Shown here: one piece after another, positions 1 through 64,000 of the stretch
Layout: the number at the start of each line of letters is the position of its first letter
Numbering within the stretch: position 1 is the first letter of the stretch
NCBI RefSeq assembly: GCF_000203975.2
Contig: NZ_AFCF02000003.1
Coordinates: 317,327 to 381,326, forward strand
Direction of reading: 5' to 3'
Length of the DNA: 64,000 bases
Source of the DNA: Leisingera sp. ANG1
GTDB lineage: Bacteria; Pseudomonadota; Alphaproteobacteria; Rhodobacterales; Rhodobacteraceae
The notes under the pieces: generated by a model
The model's input: the letters and a program-made list of their open reading frames with translations, nothing else
What the model was told of the DNA's origin: nothing
Databases searched by the model: none
Program-made: the position numbers and the translations under genes

Positions 1-150
1 GTTGTTGCCTATGCGCACGGGCCGGAGCAGTTCGAGATCCACTTTGACGCGGACAATATCGCCGGTTCCCGCCTGAACGGCACCAACGCTTGGATCGACA
101 TGTCCGGGGACAAGCCTTTGCTTCTGGATCCGCCGCTGACCGGCAACTGA
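1..150 (+). CDS. C-terminal end of an unrecognised protein (partial)
   Basis: Frame 1 is open from the first base and ends at a TGA at 148-150, giving 49 residues that end in DPPLTGN. The 5' part lies outside the window. I do not recognise the family from this fragment. A strong GC hairpin follows 11 bases after the stop, which fits the real end of a gene. Confidence 0.55.
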   Translation, partial: VVAYAHGPEQFEIHFDADNIAGSRLNGTNAWIDMSGDKPLLLDPPLTGN

Positions 151-161
151 CACTTACGCGG

Positions 162-186
162 CTGCCGGCGGCCGAGCCGCCGGCAG
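162..186 (+). terminator. GC-rich hairpin after the first gene
   Basis: A perfect 10-bp stem (CTGCCGGCGG against CCGCCGGCAG) with a 5-base loop is followed by a pyrimidine stretch (tcccttcctctc) rather than a clean T run. It probably ends transcription of the upstream gene, but it is not a textbook intrinsic terminator. Confidence 0.5.
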
Positions 187-214
187 TCCCTTCCTCTCTC
201 ATCCCGGTGACCTG

Positions 215-501
215 ATGAAATCCCCCGTTCTTACCATCGACTTCTTCCACGACGCGGTCTGCGGCTGGTGCTTTGTGATGTCTCCAAAGCTGCGCAAACT
301 GGCCGCTGAATTTCCAATCCGGGTGCGCCACCGCACCTTTGTCCTGCAAGACTCGCCCGCCAAGCTGGCCGCTGCCTTCGGTTCTGCGGAAAAAGCCAAA
401 TCCGCCATTCTGGGCCATTGGGAGCGATGCGCCGAACATGACGAAGGGGGCCGCATCAATGTGGAGGGGATGCGCCGCCAGCGCTCTCCCTATCCCACCG
501 G
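215..501 (+). pseudogene. 5' fragment of a DsbA-family oxidoreductase, truncated by an IS
   Basis: The first 95 or so codons read as the start of a DsbA/FrnE-like thioredoxin-fold protein: a beta strand, then the redox motif CGWC in AVCGWCFVMSPKLRKL, then a helical insert with ILGHW. Homology breaks at about codon 95 (SPYPTG), exactly where the IS3 element begins at 502. Full-length family members have about 200 residues. The open frame runs on to 619 inside the IS but that tail is not DsbA. The missing 3' half is not found on the far side of the element, so this is a deletion remnant, not a simple insertion. Confidence 0.75.
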
Positions 502-575
502 TGTCCGTCGTCAGAGATTTTGGGCCATTTGGCTGCCTGAGCGAAGAGAGGGTCTGGCTCATCTGGTTGGTTTGA

Positions 576-1595
576 TTATGCGGCGGATCTTCGGTGAAGC
601 AAGCGCCGGGTTTCGATAGTCTTTCGTTTGATCCTTTCTCGTTGTTTCAGGATGGTCTGGCCGCGCCCGAAGTAGACATCGGCCGGGGTGAGGTTCTGCA
701 GGCTCTCGTGGTATCGTCGGTGGTTGTAATGCTCGACGAAGGCGTCGATCTTCTGCCTGAGATCGCCGGGCAGGAAGTAGTTCTCCAGCAGGATGCGGTT
801 CTTCAGGGTCTGGTGCCAGCGCTCGATCTTGCCTTGGGTTTGCGGGTGATATGGGGCACCGCGGACATGATCCATGTGCCGATCTTCCAGCCAATCGGCC
901 AACTCGCCCGAGATGTAACTCGACCCCCTCGCCATTGTCTCTCGGACCAATGGCGTTCCAATGGCTCGATCACTGAGCAGGCGGGGCTTGTGCAGGACCT
1001 TCGCCTGATCACAACCCGAAGCCTGCAGCGCCAGGTCGAGCGTGTCGGTCACATCGCCTGACTTCATCGTCGTGCAAAGTTTCCAGGCGATGATGTAGCG
1101 GCTGTAATCGTCGAGGATCGTGGACAGGTAGAACCAGCCCCAGCCGATGACCTTCAGGTAGGTAAAGTCGGTCTGCCAAAGCTGGTTCGGTCGGGTCGTC
1201 TTGTCACGGAACTCGTCAGAGGCGGACAGAACCACATAGGCCGGGCTGGTGATCAGGTCGTAGGACTTGAGGATGCGATAGACCGAAGCCTCTGACACAA
1301 AATACTTTTCCGTGTCAGTGAATTGCACGGCCAACTCGCGCGGCGACAGATCGCTTTCCTGCAGGGCCAGGTCCTTGATCTTCTCGCGCACCGGCTCAGG
1401 GATGCGGTTCCAGACCCGCGACGGCCTGGGACTGCGATCTTTCAGCGCCTCAGGGCCGCCGGACAAATACCGATCATACCAGCGGTAGAAGGTCGTTCTG
1501 GGGATGCCGAGCTTGTCCAGCGTGCGCCTGGTCGGCAGGTGCGATCCTTCCACCAGCCGGATGATCTCCAGCTTCTCAGATGCGGGATACCTCAT
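576..1595 (-). CDS. IS3-family transposase OrfB (DDE integrase core), with an inserted segment
   Basis: 339 residues with an N-terminal helix-turn-helix region and an rve integrase core. The catalytic residues are visible as WQTDFTYLK, LLSD and GKIERWHQTLK. IS3 enzymes have 35 residues between the second Asp and the Glu; here there are 48. The extra 13 residues (RAIGTPLVRETMAR in place of a single Asn) sit directly after the catalytic Asp. The frame is kept, but the active site is probably disturbed. The start overlaps the end of orfA by ATGA; the functional protein would be an OrfAB fusion made by frameshifting. Confidence 0.85.
   Translation of the reverse strand: MRYPASEKLEIIRLVEGSHLPTRRTLDKLGIPRTTFYRWYDRYLSGGPEALKDRSPRPSRVWNRIPEPVREKIKDLALQESDLSPRELAVQFTDTEKYFVSEASVYRILKSYDLITSPAYVVLSASDEFRDKTTRPNQLWQTDFTYLKVIGWGWFYLSTILDDYSRYIIAWKLCTTMKSGDVTDTLDLALQASGCDQAKVLHKPRLLSDRAIGTPLVRETMARGSSYISGELADWLEDRHMDHVRGAPYHPQTQGKIERWHQTLKNRILLENYFLPGDLRQKIDAFVEHYNHRRYHESLQNLTPADVYFGRGQTILKQRERIKRKTIETRRLLHRRSAA
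927..968 (-). other. 39-bp net in-frame insertion inside the transposase active site
   Basis: These 42 bases replace what should be one Asn codon between LLSD and GSSYIS. Removing them restores exactly the 35-residue D-to-E spacing of IS3 transposases. The segment contains ccattgg twice, about 10 bases apart. Confidence 0.6.
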
Positions 1596-1966
1596 TCGCC
1601 GTCGCCCCCATCTGCGATCATGCTTTTTTTGAGCAGCCGCAACTCCAGGGCCTGCTCAGCGACAACCTCCTTTAGATCTCGGGCTTCACGGCGAAGGTCT
1701 TTGACCTCGCTCGACGTCGCCGCACGCGCCGTATCGCCCGCCAAGCGTTTCTTCCCGGCTTCGAGGAATTCCTTGGACCAGCTGTAATACAAGCTCTGCG
1801 CAATGCCCTCGCGGCGACACAGCTCTGCAATGCTGTCTTCGCCCTTCAGGCCGTCCAAGACGATCCTGACCTTCTCCTCAGCTGAGTACTGCTTGCGGGT
1901 GGCGCGACGGATGTCCTTGACGACCTTCTCGCCGTGGCTCTGCTTGGTTCCGGGTTTCTGTCTCAT
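1592..1966 (-). CDS. IS3-family transposase OrfA (helix-turn-helix, leucine zipper)
   Basis: 124 residues. The N-terminal part (EEKVRIVLDGLKGEDSIAEL, then CRREGIAQSLYYSW) is the IS3 OrfA helix-turn-helix. The C-terminal part is a coiled coil with a leucine-zipper pattern ending in LELRLLKK. The ATG at 1966 has AAGGAG five bases upstream, better placed than the GTG at 1972. Near the end an A7 run followed by G (1624-1630 read on the minus strand) is a typical A-AAA-AAG slippery site for a -1 shift into OrfB. Confidence 0.8.
   Translation of the reverse strand: MRQKPGTKQSHGEKVVKDIRRATRKQYSAEEKVRIVLDGLKGEDSIAELCRREGIAQSLYYSWSKEFLEAGKKRLAGDTARAATSSEVKDLRREARDLKEVVAEQALELRLLKKSMIADGGDGE
1621..1631 (-). 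promoter_or_regulatory. Probable -1 frameshift slippery site of the IS3 element
   Basis: On the minus strand orfA reads CTC AAA AAA AGC shortly before its stop. An A6-7G heptamer at this place in IS3 elements allows ribosomes to slip and make the OrfAB transposase. Assigned from position and sequence only. Confidence 0.45.
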
Positions 1967-2292
1967 CTCCACTCCTTGGTGGTTACGATGTGTCAGAAAC
2001 TCTCTCTTATCAAATCACCCTAAACTGTCCCATTGGCGCTGACGTCAGACAGTGCCTTCTGCAATAGCCCTATTTCTGTCCTGAGAATCGGCAAGCGGCC
2101 ATTCGGAGATAGTTACACGCTGCAGTTCGTAACGGATGCCGCGTTGTGGATAGCCAGGCGCAGGAATGGTACCCGCACAAAGTTTGCCGCATTTCCGGTT
2201 ACGTCGGCAGTAATTTGAAGTTCTGCTTTGAAATTTGCTGTCTTGAATGCGGGTCACAAGCCGGAGCGCAGAAGACGCCCCGGCTGGCATTG

Positions 2293-4014
2293 TTATTCAC
2301 CCGGGACAGCTTGCAGCTCGGGTTCGTCATGGTGGTGGTGCTCTTTCACCGGACGCATGAAGAGGTTGGCAAAGAAGGCCACCGCCAACAACGCCGCCAT
2401 GCAATACATGGTTGTATTGTAGAGGCTCGGCGTCGGATCCACGGTGCCGGCCGGTGCGACTTCCATCAGCTTGGCGATGGTCACGGTCTTGGCTGCCACC
2501 AGCTGGTCAAGCTGCGCAACGGGCGCGCCGAATTTCGCGGCAAAGGCGGCTGGGTCCACCTTGGCGGCCAGGTCCTGCACCGCATTAGTTACCGACATTT
2601 GCCGCAGCGAGGTGATAGCCAGCGGCCCGAGCACGCCCGCGGTTGACCAGGCAGTCAGCAGGCGGCCGTGGATGCCGCCGACATGCATGGTGCCGAACAT
2701 GTCGGCCAGATAGGCCGGGATCGTGGCAAAGCCGCCGCCGTACATCGAGAAGATCAGCATCGTGGCCAGGTAGAAGCCCATCAGGTAGACCAGAGACGGA
2801 TTGGCCGCGGTGGCAGAGGCGAAATAGGGGATCGACAGGTAGAGCGCAGTGCCCAGCACGAAGAAGCACATGTAGGTTGCCTTGCGCCCGATGTAGTCCG
2901 AGGCAGACGCCCAGAAGAACCGCCCGACCATGTTGAAGACCGAAATCATCAGCACATAGGTCGAGGCGAAAGCGGCGGTTGCCACCAGCGGCATCACCGA
3001 GCCGAAAATCTCGGACATCATCGTCTTGGCGACACCGATCACGCCGATGCCTGCGGTGACGTTGAAGCACAGCATCACCCACAGCTGCCAGAACTGCGGC
3101 GTCTTCAGCGCCTGGTCGATATGCACGTCGTTCTGCGTCACCAGCCCCGAGGCGGCAGGCTTCGGCTCCCAGCCCTCAGGCTTCCAGTCCTTGGCCGGAA
3201 CCCGGTACTGGAAGGCGGCCAGGATCATCACGACGAAGTATACGACGCCCAGGGTCATGAATGTCTGCGCTGCGCCGGTATTGCCGGTGCCCACCGCATA
3301 GGCGCCGGCCTCGCCGCCGAACTCGGCAGCCTGCGCCGCGCTGGCGATCACCACCTCGATTTTGCCCTGTGCGGTTTCGGCAAAGACCCGGCCGTTTTCG
3401 ACCACGGTCTGCACCGCATCCCTGGCGCCCAGATAGGTGGGCGCGGTTTCATAGAAATCCAGCAGCCAGCCCTTAACCGGTGCGGCGATCATCGCTCCGC
3501 CGCCGAAACCCATGATGGCCATGCCCGTTGCCATGCCGCGCCGGTCGGGAAACCAGCGGATCAGCGTTGAAACCGGCGAGACATAGCCCAGTCCCAGCCC
3601 GCAGCCGCCAAGCACGCCGTAACCGAGATAGACCAGCCACAGCTGATGACTGGAAATGCCGAACGAGCCGACAATGAAGCCGCCGCCCCACAGCAGCGCT
3701 GCCACAACGCCCACCATGCGCGGGCCGACTTCCTCCAGCCATTTGCCGGCAAATGCGGCGGCCAGCCCGAGGAAGACGATGGCGACCGAAAAGATCCAGA
3801 CAACAGAGCCGAGGCTCCAGTCATCGGCGCTGGAGGCCACCACCCCCAGCTCGCGTGTGAGCGGCGGGTTGAACACCGACCAGGCATAAACCGAGCCGAT
3901 GCAGAGGTGGATGGCGATGGATGCTGGCGGAACCCGCCAGCGGTTGAAGCCGGGTTTGGCGGTGATGTGGTCCTTGTGCAGAAAGCTCAGCCCGCCGGAT
4001 GATGGCGTACTCAT
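2293..4014 (-). CDS. OFA-type major facilitator transporter (oxalate/formate antiporter family)
   Basis: 573 residues with about 12 membrane segments. N-terminal part: IAIHLCIGSVYAWSVFNPPL, the signature region of OFA-family MFS proteins. The MFS cytoplasmic-loop motif appears as WFPDRRGMATGMAIMGFGGG near residues 155-175. A long loop (about residues 185-255) lies between segments 6 and 7, and the C-terminus is His-rich (EHHHHDEPE). It probably moves a small mono- or dicarboxylate; the substrate cannot be read. The ATG at 4014 has GGGAGGAC seven bases upstream. It lies downstream of, and on the same strand as, a two-component pair that is the likely regulator. Confidence 0.85.
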   Translation of the reverse strand: MSTPSSGGLSFLHKDHITAKPGFNRWRVPPASIAIHLCIGSVYAWSVFNPPLTRELGVVASSADDWSLGSVVWIFSVAIVFLGLAAAFAGKWLEEVGPRMVGVVAALLWGGGFIVGSFGISSHQLWLVYLGYGVLGGCGLGLGYVSPVSTLIRWFPDRRGMATGMAIMGFGGGAMIAAPVKGWLLDFYETAPTYLGARDAVQTVVENGRVFAETAQGKIEVVIASAAQAAEFGGEAGAYAVGTGNTGAAQTFMTLGVVYFVVMILAAFQYRVPAKDWKPEGWEPKPAASGLVTQNDVHIDQALKTPQFWQLWVMLCFNVTAGIGVIGVAKTMMSEIFGSVMPLVATAAFASTYVLMISVFNMVGRFFWASASDYIGRKATYMCFFVLGTALYLSIPYFASATAANPSLVYLMGFYLATMLIFSMYGGGFATIPAYLADMFGTMHVGGIHGRLLTAWSTAGVLGPLAITSLRQMSVTNAVQDLAAKVDPAAFAAKFGAPVAQLDQLVAAKTVTIAKLMEVAPAGTVDPTPSLYNTTMYCMAALLAVAFFANLFMRPVKEHHHHDEPELQAVPGE

Positions 4015-4163
4015 GTGGTGTCCTCCCTAGTGCTGTTCCGGCGGCTGCAACCTCCTATTGCGGCCGCCCCGAATGGCCCGCGGCAATGTGCCGTAGCTTG
4101 ACAAAGGCGGAGAGATGACCCAGCTGTCAAATAAATAATTTAGCAATAACAATGGCTTATCGT

Positions 4164-4174
4164 GACATTTTGTC
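4164..4174. promoter_or_regulatory. Palindrome GACATTTTGTC, candidate activator site 1
   Basis: An 11-bp inverted repeat (GAC/GTC arms with the ACA/TGT core) about 150 bp upstream of the OFA transporter start. A near copy lies 42 bp away, centre to centre. Position and pairing fit a dimer-binding upstream activator site for the neighbouring AAA+ response regulator. Confidence 0.4.
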
Positions 4175-4204
4175 TACCCTGCCAGGCCTCTGCAGACGGT
4201 TGCG

Positions 4205-4217
4205 GGACATTCTGTCC
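4205..4217. promoter_or_regulatory. Palindrome GGACATTCTGTCC, candidate activator site 2
   Basis: Second copy of the GACATTYTGTC palindrome with one more base pair in each arm, four helical turns from the first copy. A further half-like match (aatttgtcc) lies at about 4250-4259. Confidence 0.4.
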
Positions 4218-4262
4218 GCACCGGGGAGCCGGGGCCTGCGATTTCGCGCCAATTTGTCCGGA

Positions 4263-6227
4263 TCAGGCGGCAGCGGGCGAGGGCAGAAAAATTTCGAACC
4301 GGCTGCCCTGCCCGGGTTCTGACTGCACGGTGATGCGGCCGCCGGCGCGACTCACCAGCTGATGGCTGATCGACAATCCCAGCCCGGTTCCCTGCGCCTG
4401 CTTGGTGGTGAAGAACGGGTCGAAGATGCGGTTCAGCAGGTCCGCCGGGATGCCGGTCCCGGTATCCTCTGCGGTCAGCAGCACCCCACCGGCGGCATCC
4501 TCGGCGGTCAGGGTGAGCCGGCCGCCGCCGGGCATCGCCTGCACCGCATTCAGGACGAGATTGACGATCACCTGCTGCAATTCCGTGCGCGACATCCGGA
4601 CCTGGCCGGTACTGGCCAGATGCGCCTCTGCTTCGATCCCGGTGGCCTCGATCTGATGGCGGGTCAGAACCAGGCAGTCGGCCACCACCTCGGCCGGGGA
4701 AATCAGCCCGGAAGCGCCGGAGTATTCCTCGGGCCGGGCGAATTGAAGCAGCTTGGAGACGATCACGCCGATGCGGTAGACCTGATCGTCGATCAGCCGG
4801 AATTCCTCCTCGACCGGCTCCGCATGGCTGCCCAGCACCGTCCGGGCCAGGTCCAGGTTGCCCTGGATCACCGCCACCGGGTTGTTGATCTCATGCGCGA
4901 CGGAGGCGGTGATTTCGCCGACCGCCGCGAGTTTCTCCGAGACGATCAGCCGTTCGGTGGTCCGCTCCAGCCGCCGGTTTGCCTCGCGCAGATCCGCGGT
5001 GCGCTCCTCGACCTTGGCCTCCAGGCTTTCCCCCCAGCCGCGTAATTGCCGGTCGCGCTCCTGCACCTGGTCCAGCAGGCTGTCCAGATGCGCCGCCACG
5101 CGGGCAATCTCGCCGCCGTCCTGCTGCGGCTGGTTGCGGGCGGCCAGATCCCCCTGTTCGACCCGGGCGATGGTCTGGGTCATGCCCTCAAGCGGGCGGA
5201 AGATGCGGCCGGCCCAACGCAGGAAAATCGGCACCGACATCGCCGCGATCAGCAGGAAGGCCCCGCCGAGCGTCAGCACCGTGCTGCGCTTGGCCTGGCG
5301 GAACGGGGTTTCCAGAAAGCCGACATAAAGCATTCCGGCCCGGTTGCCGCGGCTGTCCAGGATCGGCTCATAGGCGGAGATGTACCAGTCGTTCACAACG
5401 AAAGCCCGATCCAGCCAGACATCACCGCGCCCCAGCACCTGGCCGCGCACCTCGGCCGAGACCCGGGTGCCGAGCGCACGCACGTTTTCGAACAGCCGCA
5501 CATTGGTGGAGATCCGCACGTCCTCCAGAAACAGCGTGGCGGTGCCCTGGCTGCCCTCCGGCAGGCTTTGCTCGCGGTAGACCAGCGCGTTGATGGTGTC
5601 GATGAAGTCCAGGTTGCGGTTCAGCAGGCGCCCGCCCACCAGAACCGCCTTCTGGCCGTCCGGCAGGACCACCGGGGCCGCGGAGTGGATGATCATGCCG
5701 CGGGTCTCGGCGGTACGGTCCGTGGGCACAGCCGCTTCGGTCTCCACCAGCGGGATGGCCGCGCGGGCGGCAAGACCGGGGGCCAGCGTGTCAAGCTGGG
5801 CAGCGTGCAGAATGTCGACTGCGCTCTGCCACTGCCCCTGCAGCGCGCCGCGGATGACAGGCCAGTCAGCGGGCGTAAAACCGGCCCGGCCATCGGGTCC
5901 TGCGAGATAGAGGAAATCGAGACCGAGCCGGGCCTGTTCCTGGGCCAGGAAACCGGCGGAACGGCCCGCCGCAAGCGCGCTGCGGAACCGGACCGATTGC
6001 GCCACCGCATCCAGCAGCTCGCCCGAGGTGGCGGTCAGCCTGGCCAGATACTGGTCGGCGATGGTCAGGTCACCGTTCACCTTGCTGATCAAAAGGCCGT
6101 CGGTCTTTTCCGACCAGCGCCAGGTGGCAATGCCCAGCAGCAGCGGCATCAGCACCAGCATCGGCAGCAGTGCGATCAGCAGCAGCCGGACCCGGACCGA
6201 CCGCATGAGCGAACGCAGCCTGCGCAC
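4263..6227 (-). CDS. Membrane sensor histidine kinase with extracytoplasmic sensor and HAMP
   Basis: 654 residues. Membrane segment about 13-36, periplasmic sensor about 37-312 with a Cache-like look (YISAYEPILDSRGNRAGMLYVG near its end), second membrane segment about 317-338, HAMP 341-395, short coiled coil, HisKA with phospho-accepting His445 in SVAHEINNP, and a HATPase domain with N560 and DTGTGIP at 588-594. The architecture resembles DctB-like kinases. The GTG at 6227 lies 3 bp after the regulator stop, so the genes are translationally coupled; an ATG at 6206 is the alternative start. The signal is unknown. Confidence 0.85.
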   Translation of the reverse strand: MRRLRSLMRSVRVRLLLIALLPMLVLMPLLLGIATWRWSEKTDGLLISKVNGDLTIADQYLARLTATSGELLDAVAQSVRFRSALAAGRSAGFLAQEQARLGLDFLYLAGPDGRAGFTPADWPVIRGALQGQWQSAVDILHAAQLDTLAPGLAARAAIPLVETEAAVPTDRTAETRGMIIHSAAPVVLPDGQKAVLVGGRLLNRNLDFIDTINALVYREQSLPEGSQGTATLFLEDVRISTNVRLFENVRALGTRVSAEVRGQVLGRGDVWLDRAFVVNDWYISAYEPILDSRGNRAGMLYVGFLETPFRQAKRSTVLTLGGAFLLIAAMSVPIFLRWAGRIFRPLEGMTQTIARVEQGDLAARNQPQQDGGEIARVAAHLDSLLDQVQERDRQLRGWGESLEAKVEERTADLREANRRLERTTERLIVSEKLAAVGEITASVAHEINNPVAVIQGNLDLARTVLGSHAEPVEEEFRLIDDQVYRIGVIVSKLLQFARPEEYSGASGLISPAEVVADCLVLTRHQIEATGIEAEAHLASTGQVRMSRTELQQVIVNLVLNAVQAMPGGGRLTLTAEDAAGGVLLTAEDTGTGIPADLLNRIFDPFFTTKQAQGTGLGLSISHQLVSRAGGRITVQSEPGQGSRFEIFLPSPAAA

Positions 6228-6230
6228 GGC

Positions 6231-7589
6231 TCAGAGCCCCCAGGCCGCGCATTTGCGGTCAATGGTCTTGCGCGAGACACCCAGCCGCCGCGCCGCTTCG
6301 CTGCGGTTGCCGCCGGCCGCTTCCAGCGCGTGCAGGATTTCGCGGCGCTCGACCTCCTCCAGCGGCAGGATGTCGGCAGCGGGACGGGCCGGGGCCAGCG
6401 TGTCCAGGGAAAAGCAGCCGAAGATCAAGGAGCGTTCAACGAAGTTCCGCAGCTCGCGAATGTTGCCCGGCCAGTCATGGCGCAGCAGGGCGGATTTGAC
6501 GCTGGCGGACAGCTCCAGCGGCGGCAGCTGCAGCTGGGCAGCGATTTCGGACAGGAATAGCCCGGCAAGCTCAACGATATCGGTGCCGCGTTCCCGCAAA
6601 GGCGGCATTACCACTTCGATCACATTGATGCGGAACAGCAGGTCCTCGCGGAAAGTGCCCGCCGCCACCGCTTCGTCCAGCGCGCGGCTGGAACTCATCA
6701 CGAAGCGGACATCGAGCTGCACCGTCCGCTCGGTGCCGATTGGCCGGATGCGTCCATCCTCCAGCACCCTCAGCAGCGCGGTTTGTGCCGAAGGGCTGAG
6801 TTCGCCGATTTCATCGAGGAATACGGAGCCTCCCTGCGCCGAGGCCAATAGGCCTTCGCGCCCGGCCGGCGCACCGGGGAAGGCGCCGGGCGCATGGCCG
6901 AACAGCTCGTATTCAATCACGTCCGCCGGAATGGCGCCGCATTGCACCGGCACGAAAGGCGCTCCGGCGCGGCTGGAGCGCGCGTGCAGGTGGCGTGCGG
7001 CAACCTCCTTGCCGGTGCCGGAGGCGCCGGTGATCAGCACCGGAGTCGAGACCTGGGCCACCCGGTCCAGCAAGGCGCGCACCTGGCCAACTGCAGGCGA
7101 CGCCCCGACCAGCTCGCGGCGGCGGCGGCGGCCAGGGCCAGCGGTTTCCAGCTCCCGCCGCAGCAGCATGTTCTCGCGCTTCAGCCGCGCCGTCTCGATG
7201 CAGCGGCGCAGGGCATTTAGGATCTGGTTGGAGCGGAAAGGCTTCAGAACGAAATCCGACGCCCCGGCCCGCAGCGCGTCGATTGCCGTCTGCAGATCGG
7301 CATAGGCGGTAATCAGGATGGTATCGGTGAAGCCGCCTTCACGCCGCTGCTCCTCCAGCCAGTCCAGGCCTTTCTGGCCAGGCATGATGTTGTCGAGGAT
7401 CATCACATCATATTGCCGGGTATTGAGCAGGGCGGTTGCGGCTCCGGTGTCTTCGGCTTCATCCACCAACTGGCATAGAGGGCGCAGTGTTTTCGCTAGG
7501 AAATTACGCATTCCTGGCTCATCGTCCACGATGAGAATACTTGCTTGCCCGAGCGGGTCGGCCAGCCTTGCCATATCTGTATTTGTCAT
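6231..7589 (-). CDS. NtrC/DctD-type response regulator (receiver, AAA+, Fis HTH) with GAFPGA loop
   Basis: 452 residues from the ATG at 7589; a longer open frame upstream is not conserved-looking. Receiver domain 15-130 with phospho-acceptor Asp66 (DVMILDNIMPG) and Lys116. AAA+ domain about 158-385: Walker A GASGTGKE 188-195, Walker B GGSVFLDEIG 253-262, arginine residues in FREDLLFRIN. Fis-type helix-turn-helix 415-450. The sigma-54 contact loop, normally GAFTGA, reads GAFPGA (235-240). The kinase gene follows in the same operon. Likely target: the OFA transporter gene downstream. Confidence 0.9.
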   Translation of the reverse strand: MTNTDMARLADPLGQASILIVDDEPGMRNFLAKTLRPLCQLVDEAEDTGAATALLNTRQYDVMILDNIMPGQKGLDWLEEQRREGGFTDTILITAYADLQTAIDALRAGASDFVLKPFRSNQILNALRRCIETARLKRENMLLRRELETAGPGRRRRRELVGASPAVGQVRALLDRVAQVSTPVLITGASGTGKEVAARHLHARSSRAGAPFVPVQCGAIPADVIEYELFGHAPGAFPGAPAGREGLLASAQGGSVFLDEIGELSPSAQTALLRVLEDGRIRPIGTERTVQLDVRFVMSSSRALDEAVAAGTFREDLLFRINVIEVVMPPLRERGTDIVELAGLFLSEIAAQLQLPPLELSASVKSALLRHDWPGNIRELRNFVERSLIFGCFSLDTLAPARPAADILPLEEVERREILHALEAAGGNRSEAARRLGVSRKTIDRKCAAWGL

Positions 7590-8068
7590 ACCTGCCGCTT
7601 TTCTGTGTGGGCGGTATTGGACTATTGTCGCTTTCCGGCGCATTGTCGAGAGAACAGGGCCTTGCTCACTGCAGGGCGCTGTGTTCTGAAAGCTGTAGCT
7701 TGAGTGAACTGGCAATATCCCGGTTATCGTTCAGCAGCGGGCGGCATACTGTGACCCGCCGCGGGATTGAGCCGGTTAGGAGATCAGTAAACGATCTATC
7801 CGTCTTCAGGTGCGCTGGGGCGGTTACAGCATCAACGCCGAACCGCGGTCAGGATACCGGCGGGCGAAAGAAATACCGTGCTTTGAAGGCGACTAGCCAG
7901 GCTTGTCCATCCAAGGAAATCTGCGAGCCCAACCAGGCGAATGCTGCAAAACGCACAATTGTCTTAAACGACCTGAGAAGCTGCCATCAAACGATGGCTC
8001 CTGACGCGCCGCGAGGGATGACAGAACACCGAAAATTCGCCGGCAGGGGCGGTAGCGACCGGGATTCC
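7590..8068. other. 479-bp region without a recognisable gene
   Basis: This lies between the upstream end of the response-regulator operon and the 3' end of the IclR gene. It must hold the promoter of the two-component operon. The short open frames in it show no family resemblance and no good ribosome binding sites. Confidence 0.5.
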
Positions 8069-8872
8069 CTATTCATTCATTACCAGCGCCGATTGCTGAC
8101 CTGTCATCCTGCGGACCTCAGACACAGCCTCGGCAAGTGCCGGGCCAACCTCGTCAGAGATGCGCTTATCAGTAAGCTGCTTTGAGGTCGAGCTTGCCAG
8201 AAAAGCCACCGGCTCCCCCAAGTCAGACGGACGGTATGGCACAGCGGCGGCGTTGATGGTCTCGGAAAACCGGTTTCCCCCCCGCACTTGAGTGTAGCCG
8301 TCAGCCAGGATCTCGTCGTGCGCGGCAAGTCTGATTGCCGCGAATTCCGCCAGCAACTCTTCTGGCTCATCGCCTTGGCTTTCAAGAAAACGGGCAAATT
8401 CCTCATCGTTGAGCGCCCCGAGATACGCTTTGCCGCTGGAAGACGTATGCAGCGGCATCCGGTAGCCGACATCCAGCCAGATCGCAGATGAATTCACTGG
8501 CCGCCAGGCCCTGGTCAGCAGCATCCGCTGGTCATCTTTGATGCTGATCGCTGTCAAAGTGCCGGTTGCATCTGCCAGCCGCTGCATCACCGGTGAAGCA
8601 ATCTCGACAAAGGCAAAGGAAGCGGCCGCGATGTTCCCCAATGCAAGCGCCGCCGGGCCGAGGCGGTATTTGTCGTGCCGCCGCCCATGGGTCAGGTATC
8701 CAAGCGCGCACAAGGTGAAGGTAAGCCTGGACACCGTCGGCCGCGGAATGCCGGTGCGCTCTGAGATTTCGAGATTGCCCAGGCCGTCATCCGTCGGGCG
8801 GAATGCCCGCAGAATTGTAAGACCCCGCGCCAGTGTGTTTGCAAATCTCTTGTCCGAGGAATCGGCTGGCAT
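8069..8872 (-). CDS. IclR-family transcriptional regulator
   Basis: 267 residues from the ATG at 8872, which has ACAGGAAA just upstream; the longer upstream frame is rejected. N-terminal winged helix (RGLTILRAFRP, LEISERTGIPRPTVSRLTFT) and C-terminal IclR effector domain (MPLHTSSSGKAYLGAL; ETINAAAVPYRP). It is the last gene of the minus-strand catabolic block, 67 bp behind the TRAP large permease, so it probably responds to a substrate or CoA ester of that pathway. Candidate operator-like repeats lie upstream of the two likely transcription starts of the block. Confidence 0.88.
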   Translation of the reverse strand: MPADSSDKRFANTLARGLTILRAFRPTDDGLGNLEISERTGIPRPTVSRLTFTLCALGYLTHGRRHDKYRLGPAALALGNIAAASFAFVEIASPVMQRLADATGTLTAISIKDDQRMLLTRAWRPVNSSAIWLDVGYRMPLHTSSSGKAYLGALNDEEFARFLESQGDEPEELLAEFAAIRLAAHDEILADGYTQVRGGNRFSETINAAAVPYRPSDLGEPVAFLASSTSKQLTDKRISDEVGPALAEAVSEVRRMTGQQSALVMNE

Positions 8873-8939
8873 GGTGTTTCCTGTATCTATGCGGGCGTCA
8901 GGCCTGCACGGGGTATTCACTGTTCGCTCATCCTCAATA

Positions 8940-10280
8940 CTACTGAACCGCATTTGACAGCACCAGAGAGATTGACGGGAAAGCCACCAGCAAAAGCAGC
9001 ACAATCACGTCGATGCTGAGGAACCGCCAGATGCCGGAAAAAACCATGCCGACAGGAGCCTCTCTCCCGACGACATTTGAAAGGACAAAAACGTTCAGCC
9101 CCACCGGCGGCGTAATCAGGCCGATCTCCAGCAATTTCACTACGACGACACCGAACCAGATCAAGTTCAGCCCGTAGGATTCCACCAGCGGCACCACCAG
9201 CGGCAAGGTCAGAACCATGATCCCGATCGGATCCAGAAACATGCCCAGCACCAGATAGACCACGCAGATGGCAAACAGCAGCGTCGCGGTCGAGAATTCA
9301 GCCTGCGAAACCCAATCCACCAGCGCCGGGGCCATGCCCGTCAGCGCGATGGCCGCAACGAATATCTTGGCACCCGCCGCTACAAAGAAGATCGCGGCAG
9401 TTTGAACACAGGTTTCCCGGACCGCCTGCCAGATGCCAGCAAGATCAAGCTGCCGCTGCACCAGGCCGATCAGCACAGTCAGCACAACGCTCACTGCCGC
9501 CGCCGCGGTGGCGGTAAAGTACCCGCCGTAAATCCCGATCACGATCACCGCAAAGATCACGGCTGCGGGCCATGCTCTTCGGAACGCTGTCAGCTTGTCG
9601 GCAAAGCTGGCAGCTTCGCCGCGGGCTGGTACCGCCGCCGGGTCCGCCCTGATCCACATCGCAATGACCAGGACAAAACCCGCCAGCGTCAGCAGCCCCG
9701 GCAGAATGCCGGCAATGAACAGTTTGTTCACCGAGGTCTCGGTGAAGATCGCATAGATGATGAACAGAATGCTCGGGGGGATCAGAGAGCCGAGTGTACC
9801 TCCGGCAGCGACGCTGGCGGTTGCCAGCCTTGGGTCATAGCCAAGGCGCAGCATTTCAGGCGTGCAGATTTTGCCCATGGTCGACGCACAGGCCAGGCTG
9901 GAGCCGGTAATGGCGGAAAACCCGCCGCAGCCCATCACCGATGCCACCGCAATGCCGCCGCGCAGGCGCAGCAGCCAGACCTTGGCTGCGTCATAAACCG
10001 CTGTGGTGATCCCGGCGCGATAGGCAATGTTTCCCAGCGCGATGAACAGCGGGATCATCGACAGATCGAAGGAGTGCAGCAGATCGAACGAGTTGTTGAA
10101 GACTAGCGACGAGGTCGCCCGGAATGCACGTTCCGGCATGAAGGTGCCAGTGCGGAACGCAAAGATTGTAAAGGCCGCCAGCGTCGCCACGCCGATCAGG
10201 GCAAAGGCAATCGGCACACGAATGGCCAGAAGCACAAGCATAACGGCAAAGGCCACAAGGCCGATCAGGGCAGGATCCAC
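8940..10280 (-). CDS. TRAP transporter large membrane subunit (DctM family)
   Basis: 446 residues, about 12 membrane segments, with the family signatures GCGGFSAITGSSLACASTMG and LGSLIPPSILFIIYA, and LEIGLITPPVGLNVFVLSNV near the C-terminus. Start is GTG at 10280 with GAGGAG upstream. With the small subunit and the binding protein it forms a sodium-driven importer. Its place behind a CoA ligase and beta-oxidation genes suggests uptake of a carboxylic acid that is then activated to a CoA ester. Confidence 0.9.
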   Translation of the reverse strand: MDPALIGLVAFAVMLVLLAIRVPIAFALIGVATLAAFTIFAFRTGTFMPERAFRATSSLVFNNSFDLLHSFDLSMIPLFIALGNIAYRAGITTAVYDAAKVWLLRLRGGIAVASVMGCGGFSAITGSSLACASTMGKICTPEMLRLGYDPRLATASVAAGGTLGSLIPPSILFIIYAIFTETSVNKLFIAGILPGLLTLAGFVLVIAMWIRADPAAVPARGEAASFADKLTAFRRAWPAAVIFAVIVIGIYGGYFTATAAAAVSVVLTVLIGLVQRQLDLAGIWQAVRETCVQTAAIFFVAAGAKIFVAAIALTGMAPALVDWVSQAEFSTATLLFAICVVYLVLGMFLDPIGIMVLTLPLVVPLVESYGLNLIWFGVVVVKLLEIGLITPPVGLNVFVLSNVVGREAPVGMVFSGIWRFLSIDVIVLLLLVAFPSISLVLSNAVQ

Positions 10281-10321
10281 GGACAGTCTCCTCGGCAGGT
10301 CTGTTGAATGTCAGATGGGTG

Positions 10322-10819
10322 TCAGGTTTTGCGCAGCGCGATCTCGCCGCCGCGCAGCAAGGTCAGCGCATCGCCAGCAGCCATCGCCGCAAGCCGCAGC
10401 CATCCCAGCGCAATCCCGATGGTAAAGGCCAGCCGTCCCGGCCATTGCGGCAGGTTCAGATCGCCGTAAAACACGCTACCGGTCTGCCACTGATGCAGGA
10501 ATTCGCGGCCACCCGAATACAGGATCGGCGTCAGCGCCAGCAGGCCGAACAGGGTGCCGAACACTGCCAGCCATCCCGACACGCGCGGCGGCAGCAGATT
10601 GGTCAGAAACTCCACCGCGATATGCGCCCGCTGCGCGGTTGCGGCGGCCAAGGGCATCACAATCGCCAGAACCATCAGCTCGCGCACGATGACAATGGTG
10701 TCCGGCACTGAGCTGTTGAACAGATTCAGCGCCACGACATCGGCAAATATCAGCAGCGCCAGCAGGATGATGGCCGCAGCCGATACATCAACAAATACCC
10801 GCTCAAGCCTGTGCAGCAT
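10322..10819 (-). CDS. TRAP transporter small membrane subunit (DctQ family)
   Basis: 165 residues with four membrane segments and the DctQ pattern (REFLHQWQTGSVFYGDLNLP followed by WP.RLAFTIGIALGWLRL). The ATG at 10819 is preceded by GGGAGGAC; a GTG one codon earlier is too close to that site. It lies 41 bp upstream of the large subunit in the same operon. Confidence 0.88.
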   Translation of the reverse strand: MLHRLERVFVDVSAAAIILLALLIFADVVALNLFNSSVPDTIVIVRELMVLAIVMPLAAATAQRAHIAVEFLTNLLPPRVSGWLAVFGTLFGLLALTPILYSGGREFLHQWQTGSVFYGDLNLPQWPGRLAFTIGIALGWLRLAAMAAGDALTLLRGGEIALRKT

Positions 10820-10883
10820 CACGTCCTCCCTCGGAATTGCCAGGCGGCCCTACAGCCGCCGCCCGGTCTCTGCTTCGCCCTGA

Positions 10884-11954
10884 TCAGTTGCTTCGCGTCC
10901 AGGGGTACCCTTCGGCTTCGAACTCGGCCGTGAATTCAGCCACCGCGGCGGTGTAGGTTGCCATCAGCTGGTCGGCATCCAAACCGACGCTGCGGGCATT
11001 TTCCATCCAGTCGGCAATAAAGGGTTCCGCGGCAGCATTCAGCGCAGCCTTGTCAGCCTCGCTCAGCTCGATGACCTCAATCTTGCGGGTGGTCTCGCCT
11101 GCGGTCATCGCCTTCATCGCCTTGCTGTTGGCACTGTTCACGATCTTGGCGAACTGATCCGCCAGTTCCTCGCCCGCTTGCATCAGAACTTCTTGCTGGC
11201 CAGCCTCCAGGCTGTCAAAGACCTGCTTGTTCATGAACATGCCATAGCCGCCGATCTGCCCCCAATTCAGGACAGTATAGCTATCGATCACCTCGTCCCA
11301 TTTCAGCGAGGGAACGATGTAGTCATAGCCCTGGCTGCAGTCGATCAGCCCGGTATCCAGACCCTGGTAGGCCTCATAGACCGACAGGTTCACACGGGTT
11401 GCGCCCATTTCGCCGAAAACCTTGCCGTAGACGCCCGCGCCGCGGACCTTCTTGCCCTTGATGTCCTCAACCGAACGGATCGGCTCTCCGGCGCAGGCAA
11501 CATTGACAGCCGAGGCCGTGAACGTGCCGATATAGATCAGGTTCTGGCGGGCCAGATGCTCGGTGATCTGGGGTTCTGAGCGCATCAGATGGTCGGCTGC
11601 ACGCATGGCGACCCAGGCATTCGGACCGCCGATGGGGAAGTCAGCCAGCGAGTAGGCCGCCATTTCCTTCTGGAAATAGGCCGCAATGATCGAACCGGCA
11701 TCCGCCACCCCGTCACTGATCCCCTGTACCGCAGCGCTTGCCTTGAACAGCGCGCCGCCCCATTGGACGTCCAGCCGCAGATCGCCTTCCGACAGCTCGC
11801 CGATACGGCTGTTGTACCATTTCAGCGCGGCAGGAACCGTGCCCCGGTCGGGGCCGCTGTGGCCGTAGTAAATCACGGTCTCCGCAGATACTGCCGTTGC
11901 ACCAAGACCGGCCGCAATGGTCAGCCCTCCCAGAATATTCTTGATCATTCCCAT
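10884..11954 (-). CDS. TRAP transporter solute-binding protein (DctP family)
   Basis: 356 residues. Signal peptide about 1-24 (hydrophobic core GGLTIAAGLGATAVSA, cleavage before ETVIYYG). The mature part is a TRAP solute receptor with FPIGGPNAWVAM and a GKKVRGAGVYGKVFGEMGAT segment holding the conserved Arg expected to bind a carboxylate. I chose the ATG at 11954 because GAGGAGGAG sits nine bases upstream; the ATG nine bases further out overlaps that site. It starts a transcription unit with dctQ, dctM and the IclR gene, 175 bp from the CoA ligase. Confidence 0.9.
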   Translation of the reverse strand: MGMIKNILGGLTIAAGLGATAVSAETVIYYGHSGPDRGTVPAALKWYNSRIGELSEGDLRLDVQWGGALFKASAAVQGISDGVADAGSIIAAYFQKEMAAYSLADFPIGGPNAWVAMRAADHLMRSEPQITEHLARQNLIYIGTFTASAVNVACAGEPIRSVEDIKGKKVRGAGVYGKVFGEMGATRVNLSVYEAYQGLDTGLIDCSQGYDYIVPSLKWDEVIDSYTVLNWGQIGGYGMFMNKQVFDSLEAGQQEVLMQAGEELADQFAKIVNSANSKAMKAMTAGETTRKIEVIELSEADKAALNAAAEPFIADWMENARSVGLDADQLMATYTAAVAEFTAEFEAEGYPWTRSN

Positions 11955-11987
11955 GACTGGCATCTCCTCCTCGAAAGCCATTCGTTA

Positions 11988-12007
11988 GTTTTACTATGTG
12001 GAATTTT
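11988..12007. promoter_or_regulatory. Operator-like repeat, copy 1 upstream of the TRAP operon
   Basis: Reads GTTTTACTATGTGGAATTTT. It shares the pattern TTTYACNNNNTGRAATT with the copy at 12028 and with the palindrome upstream of the FadB-like gene. It lies about 35 bp upstream of the dctP start, so it would overlap the promoter or the leader. Confidence 0.4.
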
Positions 12008-12027
12008 AAGGCGCTGTCCAGAATTAT

Positions 12028-12047
12028 ATTTCACATACTGGAATTTC
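12028..12047. promoter_or_regulatory. Operator-like repeat, copy 2 upstream of the TRAP operon
   Basis: Reads ATTTCACATACTGGAATTTC and matches the minus-strand reading of the 21591-21615 palindrome at 15 of 20 positions. It lies 40 bp from copy 1 in the same orientation, as expected for two regulator dimers on one face of the DNA. Confidence 0.45.
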
Positions 12048-12129
12048 TTGATGCGGTCTGCATTTGGCTCGCAGCAGAACAAGAAAACCTCTTCTGCCCT
12101 TGTGCAGGCCAAGCAGTTGACGCAACAGA

Positions 12130-13650
12130 TCACACGCTTTCAGCCAGCTCGCTTGCAAAGGTTTCGATCAGTTTCGCTTTCAGGATTTTGCCTGTCGGCG
12201 CGGCAGGCAGGGCCGCGGCCACGATAATGCGTGCCGGCCGTTTGTAGGGCGCAAGCCGGTCATGCAGAAAGGATTTCAGCTCCGCTTCTTTCACGCTGCT
12301 GCCGGTGGCGGCGCTGACAAAGGCCAGAACCTCCTCGTTGCCTTCAACGGCACGGCCCACCACGCTTGCCACCATCACATCGGGATGCTCGGTCAGCGCC
12401 GCCTCGATCTCCACCGGATAGACATTGAAGCCGGACCTGATGATCAGTTCCTTGGTGCGTCCGGCAATATGCAGCCGCCCTTCATCGTCAAAACGGCCAA
12501 GGTCGCCGGTGCGGAAAAACCCGTCCTCTGTCAGCGCTGCAGCTGTTTGCACCGGATCACGGAAATAGCCCTTCATGATCTGCGGACCACCCACAAGGAT
12601 CTCGCCGATACCTGCTTCCCGGGTGGCGCCCGGCGCGTCCAGATCCAGCTCAAGGATGCAATCGCCCATCGGCAGTCCGACGCTGATGTCAGGGTCGCCG
12701 AATGCGTTGCGGGTTGCACAAACACCGGCTGTGCCTTCAGTTAGCCCGTAGCCGTTTTGCAGCGGCAGGCCATAGAAGGCCTCCGCCTCGCGTTTCCAGG
12801 CCGGATCCAGGGGCGCACCGCCCGAGGAGACAAACCGCAGTTTGCCCGCATCATAGCGCGGCTTTCCGTGCGCGCGGGCATAGTTGAACAGATGCGCATG
12901 CATCTGCGGCACCGCGGGCAGCAGGGTCACATTCTCCTGCAATGCCTGGTACAGACGCTCTGCCGAGAATTGCGCCTCCATCCGCATCGCCGATTGCGCC
13001 AAGGTGACGGACAGCATGGTGACCAGCCCGAAAATATGGCTGAGCGGCAGCGCCAGATAGGTCACATCCGACGTTTGAATGCCCCTCACCTCGGCTGAGG
13101 CCGCCGCCCCTGCAAGAAGATTGGCATGAGTCAGCATCGCGGCCTTTGGGGTGCCGGTTGTGCCCGAGGTATAAAGCAGAAGGGCGGTTTGTTCGCGCCC
13201 GTCCTCTGACACCGGTTCCGGCACGGCGCCAGCGCGCGGCATCAGGGCCGCCGCGCCAAAGACACCCTGCACGTCCCGGGCGCCGTAGTGATCCGCATGG
13301 GCCCGGGCCGCCGCGGATGCGGCAGCCGTGAACAGGACGGCACTGGGATCGGAATGTTCAAAGATTCGGTCCAGCTCAGCCGTGGTGAGCCGGGCATTGA
13401 TGGCAACCGCGGATGCGTCCAACAGGCTGGCGCCATAGAAGAATGCGATCACCTCGACGCAGTTCTCAAACACCAGAACCACCCGGTCGCCGGGCCGCAC
13501 GCCTGCGGACTTCAGCTGCTCCGCCGCGGCATGTGCCGCTTGGGACATCTCCTGCCAGGTGAGGCGGCGGCCATCCTGATCCATCAGCGCCAAAGCATCG
13601 GGGCGGGTTTCAGCAGCGGCCTGCAGCAGCCCGTGTACGCGGTTATGCAT
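12130..13650 (-). CDS. Acyl-CoA synthetase (AMP-forming ligase)
   Basis: 506 residues. ANL-superfamily signatures: phosphate loop LLYTSGTTGTPKAAMLTH, adenine motif LQNGYGLTEGTAG, the FFRTGDLGRFDDEGRLHIAG hinge with GRTKELIIRSGFNVYP, and the C-terminal catalytic Lys in APTGKILKAKL. The ATG at 13650 is preceded by GGAGGAAAGAC. It activates a carboxylic acid to its CoA ester. In the operon it follows the nitronate monooxygenase gene by 23 bp and precedes the TRAP genes, matching a take-up-then-activate order (compare PimA). Confidence 0.9.
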   Translation of the reverse strand: MHNRVHGLLQAAAETRPDALALMDQDGRRLTWQEMSQAAHAAAEQLKSAGVRPGDRVVLVFENCVEVIAFFYGASLLDASAVAINARLTTAELDRIFEHSDPSAVLFTAAASAAARAHADHYGARDVQGVFGAAALMPRAGAVPEPVSEDGREQTALLLYTSGTTGTPKAAMLTHANLLAGAAASAEVRGIQTSDVTYLALPLSHIFGLVTMLSVTLAQSAMRMEAQFSAERLYQALQENVTLLPAVPQMHAHLFNYARAHGKPRYDAGKLRFVSSGGAPLDPAWKREAEAFYGLPLQNGYGLTEGTAGVCATRNAFGDPDISVGLPMGDCILELDLDAPGATREAGIGEILVGGPQIMKGYFRDPVQTAAALTEDGFFRTGDLGRFDDEGRLHIAGRTKELIIRSGFNVYPVEIEAALTEHPDVMVASVVGRAVEGNEEVLAFVSAATGSSVKEAELKSFLHDRLAPYKRPARIIVAAALPAAPTGKILKAKLIETFASELAESV

Positions 13651-13673
13651 GTCTTTCCTCCTCCCTTGCGCAG

Positions 13674-14678
13674 TCACGCCGCCAGGCCCAGCCGCCCAAA
13701 AGTCGCCAGCGCCTCAGCCTCGAGCCGGGCGGTGATTTCGACAAAAGGCTCCACCTTGTCCACAAACCCCAGCGCATGGCCCGCCGACAGCAGCCCCTGG
13801 GAGACGTCGCCAGTGGCATAGGCTTGGCGCCCTATCTTGCCGGACACATGCTTCAGCAGTTCCTGAATGCCTATCTCCGGATTGTCGCGCTCCAGCTTGG
13901 CAACTGTCTCGGTGGTTTGGTTGCGCAGGCTGCGCACAGTGTTGCGCACCGAGTGCATGGTCAGCTGCGTGTCCAGCTCGCTCGCATTCACCATCGCCTG
14001 CTTGTAATCCGGATGCGCGGTCAGCTCGCTGGCAACCAGGAACCTTGTGCCCATCACCACGCCCGCCGCACCCATCACCAGCGCGGCCATGATCTGCTTG
14101 CCGTGCCCGATGCCGCCGCCGATCAGCCAGGGGATGGTCAGCCGGTCCTCAGCCAGGCCTGCATTGACCATGCTGCCAACCATATCCATTCCGGGATGGC
14201 CGCCACATTCGGCGCCGACAATCGACACCATATCGACTCCCACCTGTTCGGCCTTCACCGCATAGCGCAGGCTGGGCGCCTTATGCAGCACGGTGATCCC
14301 GGCATCCTTTAGGATGGGTATAAACGCCTCGGGACTGCGCCCGGAGGTTTCAACAAACTGCACGCCTTCGTCCGCGATCAACCTGAACACCTCCTCGGTC
14401 TTCTCCCCCGGCACCAACTTGGGGATCATCGAGACATTGACGCCGAATGGCTTGCCTTCGCACATCTCGCGGCAGCGGCGGATCTCGGTACGCAGATCGT
14501 CCATCTCAGGGAAACTGGCCGCAGTGATGAAAGAGATTATCCCCGCCCGTGCCGCAGCCGATACATATTCGGCATTGGCCAGCCATTGCAGGCCGCCCGC
14601 CACAACCGGCAGCCGGGTGCCATAGGTCCGGGTCACAGGCGTGTCGAAAATCGCAGGAAGAGCAGAAGTATGCATCAT
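13674..14678 (-). CDS. Nitronate monooxygenase / 2-nitropropane dioxygenase-like flavoprotein
   Basis: 334 residues, an FMN-binding TIM barrel. Visible features are TRLPVVAGGLQWLANAEYVSA at the N-terminus, GAECGGHPG around the putative catalytic region and WLIGGGIGHGKQIMAALVMGAAGVVMGTRF near the phosphate site. The start ATG at 14678 follows AAGGAGACCGAC; the 66-residue extension in the longer frame is not protein-like. Relatives within beta-oxidation operons often act as flavin enoyl reductases or oxygenases, so the nitronate name may not describe its real reaction. Confidence 0.85.
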   Translation of the reverse strand: MMHTSALPAIFDTPVTRTYGTRLPVVAGGLQWLANAEYVSAAARAGIISFITAASFPEMDDLRTEIRRCREMCEGKPFGVNVSMIPKLVPGEKTEEVFRLIADEGVQFVETSGRSPEAFIPILKDAGITVLHKAPSLRYAVKAEQVGVDMVSIVGAECGGHPGMDMVGSMVNAGLAEDRLTIPWLIGGGIGHGKQIMAALVMGAAGVVMGTRFLVASELTAHPDYKQAMVNASELDTQLTMHSVRNTVRSLRNQTTETVAKLERDNPEIGIQELLKHVSGKIGRQAYATGDVSQGLLSAGHALGFVDKVEPFVEITARLEAEALATFGRLGLAA

Positions 14679-14688
14679 GTCGGTCTCC

Positions 14689-15468
14689 TTACCGGAATAC
14701 TGGGGAAGTTTTGCTGAGAAAGGCGCCGATGCCCGCCTGGGCCTCGTCACCGCCAAGGGCCTTGGCCATGGCATCGCGTTCATGGTCGAGCTGGTCCTCG
14801 AAACTGGCGGTTTCGGCCTGATTGAGAAGCTTCTTGATGTCCGCAATCGCAATCTCAGGGCCACGGGCCACCGCATCAGTCAAGGCTTCGGCCTGCGCCA
14901 AGGTGCGCCCCTTGGGAGCCAGCTCCGTCACCGCACCCAGCTGATGCATCCGCTCAGCGCTGAGCGGTTCCGCCAGCATAGCCATTCGCGCCACAGTTGC
15001 CCGCGGCAGTGCCTGTGTCAGGGCATAGGTGGCGCCGCCATCTGGCACCAGGCCCGCTTTGACATAAGCCAGAGTGAACTTGGCCCCGTCTTCCGCGACG
15101 ATCATGTCAGCCGCCATCGCCAGGGACAGCCCGGCCCCAGCCGCGCCGCCTTCGACTGCTGCAATCACTGGCTTGGGGCAGTTCCGGACCGCACGGATCA
15201 AGGCGTTCAGCTTCCCGATTTGCACCTGCCGTTCTTCAAAGGACATCGCGCGGCGCTCTTTCAGCATGTTCAAGTTGCCGCCGGAGCAAAAGAACCCGCC
15301 CTCGCCCGCCAAGATCACTGCCGCAATCGCAGGGTCCCCTGCCGCACGCGCCAATCCGTCCAGCAAGCCTTGGTAATATTCATAAGACAGGGCATTGCGC
15401 ATTGCTGAGTTGCAGTTCCAGATAACCAGGGTCCTGTCGCGGACCTCATGCCGATAGAGCGTACTCAT
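14689..15468 (-). CDS. Enoyl-CoA hydratase/isomerase (crotonase family)
   Basis: 259 residues with the crotonase fold. The first oxyanion segment is FFCSGGNLNML (about 59-69) and the second is AAVEGGAAGAGLSLAMAAD (about 103-121), followed by KAGLVPDGGATYAL with an acidic residue in the catalytic region. Start ATG at 15468 overlaps the stop of the thioesterase gene (ATGA). It probably hydrates or isomerises an unsaturated acyl-CoA in the pathway; PimE would be the analogue. Confidence 0.88.
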   Translation of the reverse strand: MSTLYRHEVRDRTLVIWNCNSAMRNALSYEYYQGLLDGLARAAGDPAIAAVILAGEGGFFCSGGNLNMLKERRAMSFEERQVQIGKLNALIRAVRNCPKPVIAAVEGGAAGAGLSLAMAADMIVAEDGAKFTLAYVKAGLVPDGGATYALTQALPRATVARMAMLAEPLSAERMHQLGAVTELAPKGRTLAQAEALTDAVARGPEIAIADIKKLLNQAETASFEDQLDHERDAMAKALGGDEAQAGIGAFLSKTSPVFR

Positions 15469-15890
15469 GCCGCATCCTCTAATGCTGTTCCGCGCACGCG
15501 TTTAAAAACACCGGTGGAGGCTGCGATCAGCCGCCCCGTTTCGTCCCGCAGGTCGCAAGAGACAAATTTGGTTGTGCCCCCGCCCCCAGTGATCCGTCCG
15601 GTCGCCCGCACGCGACCATGCCGAGCCACTGCCATGTAATTGACGTTCAGCGACAGGGTGAGGAAAGGGGTGGTGCCCCGCGGATCGCACGACAGGCTGG
15701 CAGTTATACCACTGGCAGTGTCCAGCAGCGTCGCTGCAACTCCGCCATGCAAGCCGCCCTGGCGATTTAGGTGCAGGCTAGAAATCTCCAGCGCGCAATG
15801 CGCCTCAATCGCGTCCGGGTCAAATTCGACGCCATAACCCATCGCTTCAAACAGCGGGAGCAGGGGTCTGTCAGGGCGGACCAACGGCAT
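15465..15890 (-). CDS. PaaI-type hotdog-fold acyl-CoA thioesterase
   Basis: 141 residues with the PaaI pattern LHLNRQGGLHGGVAATLLDTASGITAS, where the Asp is the usual catalytic acid, then LSLNVNYMAVARHGRVRATGRI. It would hydrolyse dead-end acyl-CoA esters and release CoA. It sits 3 bp behind the small acyl-CoA dehydrogenase gene and overlaps the hydratase gene by 4 bp. Confidence 0.88.
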   Translation of the reverse strand: MPLVRPDRPLLPLFEAMGYGVEFDPDAIEAHCALEISSLHLNRQGGLHGGVAATLLDTASGITASLSCDPRGTTPFLTLSLNVNYMAVARHGRVRATGRITGGGGTTKFVSCDLRDETGRLIAASTGVFKRVRGTALEDAA

Positions 15891-15893
15891 AGC

Positions 15894-17024
15894 TTATCCT
15901 GCCTTAAGCGCGATGAAGCGCTCCAAATGGTAATCGGAGTCGCCAAACAGATGGTCGATCATCGTCAGCCGACGGGCGAAATGGGACAGCGCATATTCAT
16001 CAGTCATGCCGATGCCGCCATGCATCTGGATGCATTCCTCGGCCACCAGCGCCCCGGCCCGGCCAATCAGGTTCTTGGCGGCGCTGGCGTGGATTTTGCG
16101 CACATCACGCGGCTGATCCAGGTTGCCTGCCAGGTTGATCACGGCTGAGCGCGCCTGCTCCACCTCGATCAACATGTCCGCCATACGGTGCTGCAGCGCC
16201 TGAAACTTGCCGATCGGCATACCGAACTGCTTGCGCTCCTTCAGGTAGCTGATGGTCAGGTCCTTGGCGGCCTCCATCGCCCCCAACGCCTCTGCGCAGA
16301 TGGCTGTCAGGCCACGGGCAACAGCGGCTTCCAGCGCGTCCAGCCCTTCTCCGGCAGCACCCAGCCGGGCCGCATCCGTCAGCCGCACCCCGTCCAAGGT
16401 AACCGTCGCAGAAGGGATCCCGTCCATGTTGCGATGGCCATTGACGGTCACGCCCGGCGTGTTTACCGGCACCAGAAACAGGGAAATGCCTGCCATATCC
16501 GCCGCAGCGCCGGTCTCCCGCGCCGAAGCCACCAGGGTCTGCGCCCCGGCGCCATACAGCACATGGGTCTTGATACCGTTCAGCACGATGGCATCGCCGT
16601 CGGCAACCGCCGTGGTTTCCACATGGTTCAGGTCATAACGCGCGCCTGCCTCGCCCTGCGCCAGCGCCGCCACATGGGTTCCGGCGATAATCTCATCCAC
16701 CAGCTCGCGCTGGCGGTCGTTGCCCAGTGCGGCAATCAGCCCGCCAGCCAGCACTGCCGGCAGCACCGGTTCAATCACTCCGGCGCGGCCAACCTCTTCA
16801 AACACCACCATCAGGTCAAAGCCTTCGCCCCCGAAACCGTCCTGATCCTCGCGGAACATGGCACCCAGTACGCCCAATTCGGCCAGCTCGGCATAAATCT
16901 CAGCATCATAAGGTTCGCTTGAGGCAATCAGCGCCCGCCGGTTTTCGTGTGAATACTTGTCCGCCAGAAACCGCCGCAGCGTATCGCGCAGCATCGCCCG
17001 TTCTTCGGTTAGATTGAAATCCAT
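15894..17024 (-). CDS. Acyl-CoA dehydrogenase, small-subunit type (PimD-like)
   Basis: 376 residues: N-terminal helical domain (MDFNLTEERAMLRDTLRRFL), central beta domain (KTHVLYGAGAQTLVASARE) and C-terminal domain with ECIQMHGGIGMTDEYALSHF. The partner gene upstream encodes the second dehydrogenase. Such adjacent pairs form heteromeric dehydrogenases for dicarboxylic, cyclic or steroid acyl-CoAs. It is 14 bp behind the large-subunit gene. The catalytic base cannot be fixed without an alignment. Confidence 0.85.
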   Translation of the reverse strand: MDFNLTEERAMLRDTLRRFLADKYSHENRRALIASSEPYDAEIYAELAELGVLGAMFREDQDGFGGEGFDLMVVFEEVGRAGVIEPVLPAVLAGGLIAALGNDRQRELVDEIIAGTHVAALAQGEAGARYDLNHVETTAVADGDAIVLNGIKTHVLYGAGAQTLVASARETGAAADMAGISLFLVPVNTPGVTVNGHRNMDGIPSATVTLDGVRLTDAARLGAAGEGLDALEAAVARGLTAICAEALGAMEAAKDLTISYLKERKQFGMPIGKFQALQHRMADMLIEVEQARSAVINLAGNLDQPRDVRKIHASAAKNLIGRAGALVAEECIQMHGGIGMTDEYALSHFARRLTMIDHLFGDSDYHLERFIALKAG

Positions 17025-17038
17025 GTCGCCTGCCCCCG

Positions 17039-18235
17039 TTACAGCCCCAGAATGGCCTTGGTGATGATGGTGCGCTGCACCTCGTTCGATCCGCCGAAGA
17101 TCGACAGCTTGCGCATGTTGAAATAGGTTGGCGCCGCCGCCGCCGCGTGGTCCGGCCCTAACGCGGCTGCATTGCTGCCGCCGTCCAGAAAATCAGGCTG
17201 GAACGGCAGCGCGTCCGGCCCCATCGCCCGACGCAGCAGCGATGTTAGCTCCTGCCGGATCACCGTGCCCTTGACCTTCAGCATCGAGCTTTCGGCGCCG
17301 GGCGCCTGCCCCTTGGCCGCTGCCGAGACAACCCGCAGGTTGGTAGTCGCCATCGCCATCAGGTCGATCTCTGCCTGCGCCATCCGGGCCGCGAAATGCG
17401 GGTTCTCCGCCAGCAGCTGCCCGCCGGATTTCACCCGCCCGGCAACATGTTTCAGCGTGGTCAGCAGCGCATTCGAAAAACCAACCCCGGCAATATTGGT
17501 GCGCTCATGGGTCAGCAGGTACTTGGCATAGGTCCAGCCCTTGTTCTCCTCACCCACCAGGTTTTCCGCAGGCACCCGGACGTTTTCAAAGAACACCTCG
17601 TTCACCTCCGGCTCGCCGTCAATAAGCACGATGGGGCGCACGGTGACACCGGGCGTCTGCATGTCGATCAGCAGGAAGGAGATACCTTCCTGTTTCTTGG
17701 CATCCGGATCCGTCCGCACCAGGCAGAAGATCCAGTTGGCGTGCTGGCCCAGCGTGGTCCAGGTCTTCTGGCCGTTGACCACATAGTGATCGCCCTCGCG
17801 CACCGCGCGTGTCTTGACCGCGGCGAGGTCGGAGCCCGCGCCCGGCTCGGAATAGCCCTGGCACCACCAGTGCTGGCCGTTCAGAATGCGCGGCAGAAAG
17901 CGCTGGCGCTGGTCTTCGGACCCAAAGGCCAGCAGGACCGGCGCCAGCATCGACAGGCCAAACGGCAGGCTGCGCGGGGCATGGACGAGACAGGCTTCCT
18001 CCTCGAAGATATGGCGCTGCACCGCATTCCACTCGCAGCCGCCATAGGCCTGCGGCCAGTTCGGCGCCAGCCAGCCGCGCGCATTCAGCAGGCTGTGCCA
18101 CAGTTCCATGTCCGCCTTGGCCAGCCGCTTGCCCAGCCGCACCTTTTCGCGCAGCTCACGCGGCAGGGTTTCTTTAAGCCACTGGCGGACCTCTGTCCGG
18201 AACGCCTGTTCTTCCTTGGTGTAGTTCAGATCCAT
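17039..18235 (-). CDS. Acyl-CoA dehydrogenase, large-subunit type (PimC-like)
   Basis: 398 residues from the ATG at 18235; the longer frame runs into the thiolase gene. FAD-site segments QGYSEPGAGSDLAAVKTRAV and YVVNGQKTWTTLGQHANWIF are classical for the family, and the C-terminus has FGGSNEVQRTIITKAILGL. The length (about 396 in PimC) and its place between a thiolase and a smaller dehydrogenase fit the pim-type arrangement. Substrate not readable. Confidence 0.87.
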   Translation of the reverse strand: MDLNYTKEEQAFRTEVRQWLKETLPRELREKVRLGKRLAKADMELWHSLLNARGWLAPNWPQAYGGCEWNAVQRHIFEEEACLVHAPRSLPFGLSMLAPVLLAFGSEDQRQRFLPRILNGQHWWCQGYSEPGAGSDLAAVKTRAVREGDHYVVNGQKTWTTLGQHANWIFCLVRTDPDAKKQEGISFLLIDMQTPGVTVRPIVLIDGEPEVNEVFFENVRVPAENLVGEENKGWTYAKYLLTHERTNIAGVGFSNALLTTLKHVAGRVKSGGQLLAENPHFAARMAQAEIDLMAMATTNLRVVSAAAKGQAPGAESSMLKVKGTVIRQELTSLLRRAMGPDALPFQPDFLDGGSNAAALGPDHAAAAAPTYFNMRKLSIFGGSNEVQRTIITKAILGL

Positions 18236-18248
18236 CGCGTGGTGCCCC

Positions 18249-19427
18249 TCAGAAGATTTCAAACAAGCCGGCCGCGCCCATGCCGCCACCGATGCACATG
18301 GTGACAACGCCCAGCCTGGCGCCGCGCCGCCGTCCTTCCAGCATCAGGTGCCCGGTCATCCGCGCGCCGGTCATGCCGAACGGATGGCCGATCGAAATCG
18401 AACCGCCGTTGACGTTGCAAATCTCCGGGTCGATCCCCAGCCGGTCGCGGCAGTAGAGCGCCTGGGAGGCGAAGGCCTCGTTCAGCTCCCACAGATCAAT
18501 GTCGCTGACCGTCAGCCCGTGCCGCTGCAGCAGGCGCGGCACCGCATAGACCGGGCCGATGCCCATTTCGTCCGGCTCGCAGCCCGCCACGGCAAAGCCC
18601 TTGAAAGCGCCCAGCGGTTCAGCGCCTTCGCGCACGGCCACCGCGCTGTCCATCAGCACCAGAGCCGCAGCGCCGTCGCTGAGCTGCGAGGCATTGCCCG
18701 CGGTCACGAAATGGCCATCGCCCTGCACCGGCGCGAGCCCCGCGAGTCCTTCGAGCGTGGTATTGGGCCGGTTGCAGTCGTCCATGGCAAATGTCACTTC
18801 CTTGCGGGTGATCTCGCCGCTTTCCTTGTCCTTGAAGGCCTGAGTCACGGTGATAGGCACAATTTCATCATCCAGACGGCCCGCTGCCTGCGCCGCAGCC
18901 GTGCGCTGCTGGCTGGACAGCGCCAATTCGTCCTGCGCTTCGCGGCTGATGCCATAGCGTTCGGCGACGATGTCAGCGGTCTGGATCATCGGGAGATACA
19001 GTTCCGGCTTGTTTTCCAGGATCCAGCTTTCCCGCGCCTGCGGCGGGCGTGCGGGCGGCATCTGGCTTATGCTTTCCACCCCTCCCCCGATCGCGGCCGG
19101 CGCGCCCTCCATCACAATCGAATGCGCCGCCATGGCGACCGCCTGCAGCCCGGAAGAGCAGAAGCGGTTCACGGTGGCCGCGGAAACGGACACCGGCAGC
19201 CCTGCGCGGATCACCGACTGGCGGGCAATGTTGGACCCGGTCCAGCCTTCGGGGTAGCCGCAGCCGACCAGCGCGTCCTCGATCAGGTCCGGCGCAATGC
19301 CGGCACGCTGCACCGCATGGCTGATGGCATGGCCCGCCATAGTGGCTCCATGGGTTTCATTGAATGCCCCGCGGTAGGATTTGGCCAGACCGGTGCGCGC
19401 GGTGGAGACGATGACCGCCTGTTTCAT
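18249..19427 (-). CDS. Acetyl-CoA acyltransferase (thiolase)
   Basis: 392 residues. The nucleophilic Cys lies in [15 protein letters not shown], the catalytic His in [13 protein letters not shown] and the second Cys in [17 protein letters not shown] at the C-terminus. The start ATG at 19427 follows GAAGGAG. It performs the final thiolytic cleavage of a beta-ketoacyl-CoA. It is 11 bp behind the FadB-like gene and 13 bp before the large dehydrogenase gene. Confidence 0.93.
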
Positions 19428-19438
19428 TGAAAACTCCT

Positions 19439-21532
19439 TCAGGTGTTGAGGCTGGCAAAGGTCCGGCCTTCGGCGGCCAGACGTTCCAGCAGCGGCGCAG
19501 GCTGCCAGAGCAGGGGATCTTCCTCGTGGAAGCTGCAGATATCCTGCAGGATCCTGTCCAGCCCGATGGTATCGGCATAGTGCATCGGCCCGCCGCGCCA
19601 GCGCGGAAACCCGTAACCGTTCAGCAGGGTCACATCCACATCCAGCGGTCTCAGAGCGATGCCATCCCCGACCACGCGCGCAGCCTCGTTCACCATTGCA
19701 GCCATGTAGCGGCGGATGATTTCCGCTTCGCCGATGCTGCGGGGCGTGATGCCCTTGGCAGCCCGTTCCGCCGCGATGATCTCTTCCACCTCAGGGTCAG
19801 GACGAGGGCTGCTGGCGCCCTCCTCGTAGATATAGAAACCGCGCCCGGTCTTGCGCCCGAACCGGCCCAATTCGCAAAGCCGGTCGGCAAATTCGGGATA
19901 GGTCTCCCCTGGGTCACGCGCCGGAGCCAAACGTTTGCGGTTCGCCCAGCCGATATCCAGCCCGGCCAGATCGCCCACTGCAAACGGCCCCATCGCCAGG
20001 CCAAAGCCCGTCAGCGCCCTGTCGACCGAATAGGGGCTCGCCCCTGCCAGCACCATGCCGTAGACCGCCTTGCTGTAGTGCGACAGGATCCGGTTGCCGA
20101 TAAAGCCGTCGCAGACCCCCGCGCGCACCGCCACTTTTTTCAGCCGCTTGGCCAGTGCAAAGCCCGTCGCCACTGCGTCCGGGGCAGTATCAGCCCCCAC
20201 CACAACTTCCAGCAGCCGCATAAGATGCGCCGGCGAAAAGAAATGCAGACCAATCACATCCTGCGGGCGGCTGGTCATTGCCGCAATCCGGTTCAGGTCC
20301 AGGTACGAGGTGTTCGACGCCAGAATGGCTCCTGGCTTGCAGACCTTGTCAAGCCGGGTGAACACGTCCTTCTTGACGTCCATGCTTTCAAACACGGCTT
20401 CGATCACCAGATCCGCCTGTGCGAAGTCCTCGTACGCAGTGGTGCAGCGGAAGGCTCCGGCAAGCATGGCATCGCGCTGCGGCCCGGACAGCTTGCCGCG
20501 TTTCACTGCACTGTCCAGCATCTTTCCGACACTGGCCGCTGCCATTGACGCTGCCGCCTCATCGCGCTCAACCAGGGTCACGTCAAGGCCGCTAAGCAAA
20601 GCGCTGACGGCTATCCCGGTCCCCATTGTGCCGCCGCCGACTACACCCATCCGGTAGATTTCACGCGGTTCAACTCTTTCGGCATCCGGCAGCTTTCCAG
20701 CCTGCCGCTCGGCAAAGAAGGCATGGATCAGAGCCTTACTCTGATCGGAAGCCATCAGGTCCTGAAACAGTGCGCGCTCTTTCTTCAGCCCCTCGGCGAA
20801 CGGCAACGACATTGCCGCCTCCACCGCATCCAGGCAGGCCATTGGCGCAACAGCCCCGCGTGCGGCCTGGGCTGTTTTGGCCCGGAAGGCCGCCATATCC
20901 GCCGGCTCCAGTGTATTGCACGGCAGGCTGCCGGACGGGCGCGGCCCCTTGCCAGTCGCGATCAGGCCCCGTGCGAAGGCAACGCCTTCGGCGCAGGCAT
21001 CGCTGCTGTCCGCAATCCGGTCAATCAATCCCATCGAGAGCGCCGCATCGGCATCAACCGGTTTGCCGCCGGTGATCATCCGGGCTGCATCTGCCGCCGG
21101 GATCAACCGGGGCAGGCGCTGAGTGCCGCCTGCGCCGGGCAGCAGCCCCAACGACACCTCCGGCAGGCCGAACCGGGTATCCTTCACTGCAACGCGGTAG
21201 TGCGCCCCCAGGGCAATCTCCAGCCCGCCGCCAAGCGCGTTTCCGTGCATCGCGGCAATGACCGGCACAGGCGCCGCTTCGATTTCATTAATGAGATCCG
21301 GCAGAACCGGCGCCTGGGGCGGCTTGCCGAATTCCCGTATATCCGCTCCGGAAAAGAAGCTGCGGCCCGCGCAACAGATAACCACCGCCTTGGTCTGCGC
21401 GCTGTTCTGCGCCCTCCGCAAACAGTCCTGCAAGCCAGCGCGCACCGCGTGCGAAAGAGCATTCACCGGCGGGTTCTCCACCGTCACAACAGCAATGCCG
21501 TCATCCATTGCCAGATTGACCAGGTTCACCAT
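19439..21532 (-). CDS. FadB/PimF-like enoyl-CoA hydratase / 3-hydroxyacyl-CoA dehydrogenase fusion
   Basis: 697 residues. N-terminal crotonase half ([35 protein letters not shown]), a linker, then the NAD-binding Rossmann domain ([20 protein letters not shown], about residue 290) and the C-terminal dehydrogenase domain ([29 protein letters not shown]). It catalyses the two middle steps of beta-oxidation. I take the ATG at 21532 (GGGGTGAA upstream) over the track-long start at 21601, because the extension overlaps the palindromic site. First gene of the long catabolic operon. Confidence 0.92.
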
Positions 21533-21590
21533 TTCACCCCGCACGTTGCTCTCAGAATCTCTTGCTTTAGTTTTGCTACCTAATCCGATC

Positions 21591-21615
21591 TCTAATTTCA
21601 ATATGTAAAATTAGA
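21591..21615. promoter_or_regulatory. 25-bp palindrome upstream of the catabolic operon (operator candidate)
   Basis: A perfect 8-bp inverted repeat, TCTAATTT and AAATTAGA, around a 9-base spacer (CAATATGTA), 59 bp upstream of the FadB-like start. Read on the minus strand it contains TTTTACATATTGAAATT, the same pattern as the two repeats upstream of dctP. IclR regulators bind such AT-rich palindromes, but the HxlR regulator nearby is also a possible binder. Confidence 0.5.
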
Positions 21616-22320
21616 TTCCTTTATGCAGAATTTAACGTCCAGCGAAACAGCTGCTCATCTACAAGGTCGCACAGGACGCGGCATATAACGCGAACACGCA
21701 CGCACTCACTGTCAACCGTGTGGAGTGTCGGCCAGTCAGGTTCCGGACTGAGGCTCATGATGAAGGGCCGCTTCTGCAGTCGCTCAAGCATGCACACGCA
21801 TGTGCGGCGAACTTCCGGAGACCGCCCACCCTCCAGGAGTGAGAAGGGCCAAACAGCGGTTCCGGTCACGTCTGTTTTGGGCTGCCTGCCGTCATTGCTT
21901 CCGGCGACGGGAGCGGCGGCTTTGTCCGGCAACCTGTAGATCCAAGTTCTCTTCCTCGCGGCGACATGCATGAACGGCTGGTTTTCACGCCGCGCAGCCG
22001 CTCCGAAAACGATGCGGTCGCAGTAATTCTCTCGCTGCGAGCGCGCGCAGCGAAATTTTGACACTTCCGCTCAGGGCTCAAACCGGCCGATCTCCGCGCC
22101 GCGGCGGCCCTAGGCGCGTCCTGAAGGCCTTGGTGGGCGAGGTCGGCCCTGAGCCGACATCCAGCAGCTGATCTCGATGCTGCAGCCGCAGCCCGCATTG
22201 CCGCCATTCACTGCAAGAGAAAAATCTGATGACCGGCGAACTCACAGTGTGCCGGACTTTTGCAGCCGTCAGGCCTTGCAAAACCAAAGTTTGCTTCCTG
22301 TTTAAGTAGGCCCGCTATCT
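21616..22320. other. About 700 bp without a convincing gene
   Basis: Open frames of up to 147 codons exist on both strands, but none has a recognisable domain, normal amino acid composition (they are Arg/Cys/Ser rich) or a good ribosome binding site. The left end holds the promoter of the FadB operon. I see no repeats or mobile-element ends. Confidence 0.5.
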
Positions 22321-22327
22321 TTGATGC

Positions 22328-22421
22328 GTGCTGCTCTTTATTAATCAAGCTTGCAGGCGCTGATCCCGGACAAACAGCAAAAAGCGGTAGCCGGCTCCCT
22401 TTTGCGGGAGCCGGTTTTTTT
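22328..22421 (+). ncRNA. Candidate small RNA ending in an intrinsic terminator
   Basis: A strong plus-strand terminator (22391-22421) has no protein gene on its strand for several kilobases upstream; every annotated neighbour on that side reads the other way. A weak promoter-like pair, TTGCTT at 22291 and TATCTT at 22316 (19-bp spacing), would start a transcript of about 94 nt. Inferred only from these signals. Confidence 0.35.
22391..22421 (+). terminator. Strong intrinsic terminator
   Basis: 9-bp GC stem (CCGGCTCCC with GGGAGCCGG), loop TTTTGC, followed by seven T. The T run is only on the plus-strand side, so it does not serve the minus-strand gene that ends at 22466. Confidence 0.85.
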
Positions 22422-22465
22422 AGGGGCTTGCATCTGACGCTCATTACCCAACGCAGATCGTGGGT

Positions 22466-23608
22466 TCATGCCACCAGTCGCGCCTCAGATTGCAGGTTGC
22501 GCTCCACCGGTACCGCAGGCGCAGGCATCGCTTGCTGCGCTCGCTCTGCGATAAGCTGTGTGACCCGGCGCGAGCCGGAGAACGATGCCCAGGCAAGGAT
22601 CCGGATAAAGCGGGCCTCGTCGGGGTCGAAATCCAAAATTGCTTCGGCCATCTTTTCATCCACCTGATAAGGAGCCTTGGCGAGAACGATGGCAAGCTCT
22701 GCGATCGCCCGTTCCTGTCCTGAAAGGCCCTGCACTTCGTGCGCAGCCCAAGACCGGCTGAGCGGCATCTGTTCGCCCTGCCAGACCGACAGCGACTGAG
22801 AAACGACTTGCTTCACGCGCGGTGACACTGCCTGATTGGCTTCGCGTTCCACGGCGGAGGTCCAGCGTGCCAAGGCATCTGCGACGCGGGGATTGGGCTT
22901 CGCCCAATTCATGTCTTCCGGCAGTTCTGCCTCTGGCAATAGTGGTAGCGCACGGCCGGGCTTCAGCGGGAGTCTTCGTGTCACTTCCAGCTCGGATCCA
23001 AACAGCCGCAGCAGAATGGCTTTGGCCGCCTGTAGTCCGAACGGGGAACTTACGGGTGAATCTTCCATCACCACATGGCTGAAGCGGTTGATATCGCCCA
23101 TGCCCATGATCGTTCCCAAAACTTCTGGCATCTGCTCCGGGGTAAAGGGCGGCTTGGAGACCCCGGTATTTCCCGGTGTCGCGACCTGCCGGACCCAGTC
23201 CAGGCGGGCGCGCAGCTTTGCATCCGTTGCTCTCAGTTCGTTGCGGGCGAAGATGTCTCCGGCAGCTTCGTGGTCGCCGGCGGCATGCACGAGGCTGACA
23301 AGCATGTCCTCGCAATAGGGGCAATCGTTCAGCTGTGACAGCACGGCGCTGATGGCGTCCTTTGTGGTTCGGTCAACCCGGTCTGCAACAAGCATGGATT
23401 CACGCCCGCCGGTCCAGATAGCGGCCATCAATTCGGGCACTTTCGACCGGCTTGTCAGAGAGCCGTTTTTGAAAAAGTCCTCGCGGATCATGTCGTAGAC
23501 CGTTTTCGTCAAGCCCGTGGCCTTGCGGGCAGGTACAGCGCGGACATAGCGCATAGTTTTCACCGACATCGTATCGAACAGCCAATATCTGAGTATTGCA
23601 GGCAGCAT
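22466..23608 (-). CDS. AhpD/carboxymuconolactone-decarboxylase-like protein with CPYC motif
   Basis: 380 residues from the ATG at 23608 (AAAGGAGGG six bases upstream). Residues around 90-120 carry DCPYCEDMLVSLVHAAGDH, the CxxC and following His region of AhpD-like alkylhydroperoxidases. The protein is about twice the usual length; the second half has FIRILAWASFSGSRRVTQLI but no second CxxC. It could be a peroxidase, a disulfide reductase or a CMD-fold protein of other function. It is divergently transcribed from the HxlR regulator, which probably controls it. Confidence 0.6.
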   Translation of the reverse strand: MLPAILRYWLFDTMSVKTMRYVRAVPARKATGLTKTVYDMIREDFFKNGSLTSRSKVPELMAAIWTGGRESMLVADRVDRTTKDAISAVLSQLNDCPYCEDMLVSLVHAAGDHEAAGDIFARNELRATDAKLRARLDWVRQVATPGNTGVSKPPFTPEQMPEVLGTIMGMGDINRFSHVVMEDSPVSSPFGLQAAKAILLRLFGSELEVTRRLPLKPGRALPLLPEAELPEDMNWAKPNPRVADALARWTSAVEREANQAVSPRVKQVVSQSLSVWQGEQMPLSRSWAAHEVQGLSGQERAIAELAIVLAKAPYQVDEKMAEAILDFDPDEARFIRILAWASFSGSRRVTQLIAERAQQAMPAPAVPVERNLQSEARLVA

Positions 23609-23663
23609 TTCGTTCCCTCCTTTGGAAGTCTTCACGGTTAGAGGATCGAAACTGGCTCCTAAA

Positions 23664-23685
23664 ATTTCCAGTATGAAGATTGTAT
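23664..23685. promoter_or_regulatory. Operator-like site upstream of the AhpD-like gene
   Basis: On the minus strand it holds TTCATACTGGAAATTTT, sharing the ten bases CATACTGGAA with the 12028 site. It lies about 60 bp upstream of the 23608 start. Confidence 0.3.
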
Positions 23686-23772
23686 TAGTTCATCTTCGAT
23701 GGCGCTGGAATTATGTCGATGCAAGTTTTACTTATTGTTATTGTTGAGTAATACCGGTTCGACGATTGGCGA

Positions 23773-23796
23773 GTTAGTTTTACCGGGGGAAAGTTT
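23773..23796. promoter_or_regulatory. Operator-like site upstream of the HxlR gene
   Basis: Contains GTTAGTTTTAC, an exact 11-base match to the sequence around the 11988 site, followed by GAAAGTTT in the second half. It lies about 55-75 bp upstream of the HxlR start. Confidence 0.3.
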
Positions 23797-23847
23797 GATA
23801 CGAAATTTGTACTGAATGGATTTGATTTTTCCTTTAGGCTTTCGGGC

Positions 23848-24540
23848 ATGAGTACCTATGGACAGTTCTGCCCGATCGCCAAAACCTCCGAAATCCTCGG
23901 AGAGCGCTGGACCAATCTCGTGATCCGCGAGCTGGGTGCCGGCAGTGAGACCTTCAATGACTTACGGCGCGGGATGCCGCTGATCCCGCCCTCGACACTG
24001 TCAGCGAGATTGAAATCTCTGGAACACGCTGGCGTGGTCTCGCGCATCGAAGTCGGCAGAGGCGTCAGGTATAGGCTGACGGAGGCAGGGCGCGAGCTGA
24101 AGCCAATCATCGTGCAGATGGGGATCTGGGGGCATCGTTGGGCCCGGAGCAACCTTACGCCGGACGAGCTGGATCCTTCCATGCTCATGTGGGACATCCA
24201 CAGAACCATGAATGTCGACTATTTTGGTGACGGCAGGACAACGATCTATGTCGAGTTCAGCGACTTCACCGCCAAGTCCCGCCGCTGGTGGCTGGTTGTC
24301 GAGAGTGGCGAGGTCGACGTCTGCATGAAGGACCCCGGGCATGATATTGATATGTCGATTACGACCGACATCCGCACGCTGACCGGCGTCTGGATGGGGG
24401 ACACAGCCTTGGGACAGGCCCTGCGCGATTATCGTATCAGGCTGTCCGGTTCCGGCAGATTGAAACGGGACATCGCAACCTGGCTGGGCCGCAATTACTT
24501 TGCCGATATTCCACCTGCGAAAGGGGCCGGGAATAAATAG
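23848..24540 (+). CDS. HxlR-type transcriptional regulator with SCP2-like C-terminal domain
   Basis: 230 residues. N-terminal HxlR winged helix: FCPIAKTSEILGERWTNLVI, then FNDLRRGMPLIPPSTLSARL and VGRGVRYRLTEAGRELKPI; the Cys in GQFCPIA is at the usual place of the HxlR cysteine. The C-terminal 110 residues (WDIHRTMNVDYFGDGRTTIY, then SRRWWLVVESGEVDVCMKDP) look like an SCP2/sterol-carrier fold, which could bind a hydrophobic effector. Divergent from the AhpD-like gene, with 239 bp between the starts. Confidence 0.85.
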   Translation: MSTYGQFCPIAKTSEILGERWTNLVIRELGAGSETFNDLRRGMPLIPPSTLSARLKSLEHAGVVSRIEVGRGVRYRLTEAGRELKPIIVQMGIWGHRWARSNLTPDELDPSMLMWDIHRTMNVDYFGDGRTTIYVEFSDFTAKSRRWWLVVESGEVDVCMKDPGHDIDMSITTDIRTLTGVWMGDTALGQALRDYRIRLSGSGRLKRDIATWLGRNYFADIPPAKGAGNK

Positions 24541-24873
24541 GTTGGGCGCGATGCCGCAAGCAAGGCCGGTGCTGCTGCAATTCCTACGCGTACTCAGATT
24601 GGCGGCCTCTAAAAAAGGATGCCGCGAAACCAGTTTCTCAGGAAAGCGGTCTTTCGTGAAATATTAAGCATTTGCAAAATTGGCTCGCAGTCGACCTCGG
24701 ATGCGGCGCAGCATCCGCCTTGACCCAAGCCAGCTTGTCACGACCGTCCCGCACCGGAAGCTCGACCTAGCACCTTAATGCCTCAGTGCGGCCCCTCATA
24801 GCTGCCTTTTCGCTGCGCTTGCTTAAACACGGAGCCCGGGAATTCCGGCAGCGCGGCCCCATAAGGATCGTGA
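24541..24873. other. 333-bp gap between convergent genes
   Basis: Lies between the HxlR gene and the 3' end of a GNAT gene. No open frame with coding character, no clear terminator with a T run, no repeats seen. Confidence 0.5.
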
Positions 24874-25455
24874 TCACGATAGTGATTTCATCAGAAGCAC
24901 CCAGCACTCGGTGTCTGTTTCCCAATCCTCTTTCTGACACGGGGCTTGAGCGGCCTCTTTGTATCCCTTTCGTTCGTACAGACGACGCGCGCCAATGTTG
25001 TCTCCGGCCACGATGACGCTCATCCTGGTTAAACCCTCGGCCAAAGCAATTTCGTCTGCCAGATCCAGCAAGCGTGATCCATAACCCTTACCGCGGTGCT
25101 CGGGATAGCAAGCCAGAACGTTCACATACCAGCTTTCGAGTGCCTGGTTCTCCAATTCCTGCAATGGCCGAAACAGGGCCGGGAAATCCTCGCCTATCTC
25201 CACCGGTTCCGCCCCGATCTTGTAGCCGGTCAGGCTCGCCACCGCACCGCTTCCGAAATCCACCACGACAATCTGTCCGTCACGCGCCTTTTCGGCCTGT
25301 CTTGCACGGCCGATCTTCCAAGGGTCTTGGCCATCTTCCGCAAGGCCGGTCCAGATGTAGTAAGGCAGCCCTTCTCCGGCATAGTTCACGAGATCGGCGA
25401 GCTGAGATGCATCCGATTCCCTGGCCAGTCGCAGCGGTGGTTCTAACTCTATCAT
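24874..25455 (-). CDS. GNAT-family N-acetyltransferase
   Basis: 193 residues with a GNAT core. N-terminal LARESDASQLADLVNYAGEG, beta strands ending in WYVNVLACYPEHRGKGYGSR (the acetyl-CoA motif A, Q/RxxGxG/A as HRGKGYG), then IVAGDNIGARRLYERKGYKE. The acceptor substrate is not known. The ATG at 25455 has GGAGGGG upstream. It stands alone with no operon partner. Confidence 0.85.
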   Translation of the reverse strand: MIELEPPLRLARESDASQLADLVNYAGEGLPYYIWTGLAEDGQDPWKIGRARQAEKARDGQIVVVDFGSGAVASLTGYKIGAEPVEIGEDFPALFRPLQELENQALESWYVNVLACYPEHRGKGYGSRLLDLADEIALAEGLTRMSVIVAGDNIGARRLYERKGYKEAAQAPCQKEDWETDTECWVLLMKSLS

Positions 25456-25757
25456 TCACCCCTCCAGTGTTTGGGTTGTGGAGTTGGCGTCGGTCCGTGT
25501 GCCCGAACAAGCGTAACGGTTTTAACGCCTTCGATATAGGCGACACAGCTCAAAGCTGCCTTGTGGTACCGCAGCTCCATTTCCTTCCCGTCTCGAGGTC
25601 GTCAGACCATCTGGATGACAGCAGCTCAGCCCGAAGCCGCCATCGGGTCGAATTGCCCTGATGGAAGAAGCGAATGTTCATATGGCCGCCGTCAAGCAAT
25701 AGAAATTCCGGACGAAAGCAAAATATGACGAAACCAGTAAATTGCCGATCTTCGGCT
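25456..25757. other. 302-bp gap without a gene
   Basis: Between the start of the GNAT gene and the 3' end of the GlxA-type regulator. It contains the GNAT promoter region; nothing else is recognisable. Frames here are out-of-register continuations. Confidence 0.45.
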
Positions 25758-26798
25758 TCAGGACGTTTCGTTATGCTTCGGTAAATTTCCTGCCAAGGCA
25801 ATCGGGGAAAACCTTTGCCGGTAGCGGGCCGGCGGCACACCTGTCCGCCGCCGGAACAGCTTGCGAAAATAGGAGGGATTTGCATAACCCACTTCTTCAC
25901 TGATCTCATCGATCTGCAGGCCGGTCGTTTCCAGCAATTGCTTTGCTTCTTCGATGCGCAAAGTTTGAACGTAGTCGATAGGTGTATAACCGGTCGCCGC
26001 GCGGAAACGCCGGTTAAATGTTCGCTCATTGAGGTTAGAGCGGCGCGCAAGCCTGCCAACGATGTTACTCTCGTGGTAGTTTTCAGCGATCCAGCTCTGG
26101 GCATCCGCGATCACGGAGTCCGCGTGCCGGTGGGCGGTCCGCGCGCCGGCATACATCAACTGCCCCTCTGCCCGCTCGCCAAACAGGAATATCTTTGCGA
26201 TCCGGACCGCTTCTTGTCCGCCGGCAAACCGCGCGACAAGATACAACGCGAGATCTTCCCAGGACGACGCCCCGCCACTGGTCACGATGCGGTCCGCCTC
26301 GCCGGCTGTGCTCAGGATGCGCTCCGGCGCCAGATTTACAGACGGATAGAATTTTTTGAACTGTTCAACACTTGCCCAATGGCAGGTAGCTTGCTGCCCG
26401 TTGATAAGCCCAGCCTCAGCGAGAACCAGCGAGCCTGTGCAGACCGAACAGATGATGGCTCCTTGGTCGAAGCATTCGCGCAACCAGGCGCATTCTTCCG
26501 GCCAGCTGCCGCGCGGATCAAATGAAGCGCCGACAGCGATGTCGGGCACAATCACAACATCGGCCGGGCCAAGTTTTGCCTGAGGCGTGATCTCAATGCC
26601 GACCGCGGTCGGAATTGAGGCAAGGGACCGCGCTACGATTGCCGGTGAGAAGCGGACAGGTGTGTTTGCTTCTCCGGTCATATCCGACCATGCCCGGCCG
26701 ACCGATTGGAACACTTCGTAAAGCCCGTACAAGGCCAGCGGCGTCGCTTGGGGCAGCGCCAAAAGCGCAAACTTTGTGTCCCGGGTCTTACCTTCCAT
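25758..26798 (-). CDS. GlxA-family regulator (DJ-1/PfpI-like domain plus AraC HTH)
   Basis: 346 residues from the ATG at 26798. N-terminal amidotransferase-like domain (FALLALPQATPLALYGLYEV; ICSVCTGSLVLAEAGLINGQ, with the Cys in the nucleophile-elbow position; ATCHW) and two C-terminal AraC helix-turn-helix units (SNIVGRLARRSNLNERTFNR; LQIDEISEEVGYANPSYFRK). It reads away from the methyltransferase/flavoprotein pair with 101 bp between starts, so it probably regulates that pair. Confidence 0.85.
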   Translation of the reverse strand: MEGKTRDTKFALLALPQATPLALYGLYEVFQSVGRAWSDMTGEANTPVRFSPAIVARSLASIPTAVGIEITPQAKLGPADVVIVPDIAVGASFDPRGSWPEECAWLRECFDQGAIICSVCTGSLVLAEAGLINGQQATCHWASVEQFKKFYPSVNLAPERILSTAGEADRIVTSGGASSWEDLALYLVARFAGGQEAVRIAKIFLFGERAEGQLMYAGARTAHRHADSVIADAQSWIAENYHESNIVGRLARRSNLNERTFNRRFRAATGYTPIDYVQTLRIEEAKQLLETTGLQIDEISEEVGYANPSYFRKLFRRRTGVPPARYRQRFSPIALAGNLPKHNETS

Positions 26799-26899
26799 GT
26801 GGGATTTTGTCCGAAAAGGGCCGTTTCTGTCCATAGCCGATCTGACGGCATGCGCGGGCCGGGGGTAGGCAGGGGTAGAAATTTCGAAAGGAACCACCA

Positions 26900-27997
26900 A
26901 TGACCCACCACGCTGCCCTCCCTCCTGTGTTCGACCAAACCAGGGCCGAAGCATTTCTTGACACAGTTGCAGCAACCCTGAACAACGGTGCCGTGGCCGC
27001 TATGATTTCAGTCGGCCACCGCCTGGGTCTGTTTGACACGCTTACCTCACTGCCGCCCAGCCAAAGCGCCACAATTGCCAAAACCGCAGGGCTGGCCGAG
27101 CGTTACGTGCGGGAATGGCTTGCGGTAATGGTGACGGGGCAGATCGTTGACTATGTGCCGCAAGAAGGAACCTACAGCCTGCCGTCCGAACACGCCGCGT
27201 GCCTGACTGCCGGCGCACCGTTCGGGAACCTGGCTGTCTATGCTCAGTCGGTTGCGCTTTTCGGCAAGGTCGAGGACCGCTTGATGCAAGCCTTCCGAGA
27301 CGGCGAAGGAATTCCGTACAGCGATTACCCCTGCTTTCACCAAATCATGTCCGAGGACAGTGAACAGACCGTTGTCGCTGGCATTGGCGAGATCATTCAA
27401 ACACTGGCCTCCGATTTCGCCGAACGGCTGGATCAGGGCATCGACGTTCTGGACGCCGGTTGCGGTGCCGGGCTTGCGGTGATCCGGCTGGCTGAACTGC
27501 ACCCAAACAGCCGGTTCAAAGGGATTGATCTTTGTCCGGATGCTATCGAGATGGCCCAGGGCACCGCAGCGTCACGCGGCGTGAGCAATGTTGGGTTTGA
27601 GGTGCGGGACCTGTCCGGTTTCGATGAAGCCTCAGCCTACGATCTGATCACCTCTTTCGATGCGGTGCATGACACCAAGGACCCCGAGGAGCTTTTGAAA
27701 TCCTATCACCGGGCATTGCGTCCTGGCGGCGTTCACCTCATGCAGGACATCGGCGGGTCGGTGCGGCTCGAAAACAACCTCGATTTTCCCTTCGCCGCCT
27801 TTCTCTATGCCATTTCCTGCAGCCACTGCACTCCAGTGTCTCTGGCGCAGGGGGGCAAGGGCCTCGGCACCATGTGGGGCTGGGAGACGGCTGAAACGAT
27901 GCTGCGCCAGGCAGGTTTCCAGAGACCGGTGCGCAGTGTTCTGCCGCATGACCCGATGAACGTCTGGTTTGTCAGCCGGAAAGAGGCGCCGGTATGA
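26900..27997 (+). CDS. SAM-dependent methyltransferase with N-terminal winged-helix domain
   Basis: 365 residues. The N-terminal part (ISVGHRLGLFDTLTSLPPSQ, then GLAERYVREWLAVMVTGQIV) is the dimerisation/winged-helix unit seen in small-molecule methyltransferases such as the Rv2258c type. The SAM-binding motif I is DVLDAGCGAGLAVIRLAELH at about 184-203, then FKGIDLC, and the post-I acidic residue follows. Start ATG at 26900 after AAAGGAACC. It overlaps the next gene by ATGA, so the two products likely act on the same compound. Confidence 0.88.
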   Translation: MTHHAALPPVFDQTRAEAFLDTVAATLNNGAVAAMISVGHRLGLFDTLTSLPPSQSATIAKTAGLAERYVREWLAVMVTGQIVDYVPQEGTYSLPSEHAACLTAGAPFGNLAVYAQSVALFGKVEDRLMQAFRDGEGIPYSDYPCFHQIMSEDSEQTVVAGIGEIIQTLASDFAERLDQGIDVLDAGCGAGLAVIRLAELHPNSRFKGIDLCPDAIEMAQGTAASRGVSNVGFEVRDLSGFDEASAYDLITSFDAVHDTKDPEELLKSYHRALRPGGVHLMQDIGGSVRLENNLDFPFAAFLYAISCSHCTPVSLAQGGKGLGTMWGWETAETMLRQAGFQRPVRSVLPHDPMNVWFVSRKEAPV

Positions 27998-29115
27998 GGC
28001 ATGAACGTATTGTTGTCGTCGGCGCCGGCCCGTTCGGGCTGGCGCTGGGGCGTGAACTCCGCAGGCTGGGGTTTGACCCGCTCATTCTGGAACGCGGCAG
28101 CGCAGTGGCCTCCGCCTGGCGGTCCCGCCATCCGCAACTGCAGTTGAATACGCACCGTGTGAACTCAGGCCTGAGGGGCCAGCCGATACCACGCACCGCA
28201 GGCACCTGGCCAGCGCTACCAGAATATGTCGCCTACCTCGACCGCATTGCCAGGCAATCCCGGTGCCGGATCGAAGTGAATTGCACGGTGCAAAAACTGG
28301 AACACGACGCAGGCACATGGTTACTGAAAACCGGCAAGGGCAAGATACGTGCGGATCAAGCCGTTCTTGCAACCGGCTTCGATCACACTCCAGTTCTTCC
28401 CGACTGGCCTGGGTCCAGCGGCTTTTCCGGTTCGATTTTGCATTCCCGGGACATGGGTGATGCAAGAAGATACCGAAACAAGTCAATGCTGGTCGCGGGC
28501 GCCGGAAACTCAGCCGTAGACTGCCTGAACGTACTGGCGCGGGCTGAAACCGCTGATCTAAGTGTTTCGGTGCGTACTGGCGGCACGACGGTGCCCGCGG
28601 AACTATTTGGCTTTCCTTTACAGTTGACTGCGCCTCTCCTGGAACATCTCCCCGCCCGTTTGGCTGATGGAGTACTGTCAGGGGTGGAACGGGTTGCTTT
28701 TGGCGATCTATCCAAGCTCGGGCTGAACCGATACCGCGCGGGAGCGGCGTCCCGCCTGAAAAACGAGCATGTGGCACCAGCAGTGGACCGCGGCTTCGTT
28801 GCAGAGCTGAAACGCGGCAAGATCCCGGTGTTTCCGCAGATCGCCAGGTTCGCATCCGATCAAGTGCATTTTGATGACGGCCGAACACTGCGGCCTGATT
28901 TTGTTATTGCAGCGACAGGCTACCGCAGCGGGCTGGAAAGCATTGCCGGGCATCTTGGAGTGCTGGACGAAGCCGGACGGCCGCGATGCTACGAGACGGC
29001 CGTTCGGCCAGGGCTTCGGTTCGCGCTGATGCCGCCGCCCCTTGGCGGATCGCTGCGGGCGATCTCAAAGAAAGCACCGGTGATTGCCCGTTCAATCGCG
29101 CGAGATTTGAATTGA
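27994..29115 (+). CDS. Flavin-containing monooxygenase-like FAD/NAD(P)-binding protein
   Basis: 373 residues. FAD-binding GxGxxG motif at the N-terminus (IVVVGAGPFGLALGRELRRL), second nucleotide-binding motif SMLVAGAGNSAVDCLNVLAR about residues 165-184, and the ATG motif VIAATGY near residue 308. The architecture is that of class B monooxygenases or the related thioredoxin-reductase-like oxidases. The overlap with the methyltransferase gene points to a two-step modification of one small molecule. Substrate unknown. Confidence 0.82.
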   Translation: MRHERIVVVGAGPFGLALGRELRRLGFDPLILERGSAVASAWRSRHPQLQLNTHRVNSGLRGQPIPRTAGTWPALPEYVAYLDRIARQSRCRIEVNCTVQKLEHDAGTWLLKTGKGKIRADQAVLATGFDHTPVLPDWPGSSGFSGSILHSRDMGDARRYRNKSMLVAGAGNSAVDCLNVLARAETADLSVSVRTGGTTVPAELFGFPLQLTAPLLEHLPARLADGVLSGVERVAFGDLSKLGLNRYRAGAASRLKNEHVAPAVDRGFVAELKRGKIPVFPQIARFASDQVHFDDGRTLRPDFVIAATGYRSGLESIAGHLGVLDEAGRPRCYETAVRPGLRFALMPPPLGGSLRAISKKAPVIARSIARDLN

Positions 29116-29605
29116 GGCATCAAGGCTGTTTGCACGACCCGGCAGGCAAACGAAGTACGGTGAGCGAGCCGAGTTCCGCGCACCCTGTCGGCACTGCAAA
29201 TCCGGAAACAGGGCTTTGCCGACCTTGGAAATCAAACGGCTTGGACCCTAAAACTTCCCAGTTGGGATTGTCCTCTTTTTTGGTCTCACGAACTGTCCTC
29301 GCTGTCGCAGCAAATGGCCGCTTACCGCCCGACTTGCATGAGTACCAGTCCCAGCTGCGAGGCAGGCCGGAGGTTCGCTTAGGGCTGCTAGTGACCGACT
29401 GCGCCCGCAGCAATTTGGCCTGGTGCTCATAGCAGCTGGTGGCACAGCAGGAACAGGCAGCTTCGCCGATTGAACCTGCAAATCAGCCCTAGTTTTCCTG
29501 AAGGAAGTCAGATCAAACCTAACAGATCCCGCGAGCAGATAACGGGAATTGGGTCAACAATCTGACAGAAAGGTCAGTTTTGCTTGGCATTTGACATTTG
29601 GGAAG
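29116..29605. other. 490-bp region without a gene
   Basis: Between the flavoprotein stop and the tRNA gene. Short open frames on both strands lack domain resemblance. No T-tailed hairpin, repeat or att-like core was seen next to the tRNA 3' end. Confidence 0.45.
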
Positions 29606-29682
29606 TGGCGGACCGAGGAGGATTCGAACCCCCGACCCCTTGATTCGTAGTCAAGTACTCTATCCAGCTGAGCTATCGGTCC
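29606..29682 (-). tRNA. tRNA-Arg (ACG)
   Basis: The minus strand folds as a complete cloverleaf. Acceptor arm GGACCGA pairs with TCGGTCC; D arm GCTCAGCTGGATAGAGT; anticodon arm CTTGA-CTACGAA-TCAAG with anticodon ACG; T arm GGGGGTTCGAATCCTCC; discriminator G and an encoded CCA (29606-29608). A-to-I editing at position 34 would let it read CGU, CGC and CGA. Confidence 0.95.
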
Positions 29683-29964
29683 ACTGCGGCGGGGTTTAAC
29701 CACACCAACCCAAGGCCGCAACCCCAAAAAATACTGCGTTCAAAGATTCTGGCCATCAAGATATGCTCTGGCGCTTCCAGCAGCAGTTCCTCCGGTGCTT
29801 GCATTCGCCCCGTCCGGCTGCAGCCCCCGCATGCGTGCTCCTTAACAGAGGCCTGACCAAGGGTGCATAAATCTGCTAAAGATTGTGCTAGTGTCAGGCA
29901 CCCACTCATTTTCCGGCTGCTCTGTCACCGGGATACAGATACGGCAAGGCAAAGGAGGCCGCCG

Positions 29965-30615
29965 ATGCCAGAGAGCGAGTCTGCAGTTTTCCGGCTCCGG
30001 CCGCTGGAACCGGATGATTTCGCCACAATGGCTGTCTGGTTCGAAAATGTGTCTGATCTGGCCCGCTTTGACCGCTCTGCCAGGGCACCCTGCAATACTG
30101 CTGCAATGGAGACTTCCTGGGGTCCGGCTGAAGAAACAGAAAGAAACCCCGCAAAATGCTGGTTTGCTATTACTGCAGAATCCGGGGAACTTTGCGGGAT
30201 TTCAGGCTTAGAAAGCATTTCAGCCGTGAACCGTGATGCCGTCATAGCGCTGTTCGTAGAAGAGCAATGGCGCCGGCAAGGAATTGGCATCCGGTCAATG
30301 GCACTGGTTTTGGACTTTGCCTTCCGCCAGATCGGGCTAAATCGCGTTACATCCTACTACCGGGCCGACAATAAGCACAGCCAGCAAATGACATCACGCG
30401 CCGGCTTTGCAACAGAAGGCAGGATGCGCGAAGCTTGGTTCGCCGAAGGCCGGCATTTCGACATGGTCAGTGTCGGACTTTTGCTCGGCGATTGGAACGA
30501 CCGCCGCCAGGTACTGGCACGGGAACTAGACGCCTCCTGCAGCGTCGGCTTCCGCGGCGGAGCTGATTCTGGCTGGGCTTGGCCGCCAGGCCCGCAAGAT
30601 CCGCCAGACGGATGA
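29965..30615 (+). CDS. GNAT-family N-acetyltransferase (RimJ/RimL-like)
   Basis: 216 residues from the ATG at 29965, with AAAGGAGG eight bases upstream. N-terminal VFRLRPLEPDDFATMAVWFE, the acetyl-CoA motif VEEQWRRQGIGIRSMALVLD and YRADNKHSQQMTSRAGFATE, as in RimJ/RimL-type enzymes. The C-terminal 35 residues are Gly/Pro-rich and probably disordered. The substrate is unknown. An independent gene upstream of the cyclase. Confidence 0.85.
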   Translation: MPESESAVFRLRPLEPDDFATMAVWFENVSDLARFDRSARAPCNTAAMETSWGPAEETERNPAKCWFAITAESGELCGISGLESISAVNRDAVIALFVEEQWRRQGIGIRSMALVLDFAFRQIGLNRVTSYYRADNKHSQQMTSRAGFATEGRMREAWFAEGRHFDMVSVGLLLGDWNDRRQVLARELDASCSVGFRGGADSGWAWPPGPQDPPDG

Positions 30616-30700
30616 ACAGCATTAGCCCGCCCTGGTACCGCACGGCAGCGGATCCGGCTTGCGGCCGGTCTCAGCCATTCTCGCAGGAGGAGGTCAGCTT

Positions 30701-32470
30701 GTGAGCGGCAAAGACAAGACTTCTACAGTCCGGCGTCAACTTGGGGCGGTACTGTTTGCCGATGTGGTTGGTTATGCCCGGCTTATGGGCAACGACGAAA
30801 TCGATACTTACAGTGCCCTCAAATCCCTCTTGGAGCAACTTGAAGCCGCCTGTCAGGCACATGACGGGCAGGTTGTTGCTGTTCGGGGCGACGGTGTACT
30901 TGCCTTGTTTGAAACGGCCACGGATGCGGTGAAGTTCGGGGTCGAGCTGCACCGTATTGCCGAGCAGAACAACAACTCGCGTCCGGAAGATCAGCAGCTG
31001 CGATTCCGGGCGGGGGTGCATATGGGTGAAATCCTTGTCGACGACCGCGGTATTCACGGCGACAACGTCAATATTGCTGCCCGCCTGCAAGAAATCGCCG
31101 AACCGGGCCGGGTGTATGTCAGTGCAGCTGTGTACGAGCAGATCCGAAACCGGTTGCGCTTTGGCTTTGAATTCCTGGGCCCCCAACAGCTCAAGAACAT
31201 TGCAGACCCAGTTCCTTCCTATTGTGTTCGCAGCGAAATCGAGGGCGCCGCGATGGCCGCGACTTTACGCCCGGACCGCCCGCCTGCGCATCCGCAACTG
31301 CCGGGCATTCCATCGGTTGCGGTGCTGCCCTTTACTAGCTTGGGCGACGAGGAAACCGACAGCTGGTTTGCCGATGGGCTGACAGAGGACATCATCCTGA
31401 ACCTGTCCAAGTTCAAAAACCTCTTTGTCATTGCCCGCAATTCCGCATTCTTCTTCAAGGCGCGCTCAATGCCGCCTCAGGACGCGGCGCGCGAACTGGG
31501 GGTGCGCTATGTGGCACGGGGCAGTGTCCGGCGGGCAGCGTCCCGGATCCGCATAGCAATAGAACTGATTGATGCAGATTCCGGCAGGACCATCTGGGGT
31601 GAACGCTATGACCGGGATATTGATGATATCTTTGCAATTCAGGATGAGGTCACAGACGCCATCGTTGCAGCCACCGCGGTTTTGATCGAAGCGCACGAGC
31701 GCAAGCGTATGTCGCAAGCCGCCCCTGCTGACCTTGCCGCCTACGGCTATGTGCTGCGTGGCCAGCAGTATATCTTCCGTTACACACGGCAAGACAATCA
31801 CGAAGCGCAAACGCTGTATGAAAGGGCTCTGGCCCGGGACCAGGACTATGCCAGGGCATCGGCAGCCATTTCCCGCACGATGAATATCGATTGGCGGTAT
31901 TCCTGGGCCAAGGATGCGGACCACGCGCTGGACACAGCCCTGGCCTTTGCGCAAAGAGCTGTGGAACTGGACCCGACCGACGCCCGCGGCTTTGGCGAAT
32001 TGGGCTTTGTTCACCTTTACCGTAAGGAGCATGATGCCGCTCTTGGCGCTTACAGGCGCGCCCTCTCACTCAACCCGAATGATGCCGATCTGCTGTCGGA
32101 TTACGCTGACGCGCTGGCACATTCCGGTGACAATGAAACCGCGATCAGCAACCTGAAACAGGCCATGCGGCTCAATCCTTACTTCCCGGATCAGTACCTG
32201 TGGCACTTGGGCGGGGCTTACTACAATCTCAAGGAATACGATGCAGTGATTGACACGCTGACTAAGATGAATAACCCGACAGAGGGCCAGCGGATGCTGG
32301 CTGCCAGCTATGCCCAACTCGGCAAGATGGAAATGGCGCGTGACATGGCTGCCCGTCACCGCGAGGCCCATCCGAATTTTTCGCTGGACCGCTGGACGAA
32401 GGTTCAACCTGACCGCCTGGAGGAAGACACCCTGCATTTCGTGGAGGGCCTGAAGAAGGCAGGTTTTTAA
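30701..32470 (+). CDS. Class III adenylate/guanylate cyclase with TolB-N-like and TPR domains
   Basis: 589 residues from a GTG at 30701 that has AGGAGG eight bases upstream; a TTG at 30659 is the longer option. Cyclase domain about 10-180: metal-binding Asp21 in LFADVVGYARLMG, RGDGVLALF, HMGEILVDDRGIHGDNVNIAARLQ. A middle domain (SVAVLPFTSLGDEETDSWFA) resembles the part found in many alphaproteobacterial cyclase/TPR proteins, followed by TPR repeats (ALDTALAFAQRAVELDPTDA, AYRRALSLNPNDADLL). No membrane segment. Probably makes cAMP under control of a protein partner bound by the TPRs. It converges on the YcaO operon. Confidence 0.88.
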   Translation: MSGKDKTSTVRRQLGAVLFADVVGYARLMGNDEIDTYSALKSLLEQLEAACQAHDGQVVAVRGDGVLALFETATDAVKFGVELHRIAEQNNNSRPEDQQLRFRAGVHMGEILVDDRGIHGDNVNIAARLQEIAEPGRVYVSAAVYEQIRNRLRFGFEFLGPQQLKNIADPVPSYCVRSEIEGAAMAATLRPDRPPAHPQLPGIPSVAVLPFTSLGDEETDSWFADGLTEDIILNLSKFKNLFVIARNSAFFFKARSMPPQDAARELGVRYVARGSVRRAASRIRIAIELIDADSGRTIWGERYDRDIDDIFAIQDEVTDAIVAATAVLIEAHERKRMSQAAPADLAAYGYVLRGQQYIFRYTRQDNHEAQTLYERALARDQDYARASAAISRTMNIDWRYSWAKDADHALDTALAFAQRAVELDPTDARGFGELGFVHLYRKEHDAALGAYRRALSLNPNDADLLSDYADALAHSGDNETAISNLKQAMRLNPYFPDQYLWHLGGAYYNLKEYDAVIDTLTKMNNPTEGQRMLAASYAQLGKMEMARDMAARHREAHPNFSLDRWTKVQPDRLEEDTLHFVEGLKKAGF

Positions 32471-32524
32471 CTCGGGTCCTCGAACCAGCAGGTTCCGCAG
32501 TTCGCGTGGCCCGCGCGTGCCGGT

Positions 32525-33376
32525 TCAATCACCTGAGCCACGCGCTTTTGCACCACTGACCTTGGCACCGCTGACTTTGGCACCACTTACTTTAGCACCG
32601 CTTACTTTTGCGCCACTGACCTTGGCACCGCTCACCTTCGCTCCACTAATGTCTGGGCCGCCTCCAAAGTAGACATCCAGAAGCACCTGCTCCAGCATAC
32701 CGGTCATCACATCCATGCGGATCGAGTAATCTGCCTTGTCATACTCCCAGACCATGATGTCGTTTGCGAACTGGTACTCGGCTGACGCAACACCTGTCAC
32801 TGACGGATCCAAAGGCGCACGGGCGCCTTGATTGGCTGGCAAGTTATCTGTCGCGCTTCTGCCCTCTCCATGCACCAGAAACAGCGTCGGCTCAGGCAGT
32901 TCAAAATAGGTGCCTTCGTAAGCAAACCCATATATCCGTGCAAACTTTGCGTGCAGGCTGAGCTGGGCATCCAGCAGATTGTTCCGGCCACGGCCGCGAA
33001 GCCCGGCCTGCTTGTAAATTTGCTTTGGAATGTCTTTGGTTTGGATCCAGACGGTATCGCCGAACTCAGTTCCCTCCAGAACTGCAACCCGCTCCTCGGC
33101 AGAGACCTTCATCTCCGAGACCAGCTTCAGAGTGTTGCCAGCACCTGAGGTAACTTTGTAGACACCATTCTCGTTTGCGTTGTTTCGCCGTACCAGAACC
33201 AAATCGTTCTCGGCAATTTCCACGCCGTCCAGTTCTGTGTCGATGTTGTTCAGGTTCACCTTCTCGACAGTCGCCACGCGCACCGTCTTTTTGACGTCCG
33301 ATCTGACGATCTGCAGATCTTTCAGGAGGCGTCCAAATAACAGCACTTCAGAGAAACTCAGCAAAGACTCGGCCAC
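32525..33376 (-). CDS. Protein with phage-tail-like domain and seven C-terminal [I/V]SGAK repeats
   Basis: 283 residues. Residues about 30-120 resemble the small module seen in phage tail/fibre proteins (VRVATVEKVNLN, then LDGVEIAENDLVLVRRN and ENGVYKV, usually VRVAT...IDGV...GDRVLVK...ENGIYVV). The middle part has no resemblance I know. Residues 243-277 are seven exact pentapeptides, one ISGAK and six VSGAK, then ARGSGD. Read in the AKVSG register these fit the pentapeptide-repeat (A-x-L/V-x-x) consensus. The start is GTG at 33376 with GGGAG about ten bases upstream. It is the last gene of the YcaO/TfuA/protease operon and the best candidate for the modified substrate; that role is inference. 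Confidence 0.65.
   Translation of the reverse strand: MAESLLSFSEVLLFGRLLKDLQIVRSDVKKTVRVATVEKVNLNNIDTELDGVEIAENDLVLVRRNNANENGVYKVTSGAGNTLKLVSEMKVSAEERVAVLEGTEFGDTVWIQTKDIPKQIYKQAGLRGRGRNNLLDAQLSLHAKFARIYGFAYEGTYFELPEPTLFLVHGEGRSATDNLPANQGARAPLDPSVTGVASAEYQFANDIMVWEYDKADYSIRMDVMTGMLEQVLLDVYFGGGPDISGAKVSGAKVSGAKVSGAKVSGAKVSGAKVSGAKARGSGD
32546..32650 (-). repeat. Coding tandem repeat, 7 x 15 bp ([I/V]SGAK)
   Basis: Seven 15-base units encode (I/V)SGAK. Codons vary between units (Ser AGT/AGC; Gly GGA/GGC/GGT; Ala GCG/GCC/GCA/GCT; Lys AAG/AAA; Val GTG/GTC/GTA) while the peptide does not change. The repeat is kept at protein level and is not a recent slippage product. Confidence 0.9.
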
Positions 33377-33520
33377 CGTACATACTCCCGTGGCTATGAC
33401 AACAACACCAGAAGATCCTTCCGCAAGGTGCCGGCTGCAAACCTCGCCTGCCCCGCTTCCGCAAAACTCTCCCTCAGGATGAAAGTATCACAAACAGGAA
33501 AAAAATTACAGAAGTAACGG

Positions 33521-34822
33521 CTACAATCCATCCGGAACCCGTGTCCGCACGGAATGTGCGTGGCTGTCGTCGCCCGCTTCGCCCAGGCGCGGACCGGCCT
33601 CGACCAGGCCGATTCCGCGCATGCGGAAGTTGCCCTCGATGATCGAATGAAAAGCACCGCCCGTCGAATTTCCGTCGACCAGCAGCAATGCCTGCTCTAC
33701 CGCGGCATAGGTCAGAGTCTCCGCATCCAGCATGCTCCACGCCGCCGCCAGATAGGAGCCTAGAATATCCCGAGCTTCCAGCAGCGCCAGACGGAACCCT
33801 TCCGGATCAGCAGCATAACGGTCATCAAATAGGGCCTGCATAACCTCGCCGTAATAGGGACTGTCTTCCAGTTGGTCGGACAAATCCTCCATTTCCGGTG
33901 TAATGAGTTCATGAACCAGCAACCGCTCATGGAAGATATCCACTAGGATATCGAACATTGCCCCGGTCAAGGGTTCGGACAGCGCGTGCTCGCTGTTCCA
34001 GCCGCAAACAAAATCATCCAGCAACCGTGTGTTTGCGGCCATCCGGATTTGCGCGTTTCCGGCAAGCTCTGCGAAACGGTTTAGCTGGTTGAAAGTGTAT
34101 AGGTTGCCCCGGGTGCTTTCCAGCAACTCCTCAACCACCGATCCGAAATGCAGCGATGCAATCAATGCAACCATGTCTGCCGCGGATTCGTGAAATCCAT
34201 AGTATTCACCCGGAACATCCTCGGAAACCGGCATCCCGGTGACGCTGTAAATGATGGCATGTCCGATCTCATGGGCAACCACGTCAAAATTCAGGCTGTA
34301 GGCGCGGTACTCATCGCCGTGTTCGCTGGTACCCCCTGTTTCCAGAAAACCCCAACCGATGTGCGCGTTATCCAGGCTTGGCAGCAGCGACAATTCCAGC
34401 CGGTCGTAATCGCGGGCGAAGTGCCAGGGGATTTTATGGCCGAAATAGGCCTCCCACACATCCAAGGTGAAATGCGCCGCGGCAAAAAGATGTGCTGCTT
34501 CGAACCTCGGGTCGGAAGGCTCAATATGAAAGAAGTGCCCGTCCTCATCCGGTTCAGGCGGTGCATGCAGCTCACCGTGCCAGGGCGGCAGATACATGCC
34601 TGGCCCTTCAGGCCCCTGCACGATCGCTCCATAAGGGATCGTCTTGCCCTGCGCGTTAACTGTATACATCCGCGGCCCCGAAGGCCCCGGACCAATGGTG
34701 CCCGGCGGGGCTGAAATCTCGACCAGCTCCAGCACCGGCTCGTCCGTTCGGAACGGTGATTGCGGAAACAGCAGAAACCGCGTTCCCGGCGCTTCTTCTG
34801 CCGTCTCAAAAGGATCGTCCAT
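33521..34822 (-). CDS. Zinc metalloprotease-like protein (HExxH...E, gluzincin type)
   Basis: 433 residues, no signal peptide or membrane segment. The zinc motif HEIGH is at 184-188 in FDVVAHEIGHAIIYSVTG, and the third ligand is probably Glu212 in YYGFHESAADMVALIA, 24 residues after the motif, as in thermolysin/fungalysin-type gluzincins. The first 90 residues are Pro/Gly-rich (PGTIGPGPSGP). The ATG at 34822 has GGAGG seven bases upstream. It lies 24 bp behind the TfuA gene. In the YcaO/TfuA context it could cleave a modified protein, but no cytoplasmic precedent is claimed. Confidence 0.75.
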   Translation of the reverse strand: MDDPFETAEEAPGTRFLLFPQSPFRTDEPVLELVEISAPPGTIGPGPSGPRMYTVNAQGKTIPYGAIVQGPEGPGMYLPPWHGELHAPPEPDEDGHFFHIEPSDPRFEAAHLFAAAHFTLDVWEAYFGHKIPWHFARDYDRLELSLLPSLDNAHIGWGFLETGGTSEHGDEYRAYSLNFDVVAHEIGHAIIYSVTGMPVSEDVPGEYYGFHESAADMVALIASLHFGSVVEELLESTRGNLYTFNQLNRFAELAGNAQIRMAANTRLLDDFVCGWNSEHALSEPLTGAMFDILVDIFHERLLVHELITPEMEDLSDQLEDSPYYGEVMQALFDDRYAADPEGFRLALLEARDILGSYLAAAWSMLDAETLTYAAVEQALLLVDGNSTGGAFHSIIEGNFRMRGIGLVEAGPRLGEAGDDSHAHSVRTRVPDGL

Positions 34823-34846
34823 ACATCCTCCAATCCTGCGGAGGTA

Positions 34847-36211
34847 TCACCCGGCTTGTCCTGCCTCGTCCCTGCTGTCCGGCGCAGGCCTTGTGTTGAC
34901 ACCCTGATGATACATGAATTCACGCCGGATCAGCTCAAAGAATTCCTCGGTGCCAAGCCCGACCGACAACGCGTGCGCCTCAAGATCCTCCGGGATGTCT
35001 CGCTGGAGGACGTATTCGAAATACCATGCCGTCATATGTAACCGCTCGCTCTGCTGTTTGTGACTGTCTGGCTGCGCCTGCTCCGCTATCAGCTTTTCCT
35101 TGGCCTCGGCCCGCGCTTTTAATCCGGCGAAAGCGCCTGCCAACTGCAGTTCCGCCAGCAAGCAGGGCTCCAGCTCTTTCTGCAAAGCACTGACAGCCTC
35201 GGAGATTTGAGCCGTTTCCCCAAGTTTTGCCTCATATTGCATAGCCGTTAGCCCATTAGCTACCAGCCACGCCTGCAGATCCTTGCTGCGCAATAGGCTG
35301 TGCTCCTGCCGGTGACTGTTCAGCTGCGCCAACAAAGCCTTGCGCTCAGGCGGCACTCCTGCCTTGCGCACCTTTTGCAGTGCCAAGCAGCGTAGCGCAG
35401 CCCGGTTCCTGAACTCGGCAAAGCGCTCGGGTTTCAGCCGCAGTTCGTCCAGTACCCACCGCTCTGCATCCTGCAATGTTTGTTCCTGCGCCTCCGCGCG
35501 GCGCACCAGCCCTTGCCAGGCGAGAGTCTCCTCCATTTGTTCACTCATTTGGCGATTTCCCGGCGCCCCAGCGCCAGAAAACACCGCCATCTGCGCCAGC
35601 ATCTCCTGCGCGTCATTGCGCTTGGCATCAATCGCGCCAGTCTCCAGCCAAGAGGAAAACCGGTCCCGCCAGGGCGACACCGGAAGATCTGCCAAAATCT
35701 GTTTCCAAGTCCGCTGCTGGTAGAAACGCGCCTTAGCTGTCTCAAGGACCGTTGCCGCCTGTGCCGCATCCAAAACCATGCCGCTGACCGCGCGGTCCAC
35801 CGTCGCACGGATCGAGACCATTGGCTCACTCAGCGGTGCAAAACCCAGCTCGGCAGGGCTGTGCAGGACCGCAACCTCGTCATCGTCGGCGATCGCGCCT
35901 GAGGCATAAGCCGCATAGATTCTGCCAACTCCAATCATACCAAAGGCCGAAAGCTCTGCCGCCCGCAAGGCTCCCATGCTGGCGCTTCCGAACACGGTAA
36001 TGCCCTGCTCCATCGCCCACAGGATCTCCTTGTGCCAGACCGAGGGAACCCCTTCGAAATAACCGTCAATCAGCCCAATTGCTTCGGCACCCTGGCGCGC
36101 TGCTCTGTAGATATCCCCCTGACCGGCAGGGGGAAGCACGATGGAGCCTGGCAGCAGAGCTTGCGCCTCCTCCGCACCGATAGTCGGTCCGGCGAACACC
36201 ACTGCAGTCAC
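34847..36211 (-). CDS. tfuA: TfuA-like protein (YcaO partner)
   Basis: 454 residues. The first 200 or so are the TfuA core: VVFAGPTIGAEEAQALLP, AIGLIDGYFEGVPSVWHKEI, WAMEQGITVFGSASMGALRA, then DDDEVAVLHSPAELGF. The remaining 250 residues are helical and extend beyond the minimal TfuA domain; similar long forms occur in proteobacteria. TfuA proteins work with YcaO in backbone thioamidation (methyl-CoM reductase glycine, thioviridamide-type peptides) and in trifolitoxin synthesis. Its start overlaps the ycaO stop (ATGA), so the two are made together. Confidence 0.88.
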   Translation of the reverse strand: MTAVVFAGPTIGAEEAQALLPGSIVLPPAGQGDIYRAARQGAEAIGLIDGYFEGVPSVWHKEILWAMEQGITVFGSASMGALRAAELSAFGMIGVGRIYAAYASGAIADDDEVAVLHSPAELGFAPLSEPMVSIRATVDRAVSGMVLDAAQAATVLETAKARFYQQRTWKQILADLPVSPWRDRFSSWLETGAIDAKRNDAQEMLAQMAVFSGAGAPGNRQMSEQMEETLAWQGLVRRAEAQEQTLQDAERWVLDELRLKPERFAEFRNRAALRCLALQKVRKAGVPPERKALLAQLNSHRQEHSLLRSKDLQAWLVANGLTAMQYEAKLGETAQISEAVSALQKELEPCLLAELQLAGAFAGLKARAEAKEKLIAEQAQPDSHKQQSERLHMTAWYFEYVLQRDIPEDLEAHALSVGLGTEEFFELIRREFMYHQGVNTRPAPDSRDEAGQAG

Positions 36212-37413
36212 TGGCTTGCCTCCGCTGCTTGTAGCGCCCGCGTACCAGCGATGAAGTCAGGATCGTCGTGCGGCGCTTCCAGCCCAGGGATCACTGCACG
36301 CACCACGGATACTCCCAACCCAGGACGCGACAGATCCACTGTCAGCACTTGCTTCATTCCAGCTGCTGCCAGCCTGACGAGCAACCATGACTGATCCTTT
36401 TCGAAGGAAGAGGAGGAAAACGCCGGGCAGTCTTGAAACCGGACCACGGCCTTGGACTGGGAGAACAACCGGCGCACATATGATGCTCGCTCAGCGGAAG
36501 CCGCTGGCGTAAACTCCTCAGGGTTCAGGTCATCACGTGCGCCGGAAATATAAGTCAGCCGGGTCTGCGCCGCCTCTGTAAGCGCCCTTAACGCAGCAAT
36601 AGCCCTGTCTGGGTGACAGCCGCTGCCAATGCCGATATGTCCGACCCGGCTGCCAGCCTCGCAGATCATGCAATGAAAAGCCGGAACCCCAATGTCAGAA
36701 GTGATGTTCCAAATACCGGCGTCCAGCCCCGCCGCGGCAAACCGGCCGATCGCTTCTTGACAGCGTGCGTCATCTATTGTGTCCGGATCAATACGAGGGC
36801 CTGGTGCCGCATGGTGCCACAGTGTTATCGCATCGCGTTCAATCAGCTCGCAAATCGCATGGCAGGAAGCTTCCGCAAGGCTATTGCCCGACGCCAGCCC
36901 GTTTGTGGTGCGCGGGAACGCCCCCTGCCCGCCGCTTGGAGGACCAGTATAGTCAGTATCCACCATTTCGTAGGGAAGCCAAAACCGGGTTCCAGTTGCC
37001 AGGTCGGTGCCTTCAATCCACAACATCCGCCGTTGCGGGTCAAAGCTGGCACCGGTCACACGCGGCAGCCGCGCCACATCCGCAACCATGGCCTCTTTTT
37101 GCAATTCATGAAAGCTGGCTGAACGCAGCGGCAGGTTAATCCGCTCCGCGTGCCAGGCCTCAATAGCCTCCATCACACCGGAGGCCTTCGCCGCCTCCAG
37201 CGTCAGCCCCTTGCCCAGCGACACTGCAACTGACCGGGAGTTCGGCCGCGTAACCATAACCGTGGGCAGGCCCACTCTGTCCAGCCCGGTCAGATTGGCA
37301 ATCCGGGTAATCCCCATATCAGTCAGATGCGGACGCACTCTTGCGAGCGTCTGCGCAGGATCACACAGCCGGTGGGTGTCATGCAAATAGCCTTTCTGCT
37401 GCGCCTCGGGCAT
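36208..37413 (-). CDS. ycaO: YcaO-family cyclodehydratase/thioamidase
   Basis: 401 residues. YcaO signature segments: SLGKGLTLEAAKASGVMEAI with AWHAER, NGLASGNSLAEASCHAICEL followed by IERDAITLWHH (ATP/Mg region), and GIGSGCHPDRAIAALRALTEAAQTR. The C-terminus lacks the PxPxP tail of azoline-forming YcaOs, which fits a TfuA-dependent type. It uses ATP to activate a backbone amide. It is the first gene of the operon, 144 bp downstream of torT on the same strand; no clear promoter or short precursor ORF is seen in the gap. Confidence 0.9.
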   Translation of the reverse strand: MPEAQQKGYLHDTHRLCDPAQTLARVRPHLTDMGITRIANLTGLDRVGLPTVMVTRPNSRSVAVSLGKGLTLEAAKASGVMEAIEAWHAERINLPLRSASFHELQKEAMVADVARLPRVTGASFDPQRRMLWIEGTDLATGTRFWLPYEMVDTDYTGPPSGGQGAFPRTTNGLASGNSLAEASCHAICELIERDAITLWHHAAPGPRIDPDTIDDARCQEAIGRFAAAGLDAGIWNITSDIGVPAFHCMICEAGSRVGHIGIGSGCHPDRAIAALRALTEAAQTRLTYISGARDDLNPEEFTPAASAERASYVRRLFSQSKAVVRFQDCPAFSSSSFEKDQSWLLVRLAAAGMKQVLTVDLSRPGLGVSVVRAVIPGLEAPHDDPDFIAGTRALQAAEASQ

Positions 37414-37557
37414 CTGTCAGGTCTCGCAGTCATGACAGCCGCGATAAATCTGTGCTGTCCGAAACAGCAGCTGGCGGCCACAGCCGAAGGATGGCCGGCC
37501 GCAGGCTAGCGGTCAACAACAGGGCAGCCGGATGTGCGTAGCCCTGACACCCTTGCC

Positions 37558-38610
37558 CTACTGATGCGGCTTAAAATCGAAAACAGGCACGAAACTAGCG
37601 GGAGCCAGGGTCTGGTCCAGCAAGTCCCCTGACTCTGTGCTGCGGTCAAAGATCCTGATGGCAGGCCCGGCGTGTTTGATATTCAATCGGCCTTCGATTG
37701 CGCGCACTGCCATTTCGACTGCCAGCCGCCCTTGAAGCACGGGAAAATCCGTCGGCGCAGCAATAATGCGGTCGCGAAGGACCCCGCGGTAGACCGCATG
37801 AGTCATGTAGTCCGACACAACTTGAACTTGCCCCTGCATACCACGGGCACGCAACACTGACACTGCGGCTTCTGCAGCAGGCGCGGAACCGGCAATGTAG
37901 TCTAGGTCCGGAACCGCATCTAATGCTTCCTCAACTAGCCGCACCTGAATTTCGCGCCCGGTATCACCATATTTTGTAACCGCGATCTTGGCTGAACTGC
38001 CAGCAAGTGCGGCGCGGAAACCCTCCTCGACAAAGGTCACCCAACCCGCCTTTACCGGCCCTGGAAACCAGGCAACCTTGACTTCAGGTGCCCCCTTTGG
38101 ATGGCGCGCGGCAATGAGCCTGCCTGCTTCGGCCCCCATTTCCGTCCACGACACCCCTACTTTGGCCGTGATCCCGGCATCGGCAATGTCATTGACAGCA
38201 GCAATTACCGGAACAGAAGCCGAAATCCGCTCAACCGTGCTGGTAAGGCCTGCGAAAGATACAGTGCCAAGAATCAGCGCATCAGCACCATCTGCGACAC
38301 AAGCCTCAGTCTGCTGTATTTGCCGCCTGAGGTTGGGATAACCTCCTGCTTCGACCAGCTTGAAAGACACCCCCAGCCGGGCGGCTTCCGCCACCATGCC
38401 GTAGTTAACACTAAGCCAATAGGCATCTTTTAAGTGCGGATAGGCAATACACAGGCGCCATTCCTGCTCCGCCCGTTCGAGCGGCGTATAGTCCATGGCC
38501 TCCAGCCCGCTGCCGTAGTCAAAAGCGGTCCGCGGCACCTGCAGCCGCCAGCTGTCCGCAGTCGCCATTGTGCTGAAACACGTGAAAAGCAATAGCCACA
38601 CTGCGCGCAT
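37558..38610 (-). CDS. torT: TorT-like periplasmic TMAO-sensing protein
   Basis: 350 residues from the ATG at 38610 (GGGGACCTC upstream). Signal peptide MRAVWLLLFTCFSTMATA, then a periplasmic-binding-protein fold. It closely matches Escherichia coli TorT in LCIAYPHLKDAYWLSVNYGM and the following LVEAGGYPNLRRQI, and in GFRAALAGS and YRGVLRDRIIAAPTDFPVLQ. TorT binds TMAO and signals to TorS. It is divergent from torS with 94 bp between, as expected for a matched pair. Confidence 0.92.
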   Translation of the reverse strand: MRAVWLLLFTCFSTMATADSWRLQVPRTAFDYGSGLEAMDYTPLERAEQEWRLCIAYPHLKDAYWLSVNYGMVAEAARLGVSFKLVEAGGYPNLRRQIQQTEACVADGADALILGTVSFAGLTSTVERISASVPVIAAVNDIADAGITAKVGVSWTEMGAEAGRLIAARHPKGAPEVKVAWFPGPVKAGWVTFVEEGFRAALAGSSAKIAVTKYGDTGREIQVRLVEEALDAVPDLDYIAGSAPAAEAAVSVLRARGMQGQVQVVSDYMTHAVYRGVLRDRIIAAPTDFPVLQGRLAVEMAVRAIEGRLNIKHAGPAIRIFDRSTESGDLLDQTLAPASFVPVFDFKPHQ

Positions 38611-38704
38611 GAGGTCCCCTTCTCCAAGGTTGGAGGATAGGCAGCGGAACCGAAAAGGGAAATTCAAATTTGCGAAAACGGCAAATGCAGGCGAAAGTTC
38701 CTGA

Positions 38705-41635
38705 ATGTTAGGAAAGCTCGGCCTTGGCGGAAAACTGAGCCTCGCATTCATCGTGATTGCGGGACTGCCAACCCTTGCCGGGATTCTTGGGCTGATCGAA
38801 TTGCGTGTGCTTGCACGGCGACAGGCAGAAGTGATCAGCCAGACCATTCCCGCCATCGCCGAGGTCCGCGGCATGGCTGAGGAAAGCACCCGGATCATAG
38901 CCATTGCCCCGGAACTGGCAGGTGTCGCAACTCAGGCGGAGCGGGCAAACCGGGCGCAGTTTCTGTCCGCTCAGATCGGGGCGCTCACCCGGCGGCTGGA
39001 CGCCCTGGAGCGTGGCGGTATTGCCGGATCCAGCCCGCTGCGGGAAACCGTTACAGATGCTGCAAGGGTACTGGCGCTGCTTGATGAACTGGTGGAAACC
39101 CGCATCGCGCTGCACAGCGGGCTCAAGCAGTTGACCACCCGCAACCTGACCGCCGCGAATAACCTGCTGAGCATGGCCGACACGCTGGTTGCAAATGCCG
39201 AAATGGGCACAACAGCCGTCATTTCGAGCCTCTACGGGCCGGGCAGCTCTCCAGTGGAGGAGCAGGCCCGCACCGATTTGCTGGACAAGCTGATTGAGGT
39301 GGACCTGTTTCAGCTTGGCCTGATGTTCGAACTCAGATCCCAAACTGCAGAAATCGGACTGTTGATAAACCGGATCGAGGAAGCCGGAACTGTGGAGGAA
39401 TTGGAGAAAATTGAAAACGCGTTGACCAGCCGCCTGGAGATCGTATCCAGACGGATCCAGGCAATTCGCGATCCCGGCCGACGGCAGCAGGCAGAAAAGT
39501 ATGCAGCGCAGTTGCAGACCTTGCCAGAAAGCAACGCAGGCCTATTCGTCCTGCGTGCCCGGATACTGACGACCGAAACCCGCATCACCGCTCTGAAGCA
39601 GGAACTGCAGAACACCGCGCTGCAGCTGGGTGATGAGGCATCGGCCGTCGCTGATCAGGCGCAAGCGCGGGCGATCAGTTCGGGCAATGCCGCCGCCGCC
39701 GACATTCAGCGGGCACAGCTGCGCAATGGTTTTGCCGCCATCACCGGCTTCCTTCTGTCGCTGGCTGTCTTGTGGTTCTATGTTCGAGGCAGCATCACCC
39801 ACCGCCTCAACAATCTGGCGGGCACCATGGCCGCGCTTATGCGCGGCCAACTGGACCACCCGGTCCGCCCCCGCGGGCAGGATGAAATTGCCCGTATGGA
39901 GGCGGCAGTGGAGGTGTTCCGCCAGCAAGCGCTCGACAAGATGGAACTGGAAAAGGTCCGCGACCGTAACGAGCAAGAGTTGCGGGAGCATCGCAACAAT
40001 CTCCAGTCGCTGGTGGATGATCAAACCGAGCGTCTGCGGGAAGAAGTCGAAGCCCATGATAAGGCCCGGCAGAAGGCAGAAGCTGCCGATCAGGCCAAAT
40101 CTGAATTCCTGGCAATGATGAGCCACGAAATCCGCACTCCAATGAACGGTGTGCTGGGTATGCTGCGCAGCCTCTCTGACGACGGTCTGCCGCCCCGGCA
40201 AATGGAACGCCTGCGGGCAGCGCTTGTCTCCGGCCAGAACCTGCTTAAAATTCTGAACGACATCCTGGACTACTCCAAGATCGAAAGCGGCGCGCTGAAA
40301 CGGGATGATGTCACATTTTCCCTTCGCAGCCTAGTGGATGACATCGTCGTCCTTCTGCGCCCGGGGGCGGACGACAAGGGAGTGCACCTCTGGCTCGATG
40401 CACCGGAGGAACTGCCTGATGTGGTGAAAGGTGATGCTGCCAAGCTGCGGCAAATCCTGTTCAATCTGCTCTCCAACGCACTCAAGTTCACTGATGAGGG
40501 AGAAGTCATTCTGCGGGCCCGCACCACTGGCAGGACAGCCGGGATGCACCGGGTCACATTCGAGGTCAGCGATACCGGCAAAGGTATCTCAAAAGAGGCC
40601 AAGGCGCGCATCTTCGAAGCATTTGAGCAAGAGGACACAGACACCGCCCGCAAGTTCGGCGGCACAGGGCTGGGGCTGGCGATCAGCAAGCATTTCGCCC
40701 AAGCCATCGGCGCACGTTTGTCTATGGAAAGCACAAAAAATGTCGGCTCAGTTTTCACCTTGGCAGTAGAGCTGGCGCCAGGCGATCCTGCGGCCTTGGA
40801 ACCCGAGGAGCCGCCGGTTCAAATCAACCATGCCGGGATTGCGCTTTCGATACTGGTGGTGGAGGACAATGAAATCAACCAGATGGTCGCGCAGGGCTAC
40901 CTTGAGCGTATGGGCCACAACTGCCAATGTGTGACTGCCGCAGAAGACGCGCTGGCCTTGCTGCCTGCATCCCGTTTTGACCTTGTTCTAATGGACGTGA
41001 ACCTTCCAGGCATCAGCGGAACTGAAGCTACCCGCCGCCTGCGTGCGATGCCGGACCCTCGGCTGTCCAATCTTCCTGTCATCGGTATTTCAGCACATGT
41101 GCAGGAGGAGCAGATCGAAACCCACTTGCAGGCTGGAATGAATGGGTTTGTGGCCAAGCCAGTCTCTCCGGAACGACTTGCAAAAGCACTGGAGAGCGTC
41201 ATCCAAGGCCGCGAAGGCGCGGTCTACCTGTCAGCCCGCCAGCATTCACCTGAGAGGGACAGGCATACCAGTTTACATAGGCAGATGCAGGAAAACACAC
41301 AGGATCTTGGAGCCGAGAAGGCCTTGGAAATCGCCGCACTCTTCCAGGAGGAACTGCCCCGGGGCCTTGAGAGAATGGACGCGGCCCATACCGCGCAGGA
41401 TCTTGCCCAGCTTGCAAAAGAAGCCCACCGTGCCAGGGGCGCCGCAGCCAGCTTTGGCCAACAAGACTTGGCTGGCCTGTTTGCTGAACTGGAAGAAGCG
41501 GCTGCCAACGGGCACCAGTCAGTGGCTGCAAAGCACATGAGGGAACTGAGCGCTCTAACTCCCAAAATTCTGGAGTCGCTAGACAGCGTATTACGCGACT
41601 ACAGAAATCAGCCCAAGGGTGCAGTGAAAACATAG
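38705..41635 (+). CDS. torS: TorS-like tripartite hybrid histidine kinase
   Basis: 976 residues. Membrane segment about 10-32, long helical periplasmic sensor, second membrane segment about 340-360, HAMP, coiled coil, HisKA with His474 in [16 protein letters not shown], HATPase, receiver with Asp764 in [13 protein letters not shown], and an Hpt domain with His908 in [13 protein letters not shown]. This is the order of E. coli TorS. It would pass phosphate to TorR when TorT reports TMAO. Its 3' end overlaps the convergent torR by 28 bp. Confidence 0.92.
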
Positions 41636-42300
41636 CCTTCACCGTGCACGGTGGTGATGACCCGGGGATTGGCAGGCTCTTCCTCCAGCTTGCCGCGCAG
41701 ACGCCGGATCAGCACATCGACGGTGCGAGGGTTTGCACCATACTGCCGGTGGGTAACCCTGCTCATCAACGCATCGCGGGACGCGACCTCGCCCGCCCGG
41801 CTGATCAGCATATCCAGCACTTCAAACTCCGCCCGGGTCAGCGGAATGCTATCGCCTTCAACGGTTTGCAGATGCCGGGCTGCTACGTCGAACCGGAAAT
41901 TTCCAAAATTGTAAACCCGCCGTGCCAGGCGCCGTGCCTCTTTCGTACGGCGCAGCAGGTTCTTCAATCGGGCCAAAAGCTCACGCCGGTTGAATGGCTT
42001 GCAGACATAGTCATCCGCACCAAGTTCCAGTCCAACAATTCTGTCGACCTCGTCATCCCGGCCCGTCACCAGGATAATTCCAATCTCAGATTTCGCCCGC
42101 TGCTCCCGAGTGATCTGCAACCCGTCTTTGCCGGGCAAGTTGATGTCGACCAGTAGCAAGTCAACGTCCCTTGCCTGCAATATCCGTTCGGCCTCCTCGG
42201 CGGTTTCGGCTTGGGAAACCGTATAGCCTTGCGCATCCAGGTAATTGGCGAGGGTGCTCCGGGTAACCGGTTCGTCCTCAATGATCAAAATATGCGCCAT
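41608..42300 (-). CDS. torR: TorR-like OmpR-family response regulator
   Basis: 230 residues. Receiver domain with Asp52 in [13 protein letters not shown] and Lys in [13 protein letters not shown]; winged-helix DNA-binding domain from about 130 ([38 protein letters not shown], then TVHGEGYVF). It is divergent from tmoX with 185 bp between the starts. TorR-box-like decamers lie in that gap, so it probably activates the TMAO uptake operon. Confidence 0.88.
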
Positions 42301-42359
42301 ACAGGTCTCACCCCATCAATATTCCCGCCAGTTAACAAATTTTAACACAAATAGCCAGC

Positions 42360-42369
42360 CCGTTCATCC
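42360..42369 (+). promoter_or_regulatory. TorR-box-like decamer 1 upstream of tmoX
   Basis: CCGTTCATCC matches the E. coli tor box consensus CTGTTCATAT at 7 of 10 positions. It lies 22 bp (two helical turns) from a better copy in the same orientation. Confidence 0.4.
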
Positions 42370-42380
42370 CTTCAGGCTGA

Positions 42381-43433
<1,053 letters not shown>

Positions 43434-43456
43434 CGTCCGCTTTTCTCTCCAACTCA

Positions 43457-43478
43457 CCGGGGCGGTTCACTGCCCCGG
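43457..43478 (+). other. Hairpin between tmoX and tmoW
   Basis: A perfect 7-bp stem, CCGGGGC with GCCCCGG, and an 8-base loop, 24 bp after the tmoX stop; the following bases are atttctt, not a strong T run. Such hairpins after binding-protein genes usually protect the upstream mRNA or cut down read-through so the binding protein is made in excess. Confidence 0.55.
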
Positions 43479-43503
43479 ATTTCTTACTAACGAAAGTAGA
43501 CCC

Positions 43504-44535
43504 ATGACCGCCGCCTCCCCCGTCATTTCCTGCAAGAACGTCTGGAAGCTGTTTGGCGCCAATCCGGAACAGTACCTGAAATCGCTGACCGGCAACCCCG
43601 GCTTTGATGAAATCCGTCAGGCTGGCTACATCGCTGCGGTGCGGGATGTGTCGCTGGACATTGCCCAGGGAGAGATGCTGGTGATCATGGGGTTGTCCGG
43701 CTCTGGCAAATCGACCTTTGTGCGCTGCCTTTCGCGGCTGATCGACATCACCGGCGGCGAAGTTCAGGTCGAAGGGCGGAACATTGGCGAAATGTCCGAG
43801 AAAGAGCTGATTGACCTGCGCCGCAACAAGATGGGCATGGTGTTCCAAAGCTTCGGACTGCTGCCGCACCGCACCGTGCTGGACAATGTCGCTTTTCCGT
43901 TGGAGATGCGCGGCCAGGACCGCCATGCGCGGCGCGCCCGCGCGCTGGAAGTGATCGAACTGGTGGGCCTCTCAGGCCGCGAAGACTATTTTCCAAGGGA
44001 ACTCTCAGGTGGCCAGCAGCAGCGCGTCGGCATCGCACGAAGCCTGGCGATCGAACCCGATATCTGGTTCCTGGACGAGCCGTTTTCTGCACTGGACCCT
44101 CTGATCCGCCGCGAAATGCAAGACGAGTTCCTGCGCCTGCAGGAAATGCTGGGCAAGACCATTGTCTTTATCACCCATGATTTCGACGAGGCGCTGCGCC
44201 TGGCTGACCGCATCGCCATCATGAAGGACGGCGTGGTCGAGCAATGCGACACCCCCGATCAGATCGTGCTGAATCCGGCCACCGAATATGTCGCCAAGTT
44301 CACCGAAGAGATCGAGAAATCACGCGTTGTCCACGCTGGTGTTCTGGCGCGCGATGTGAACGGTCACAGCCTGACAGGCGCACCAGTCGGAGAAAAACAG
44401 ACCATCTTGGAACTCGCACGGCTGCTGGTCAATGACAGCCGCGACTTCCTGCCGGTAGCCAACAATGCAGGCAGTTTGATCGGCGCAATGAACCGCCAGG
44501 AAGCACTGGATGTGCTTCTGGGAGAGGCATCATGA
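43504..44535 (+). CDS. tmoW: TMAO/quaternary-amine ABC transporter ATP-binding protein (TmoW-like)
   Basis: 343 residues from the ATG at 43504. ProV/OpuAA type: Walker A VIMGLSGSGKSTFVRCL, Q-loop GMVFQSFGLLPHRTVLDN, ABC signature ELSGGQQQRVGIARSLAIEP, Walker B WFLDEPFSALDPL, H-loop FITHDFDEAL. A C-terminal extension of about 80 residues (TGAPVGEKQTILELARLLVN) is a CBS-like regulatory part. It overlaps the permease gene by ATGA. Confidence 0.88.
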   Translation: MTAASPVISCKNVWKLFGANPEQYLKSLTGNPGFDEIRQAGYIAAVRDVSLDIAQGEMLVIMGLSGSGKSTFVRCLSRLIDITGGEVQVEGRNIGEMSEKELIDLRRNKMGMVFQSFGLLPHRTVLDNVAFPLEMRGQDRHARRARALEVIELVGLSGREDYFPRELSGGQQQRVGIARSLAIEPDIWFLDEPFSALDPLIRREMQDEFLRLQEMLGKTIVFITHDFDEALRLADRIAIMKDGVVEQCDTPDQIVLNPATEYVAKFTEEIEKSRVVHAGVLARDVNGHSLTGAPVGEKQTILELARLLVNDSRDFLPVANNAGSLIGAMNRQEALDVLLGEAS

Positions 44536-46496
44536 CGGATCAAGCCATAATACTGACTGGAAAACCACAGACCTGGACACGGGCCAGAACCGGCTGGGCA
44601 CTGTTCGCGCTGGCCTGTGTTCTGGCCGCCGGAAATTATGTCCTGCCTGCCGGCTTGGTGCGGCCGCCGGAGTGGCTGATCCTACCCTTCGCTGACTGGA
44701 TCAACGCGATCTTTGTTTTTCTGCGCGACGATCTGGGTCTGCTCTATCTGACCCGAGCCTTTGCCGATGGGGTCGAATGGCTGCTCGATGTGACTGCCAA
44801 CCTGCTGTACGGCAAAAACCGCTGGCCCCGCGTCGGCCCCATTCCATGGACCGTGATCGCTAGCATCGGCTTTGTCATAGGCTATGCCCTGCAGGGCTGG
44901 CGGCTGTCACTTCTGACCGGAGGCACTTTTGTTTGGATCGCCGTCATGGGCCAGTGGAAATGGGCGATGGAGACCCTTTCCGTGATCGTCGTTGCAGCCC
45001 CTTTCTCTATCCTGTTCGGCCTTGTGATGGGCATTCTCGCCTGGCGTTCCAAGACGTTTGAACGGATCCTGAATCCCGTTCTTAACGTTGCGCAAAGCCT
45101 GCCGCATTTCGCCTACATGATCCCGGTGGTGGTCTTCATCGGTGTCGGACCCAAGGCAGGCGCCATTGTCACCATCATCTTCTCAGTTCCGCCTATGATC
45201 CGCATGTCGCTGCTGGGGCTGCGAAAGGTTCCGCACGAGGTGATCGAAAGCGGCCATATGTGCGGCTCAACCCGCTGGCAGCTATTGCGCTATGTACGTA
45301 TTCCAACAGCGCGGACCGAGATTCTGGTCGGCGTGAACCAAGTGATCATGCAATGCTTGGCGATGGTGGTGCTGGCCAGCTTTATCGGCATGCCGGGCCT
45401 GGGTCAGAAGCTGCTGCAGCTGCTGCAGGCGCTGAAGATCGGCCGTTCAGTTGAAATTGGCATCACTATCGTTCTGCTGGCCGTAATGTTGGACCGCTGC
45501 ACCAAGGCCTGGGCCACCAAACAGCCTGAGCACTTTGAAAAAGGCACATCCTTTGCTGTCCGCCATAAGTTCTTGCTGCTTGGCATCGGCCTGTCACTGG
45601 CCTGTCTGGTGCTCGCACAATTTTTTCCGCTGATGGATCAGGTCGGCCGCCGAGACGCCTTCACGATTTCCAAGCCGATTGACGCTGTGGCGGACTGGTT
45701 CATCGTTCTGATCGACCCGGTCACCCAATGGTTGCGCTGGTTCCTGATTACCTGGGTTCTTATTCCAATCCGCGATGCTTTCCTGTGGATGCCGTATGCC
45801 GCGGTACTGGCTCTGCTGGCAGCGGTAGGCTGGGCCATCGGTGGCTTGCGCTCTGCACTGGTGTGTCTGGCGTTCTTCGGCCTTATCGCCATCTCCGGCT
45901 GGTGGGACCGTGCCATGATCACCGTCTATACAGTCGTCGTCGCTGTCTGTATTGCCGCAGCAATGGGCTTCCCGCTGGGGATATGGGGCTCTTTCAATGA
46001 AAAGCGCGCCAGCGTCGCCCTGCTAATCTGTGACACCCTGCAAACATTCCCCAGCTTCATCTACCTGATCCCGGTGGTTATGCTGTTCGGCGTCAATGAC
46101 GTGGCTGTGGTTGGCGCAGTCGTCCTGTTCGCAGCGGTACCGCTGGTGCGCTACACAATCGAAGGGCTGCGCCAGGTGCCGGAAACCCTGATCGAGGCGG
46201 CCGACATGTCCGGAGCTACCCGTATGCAGACCCTGTGGAAGGTGCGGCTGCCGATGGCGCTGCCGACGATCATGGTCGGGGTCAACCAGTCGGTGATGTT
46301 CTCGTTGTTCATGGTGATCATCGCCGCCTTTATCGGCACCCAGGATCTCGGCCAAGAAATGCAGCGGGCACTGTCTTCCACAGATGTGGGCAAGGGGCTG
46401 GTGCTGGGCCTGGCCGTCGCTTTCATGGGACTGATGGTGGACCATTTGGTCACCACTTGGGCGCGGTCCAAGAAAGAAGCCCTGGGATTGGAGTAA
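44532..46496 (+). CDS. tmoV: TMAO/quaternary-amine ABC transporter permease, two-module (TmoV-like)
   Basis: 654 residues with about 14 membrane segments and two copies of the binding-protein-dependent permease module. The coupling-helix regions repeat as LLGLRKVPHEVIESGHMCGS with LLRYVRIPTARTEILVGVNQ, and TIEGLRQVPETLIEAADMSG with LWKVRLPMALPTIMVGVNQS. The internal duplication means one polypeptide serves as the whole membrane dimer. It follows tmoW in the same operon and precedes the GlxA-family gene by 4 bp. Confidence 0.88.
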   Translation: MTDQAIILTGKPQTWTRARTGWALFALACVLAAGNYVLPAGLVRPPEWLILPFADWINAIFVFLRDDLGLLYLTRAFADGVEWLLDVTANLLYGKNRWPRVGPIPWTVIASIGFVIGYALQGWRLSLLTGGTFVWIAVMGQWKWAMETLSVIVVAAPFSILFGLVMGILAWRSKTFERILNPVLNVAQSLPHFAYMIPVVVFIGVGPKAGAIVTIIFSVPPMIRMSLLGLRKVPHEVIESGHMCGSTRWQLLRYVRIPTARTEILVGVNQVIMQCLAMVVLASFIGMPGLGQKLLQLLQALKIGRSVEIGITIVLLAVMLDRCTKAWATKQPEHFEKGTSFAVRHKFLLLGIGLSLACLVLAQFFPLMDQVGRRDAFTISKPIDAVADWFIVLIDPVTQWLRWFLITWVLIPIRDAFLWMPYAAVLALLAAVGWAIGGLRSALVCLAFFGLIAISGWWDRAMITVYTVVVAVCIAAAMGFPLGIWGSFNEKRASVALLICDTLQTFPSFIYLIPVVMLFGVNDVAVVGAVVLFAAVPLVRYTIEGLRQVPETLIEAADMSGATRMQTLWKVRLPMALPTIMVGVNQSVMFSLFMVIIAAFIGTQDLGQEMQRALSSTDVGKGLVLGLAVAFMGLMVDHLVTTWARSKKEALGLE

Positions 46497-46500
46497 TGTC

Positions 46501-47529
46501 ATGACCTTGCATTCCAGCGACTTCGGACCTGCACCGCACCGCCGCATCGGCTTCCTGTTGTTGCCGGGCTTTCCCTTGGCCTGCCTGAGTTCAGCCGTTG
46601 AACCATTGCGGAGCGCTAATGAGATTGCAGGACGTCAGGTCTTCACCTGGAGCCTGATAACCGAGACCTGCGCTCCTGCGACAGCTTCTGCCGGTATGGA
46701 GTTTTCTGCGGATTTCAGCCTGGCAGAGATTGAGGGACTTGACTGCCTGTTCCTGCTGTCCGGGCCGGAAGCGGTTTTAGAGGATCCGGTCTCAAGCTCA
46801 GGCCGATTGCGTTTCCTGGCCCGTCACGGCGTCGCCCTTGGTGCGGTCGCAGGCGGTGTCTTCCCGCTTGCCCGAAGCGGTGTTCTGTCCGGGCGGCGCT
46901 GTGCCGTGCATTGGAGCTACCGGACCGCCTTTGAAACCGCCTTTCCGGATTGCACGGTTGTAGACAGGCTGGCTGTGCGTGACGGTTCGGTGCTCACAGT
47001 TTCCGGAGCGTCGGCCATGTTCGAGGTATGCCTGGAGTTAGTCTGCCACGCTTTGGGTGAGGCTGCAATGAACGAGGTTGCCTGCATTTTGCAGCACCCC
47101 ATCATCCGCAGCGCAAACAGTCGGCAGAAAGTTCCGGTGCTGCAAAGCGGCCGGACGGTTGACGAAATGCCGCCAGCGGTCAAACAGGCGATGTCTATCT
47201 TTTTGGAAAACGTTGAGTCCCCTGTCGGCATCCGCGATGTCGCCCGCATGGCCGGCATCTCCCCCCGGCAGCTGGAGCGCAGCTTCCGCACTGCCACCGG
47301 CCTCAGTCCTGGCGAATACTACCGCCGCCAACGCCTGAAGGCCGCCCGGCAAATGGTGCGTCATTCCTGGGACAGCATCTCAGACATCGCCCATGCCGTC
47401 GGCTATGCCAGTTCATCAACGCTGACTCTGCATTACCGAAAGTTCTACGGAATCACACCAGTTCAGGACCGCAAACAGACGTTCCGTCCTGACACCCGTG
47501 AGCCGGTCGGCATAACCGCAGTTCCGTAG
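46501..47529 (+). CDS. GlxA/GbdR-type AraC-family regulator
   Basis: 342 residues. N-terminal DJ-1/PfpI-like domain (IGFLLLPGFPLACLSSAVEP; GAVAGGVFPLARSGVLSGRR; AVHWSYRTAFETAFP) without the catalytic Cys, and C-terminal AraC DNA-binding domain (VGIRDVARMAGISPRQLERS; DSISDIAHAVGYASSSTLTL). Close in build to GbdR/CdhR, which sense betaine or carnitine breakdown. Located 4 bp behind tmoV, so it is in the operon and may sense a methylated amine. Confidence 0.85.
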   Translation: MTLHSSDFGPAPHRRIGFLLLPGFPLACLSSAVEPLRSANEIAGRQVFTWSLITETCAPATASAGMEFSADFSLAEIEGLDCLFLLSGPEAVLEDPVSSSGRLRFLARHGVALGAVAGGVFPLARSGVLSGRRCAVHWSYRTAFETAFPDCTVVDRLAVRDGSVLTVSGASAMFEVCLELVCHALGEAAMNEVACILQHPIIRSANSRQKVPVLQSGRTVDEMPPAVKQAMSIFLENVESPVGIRDVARMAGISPRQLERSFRTATGLSPGEYYRRQRLKAARQMVRHSWDSISDIAHAVGYASSSTLTLHYRKFYGITPVQDRKQTFRPDTREPVGITAVP

Positions 47530-47604
47530 TAGCAGCTGAGGCAGGAGCTTTTTTTGAGCGCCGGCTGGGTACTTGAAGGATGCTATTTCCTCCGGTTGCG
47601 GCCG

Positions 47605-47642
47605 CCACAATGAGGCGAAGCAAACGCTCCGCCTCATTGTGG
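47605..47642. terminator. Long inverted repeat between convergent genes
   Basis: 13-bp perfect stem beginning CCACAATGAGGCG, with its complement ending at 47642 and a 12-base loop, between the GlxA gene and the TRAP large-subunit gene, which converge. There is no T run on either side, so it is either a weak bidirectional terminator or a mRNA-end stabiliser. Confidence 0.5.
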
Positions 47643-47653
47643 TGCATACCGCT

Positions 47654-48985
47654 TTACAGCGCTGCAAGGTCTCTCAGGAACAGGGCAATCCCCGGGACAA
47701 AGATCAGCAGTGCCGTCATCAGCGCCAGGATCAGGAAGAACGGCAGCGTGCCGCGGATCACCTGCAGATAGGGTTTGTTGAAGATCGCAATGGCCGTGAA
47801 GATGTCGCAGCCGAACGGCGGCGTTGCCGAACCGATCGCCATCTGCAGCGTGATCATGACCCCCACCAGCACCGGGTCCAGGCCGGAGGCGTCGATGATT
47901 GGCACGAAGATCGGCGTCAGGATCACCAGCACAACCAGAGAGTCCACAAACATGCAGCCGACAAAGAAGCACAGCGCGATGATGAACAGGATGTACTCGT
48001 GCGAGGCGCCTTCGAGGTTGAGCGGCTCCAGCAGCCCCTGCGGCACCTGCTCAAAGGAGATGTACCAGGAGAACGCCTGCCCTGCCCCGACCAGGATGAA
48101 GACAACCGCGGTGATCAGCCCGGTGCTGAGCGCGGAATCCAGCACGTCGTCCAGCTTCAGCTCGCGGTAGATCACGCATTCCACGATCAGCGCATAAAGC
48201 ACCGAGAAGGACGCCGCCTCGGTTGGTGTCACCGCACCGGAATAGATGCCGCCAACGATCAGCACAGGGAAGCCCAGCGGCAGGATCGCCTTCCTGATCG
48301 CCGCCCGCCGCTCCGCGCCCGTGGCTTTGGGCACCAGCGAGATCAGATCGCCCTGCCAGACGCTGTAGAAGTAGCAGTAGACCGAGAACAGCAGCGCCAG
48401 CACGATGCCCGGGCCGATGCCCGCGATGAACAGCTCGCCGACGCTGGTATTGGCCAGCGTGCCATAAAGGATCATGCCGATGCTGGGCGGGATCAGAAAG
48501 GCAATGTCGCTGGCGTTGATAATCAGCGCCATGACAAAGCTGTCCTTGTAACCGGCCTTGAGCAGCCGCGGCCGCATGATCTGACCAATCGACACCACCG
48601 TCGCCTGGGTCGAGCCGGAGACCGAGCCGAACAGCGTGCAGGCGATACAGGCGGTGATCGGCAGACCGGCGCGGCGATGGCCAACATAGGCCTGGATCAG
48701 CCCCAGCAGGTTGTTGGCAGTGTGGCCGCGGGCCATGATGTCAGCGGCCAGGATGAACATCGGCACCGCAATCAGCGCATTGGGGGAAATCCCGGTCACC
48801 ATCTGCTGGATCACCACGCCGGTGTCGCTTTGCGAGAAATGGACCAGGCCGATCAGCGTCGCCACCACCAGCGGCACCACCATCGGGTAGCTGAGAAACA
48901 GCAGCAGAACCATCGGCACCACCAGTGCCGCGGTGATGACATAGGTATCCAGCTCACCGGCAAGGATATCGTTCAGAAAATCCAT
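47654..48985 (-). CDS. TRAP transporter large membrane subunit (DctM family)
   Basis: 443 residues from the ATG at 48985. About 12 membrane segments with FGSVSGSTQATVVSIGQIMR, INASDIAFLIPPSIGMILYG and MAIGSATPPFGCDIFTAIAI. The sequence differs clearly from the other TRAP large subunit in this window, so they are not recent copies. It lies 1 bp behind the small-subunit gene, with the ammonia-lyase and Lrp-type regulator nearby. Confidence 0.9.
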   Translation of the reverse strand: MDFLNDILAGELDTYVITAALVVPMVLLLFLSYPMVVPLVVATLIGLVHFSQSDTGVVIQQMVTGISPNALIAVPMFILAADIMARGHTANNLLGLIQAYVGHRRAGLPITACIACTLFGSVSGSTQATVVSIGQIMRPRLLKAGYKDSFVMALIINASDIAFLIPPSIGMILYGTLANTSVGELFIAGIGPGIVLALLFSVYCYFYSVWQGDLISLVPKATGAERRAAIRKAILPLGFPVLIVGGIYSGAVTPTEAASFSVLYALIVECVIYRELKLDDVLDSALSTGLITAVVFILVGAGQAFSWYISFEQVPQGLLEPLNLEGASHEYILFIIALCFFVGCMFVDSLVVLVILTPIFVPIIDASGLDPVLVGVMITLQMAIGSATPPFGCDIFTAIAIFNKPYLQVIRGTLPFFLILALMTALLIFVPGIALFLRDLAAL

Positions 48986-48986
48986 C

Positions 48987-49523
48987 TCAGACCCCGATCT
49001 CTTCAGCTTCGCTTTCCTCAACCTCATAGGACAGCCAGGTTCCTTCGTGAGTGAGGTTCATCAGAAAGGCGATCAGATACTGCAGCCCGGCCATCGCCAG
49101 GCCGACGGGGATCACGGCATAGATGATATAGACCGGAAACTGCAGCGCCGGGCTCAGCCGGTTCACAGCCTTAATCTCCAGCACATAGAACACCGCCTGA
49201 TAGGCCAGGAATATCAACAGCGCGCTGGTAGTGAAGGTGATCAACATCATCAGCACCTTGCGCCCGCGCGGCGGCAGAGTGTCATAAGCAGCCGTCATCC
49301 GAATGTTGCGCCCCTTTCGGACCGCATAGGCAAATCCGACGAAAGTCACCGCAACGATCAGAAACTGGTTCAGCTCTTCCGAGAAGAACAGGCTCTTGCC
49401 AAAGCCGTAGCGACCGATTGCGTTGGCGGTGGAATTCAGCATCATCAGAAGGATCGCCAGGATGATGACGGTCTTCTCGATGAGCTCGGTGCCTTTGCTC
49501 AGAGCAAGCAGCAGGGTCTTCAT
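48987..49523 (-). CDS. TRAP transporter small membrane subunit (DctQ family)
   Basis: 178 residues from the ATG at 49523; the longer frame starts in Arg-rich non-coding sequence. Four membrane segments and the family pattern FFSEELNQFLIVAVTFVGFA, YAVRKGRNIRMT, with an acidic C-terminus (YEVEESEAEEIGV). Partner of the large subunit directly behind it; the binding-protein gene lies 97 bp upstream. Confidence 0.87.
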   Translation of the reverse strand: MKTLLLALSKGTELIEKTVIILAILLMMLNSTANAIGRYGFGKSLFFSEELNQFLIVAVTFVGFAYAVRKGRNIRMTAAYDTLPPRGRKVLMMLITFTTSALLIFLAYQAVFYVLEIKAVNRLSPALQFPVYIIYAVIPVGLAMAGLQYLIAFLMNLTHEGTWLSYEVEESEAEEIGV

Positions 49524-49620
49524 CTCTTTCTCCCCCGCGCGCCTGCGCGGCGCGCGCTCCAAGGAAAGGCGCGGTCCTCCCTCATCGGGAAGCCGCGCCC
49601 TCCAGATTCAGTAAGCCGGA

Positions 49621-50670
49621 TTAGTTGGCAGCCGCGACATCTGCGAGAACACCTTCCAGGATCGCCTTGGCGCCATCGCGGGCGTCGGCTTTCTCTGCGT
49701 CGCCGTAAGCATTTTCGACAACGGTATAGAAGGTTTCATGCAGCGTGGTGCTCAGCTCTTCGAACACGGCGCGTTCTTCCTCGGTCAGCACCACAACTTC
49801 CAGCTCCGGGCGCTCTGCCTTGATCTTTTCCATGTTCTCGGCGTTGATCGAGATCTGGTAGTCATGCGCCGCCTGTTCCGCTGCTGCGATCGCGGTGCGG
49901 ACCATCTCCTGCTGCTCGGCCGGCAGACCGCTGAACCATTCGCTGTTGGTCGACACTGTACCAACATAAGGCTGCTGGCCCGGGAAGATCAGGTAGTCCT
50001 GCACTTCATGCCACTTGGCGTTGTATATGAAGTAGACAGGGTTCACCATGCCATCGACAGTTTTCAGCTGCAGCGCGCCATAGACCTCGCCCCAGGACAG
50101 CGGCGTTGGGTTGGCGCCGAATGCCTTGTATGTTTCCACCGGGATGGTCGAAGTGAAGGTGCGGATCTTCTGACCATCGAAATCTTCCGGCGAGCGGATC
50201 GGCTTGTTGGCGCCCCAGGCCATTTCGCCTTCGGAGATCATGGTCAGCAGCTTGAGGTTCACTTTCTCGAACTTCTCGCTCAGCCCCTCATAGATGGTCG
50301 GGCTGGTGGTCAGCACCTTGCGGATCACATCGGTGTCGCCGCCCAGCACATAGGGCAGATCCAGAACCTGCGCCTCGGGAACATAGGAACCAAGGTGGCC
50401 GGTACCCACGGACACGAATTGCACGGTGCCCTTGGAGGTCAGCTCGACAATGTCATTCTCGGTGCCCAGTTGGCCGTAGTAGTAGATACGCACCTTGATG
50501 TCGCCGTCCGACTGCTCTTTGATGCTGTCGGCAAAGGCTTGGGCAAAGATGTCCTGGACGTCGCCCTTGTCTTCCTCAGACGCGAATTTCCAGGTGTCCG
50601 CGACAGCTGATGTTGCCAGGCCGGCAACCAGCACTGCCGATGACAGCAGCTTGCGGGTGAAGTTAGTCAT
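49621..50670 (-). CDS. TRAP transporter solute-binding protein (DctP family)
   Basis: 349 residues. Signal peptide MTNFTRKLLSSAVLVAGLAT with cleavage after AVA, then WKFASEEDKGDVQDIFAQAF. The conserved binding-site region reads DFDGQKIRTFTSTIPVETYK, with the Arg that normally holds a substrate carboxylate. It is followed by the small and large subunits and preceded, 24 bp upstream, by a PLP-dependent lyase gene, so the ligand may be an amino acid-like acid. Confidence 0.9.
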   Translation of the reverse strand: MTNFTRKLLSSAVLVAGLATSAVADTWKFASEEDKGDVQDIFAQAFADSIKEQSDGDIKVRIYYYGQLGTENDIVELTSKGTVQFVSVGTGHLGSYVPEAQVLDLPYVLGGDTDVIRKVLTTSPTIYEGLSEKFEKVNLKLLTMISEGEMAWGANKPIRSPEDFDGQKIRTFTSTIPVETYKAFGANPTPLSWGEVYGALQLKTVDGMVNPVYFIYNAKWHEVQDYLIFPGQQPYVGTVSTNSEWFSGLPAEQQEMVRTAIAAAEQAAHDYQISINAENMEKIKAERPELEVVVLTEEERAVFEELSTTLHETFYTVVENAYGDAEKADARDGAKAILEGVLADVAAAN

Positions 50671-50694
50671 GTGGATAGTCCTCTCCTTCGCCGC

Positions 50695-51744
50695 CTAAGC
50701 GGCGCCTTCCGAAATGATCACTAGGGGGCGGAATGCCTTGCCTTGATCAGAAACTGGTGCCCCTTTGCAAAGCGCGCCGTATCCGGCTGCGCCCGAAGGG
50801 GTGGTTTCGATGCCGAGGGCAGCGACCGCGCTGGCGGCGGCCTCGCCTTCTTCTTCCGACAGTGTCACGTAGGACACGCCGGCTTTTTCCAGCGCGTGCC
50901 AGGCCACGACCGAGGGTTCCTTGCAGTCGAGCCGGCCCATGCTGGAGTCAGGGCCATCAGCGCGGGTGGGCGCGCCGGCTTTGTGGCTGGTTTGCAGACA
51001 AGCCGCCGCGTCAGGTTCAACCACGATCAGCTCGGGCTGCTGGGCCCAGTTGTGGCGGATCATATAGGCCATCGCCGCCGCCAGGCCGCCGACACCCGCC
51101 TGCAGATAAACATGGGTGGGCCAATTACCGGAGGCTTCAAACTCTGCCCGCATTTCCTCGGCGATGACGCAATAGCCTTCCATCACCCATTTCGGGATCT
51201 CGGTGTAGCCTTCCCAGGTTCCGTCAGCCAGCAGCACCGCACCGCTCTCCCCGGCGTCAGCAATCGCCGCAGCAACGCTTTCGTCATAAACATCACCGGA
51301 GCGTACCACTTCTGCACCCAGCTCCCGCAGGCGCCCGGCAAAGCTTTCCGGTACAGTTTTTGCCAGATGGATACGCGCCTTGGCGCCCGTCGCACGGGCA
51401 CCGGCCGCAACACCCATCCCGTGATTGCCGGCACTGGCGCAAACAAAGGTATAGTCTGCGGCAAAGGCGCGGACATCGCCGTCCTTCAGGCGCTCCAGCG
51501 GCAACGTCTCGCCGGTCTGCTGCTGCCAGGCCTGGGCCAGGATCCGTGCGACCGCGTAAGGCGCTCCCAGCGCCTTGAAGGCGCCAAGCCCCATCCGGCC
51601 GGTTTCGTCTTTGGCCAGAACGGTTACATCATTCGGGCCGCGCAGAGTGCGCAGCGGTGAGGCCTCGTAATTTTCTTGCGCCTGGAAGAAGTCTAGGGCG
51701 CGTTCGAAAGCCGGGCTGAAGCTGAGAGTGTCTGAATGTTCCAT
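50695..51744 (-). CDS. PLP-dependent ammonia-lyase (diaminopropionate ammonia-lyase-like)
   Basis: 349 residues from the ATG at 51744. Fold type II enzyme: PLP-binding Lys57 in GRMGLGAFKALGAPYAV, asparagine loop CASAGNHGMGVAAGARATGA, glycine loop QAGVGGLAAAMAY. DpaL enzymes share the G-x-FK-LGG-YAV segment; the Lys environment here is very similar, but the protein is about 50 residues shorter than E. coli DpaL. It removes ammonia from a 2-amino acid, giving a keto acid. Divergent from an Lrp/AsnC gene. Confidence 0.78.
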   Translation of the reverse strand: MEHSDTLSFSPAFERALDFFQAQENYEASPLRTLRGPNDVTVLAKDETGRMGLGAFKALGAPYAVARILAQAWQQQTGETLPLERLKDGDVRAFAADYTFVCASAGNHGMGVAAGARATGAKARIHLAKTVPESFAGRLRELGAEVVRSGDVYDESVAAAIADAGESGAVLLADGTWEGYTEIPKWVMEGYCVIAEEMRAEFEASGNWPTHVYLQAGVGGLAAAMAYMIRHNWAQQPELIVVEPDAAACLQTSHKAGAPTRADGPDSSMGRLDCKEPSVVAWHALEKAGVSYVTLSEEEGEAAASAVAALGIETTPSGAAGYGALCKGAPVSDQGKAFRPLVIISEGAA

Positions 51745-51846
51745 GGTCAGGAAATTACCACAGGCCGATTGCTTGAATTTTTCATCATCGGCGGTATGGT
51801 CGATAAAATTTCTCTGCCTGAATGGCTGCAGTGGCGGGTTTGACTC

Positions 51847-52311
51847 ATGACAACCAATCTGGATGAAGCCGACCTGACCATTCTGCGCCTGTTGCAGAAA
51901 GACTGCCGAATCGGCCTGGAGCAACTGGCGCAGGAGTGTTCTCTATCCGTCCCCTCCGTGCAGCGGCGGCTGAAGAAGCTGCGGGAGTCGGACCTGATCC
52001 AGCAGGAAGTCGCTATCCTCAACCCTGCGCGCTTCAGCTACAAGATGACTTTTGTGGTACTGGTTGAACTGGACCGGGAATCGCTGGATCAGCTGGATCA
52101 CTTTCGAAAGCGCGCCAAGGCTGATCCCCAAGTGCAGCAATGCTATTATGTGACGGGCGACGCCGATTTCATCCTGATCTGTACCGCCCAGGACATGCAG
52201 GATTTCGAGGCGCTGACACACCGGCTGTTCTTTGAGAATTCCAATGTGCGCCGGTTCCGGACCTCTGTGGCGATGGAGCGTACCAAAGTCGGGATGGCAT
52301 TGCCGATCTGA
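51847..52311 (+). CDS. Lrp/AsnC-family transcriptional regulator
   Basis: 154 residues. N-terminal helix-turn-helix (LDEADLTILRLLQKDCRIGL; LAQECSLSVPSVQRRLKKLR) and C-terminal RAM effector domain (VQQCYYVTGDADFILICTAQ). It reads away from the ammonia-lyase/TRAP operon with 102 bp between the starts. It is the obvious regulator, probably switched by an amino acid. Confidence 0.9.
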   Translation: MTTNLDEADLTILRLLQKDCRIGLEQLAQECSLSVPSVQRRLKKLRESDLIQQEVAILNPARFSYKMTFVVLVELDRESLDQLDHFRKRAKADPQVQQCYYVTGDADFILICTAQDMQDFEALTHRLFFENSNVRRFRTSVAMERTKVGMALPI

Positions 52312-52471
52312 GTGCAGCGGTACCAAGCAGACTGAGAGCATCGGTTCGGTTACCGCACTAGCTGCGCCGCATGCTTCGTTTCCTACGAAGCGGCGGGAAC
52401 ACCTTCGGTTCCTAATCCGTGCTCGGTAAATTGGTGATCGCCAGCGGCACACCGAGGTTAAGCCCTGATAT
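52312..52471. other. Gap after the Lrp gene
   Basis: 160 bp without coding character. A small hairpin (GCTTCG with CGAAGC at about 52373-52391) lacks a T run. Together with the fragment and IS that follow, the stretch from 52312 to 53833 has no intact gene. Confidence 0.4.
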
Positions 52472-52758
52472 TTACAGAGCCCGCCAGTGGTCCTTGATGA
52501 TCAGCATTAAATCCGGATCAGCGCAAGCGGGGTACTTGTTCAGATACATCAGGGTCTGGCCCAACGGTTCTCAGGTCCGGGCACACAGTGCCCGAGTGAA
52601 GTAGAGCTTGTTCTTGCCCCAGCAGTCGGCTGACCACTAAGTTGGGGCGTACATAGAAGTAAGGGTCTTCGTGATAGAGTTCACTGGCTTCGATCCAGTA
52701 GAGGTCATTCAAAATCGCCAGCGCCAGTATAGGAACCGAAGCCACTCAATTCGCCCGG
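52472..52758 (-). pseudogene. Possible decayed gene fragment beside the IS5 element
   Basis: Protein-like sequence continues across three frames on the minus strand: ILNDLYWIEASELYHEDPYF and FYVRPNLVVSRLLG, then GKNKLYFTRALCA, then EPLGQTLMYLNKYPACADPD with LMLIIKDHWRAL and a stop at 52472. Two shifts are needed to join them. The upstream edge coincides with the IS5 end at 52760. I do not recognise the family. Low certainty. Confidence 0.3.
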
Positions 52759-52823
52759 TAGGGTCAGGACCCATTGATTTCCGGTTGTCTGCGTGTTTCA
52801 CGGTTCCAAAGACGAGCGGTGAC

Positions 52824-53622
52824 ATGTCTGATCTTTTCTGGTCGAGCGACACGCAGATGGCGCGTCTTGAACCCTTCTTTCCCAAGTCCCACGGCAAGCC
52901 GCGTGTTGATGACCGGCGGGTATTGAGCGGCATTATTTATTATTCGCAATGGCTTGCGGTGGCGTAATGCTCCGGCGGCCTATGGCCCGCTCAAGACGTT
53001 GTACAACCGGTGGAAACGGTGGAGCGACAAGGGTATCTTCGCCCGGATGATGGCCGGTCTGGCCGCGGAACACGGCGAAGAGAAGACTGTGATGATCGAC
53101 GCGACCTATCTGAAGGCACACCGCACAGCGGCCAGTTTGGGCGTCAAGTGAAGCGGGCCAGGAATTGATCCGGGGGATCAATTCCCTGCTGAACGGGGGC
53201 GTGGCCGCCTGATTGGTCGAACCAAAGGCGGCATGAATACCAAGCTGCACGCCATCTGCGACAGCCAGGGACGCCCGCTGGACCTGTTCGTTACAGCTGG
53301 GCAAGTCAGCGACTACATCGGCGCCCGCGCTTTGGTGGGCGGCTTGCCAAGGGTGGAAAGGCCGCTGGGAGATCGAGGCCATGATGCTGATTGGTTCCGA
53401 GAAGCGTTGAAAGACAAAGGGATACGCGCCTGCATCCCCGACCGGAAACAGCGGAAGAAACCGGTGAAACACGACAAGCGCCGTTACAACCGCCGCAATC
53501 GGATAGAGATCATGTTTGGCAGGTTGAAGGATTGGCAGCGCGTGGCGACCCGATACGATACGTGCCCGAAGGTATTCCCATCAGCAATCGCCCTCGCAGC
53601 AATGGTCAGCTATTGGCTATGA
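52824..53622 (+). pseudogene. IS5-family transposase, frameshifted and interrupted
   Basis: Three segments in order: DTQMARLEPFFPKSHGKPRV ending in GIIYY; then, after a shift near 52936-52945, NGLRWRNAPAAYGPLKTLYN to AHRTAASLGVK with a TGA at 53149; then RGRLIGRTKGGMNTKLHAIC to MVSYWL. DDE residues can be placed at MIDATYLKA, LGDRGHDADWF and RNRIEIMFGRLKD. At least two lesions mean it cannot make a transposase unaided. Confidence 0.8.
53161..53185. repeat. 25-bp perfect inverted repeat inside the IS5 transposase
   Basis: Two 11-bp arms, GGAATTGATCC and GGATCAATTCC, around GGG. It lies just behind the premature stop, in a segment with no counterpart in the transposase protein that I know, so it may be an internal insertion into the IS. 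Confidence 0.55.
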
Positions 53623-53833
53623 ACCCTGACCCTAATGCGAAGCATCTGTTCAACTGCAAAATGCAGACAAGCAGGCATTAATTTCAGAACTGTCGACGGC
53701 GGCTTCGTCCCGCTCACTGCTAGTCCAAGCCCGACCAGGCGAACGGCCGCTGTCTCGGAGATCAGCCGTTCAAGCAAGCTGCAGCGGTATCAGCGACCCG
53801 GGCGAATTCTTCCAGCAGGAAACCGCTACTGGC

Positions 53834-55090
53834 CTAAGCCGCCCCGGCTTCGCGAAGATGAACGCCAAGCAAGATCAGGCCCGGCCAAAGCATATAGGCT
53901 TCGATTTCAATATTCTCCCCGAAAGAGAGCAGCACCATTGTCATCAGTATTCCCAGCGGCAGGCGGCCGCGCGCGTGTTTTGCTGCATCCGCCATGACAA
54001 AGCCGATGTGCCAAACCAGCGGAATGAGCAGTGCGGCAAAACCGGCAGCCCCCTTAACGAACAGCAGCCCGTACCAGGTGTGATGGCTGCCGATGGGCAT
54101 GTATTCCACGGCATGGGACCCGGGTTGAACTGTGCCGTGGCCAAACCAGAAGGCTTCGGTCTGCCAGCGCTCGCTGGCGATCCGCTGCAGTGTTTCGCGG
54201 ACCCGGGTGCTGTCTGCCCGGGCCCCCTTGAACGCGGCCACCGCATCCGCGACCAGCGCCGCCAAGGTTCCGCCGGTGATGGCCAATGAGGCGGTCAGCC
54301 CTGCCGTTACATGCCAGGCCCAGCCGCGCAGGATCAGGGGCATCATGCGCGGCGCAACGGTGCAGGCCACCAGCCCCACCAGCCCCATTCGAGATTTTGA
54401 CGCCAAAATCATCAGGACCCCGGCAACCACACCGGCCAGCATCCACTTTCGGTTTTTTTCTTCCAGCGCAAACAGCACCATGATGACGCCCAAGAGGGCC
54501 GCGAAGGGAGACCAGGGGGCGTAGAATTGCCAGCGCGGTGTCCAGCTGGCCGGATCATAGGTGAACAGGTAGACACTGAAATACTCCGGACCCGGCCCGC
54601 CAACTGCCTTCAACGGCGACGTGAAGATCTGTTCCGGCAGGCCAAGGTAGGGCGCTGCCAGCAGAACCGGTGCCAGCGCCAGCGTCCAGGCCCCGATCAC
54701 GCACTGACCGCGGATCAGGACCTCGCGGCGGATCGGCAGCGCCGCACCAACCAGCGGGAACAGCGCCAGCAGAGCCCAGCCTTTGGCCCAGCCGATCGAG
54801 GACTTGATTGTCTTCTTGAGGCCGAGCCCCCAGTCGAGGTGCCCGATCCACAGCGCAATCAGCAAAATGGCCATGCCGATGATCCAGGCCCAGATCAGCA
54901 CCGGAACCGGACCGGTAGCACGCAAGTCGGGCCGGAACGCTGGGCCAAGGTAGAGTGCCAGCACCGCCAGAGCGCCGAGAACCCAGGCCAGAACCGGGCC
55001 CACGACGTATAGCGCACCAACGGCGTAGAAGGGCCAAGTCAGGACCATGGAGCGGTAGATCATCCGCTCTGCCGGGTTTTGCAGGGTCAT
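53834..55090 (-). CDS. O-antigen ligase/polymerase-like membrane protein
   Basis: 418 residues with about 11-12 membrane segments. The large outer loop between late segments (MEYMPIGSHHTWYGLLFVKG region, with HGTVQPGSHAVE before it) has the GSHHTWYG pattern with paired His typical of O-antigen ligase/Wzy-like proteins (usually G.HN.Y). An Arg in ADSTRVRETLQRI may bind the lipid phosphate. It overlaps the Wzz-like gene by ATGA. It likely polymerises or ligates the exopolysaccharide made by this cluster. Confidence 0.78.
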   Translation of the reverse strand: MTLQNPAERMIYRSMVLTWPFYAVGALYVVGPVLAWVLGALAVLALYLGPAFRPDLRATGPVPVLIWAWIIGMAILLIALWIGHLDWGLGLKKTIKSSIGWAKGWALLALFPLVGAALPIRREVLIRGQCVIGAWTLALAPVLLAAPYLGLPEQIFTSPLKAVGGPGPEYFSVYLFTYDPASWTPRWQFYAPWSPFAALLGVIMVLFALEEKNRKWMLAGVVAGVLMILASKSRMGLVGLVACTVAPRMMPLILRGWAWHVTAGLTASLAITGGTLAALVADAVAAFKGARADSTRVRETLQRIASERWQTEAFWFGHGTVQPGSHAVEYMPIGSHHTWYGLLFVKGAAGFAALLIPLVWHIGFVMADAAKHARGRLPLGILMTMVLLSFGENIEIEAYMLWPGLILLGVHLREAGAA

Positions 55091-56532
55091 GCTTCGGCTG
55101 CCTTGGGCGCGGCCAGAAGACGGCCGATGACAGCGGATCTGATCCAGCCCAGCAGCAGCGCGATCACAAGCATGAAGGTGGCCGCTGCCCCGGCGGCAAT
55201 GGCGAGCTTACGGTCAGGCGACGAGGGGCGCTCGGGAAGGGACGGGTTTTCGAGTATCTGAACCAGCGGGTATGAGGCATAAACATCCGATTTCGTCGAC
55301 TGGGTTCGGGCGATGGCAGAAGCAAACACTGCTTCAGCCACAGAGAAATCTCGCTGCAAATCCTTCAGCCGTGCTGCGCTAGCCGCCAGTTGTTGCAGCC
55401 GGGTCTGCTCGAACACCAGACGCTGAGCCAAAGCTTCATACTGCCGGGCTGTGCCCATGCGCTCTGCATCCATCCGCACAAGCTGAGCCAACAACTCTGC
55501 CCGCGCCCCGTCCGGGGCCAAATCAAGCCTTTTCAGCTCATCAATTTGGATACCTGTCACTGCCGCTGCCTGTTGGCTTGCACTGTGTTCCGCCGCAGCC
55601 TGGGCTGCACGTGCGGCTTGCACCTTCGGGTGCCCTTCACCGTAGGACGCACGGGCTTCGGCCAGTTTTGCAGCATGGATGGCGCTTTCGTCTTCCAGAG
55701 CGAGGAAGTCTGCATCGGCAAAGAGTTTCAGGGTTGCGGCCGCGGCGGAGGCCTGGATGCCCAAGGTTTGCTCAAGCGCGGCAACGCTTTGTGTCTTTTC
55801 CTCAAGAATACCGGCAATGTCCTCAACCCGGCCTTCCAGTTCGCGGGTGTCTTCGACCATTGCATCGAACTCCTCGCCAGACAGCAGCCCGGAGGATTTC
55901 TGAAGTTTGCCGATGTCAGAGCGTGTGGCAGCAACTGAATTCTGGTAATCACCAATGGCGGCCAGACCGCTGTCCTCGCGGGTGGCTTGCTCATCCTTTC
56001 GCAGCGCGTCCAGTTCTTCGAAGAAAGCCTGCAGCAGGGCATTGCCGCGCTGCTGGGCGTTTTCTGCGCTGGGGCCTGTCATTTCAACGTGGATCAGGCT
56101 GGTTTGATCCACCAGCCGGATCCGCGGCTTGCCGAATTCACGGCGTGTCAGCCCCATCGCGCTGGCAGCCGCGGCGAGGATACGGTCAGCACCAATCAGG
56201 CGCTTGTATGTTTCGGTCGGGCTGACGGAGTTGCTGGCAAATGCGGAATTGGCATAGGAAGACGCCTGCCCAATACCATTGAGGTTCATTGAGGCTGACG
56301 CCCCGGACCCTGGCAGGATGAGCGACGCATGCGATTTGAAGGCAAGCGGTGCGGTTTGCAGATAACCGTTGATCGGCGCCCAGACGAGTGCCAGCCCAAG
56401 CAGCAAGAATGCCAGGTAGCGGCGGATGCGGCTGGTGTCGCCCAAACGCCCGCCGACGATGATGCGGCGGAGGGATATCCGGTGCCAAAGCCGCCGCGGA
56501 GCATCAAATTTTCCGGCAAGTTTCTGCAGCAT
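55087..56532 (-). CDS. Wzz/GumC-like polysaccharide chain-length protein
   Basis: 481 residues from the ATG at 56532 (AAGGAG six bases upstream). N-terminal membrane segment about 34-54 (YLAFLLLGLALVWAPINGYL), long periplasmic coiled-coil region (residues about 150-400, rich in Ala/Glu/Leu heptads) and a C-terminal membrane segment (LAIAAGAAATFMLVIALLLG). There is no cytoplasmic tyrosine-kinase domain, so it is the two-membrane-helix type. Partner of the O-antigen-ligase-like gene directly behind it. Confidence 0.82.
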   Translation of the reverse strand: MLQKLAGKFDAPRRLWHRISLRRIIVGGRLGDTSRIRRYLAFLLLGLALVWAPINGYLQTAPLAFKSHASLILPGSGASASMNLNGIGQASSYANSAFASNSVSPTETYKRLIGADRILAAAASAMGLTRREFGKPRIRLVDQTSLIHVEMTGPSAENAQQRGNALLQAFFEELDALRKDEQATREDSGLAAIGDYQNSVAATRSDIGKLQKSSGLLSGEEFDAMVEDTRELEGRVEDIAGILEEKTQSVAALEQTLGIQASAAAATLKLFADADFLALEDESAIHAAKLAEARASYGEGHPKVQAARAAQAAAEHSASQQAAAVTGIQIDELKRLDLAPDGARAELLAQLVRMDAERMGTARQYEALAQRLVFEQTRLQQLAASAARLKDLQRDFSVAEAVFASAIARTQSTKSDVYASYPLVQILENPSLPERPSSPDRKLAIAAGAAATFMLVIALLLGWIRSAVIGRLLAAPKAAEA

Positions 56533-56664
56533 GTCAGTCTCCTTCAACCAGAGACTATCCCGCTACCTTACCCGCCGCGCTTGCGCGCAAGGCTATCCCG
56601 GTGCGCATCCGTATTCGCGGCTATCCGTTGGAGTAGGTTTTAGGGCTGCGCCTCCCGCAGGCAG

Positions 56665-57279
56665 TCAGAAAAGCCCCGCCTCACGCGCGGCCAGTGCTGC
56701 CTGGGTGCGGTTTGCCACTTCCAGCTTGCGGTACAGCGTTTTCATGTGCAGCTTCACGGTCGGTTCGGTAATGTCCAGATCGCGGGCGATTTCCTTGTTG
56801 GACTTGCCCTCGGTCAGGCCTTTCAGAACCTGAAGCTCCCGCGGCGAGAGCTTCTCCGCCAGCGGGTGGTCTGTTTCCGGATCTGCGGCAGTCATGAAAT
56901 CAATGGGTGCATATTGCTCCCCCATCGCCATGAACTTGACTGCATTGATCATTGATTTTGCCGGCAGGGTCTTTGGCACAAACCCGGCGGCGCCGGCCTC
57001 CAGCGCCTGTTCAGCGATCTGACGGGTGGCCGCACCGGACATCAGGGCAACCCGCTGCCCGTTTCTCATGGCCATCGCCCGCTTGAGGCCGGCCAGCCCG
57101 TTCATGCCGGGCATATTCAGATCCAGCAGGATCAGATCAAAGGGATCTTCGGTCTCGATCAGCTTGCATGCCTGATCCAGATCCGCCGCGGTACTGGTCT
57201 TGATGGAACCTTGGCCTTCCAGGAACAAAACAAGCGTATCGCGCAGCAGGTCGTGGTCGTCGGCTATCAGTACTCTCAT
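56665..57279 (-). CDS. NarL/FixJ-type response regulator (receiver plus LuxR HTH)
   Basis: 204 residues. Receiver domain with Asp53 region LILLDLNMPGMNGLAG and LPAKSMINAVKFMA; LuxR-type helix-turn-helix from about 145 (KLSPRELQVLKGLTEGKSNK, then EIARDLDITEPTVKLHMKTL). No kinase is adjacent in the same operon; the hybrid kinase at 60.5-63 kb is one possible partner. It reads toward the Wzz-like gene and away from the glycosyltransferase gene, and probably controls this exopolysaccharide region. Confidence 0.88.
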   Translation of the reverse strand: MRVLIADDHDLLRDTLVLFLEGQGSIKTSTAADLDQACKLIETEDPFDLILLDLNMPGMNGLAGLKRAMAMRNGQRVALMSGAATRQIAEQALEAGAAGFVPKTLPAKSMINAVKFMAMGEQYAPIDFMTAADPETDHPLAEKLSPRELQVLKGLTEGKSNKEIARDLDITEPTVKLHMKTLYRKLEVANRTQAALAAREAGLF

Positions 57280-57526
57280 AACATGCTCCTAGATCCCTAC
57301 ATCTACACGTAACGCGTGAATGCGGCGCTTGCACGGCAAAAGTCGTGCGTATTCGCCGCAGCTTGGAAAGCATTTGGATAGTTTCTGATCCGGGCGGATA
57401 GGTTCGCACGCCGCAAGGTAAGCCGGGGATGCCAACGGACCTGCGACCTGTCCTCCCGCTCCGTTGAGAAGAACGGCCGCCTGCAACAGCCTGAGAGCAA
57501 CCAATGACAGCTCAAGGACTTAGCAG
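57280..57526. other. Divergent promoter region of the exopolysaccharide cluster
   Basis: 247 bp between the response-regulator gene and the glycosyltransferase gene, which read away from each other. It must carry both promoters. A near-palindrome ACACGTAACGCGTG at about 57306-57320 is a possible regulator site; no other motif was recognised. Confidence 0.35.
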
Positions 57527-58918
57527 ATGACACTTGCATATTCCTCTTCCAGTTTCGGTGCTGCCCCAGCAGTCAAAACCGACCGTCTGAACACGGCTTA
57601 CCTGCCTGCGCTGGACCTCCATCTGGTTGACAGCAGCGCTGATCAGGCTGCTGCCAAGCTGCTGTCGCCTGGCCGCCGGCGCGCTTTCTTCATGAACGCG
57701 CATTGCTGCAATATCCGCCGCCGCGACCCGCACTATGCCGAGGCTGTCGCCGGGGCGGATATCCTTCTGCCTGATGGCATCGGAGTTGAACTGGCGGCAA
57801 AGTTCACCGGTCATTCTCTGACGACCAATTTGAACGGCACCGACTTTGTGCCGCAGCTGTTGCAGCGTGCGGCCAGCATGGGCAAATCGGTCTACCTGTT
57901 CGGCGGGCGGCCGGGCGTTGCGGATGCAGCCGCGGCGCGGCTGGTCTACGACATTCCCGGCCTGCGTATTGCTGGCACCCGCGATGGGTTTTCCGGAGCG
58001 CAGGACACTAGGGCGGTTGTTGCGGACATCAACGAAAGCGGCGCCGACATCGTTCTGGTTGCGCTTGGCGTGCCGATGCAGGAGCTGTGGCTGCACCGCA
58101 ATGCGAATGACCTGACAGCCAATCTCACTTTAGGGGTCGGCGCGCTGTTCGACTTTCTGTCGGGCTCGGTTGCACGGGCGCCGGAACCGGTCAGGGCTGC
58201 AAGGATGGAGTGGGGCTGGCGGCTGGCGATGGAGCCACGCCGGATGGCACGCCGCTACCTGACCGGTAACGTCAGCTTCCTGGCTCATGCCGGACTGGCT
58301 GCACTGCGGCAGAAGCGCCTCGCCGACGTCCAGCAGCGCGGTCTGGACATCACAGTTGCGGTTCTGGCCCTGCTGATGCTGTCGCCGCTGCTGCTTGCGG
58401 CGGCTCTGGCGGTCAGGGCGGACAGCGGAGGACCCGCACTCTTCAAACAGACCCGGGTCGGGCTGAACGGCAAGACCTTCACCATGTTCAAGTTCCGCTC
58501 GATGACGGCAAATGCGGAAACCCGGCGCGCGGAGATCCTGCACGACTCGGACCGGGACGGCCTCTGCTTCAAGTCGCGCCAGGATCCGCGGGTCACCCGT
58601 GTCGGCCGCTGGCTGCGCAGGAGCTCCATCGATGAGCTGCCGCAACTGTTCAACGTGCTGCGCGGGGATATGTCTATCGTCGGCCCCCGCCCGGCACTGC
58701 CGTGCGAGGTTGCAGATTACCCGCCCCGTGCGCTTGGCCGTCTGCAGGTCAAACCGGGCATCACCGGTGTCTGGCAGGTGTCAGGCAGGGCCTCTGTCGG
58801 CTTCAAGGAAATGATCGAGATGGACCTCAGCTACATTAAGGCCCGCTCGCTCAAACTGAACCTCCAGCTCATCCTCAGAACCTTTGGCGCGGTTGTTTCT
58901 GGCCGCGGCGCCTACTGA
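57527..58918 (+). CDS. Fusion of WecG/TagA-type glycosyltransferase and initiating sugar phosphotransferase
   Basis: 463 residues. Residues about 25-200 are a GT26 (WecG/TagA/CpsF) domain: FFMNAHCCNIRRRDPHYAEA, DILLPDGIGVELAAK, LNGTDFVPQLLQRA, VYLFGGRPGVADAAA, VLVALGVPMQELWLHRN. Residues about 265-463 are a polyisoprenyl-phosphate phosphoglycosyl transferase domain: one membrane segment (ITVAVLALLMLSPLLLAAAL), then FKQTRVGLNGKTFTMFKFRS, SIDELPQLFNVLRGDMSIVG, PRPALP, VKPGITGVWQVSGRA. One protein therefore carries the initiating enzyme and a likely second-sugar transferase. galU follows 23 bp downstream. Confidence 0.88.
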   Translation: MTLAYSSSSFGAAPAVKTDRLNTAYLPALDLHLVDSSADQAAAKLLSPGRRRAFFMNAHCCNIRRRDPHYAEAVAGADILLPDGIGVELAAKFTGHSLTTNLNGTDFVPQLLQRAASMGKSVYLFGGRPGVADAAAARLVYDIPGLRIAGTRDGFSGAQDTRAVVADINESGADIVLVALGVPMQELWLHRNANDLTANLTLGVGALFDFLSGSVARAPEPVRAARMEWGWRLAMEPRRMARRYLTGNVSFLAHAGLAALRQKRLADVQQRGLDITVAVLALLMLSPLLLAAALAVRADSGGPALFKQTRVGLNGKTFTMFKFRSMTANAETRRAEILHDSDRDGLCFKSRQDPRVTRVGRWLRRSSIDELPQLFNVLRGDMSIVGPRPALPCEVADYPPRALGRLQVKPGITGVWQVSGRASVGFKEMIEMDLSYIKARSLKLNLQLILRTFGAVVSGRGAY

Positions 58919-58941
58919 CCCATTAATTTAGGAGACAAGCC

Positions 58942-59829
58942 ATGACACATATCCGCAAAGCCGTTTTCCCCGTTGCCGGCATGGGAACCCGTTTTCTGCC
59001 TGCCACCAAATCCATCCCCAAGGAAATGCTGCCGCTGGTGGACCGACCACTGATCCAATACGCGGTGGACGAAGCGCGGGAGGCAGGGATTGAGGAGTTC
59101 ATCTTTGTCACTGCCGCAGGCAAGGGCGCGTTGGAGGATTACTTCGACACAGCCGCCGCGCTGGAAAACACATTGGAAGCGCGCGGTAAGACTGCTGCTC
59201 TGGATGCCATTGCTCTGACGCGGATGCCGGAGGGGGCTTTGTCCTTTGTTCGCCAAAGCAAGCCGCTGGGCCTTGGCCACGCTGTGGGATTGGCCGCACG
59301 CCTGGTAGGAGACGAACCCTTTGCCGTGCTGTTGCCCGATGATGTCATCCGCGCGCCGCGCGGGGCGCTGCGCCAGATGGTGGAGGCGCATGCCGTAAGC
59401 CGCGGCCACATGGTAGCAACCATGAAAGTTGCGCGCGAGCAGACCTCTTCCTACGGCATCCTGGATGTCGCAAGGGAGGCCGGAAAACTCGCTCACGCCC
59501 GCGGGATGGTGGAAAAACCGGATCCTGCGCTGGCACCGTCAACACATGCCGTTGTTGGCCGGTACATTCTGGAACCTTCGATTTTTGAGGCTCTCGGCGC
59601 CATTTGCCCGGGCGCTGGCGGAGAGCTGCAACTGACGGACGCCATCAACGCGGATCTTCCCTCAGCAGGTGTAACCGGGTTCCGGTTTGACGGCGAACGG
59701 TTCGACTGCGGCAGTGTGCAAGGATTTGTGCAGGCGACGGCGGCCTTTGCTCTGGACCGGCCGGAACTGGCTCATGAATTGTCCGGCTTTCTTGCCGGGC
59801 GTGTCGCCCCGGTTCTGCAGGCGGCATGA
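58942..59829 (+). CDS. galU: UTP-glucose-1-phosphate uridylyltransferase
   Basis: 295 residues. N-terminal nucleotide-binding motif VFPVAGMGTRFLPATKSIPK with EMLPLVDRPLIQYAVDEA; VRQSKPLGLGHAV; VLLPDDVI with the metal-binding Asp; GGELQLTDAI near the C-terminus. It makes UDP-glucose from glucose-1-phosphate and UTP, feeding the polysaccharide genes beside it. The start ATG at 58942 follows TTAGGAGACAAGCC. Confidence 0.93.
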   Translation: MTHIRKAVFPVAGMGTRFLPATKSIPKEMLPLVDRPLIQYAVDEAREAGIEEFIFVTAAGKGALEDYFDTAAALENTLEARGKTAALDAIALTRMPEGALSFVRQSKPLGLGHAVGLAARLVGDEPFAVLLPDDVIRAPRGALRQMVEAHAVSRGHMVATMKVAREQTSSYGILDVAREAGKLAHARGMVEKPDPALAPSTHAVVGRYILEPSIFEALGAICPGAGGELQLTDAINADLPSAGVTGFRFDGERFDCGSVQGFVQATAAFALDRPELAHELSGFLAGRVAPVLQAA

Positions 59830-59931
59830 TTGCCGGACCTATTCGAAAGGATAGGCGGGTATCCGTCTAACCTTTTGGCGCCCGCGCCACGTCGTGCCAT
59901 ATCTGGGTCAATCATCAAAGGAGGCCGCGCA

Positions 59932-60438
59932 ATGCTTTTTAAAGCGCTCAAGATAGTTGCAATTTCCGTGTTCGCCGCGCAGCCGCTGGCAGCGGGAAAT
60001 CTGGACCAGCCAGCCGGAGAGGTGGTGCTGAAGGTATCTGGCACGCCGAAAGCGGAAAACGCAGGGGAAGCAGCGCAATTCGATCTGGCCATGCTGGAAG
60101 GACTGGGTGCCGTGGAGTTTGAAACGTCGACAATCTGGACGCAGGGCGTGCAGCATTTTGAAGGCGTGCCGCTGAATCAGCTGGTTGACCATCTGGGCAT
60201 CACCGGAACCACGCTGCGGGCCACCGCCATCAACGACTATTCGGTGGACATCCCGCTGGCGGATGCTGTCGAAGGGGGCCCGATCATTGCCTACAAGCAC
60301 AACGGCGAGGAAATGTCCGTGCGTGACAAGGGGCCGCTCTGGATTGTTTACCCTTATGACAGCAAAACCGAATATCAATCAGAGGTGGTTTATTCCCGCA
60401 GCATTTGGCAGCTCGACCGCATCGAAGTGATTGAGTAG
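59932..60438 (+). CDS. Small secreted molybdopterin-binding-fold (sulfite-oxidase-like) protein
   Basis: 168 residues from the ATG at 59932, with AAAGGAGG eight bases upstream; the longer frame is rejected. Signal peptide MLFKALKIVAISVFAAQPLA. The rest has the sulfite-oxidase-like fold in reduced form: VVLKVSGTPKAENAGEAAQF, STIWTQGVQHFEGVPLNQLV, ATAINDYSVDIPLADAVEGG, KGPLWIVYPYD. The Cys that ligates Mo in true enzymes is not present, so it is probably a binding or sensory protein. It lies 55 bp upstream of a hybrid kinase and may be its partner. Confidence 0.72.
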   Translation: MLFKALKIVAISVFAAQPLAAGNLDQPAGEVVLKVSGTPKAENAGEAAQFDLAMLEGLGAVEFETSTIWTQGVQHFEGVPLNQLVDHLGITGTTLRATAINDYSVDIPLADAVEGGPIIAYKHNGEEMSVRDKGPLWIVYPYDSKTEYQSEVVYSRSIWQLDRIEVIE

Positions 60439-60493
60439 CGAGCGCTGAACCCGGCGCTTTTGGCTTGGCTGCCTGCATTTGAGGATGATGGCA

Positions 60494-63016
60494 ATGGCCG
60501 GCACAAAACGCAGAAAGATGTGGCTACGGTTGGCTGCTTTTTTGCTGCCCGCCCTTTTGGGCCTCGCAGCCATTGCATTTCTGGCGTTGAATGTGTCCCG
60601 CGACATCACGCGGCTGAACTCTGCCAGTTCCGACAACATTCAATGGAACCTGTCTCAGACCGAGGTGGAGTTTCTCCAGTTCGAACTTGAACTGGCGCGG
60701 GCGCTGCAGGGCGACAGCCCGGACATTCGCAGACTCCGGCGCAAGTTCGACGTCTTTTTCAGCCGAATACGCACGCTGCAGCAGGCATCCATCTACAGCG
60801 AATTGCGCGCAGTTCCAACGTTCGCGGCCAATCTGGCGACAGTTGCAGCCTTCCTCGACCGCGCCGTCCCTGTGATTGACAGCGATGAAGGTGCCTTGCC
60901 CGCCCTATTGCCTGCGCTGGAACAGAAAACCGGGGCTGTCCGCCCGGATGTGCGGCGGCTGTCCGTATCCGGCCTCAACTATTTCGCTGAGGAGTCCGAC
61001 TTCCGGCGCGAGGCCTTTTCGGGCACCCTGATGCATTTGGCGATTGCCATTGCCGCGCTGGTGGCAGCGCTCGCCGTGCTTGCCTGTTACCTGGCTGTGC
61101 TGAACGCTCAGAACGTGCGGCGCAGGACACAAGTCATCGAAGCCAGTGAGCGCATGAACATCGTGACAAGCACGTCTCTTGACGCGGTGGTCGTGGCGGA
61201 TACGTCAGGGCGCATCACGGATTTCAACGCCGCTGCCGAACAGATTTTCGGCTATTCCGCGAAAGATGCAGTAGGATGCGATCTGGGCGAGCTGATTGTG
61301 CCCGAACATCACAGGGCTGCGCATCAGGCCGGTATGGCCCGCCTGCGTGAAACAGGCGAAAAGCGTGTTGTTGGAAGTGGGCGCTTCAAGCTTGAAGCGA
61401 AGCGGGCGAACGGCGAAGTTTTCCCCGTGGAGCTTGCCATACAGGCGGCGGACACCAAGGACGGGGAAATCTTCATCGCGTTCCTGCGTGATATTTCCAG
61501 TCAGGTGCAAGCAGAGGCCGAGCTTGTTCTGGCCCGCGACCGTGCCATGGCCGGCGAGAAAGCCAAAACCGATTTCCTGGCCACCATGAGCCATGAGATC
61601 CGAACCCCGTTGAATGGGCTGCTGGGTAATCTGACCCTTCTCGAGGAAACCCGGCTCAGTGCCAAGCAGTCCCGCTACATAAGAAACATGCAGACGTCCG
61701 GCAAACTGCTGATGAGCCATATTTCGGATGTTCTGGACATTACCAAATTCGACGCGGGCAAACTGCGGCTGCACATGGTGGACATGAATATCAGCACTCT
61801 GCTGAAGGACATCGTGGACAGTCTAAGCGGTGCAGCGGCGGGCAACGGCAGCACTTTGGAGTGGGGCTGGACAGGGGCACCGCTCAACTGGGTTCACGCG
61901 GATCGGGACCGCATTCAGCACATTCTGATGAACATCGTCGGCAATGCAGTCAAGTTCACGAAAAACGGGCGGATCTCCATCACCGCTCAGGCCAGTGCCG
62001 CTGAGGAGGGAAAGACCATCCTGTGCATTTCGGTACGGGATTCAGGTATAGGTATCGACCCGGGCCTGCTGCCGCATATCTTCGATGATTTCGCGACCGG
62101 AGACAGCTCCTATGACCGGGAAGTCGGGGGAACCGGGCTGGGTCTGGGGATTGCCCAGCGGTTTGTGAAAGCGCTGGGTGGCCGCATCACTGTCGAAAGC
62201 ACTCCGGGAGAAGGCAGTGTCTTTGATGTCAGCTTCCCTGTTCAGGCCATTGCGGCGCCTGAGCCGAAGGGAGAGGCCCGGTTTACTGCGCCCGCCAGGA
62301 AGCGGGCAAATGTCCTGCTGGTGGAAGACAACGAGATCAATCGCCATGTCGCCCGGGAAATGCTGACAGCACAGGGGCATTTTGTGACCGAAGCGCACAA
62401 CGGCCGGGAAGCGATCGAGATGGCAGAAGAAACGGGCTTTGACCTGATCTTGATGGATATCAGCATGCCGGTCATGGACGGGCGCAGCGCCGCGCGGGCG
62501 ATCCGGACTGGCAGCGGCGCGTCAGCGCGCGCGCCGATTATTGCCGTGACCGCAAACGCGATGGCCGAGGAGCAGGAAGCCTTTTTGAAAGACGGCATGA
62601 ATGATGTGCTGACCAAACCTTTGACGCGTGAAGGCCTGTTGCAATTGATTGCAGACCACCCTTCCCCAGCTCCGCCAGCACCGGAAGTTGCTGCGCTGCG
62701 GTCTCAGCAACTGATTGAACTGGAAGAAACGGTTGGAGCCGAGGCGTTGCTCCCCCTCTTGAACCGCTTTGCAGCTGAAATGGAAGCCTTCCTCAAAGAT
62801 TTTGAGAACGGGCAGGATTTGGCTACGAATGAAACCGCAGTCGAAGCCCACCGGATTGCCGGCAGCGCCGCAACCTTCGGGCTTCCGGAGCTTCGCAGTG
62901 CGCTGATCCGTCTTGAGAAAGCGGCGCTCAGCCAGGACTGCCAAGCGGCCGAAGGCGCGCTGAGCCCGTTGAGGAAGGCCTGGGCTGCCACCAAACCGGT
63001 GCTCAACCTGACTTAG
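60494..63016 (+). CDS. Hybrid histidine kinase with PAS, receiver and Hpt domains
   Basis: 840 residues from the ATG at 60494, which has GAGG about nine bases upstream; TTG 60479 and ATGs 60485/60488 are alternatives. Two membrane segments (about 12-32 and 180-205) around a helical periplasmic domain; PAS about 215-335 (MNIVTSTSLDAVVVADTSGR; DFNAAAEQIFGYS); HisKA with His367 in [13 protein letters not shown]; HATPase with VRDSGIGIDPGLLPHIF; receiver with Asp655 in LILMDISMPVMDG; Hpt with His786 in EAHRIAGSAATFG. Likely acts with the small secreted protein before it. Ends 4 bp inside the convergent exporter gene. Confidence 0.88.
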   Translation: MAGTKRRKMWLRLAAFLLPALLGLAAIAFLALNVSRDITRLNSASSDNIQWNLSQTEVEFLQFELELARALQGDSPDIRRLRRKFDVFFSRIRTLQQASIYSELRAVPTFAANLATVAAFLDRAVPVIDSDEGALPALLPALEQKTGAVRPDVRRLSVSGLNYFAEESDFRREAFSGTLMHLAIAIAALVAALAVLACYLAVLNAQNVRRRTQVIEASERMNIVTSTSLDAVVVADTSGRITDFNAAAEQIFGYSAKDAVGCDLGELIVPEHHRAAHQAGMARLRETGEKRVVGSGRFKLEAKRANGEVFPVELAIQAADTKDGEIFIAFLRDISSQVQAEAELVLARDRAMAGEKAKTDFLATMSHEIRTPLNGLLGNLTLLEETRLSAKQSRYIRNMQTSGKLLMSHISDVLDITKFDAGKLRLHMVDMNISTLLKDIVDSLSGAAAGNGSTLEWGWTGAPLNWVHADRDRIQHILMNIVGNAVKFTKNGRISITAQASAAEEGKTILCISVRDSGIGIDPGLLPHIFDDFATGDSSYDREVGGTGLGLGIAQRFVKALGGRITVESTPGEGSVFDVSFPVQAIAAPEPKGEARFTAPARKRANVLLVEDNEINRHVAREMLTAQGHFVTEAHNGREAIEMAEETGFDLILMDISMPVMDGRSAARAIRTGSGASARAPIIAVTANAMAEEQEAFLKDGMNDVLTKPLTREGLLQLIADHPSPAPPAPEVAALRSQQLIELEETVGAEALLPLLNRFAAEMEAFLKDFENGQDLATNETAVEAHRIAGSAATFGLPELRSALIRLEKAALSQDCQAAEGALSPLRKAWAATKPVLNLT

Positions 63017-64000
63017 TAGTTGAAGGCGCCGATGAGGCGGCCGACCTCTCCCAGGTTGGTGATTGTGCTGTCATAGCAGGCAATGGCATCCCCGGGCAAA
63101 AGGAAGGGGTCATAATCGTCCCGGTCAGCGCGGCGCAGCAGGTCTTCGATCCTCCGCTCGATGACGACAGACACCTGTGTGACCGGATTGCGGGAGAACA
63201 GAACAGAGGACCGGTGCGCGCTGGTGGCGCGGGCGCCGCCCACGCAGTTGGTGTCCACCACCGCCTGCAGGTACCGTGTGCCATAGGGAAACTCGCGCAC
63301 CTCGCGGCCAATTGCGGAGAGCGCGTTGCCGGCGGCCGGCTGGGTGAGGTTCGACAAGAAAAGCGTCACCCCCGGAGGGCTGATGGGGCTGGGCCGCATC
63401 AGGTCTTCCTGGAAGCATCCGCGGCTGGGCACATGCACCTGATCGCCTGTCAGCAGCATGATGTCGACGGCATTCTGGCCTTCGAACACTCCGCGCATGT
63501 CCAGCCGGTAAAGGCTGCTGCCGCGCCGCACCTCGACTGCCGAGATATCCGCATCCGGGCGCACCCCGCCTGCCGCACGCAATGCGGCAGACAGGTTGCG
63601 CGCTTCGGTCGAGGCCCCCAGTGCGCCCTGCCTGCGGGAATCCACTTCGTCACCTGGAACACCGCCGATTTCTACGGCTTTAGGCTCAAAGACAGCTCCT
63701 GAAACACCGACCGTGACCGAGGCAAAATCAGCTGCCCGGACCGACAGCCGCGGCCGGTCAGAGTAGAAGTCTTCGGCGATCAGTTTCGCGGCAATGTCCT
63801 CCTCGATCTGGATGGCCGTTCGGCCCTGCGCACGGATCGGTGAAAGGAAGGGAAGCTTCAGCGTGCCATCCCGCGAGATAACGTAGTCGCCATTGAAGGT
63901 CTCATCATCGCCGACACGCACGTTCACCAGGTCATTGCGGGTGAACCGCTCGCCTGCCAACGCAGCCTGCGCTGTTCCAGCGCCCTTGCCGCCGGTTCCG
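63013..64000 (-). CDS. Wza-like polysaccharide export protein (partial, 5' end outside window)
   Basis: At least 329 residues; the frame stays open to the window edge, so the TTG at 63960 is not the real start and the signal peptide is missing. The poly-export domain reads LVNVRVGDDETFNGDYVISR followed by DGTLKLPFLSPIRAQGRTAI, then a SLBB-like part (VTVGVSGAVFEPKAVEIGGV), ALRAAGGVRPDADISAVEVR and LLTGDQVHVPSRGCFQED. Outer-membrane exporters of the Wza family carry exopolysaccharide out of the cell. It fits the polysaccharide genes to its left. Confidence 0.85.
   Translation of the reverse strand, partial: GTGGKGAGTAQAALAGERFTRNDLVNVRVGDDETFNGDYVISRDGTLKLPFLSPIRAQGRTAIQIEEDIAAKLIAEDFYSDRPRLSVRAADFASVTVGVSGAVFEPKAVEIGGVPGDEVDSRRQGALGASTEARNLSAALRAAGGVRPDADISAVEVRRGSSLYRLDMRGVFEGQNAVDIMLLTGDQVHVPSRGCFQEDLMRPSPISPPGVTLFLSNLTQPAAGNALSAIGREVREFPYGTRYLQAVVDTNCVGGARATSAHRSSVLFSRNPVTQVSVVIERRIEDLLRRADRDDYDPFLLPGDAIACYDSTITNLGEVGRLIGAFNY

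What the first reader, a model, noticed from the sequence alone, without database searches (positions are those of the whole stretch)
32525..37413. YcaO-TfuA operon whose only candidate substrate is a 283-residue protein with seven SGAK repeats
Four minus-strand genes are packed together: ycaO and tfuA overlap by ATGA, a HExxH metalloprotease follows after 24 bp, and a protein ending in seven identical [I/V]SGAK units follows after 144 bp. YcaO/TfuA pairs install backbone thioamides or azolines, normally on short precursor peptides or on methyl-CoM reductase. No short precursor frame is visible in the gaps. The repeats have drifted in codon use but not in sequence, as expected if each unit is recognised by an enzyme. 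Hypothesis: the repeat tail is modified (thioamide on Gly, or oxazoline on Ser) and the protease trims or releases it. This arrangement is not one I know.
Basis: partly seen in the sequence, partly recalled or inferred. Interest (0 to 1): 0.82.

Follow-up and report, generated by a model that had tools for sequence, protein, structure and literature searches.

The report
Repeat-tail protein with thioamide-type enzymes
Many marine and soil bacteria carry a conserved gene set that probably swaps oxygen for sulfur in the repeated tail of one protein and then cuts that tail, which would be a new form of a known peptide-modifying system.

Summary
In detail: ycaO, tfuA, a HExxH protein (PROT) and a repeat protein (REP, seven [I/V]SGAK units) form one minus-strand operon. 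A scan kept 80 alphaproteobacterial PROT loci of 166 found: YcaO and TfuA lie upstream in 80 of 80 and REP downstream in 76. Three more keep REP about 20 kb away after a rearrangement; one contig ends. REP has a conserved front domain and an exchangeable tail: SGAK/SGAR/SGSR pentads, GMSAR, SDLVGR, GMNV, SRSGG, or no repeat. Units within an array are nearly identical in protein (69 of 73 arrays all-K or all-R) but close to saturated at silent sites, so each unit is under selection. Best reading: REP is an unusually large precursor whose tail is thioamidated by YcaO-TfuA, most likely on the residue before Lys/Arg, then cut by PROT. No chemistry was shown. Against: one Rhizobium plasmid group has cyclase-PROT-REP without a local YcaO-TfuA, and the pentads resemble pentapeptide-repeat proteins. 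My eight literature searches found no description of this system.

The parts
36208..37413 (-). YcaO, presumed thioamide-forming amide activator (401 aa)
   Evidence: PF02624 E 9e-86; TIGR03266 243.9 bits, cut-off 365; closest solved chain 6pe3, MJ1094, E 8e-39
34847..36211 (-). TfuA with a long C-terminal extension (454 aa), presumed sulfur-supply partner
   Evidence: PF07812 E 1e-47; NF033432 202.4 bits, cut-off 235.2; 6xp8 E 1.5e-30 over residues 3-172
33521..34822 (-). PROT, HExxH protein, presumed gluzincin-type metallopeptidase (433 aa)
   Evidence: H184, E185, H188, H211, E212 and D216 invariant in 46 of 46 aligned members; only weak family matches
32525..33376 (-). REP, candidate precursor protein (283 aa, GTG start)
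33305..33376 (-). REP residues 1-24, conserved N-terminus (ESLLSFSEVLLFGR type)
   Evidence: mean identity to window 0.59 over 57 relatives; alignment
33011..33304 (-). REP residues about 25-122, inserted phage-tail/head-decoration-like domain
   Evidence: PHROG matches to residues 23-116; 22 of 57 aligned relatives cover it by half or more
32663..33010 (-). REP residues 123-238, conserved front (leader-like) domain
   Evidence: mean identity to window 0.54 in 57 of 57; no core family found in Pfam
32546..32650 (-). REP residues 243-277, ISGAK plus six VSGAK, candidate core
30659..32470 (+). class III nucleotide cyclase with TPR repeats, linked fifth gene (603 aa)
   Evidence: PF00211 E 6e-13 and TPR families; linkage

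Best explanation
REP is the substrate. Its conserved front domain acts as a large protein-like leader and its C-terminal tail as the core. TfuA supplies sulfur and YcaO activates backbone amides in each tail unit, placing one thioamide per unit, most likely on the residue before the basic residue (Ala of GA-K/R). PROT then cuts the tail, perhaps before the one large hydrophobic residue of each pentad, releasing short thioamidated peptides. The linked cyclase may sense or report the process through a cyclic nucleotide. Shown here: gene content, linkage, selection on the units, exchange of tails, the conserved PROT motif. Inferred: that REP is modified, the site, the cutting, and the role of the cyclase (the weakest step).
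For: YcaO-TfuA upstream of PROT in 80 of 80 kept loci; REP downstream in 76. In Leisingera and two relatives REP, TfuA and PROT are present in the same 22 of 23 genomes and all absent from G008. All four genes are kept where a rearrangement separates them. Six TfuA loci without PROT have no REP core. Tail units: pS 0.745, pN 0.080 on average over 73 arrays; 69 of 73 arrays pure in K or R against 2.0 expected, while 21 of 1665 unit pairs are identical in DNA. Front domain fixed, tail exchangeable. Precedents: repeated cores and thioamide before Arg, thioamide on Asn before Lys, folded leader recognised by a YcaO. Two ThiS-family genes in the own genome.
Against: Rhizobium group A has cyclase-PROT-REP with a repeated tail and no YcaO or TfuA in the stretches read. 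L230 has TfuA-PROT-REP without a YcaO found nearby. A Nostoc plasmid has PROT without YcaO, TfuA or REP. The pentads resemble pentapeptide-repeat proteins (PF00805 in 42 of 58 members). No exporter was seen beside the operon. No chemistry or structure was available.
Confidence: 0.55

Rival explanations
1. The tail is a short pentapeptide-repeat beta-helix or binding stalk; YcaO-TfuA modifies something else, and REP is only a partner or target of PROT.
For: PF00805 matches 42 of 58 members weakly, best E 1.7e-7; profile matches in the PDB fall on the tail, including NP275-NP276; phage pentapeptide proteins match the tail.
Against: 33 control pentapeptide arrays average 0.43 within-array identity (range 0.27-0.72) with Leu at 508 of 638 central positions; 73 REP arrays average 0.94 (range 0.69-1.0) with Val there. 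Relatives replace the pentads by 4- or 6-residue repeats or none.
Confidence: 0.17
2. YcaO-TfuA modifies a single site in the folded front domain of REP, as with McrA or uL16, and the basic tail serves binding or localisation.
For: The closest YcaO and TfuA families act on a folded protein, McrA (passages); the front domain is the constant part.
Against: Does not explain why units are kept alike within each array or why the tail changes type as a whole.
Confidence: 0.12
3. PROT, REP and the cyclase are the true core; YcaO-TfuA is an accessory that many lineages carry but that is not needed for REP function.
For: Three group A Rhizobium regions lack it. In six group A genomes the two TfuA genes lie on other contigs or over 500 kb away, the same number as in G835, which has no PROT match.
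Against: Adjacent in 80 of 80 kept loci and in distant members with about 35-40% PROT identity. 114 of 120 Rhizobium genomes have a TfuA that might act in trans.
Confidence: 0.1
4. Ser in each unit is turned into oxazoline or oxazole.
For: YcaO enzymes can do this (passages); Ser is in 501 of 526 units.
Against: TfuA marks thioamide systems (passages); Ser is dispensable in 25 units; no azoline partner among the seven proteins scanned.
Confidence: 0.04

Closest known systems
Thiovarsolin system (VarA, VarY, VarT)
   Same: YcaO-TfuA pair with a repeated core; thioamide just before a basic residue, Pro-Arg
   Different: Short precursor within a 20-120 aa search window, up to five imperfect repeats, no dedicated protease, actinobacterial; here a 150-315 aa protein, five to ten near-identical units, a linked HExxH protein and a cyclase
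Std cluster (StdA, StdG, StdH)
   Same: YcaO-TfuA thioamidates the residue before Lys, and a linked peptidase trims the product
   Different: Single SNKEWQE motif, an S8/S53-carbamoyltransferase fusion and an MNIO, none of which was seen here
McrA thioglycine system (archaeal YcaO-TfuA)
   Same: Nearest curated families for both enzymes; a protein-sized substrate (passages)
   Different: Both score below the equivalog cut-offs; the substrate is methyl-coenzyme M reductase in archaea, with no repeated tail
Nitrile hydratase-like leader precursors (MprE7 and YcaO MprC)
   Same: Folded, protein-like leader recognised by a YcaO (passages)
   Different: 81-residue leader of another family and azoline chemistry; the REP front domain matched no Pfam core family
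Pentapeptide-repeat proteins (PF00805)
   Same: Five-residue period with Ala and a hydrophobic residue two apart
   Different: REP units are far more uniform, use Val not Leu and K/R not N/D, and relatives drop the five-residue period

Membership tests
YcaO-TfuA thioamidation systems | Adjacent ycaO and tfuA genes of the right families | tested here: met
   Pfam over cut-off, four-base overlap; adjacent in 80 of 80 loci
YcaO-TfuA thioamidation systems | Thioamide on a substrate | not testable with these tools
   Needs mass spectrometry
Thioamidated RiPPs (thiovarsolin-like) | Precursor gene linked to ycaO-tfuA with a constant leader and a variable core | tested here: met
   REP front domain constant, tail exchangeable
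Thioamidated RiPPs (thiovarsolin-like) | Short precursor peptide of 20-120 aa as used in genome mining | tested here: not met
   REP and relatives are about 150-315 aa; window given
McrA-glycine thioamidation proteins (TIGR03266, NF033432) | Score over the equivalog cut-off | tested here: not met
   243.9 of 365 and 202.4 of 235.2 bits
Pentapeptide-repeat proteins (PF00805) | Score over Pfam's gathering cut-off | tested here: not met
   Window REP 15 bits, cut-off 20.2; some relatives score better, best E 1.7e-7
Pentapeptide-repeat proteins (PF00805) | Quadrilateral beta-helix fold | not testable with these tools
Gluzincin metallopeptidases (M4-like) | HExxH plus a downstream Glu ligand | tested here: met
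   Invariant HExxH and H-E-x-x-x-D in 46 of 46; role of the Glu as ligand is inferred
Gluzincin metallopeptidases (M4-like) | Family-level sequence match | tested here: inconclusive
   Only weak matches: M12B-like in 8, M4 in 2, M36 in 1 of 46
Gluzincin metallopeptidases (M4-like) | Proteolytic activity | not testable with these tools
   Needs an assay

The most novel reading that the evidence does not exclude
A widespread alphaproteobacterial signalling module: a folded carrier protein bears an array of thioamidated peptide units, a dedicated metallopeptidase releases them as short protease-resistant messengers, and a linked nucleotide cyclase reads them out. Thioamide peptides would then serve signalling inside the cell rather than act as antibiotics.
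Probability: 0.2. Interest if true: 0.92.

Novelty: new variant of a known kind. Interest (0 to 1): 0.7.

Why it matters
A 2021 survey reported over a thousand proteobacterial TfuA-related clusters while all known TfuA-YcaO products then came from Actinobacteria (passages). That survey used RiPPER at standard settings, whose default window is 20-120 aa, so a precursor of 150-315 aa would be passed over. If REP is the substrate, a sizeable set of orphan clusters gains a concrete, testable substrate, a probable protease and a possible signalling output. A protein carrying five to ten thioamides in one tail would be striking chemistry.

Tried and rejected
Chance repeat: rejected; arrays with drifted codons recur in 73 arrays. 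Recent expansion or gene conversion: rejected; 21 of 1665 unit pairs are identical in DNA. REP without enzymes in four Leisingera-type genomes (L035-L038): first a counter-example, then explained by a rearrangement that left YcaO-TfuA-PROT about 20 kb away. A short precursor in the gaps: only short frames or frames overlapping neighbours exist; their conservation was not tested. Anti-phage defence: PADLOC matched only the cyclase, to Pycsar cyclases, which is domain homology. Fold comparison of REP and PROT: not possible. PDB and Pfam searches gave no family for the REP core and only weak ones for PROT. Phage search: eight records, weak matches to insert or tail. Literature: eight searches showed no description of a YcaO-TfuA, metallopeptidase and repeat-protein operon; most subscription papers are not held, and of the papers found I opened passages or single sections of eight only. 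In one search the term ThiS also matched the word 'this'. A passage lists adenylate cyclases among genes of complex graspetide loci that also hold YcaO/TfuA, so cyclases near such loci are not wholly new.
Full report
Observation. The four minus-strand genes are present as described. YcaO (36208-37413) and TfuA (34847-36211) are clear by Pfam. The overlap is GTGA rather than ATGA. PROT (33521-34822) has HEIGH; REP (32525-33376) ends in ISGAK, six VSGAK and ARGSGD. REP residues about 25-122 resemble phage head-decoration and tail-fibre domains; six of the 21 relatives first fetched (L046-L051) lack the insert.

Conservation in the genus. REP has strong matches in the own genome, 19 of 20 same-genus genomes and two same-family genomes, G074 and G075 (29 of 148 genomes at E up to 0.001). 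Of the other seven genomes, G027 proved to be a true relative; the remaining matches are weak, mostly on the tail, and the loci tested hold pentapeptide-repeat arrays. G021, not matched, is also a relative. Contigs of equal length in named records show the genus to be Leisingera (inference). TfuA and PROT are present in 22 of 23 genomes tested, and the one without, G008, also lacks REP and has no close cyclase (best match E 2e-11). In 17 of 21 fetched neighbourhoods the four genes keep their order. In four (L035-L038) REP and the cyclase stand about 19.5 kb from YcaO-TfuA-PROT with opposite orientation, and both pieces are kept, with seven intact units.

Conservation beyond the genus. A scan of species genomes with a PROT alignment confirmed 166 relatives; the best 80 were kept, from Leisingera, Ruegeria, Roseovarius, Roseobacter, Roseibium/Labrenzia, Hoeflea, Nitratireductor, Mesorhizobium, Aurantimonas, Neomegalonema, Kiloniellales and others. 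YcaO and TfuA lie upstream of PROT in 80 of 80 (a few YcaO genes are cut by contig ends). REP follows in 76 of 80: 73 with repeat arrays, L173 imperfect, L179 without repeat and about 1.8 kb away, L149 front part only. L103, L105 and L107 are the split genomes, and L146 ends 99 bp after PROT. In 398 Pseudomonadota genomes PROT matched in 10; seven are members. G738 and G830 carry distant PROT-like genes without YcaO, TfuA or REP in the 19 kb read; G201 was not read. Of 148 relatives 28 have TfuA: by my count 25 have PROT and REP with it, and G051, G129 and G140 do not. Six TfuA loci without PROT (L240-L245) show no REP core.

Tail. Seventy-three arrays (72 loci plus the window) hold 526 units, five to ten per array. 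Position 1: V 471, I 39, L 9, M 7. Position 2: S 501, A 22, G 3. Position 3: G 525, S 1. Position 4: A 502, S 22, T 2. Position 5: K 310, R 216 (the pattern limits which residues could be counted). Mean pS is 0.745, mean pN 0.080, and pS exceeds pN in 73 of 73. Sixty-nine of 73 arrays are all-K or all-R, against 2.0 expected if units were independent, while 21 of 1665 unit pairs are identical in DNA. Loci are related, so these are not independent trials. Selection seems to keep the units of one array alike without recent copying.

Exchangeable tails. Relatives with the same front domain end in GMSA[RK] (L180), imperfect SGA[MR] (L173), SDLVGR (L228), GMNV (L230), SRSGG-type units (L246, L247, L250) or single-copy basic tails (L179, L221-L225, L229, L249, L251-L253). 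A front-domain profile finds REP in 17 of 20 of the more distant loci, weakly in L224, L225 and L251 (E 0.002 to 0.05), which a second profile ties in at E 3e-16 or better; L226, L227 and L248 have none. A fixed front and a changing end is leader-core logic. A small residue before Lys or Arg recurs in most tails. The exception, GMNV, is the one locus where TfuA-PROT-REP has no YcaO found nearby (a single case).

Enzymes. The closest solved relatives are MJ1094 for YcaO and 6xp8 for TfuA. PROT keeps HExxH and a downstream H-E-x-x-x-D in 46 of 46 aligned members, with weak similarity to known families. Cutting before a hydrophobic residue is a habit of thermolysin-like enzymes recalled from general knowledge; each pentad has one large hydrophobic residue, at position 1. 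That PROT cuts there is inference.

Cyclase. A class III cyclase lies within 4.5 kb of PROT in 65 of 80 loci, and in 61 of 69 with enough sequence on both sides. Of the eight misses, L103 and L107 are split, L143 and L179 have it at 5.6 and 4.6 kb, and L111, L118, L174 and L176 have none (L111 keeps a short remnant). In L221-L225, L238, L239, L249 and L251-L253 a cyclase-domain match lies 5.2-5.4 kb upstream on the same strand; in the three proteins scanned (L249, L251, L253) it is a cyclase-AAA protein just before ycaO. The own genome has 16 matches to the cyclase query in 4.6 Mb, the next best 39% identical, so chance linkage is unlikely. L230 and Nostoc L248 have none. One of six TfuA loci without PROT (L243) also has a cyclase gene of this kind upstream, and L240 has a match 4.4 kb away on the other strand.

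Evidence against. PROT occurs in 126 plasmid records. In three group A Rhizobium regions cyclase, PROT and REP stand without YcaO or TfuA in the stretch read. Eighteen of 120 Rhizobium genomes have a group A PROT at 86% identity or more; each has two or three TfuA genes, but 114 of 120 have TfuA in any case. In the six read by position the TfuA genes are not near PROT. A trans-acting pair is possible and unproven. The Nostoc plasmid has PROT near haloperoxidase-like, ferritin-like and radical SAM genes. The pentads resemble pentapeptide repeats, although control arrays are less uniform (0.43, range 0.27-0.72, against 0.94, range 0.69-1.0).

Literature. Thiovarsolins arise from repeated APR/GPR cores with the thioamide between Pro and Arg and no dedicated protease (passages and one section). 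Std thioamidates Asn before Lys (passages of a preprint). A YcaO can recognise a folded leader (passages). TfuA-cluster mining is (passages, one section), RiPPER's 20-120 aa window (one section). TfuA as a hydrolase of thiocarboxylated ThiS comes from passages in other papers, since the original was not held.

Verdict. The finding is real, widely conserved and not chance. The substrate claim is well supported by comparative evidence and unproven by chemistry. I file it as a new variant of a known kind: a YcaO-TfuA system with a protein-sized, tail-exchangeable precursor, a linked HExxH protein and a linked cyclase.

Noticed in passing
window 33011-33304 (REP residues 25-122): A phage-tail/head-decoration-like domain is inserted between the REP N-terminus and core; two diverged versions occur in Leisingera and several relatives lack it.
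   Followed up: partly
L035-L038 with L097-L100: In four same-genus genomes a rearrangement separates REP and the cyclase from YcaO-TfuA-PROT by about 19.5 kb, yet all are kept.
   Followed up: partly
L246:6015-10302, L247, L250: Rhizobium plasmid group: cyclase-TPR, PROT, REP with SRSGG-type tail, then a protein of about 110 aa of unknown family; no YcaO or TfuA nearby.
   Followed up: partly
L248:6427-14190: Nostoc plasmid: PROT homologue beside a PAP2/vanadium haloperoxidase-like protein, two ferritin-like proteins and a radical SAM protein, without REP.
   Followed up: no
L230:9123-12488: TfuA-PROT-REP with a GMNV tail (no basic residue in the unit) and no YcaO found in the 19 kb read.
   Followed up: partly
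L243:8690-14807: A YcaO-TfuA pair (YcaO 50% identical to the window's) without PROT or REP, with a large cyclase-domain gene upstream.
   Followed up: no
window 34847-36211: TfuA is 454 aa, about twice the solved 217-aa TfuA chain; the C-terminal half has no assigned function. TfuA is shorter in G074 and G075 (open frames 265 and 269 aa).
   Followed up: no
window 37558-41635: A periplasmic-binding protein and a TorS-type hybrid histidine kinase lie divergently next to ycaO in the window and several same-genus genomes.
   Followed up: no
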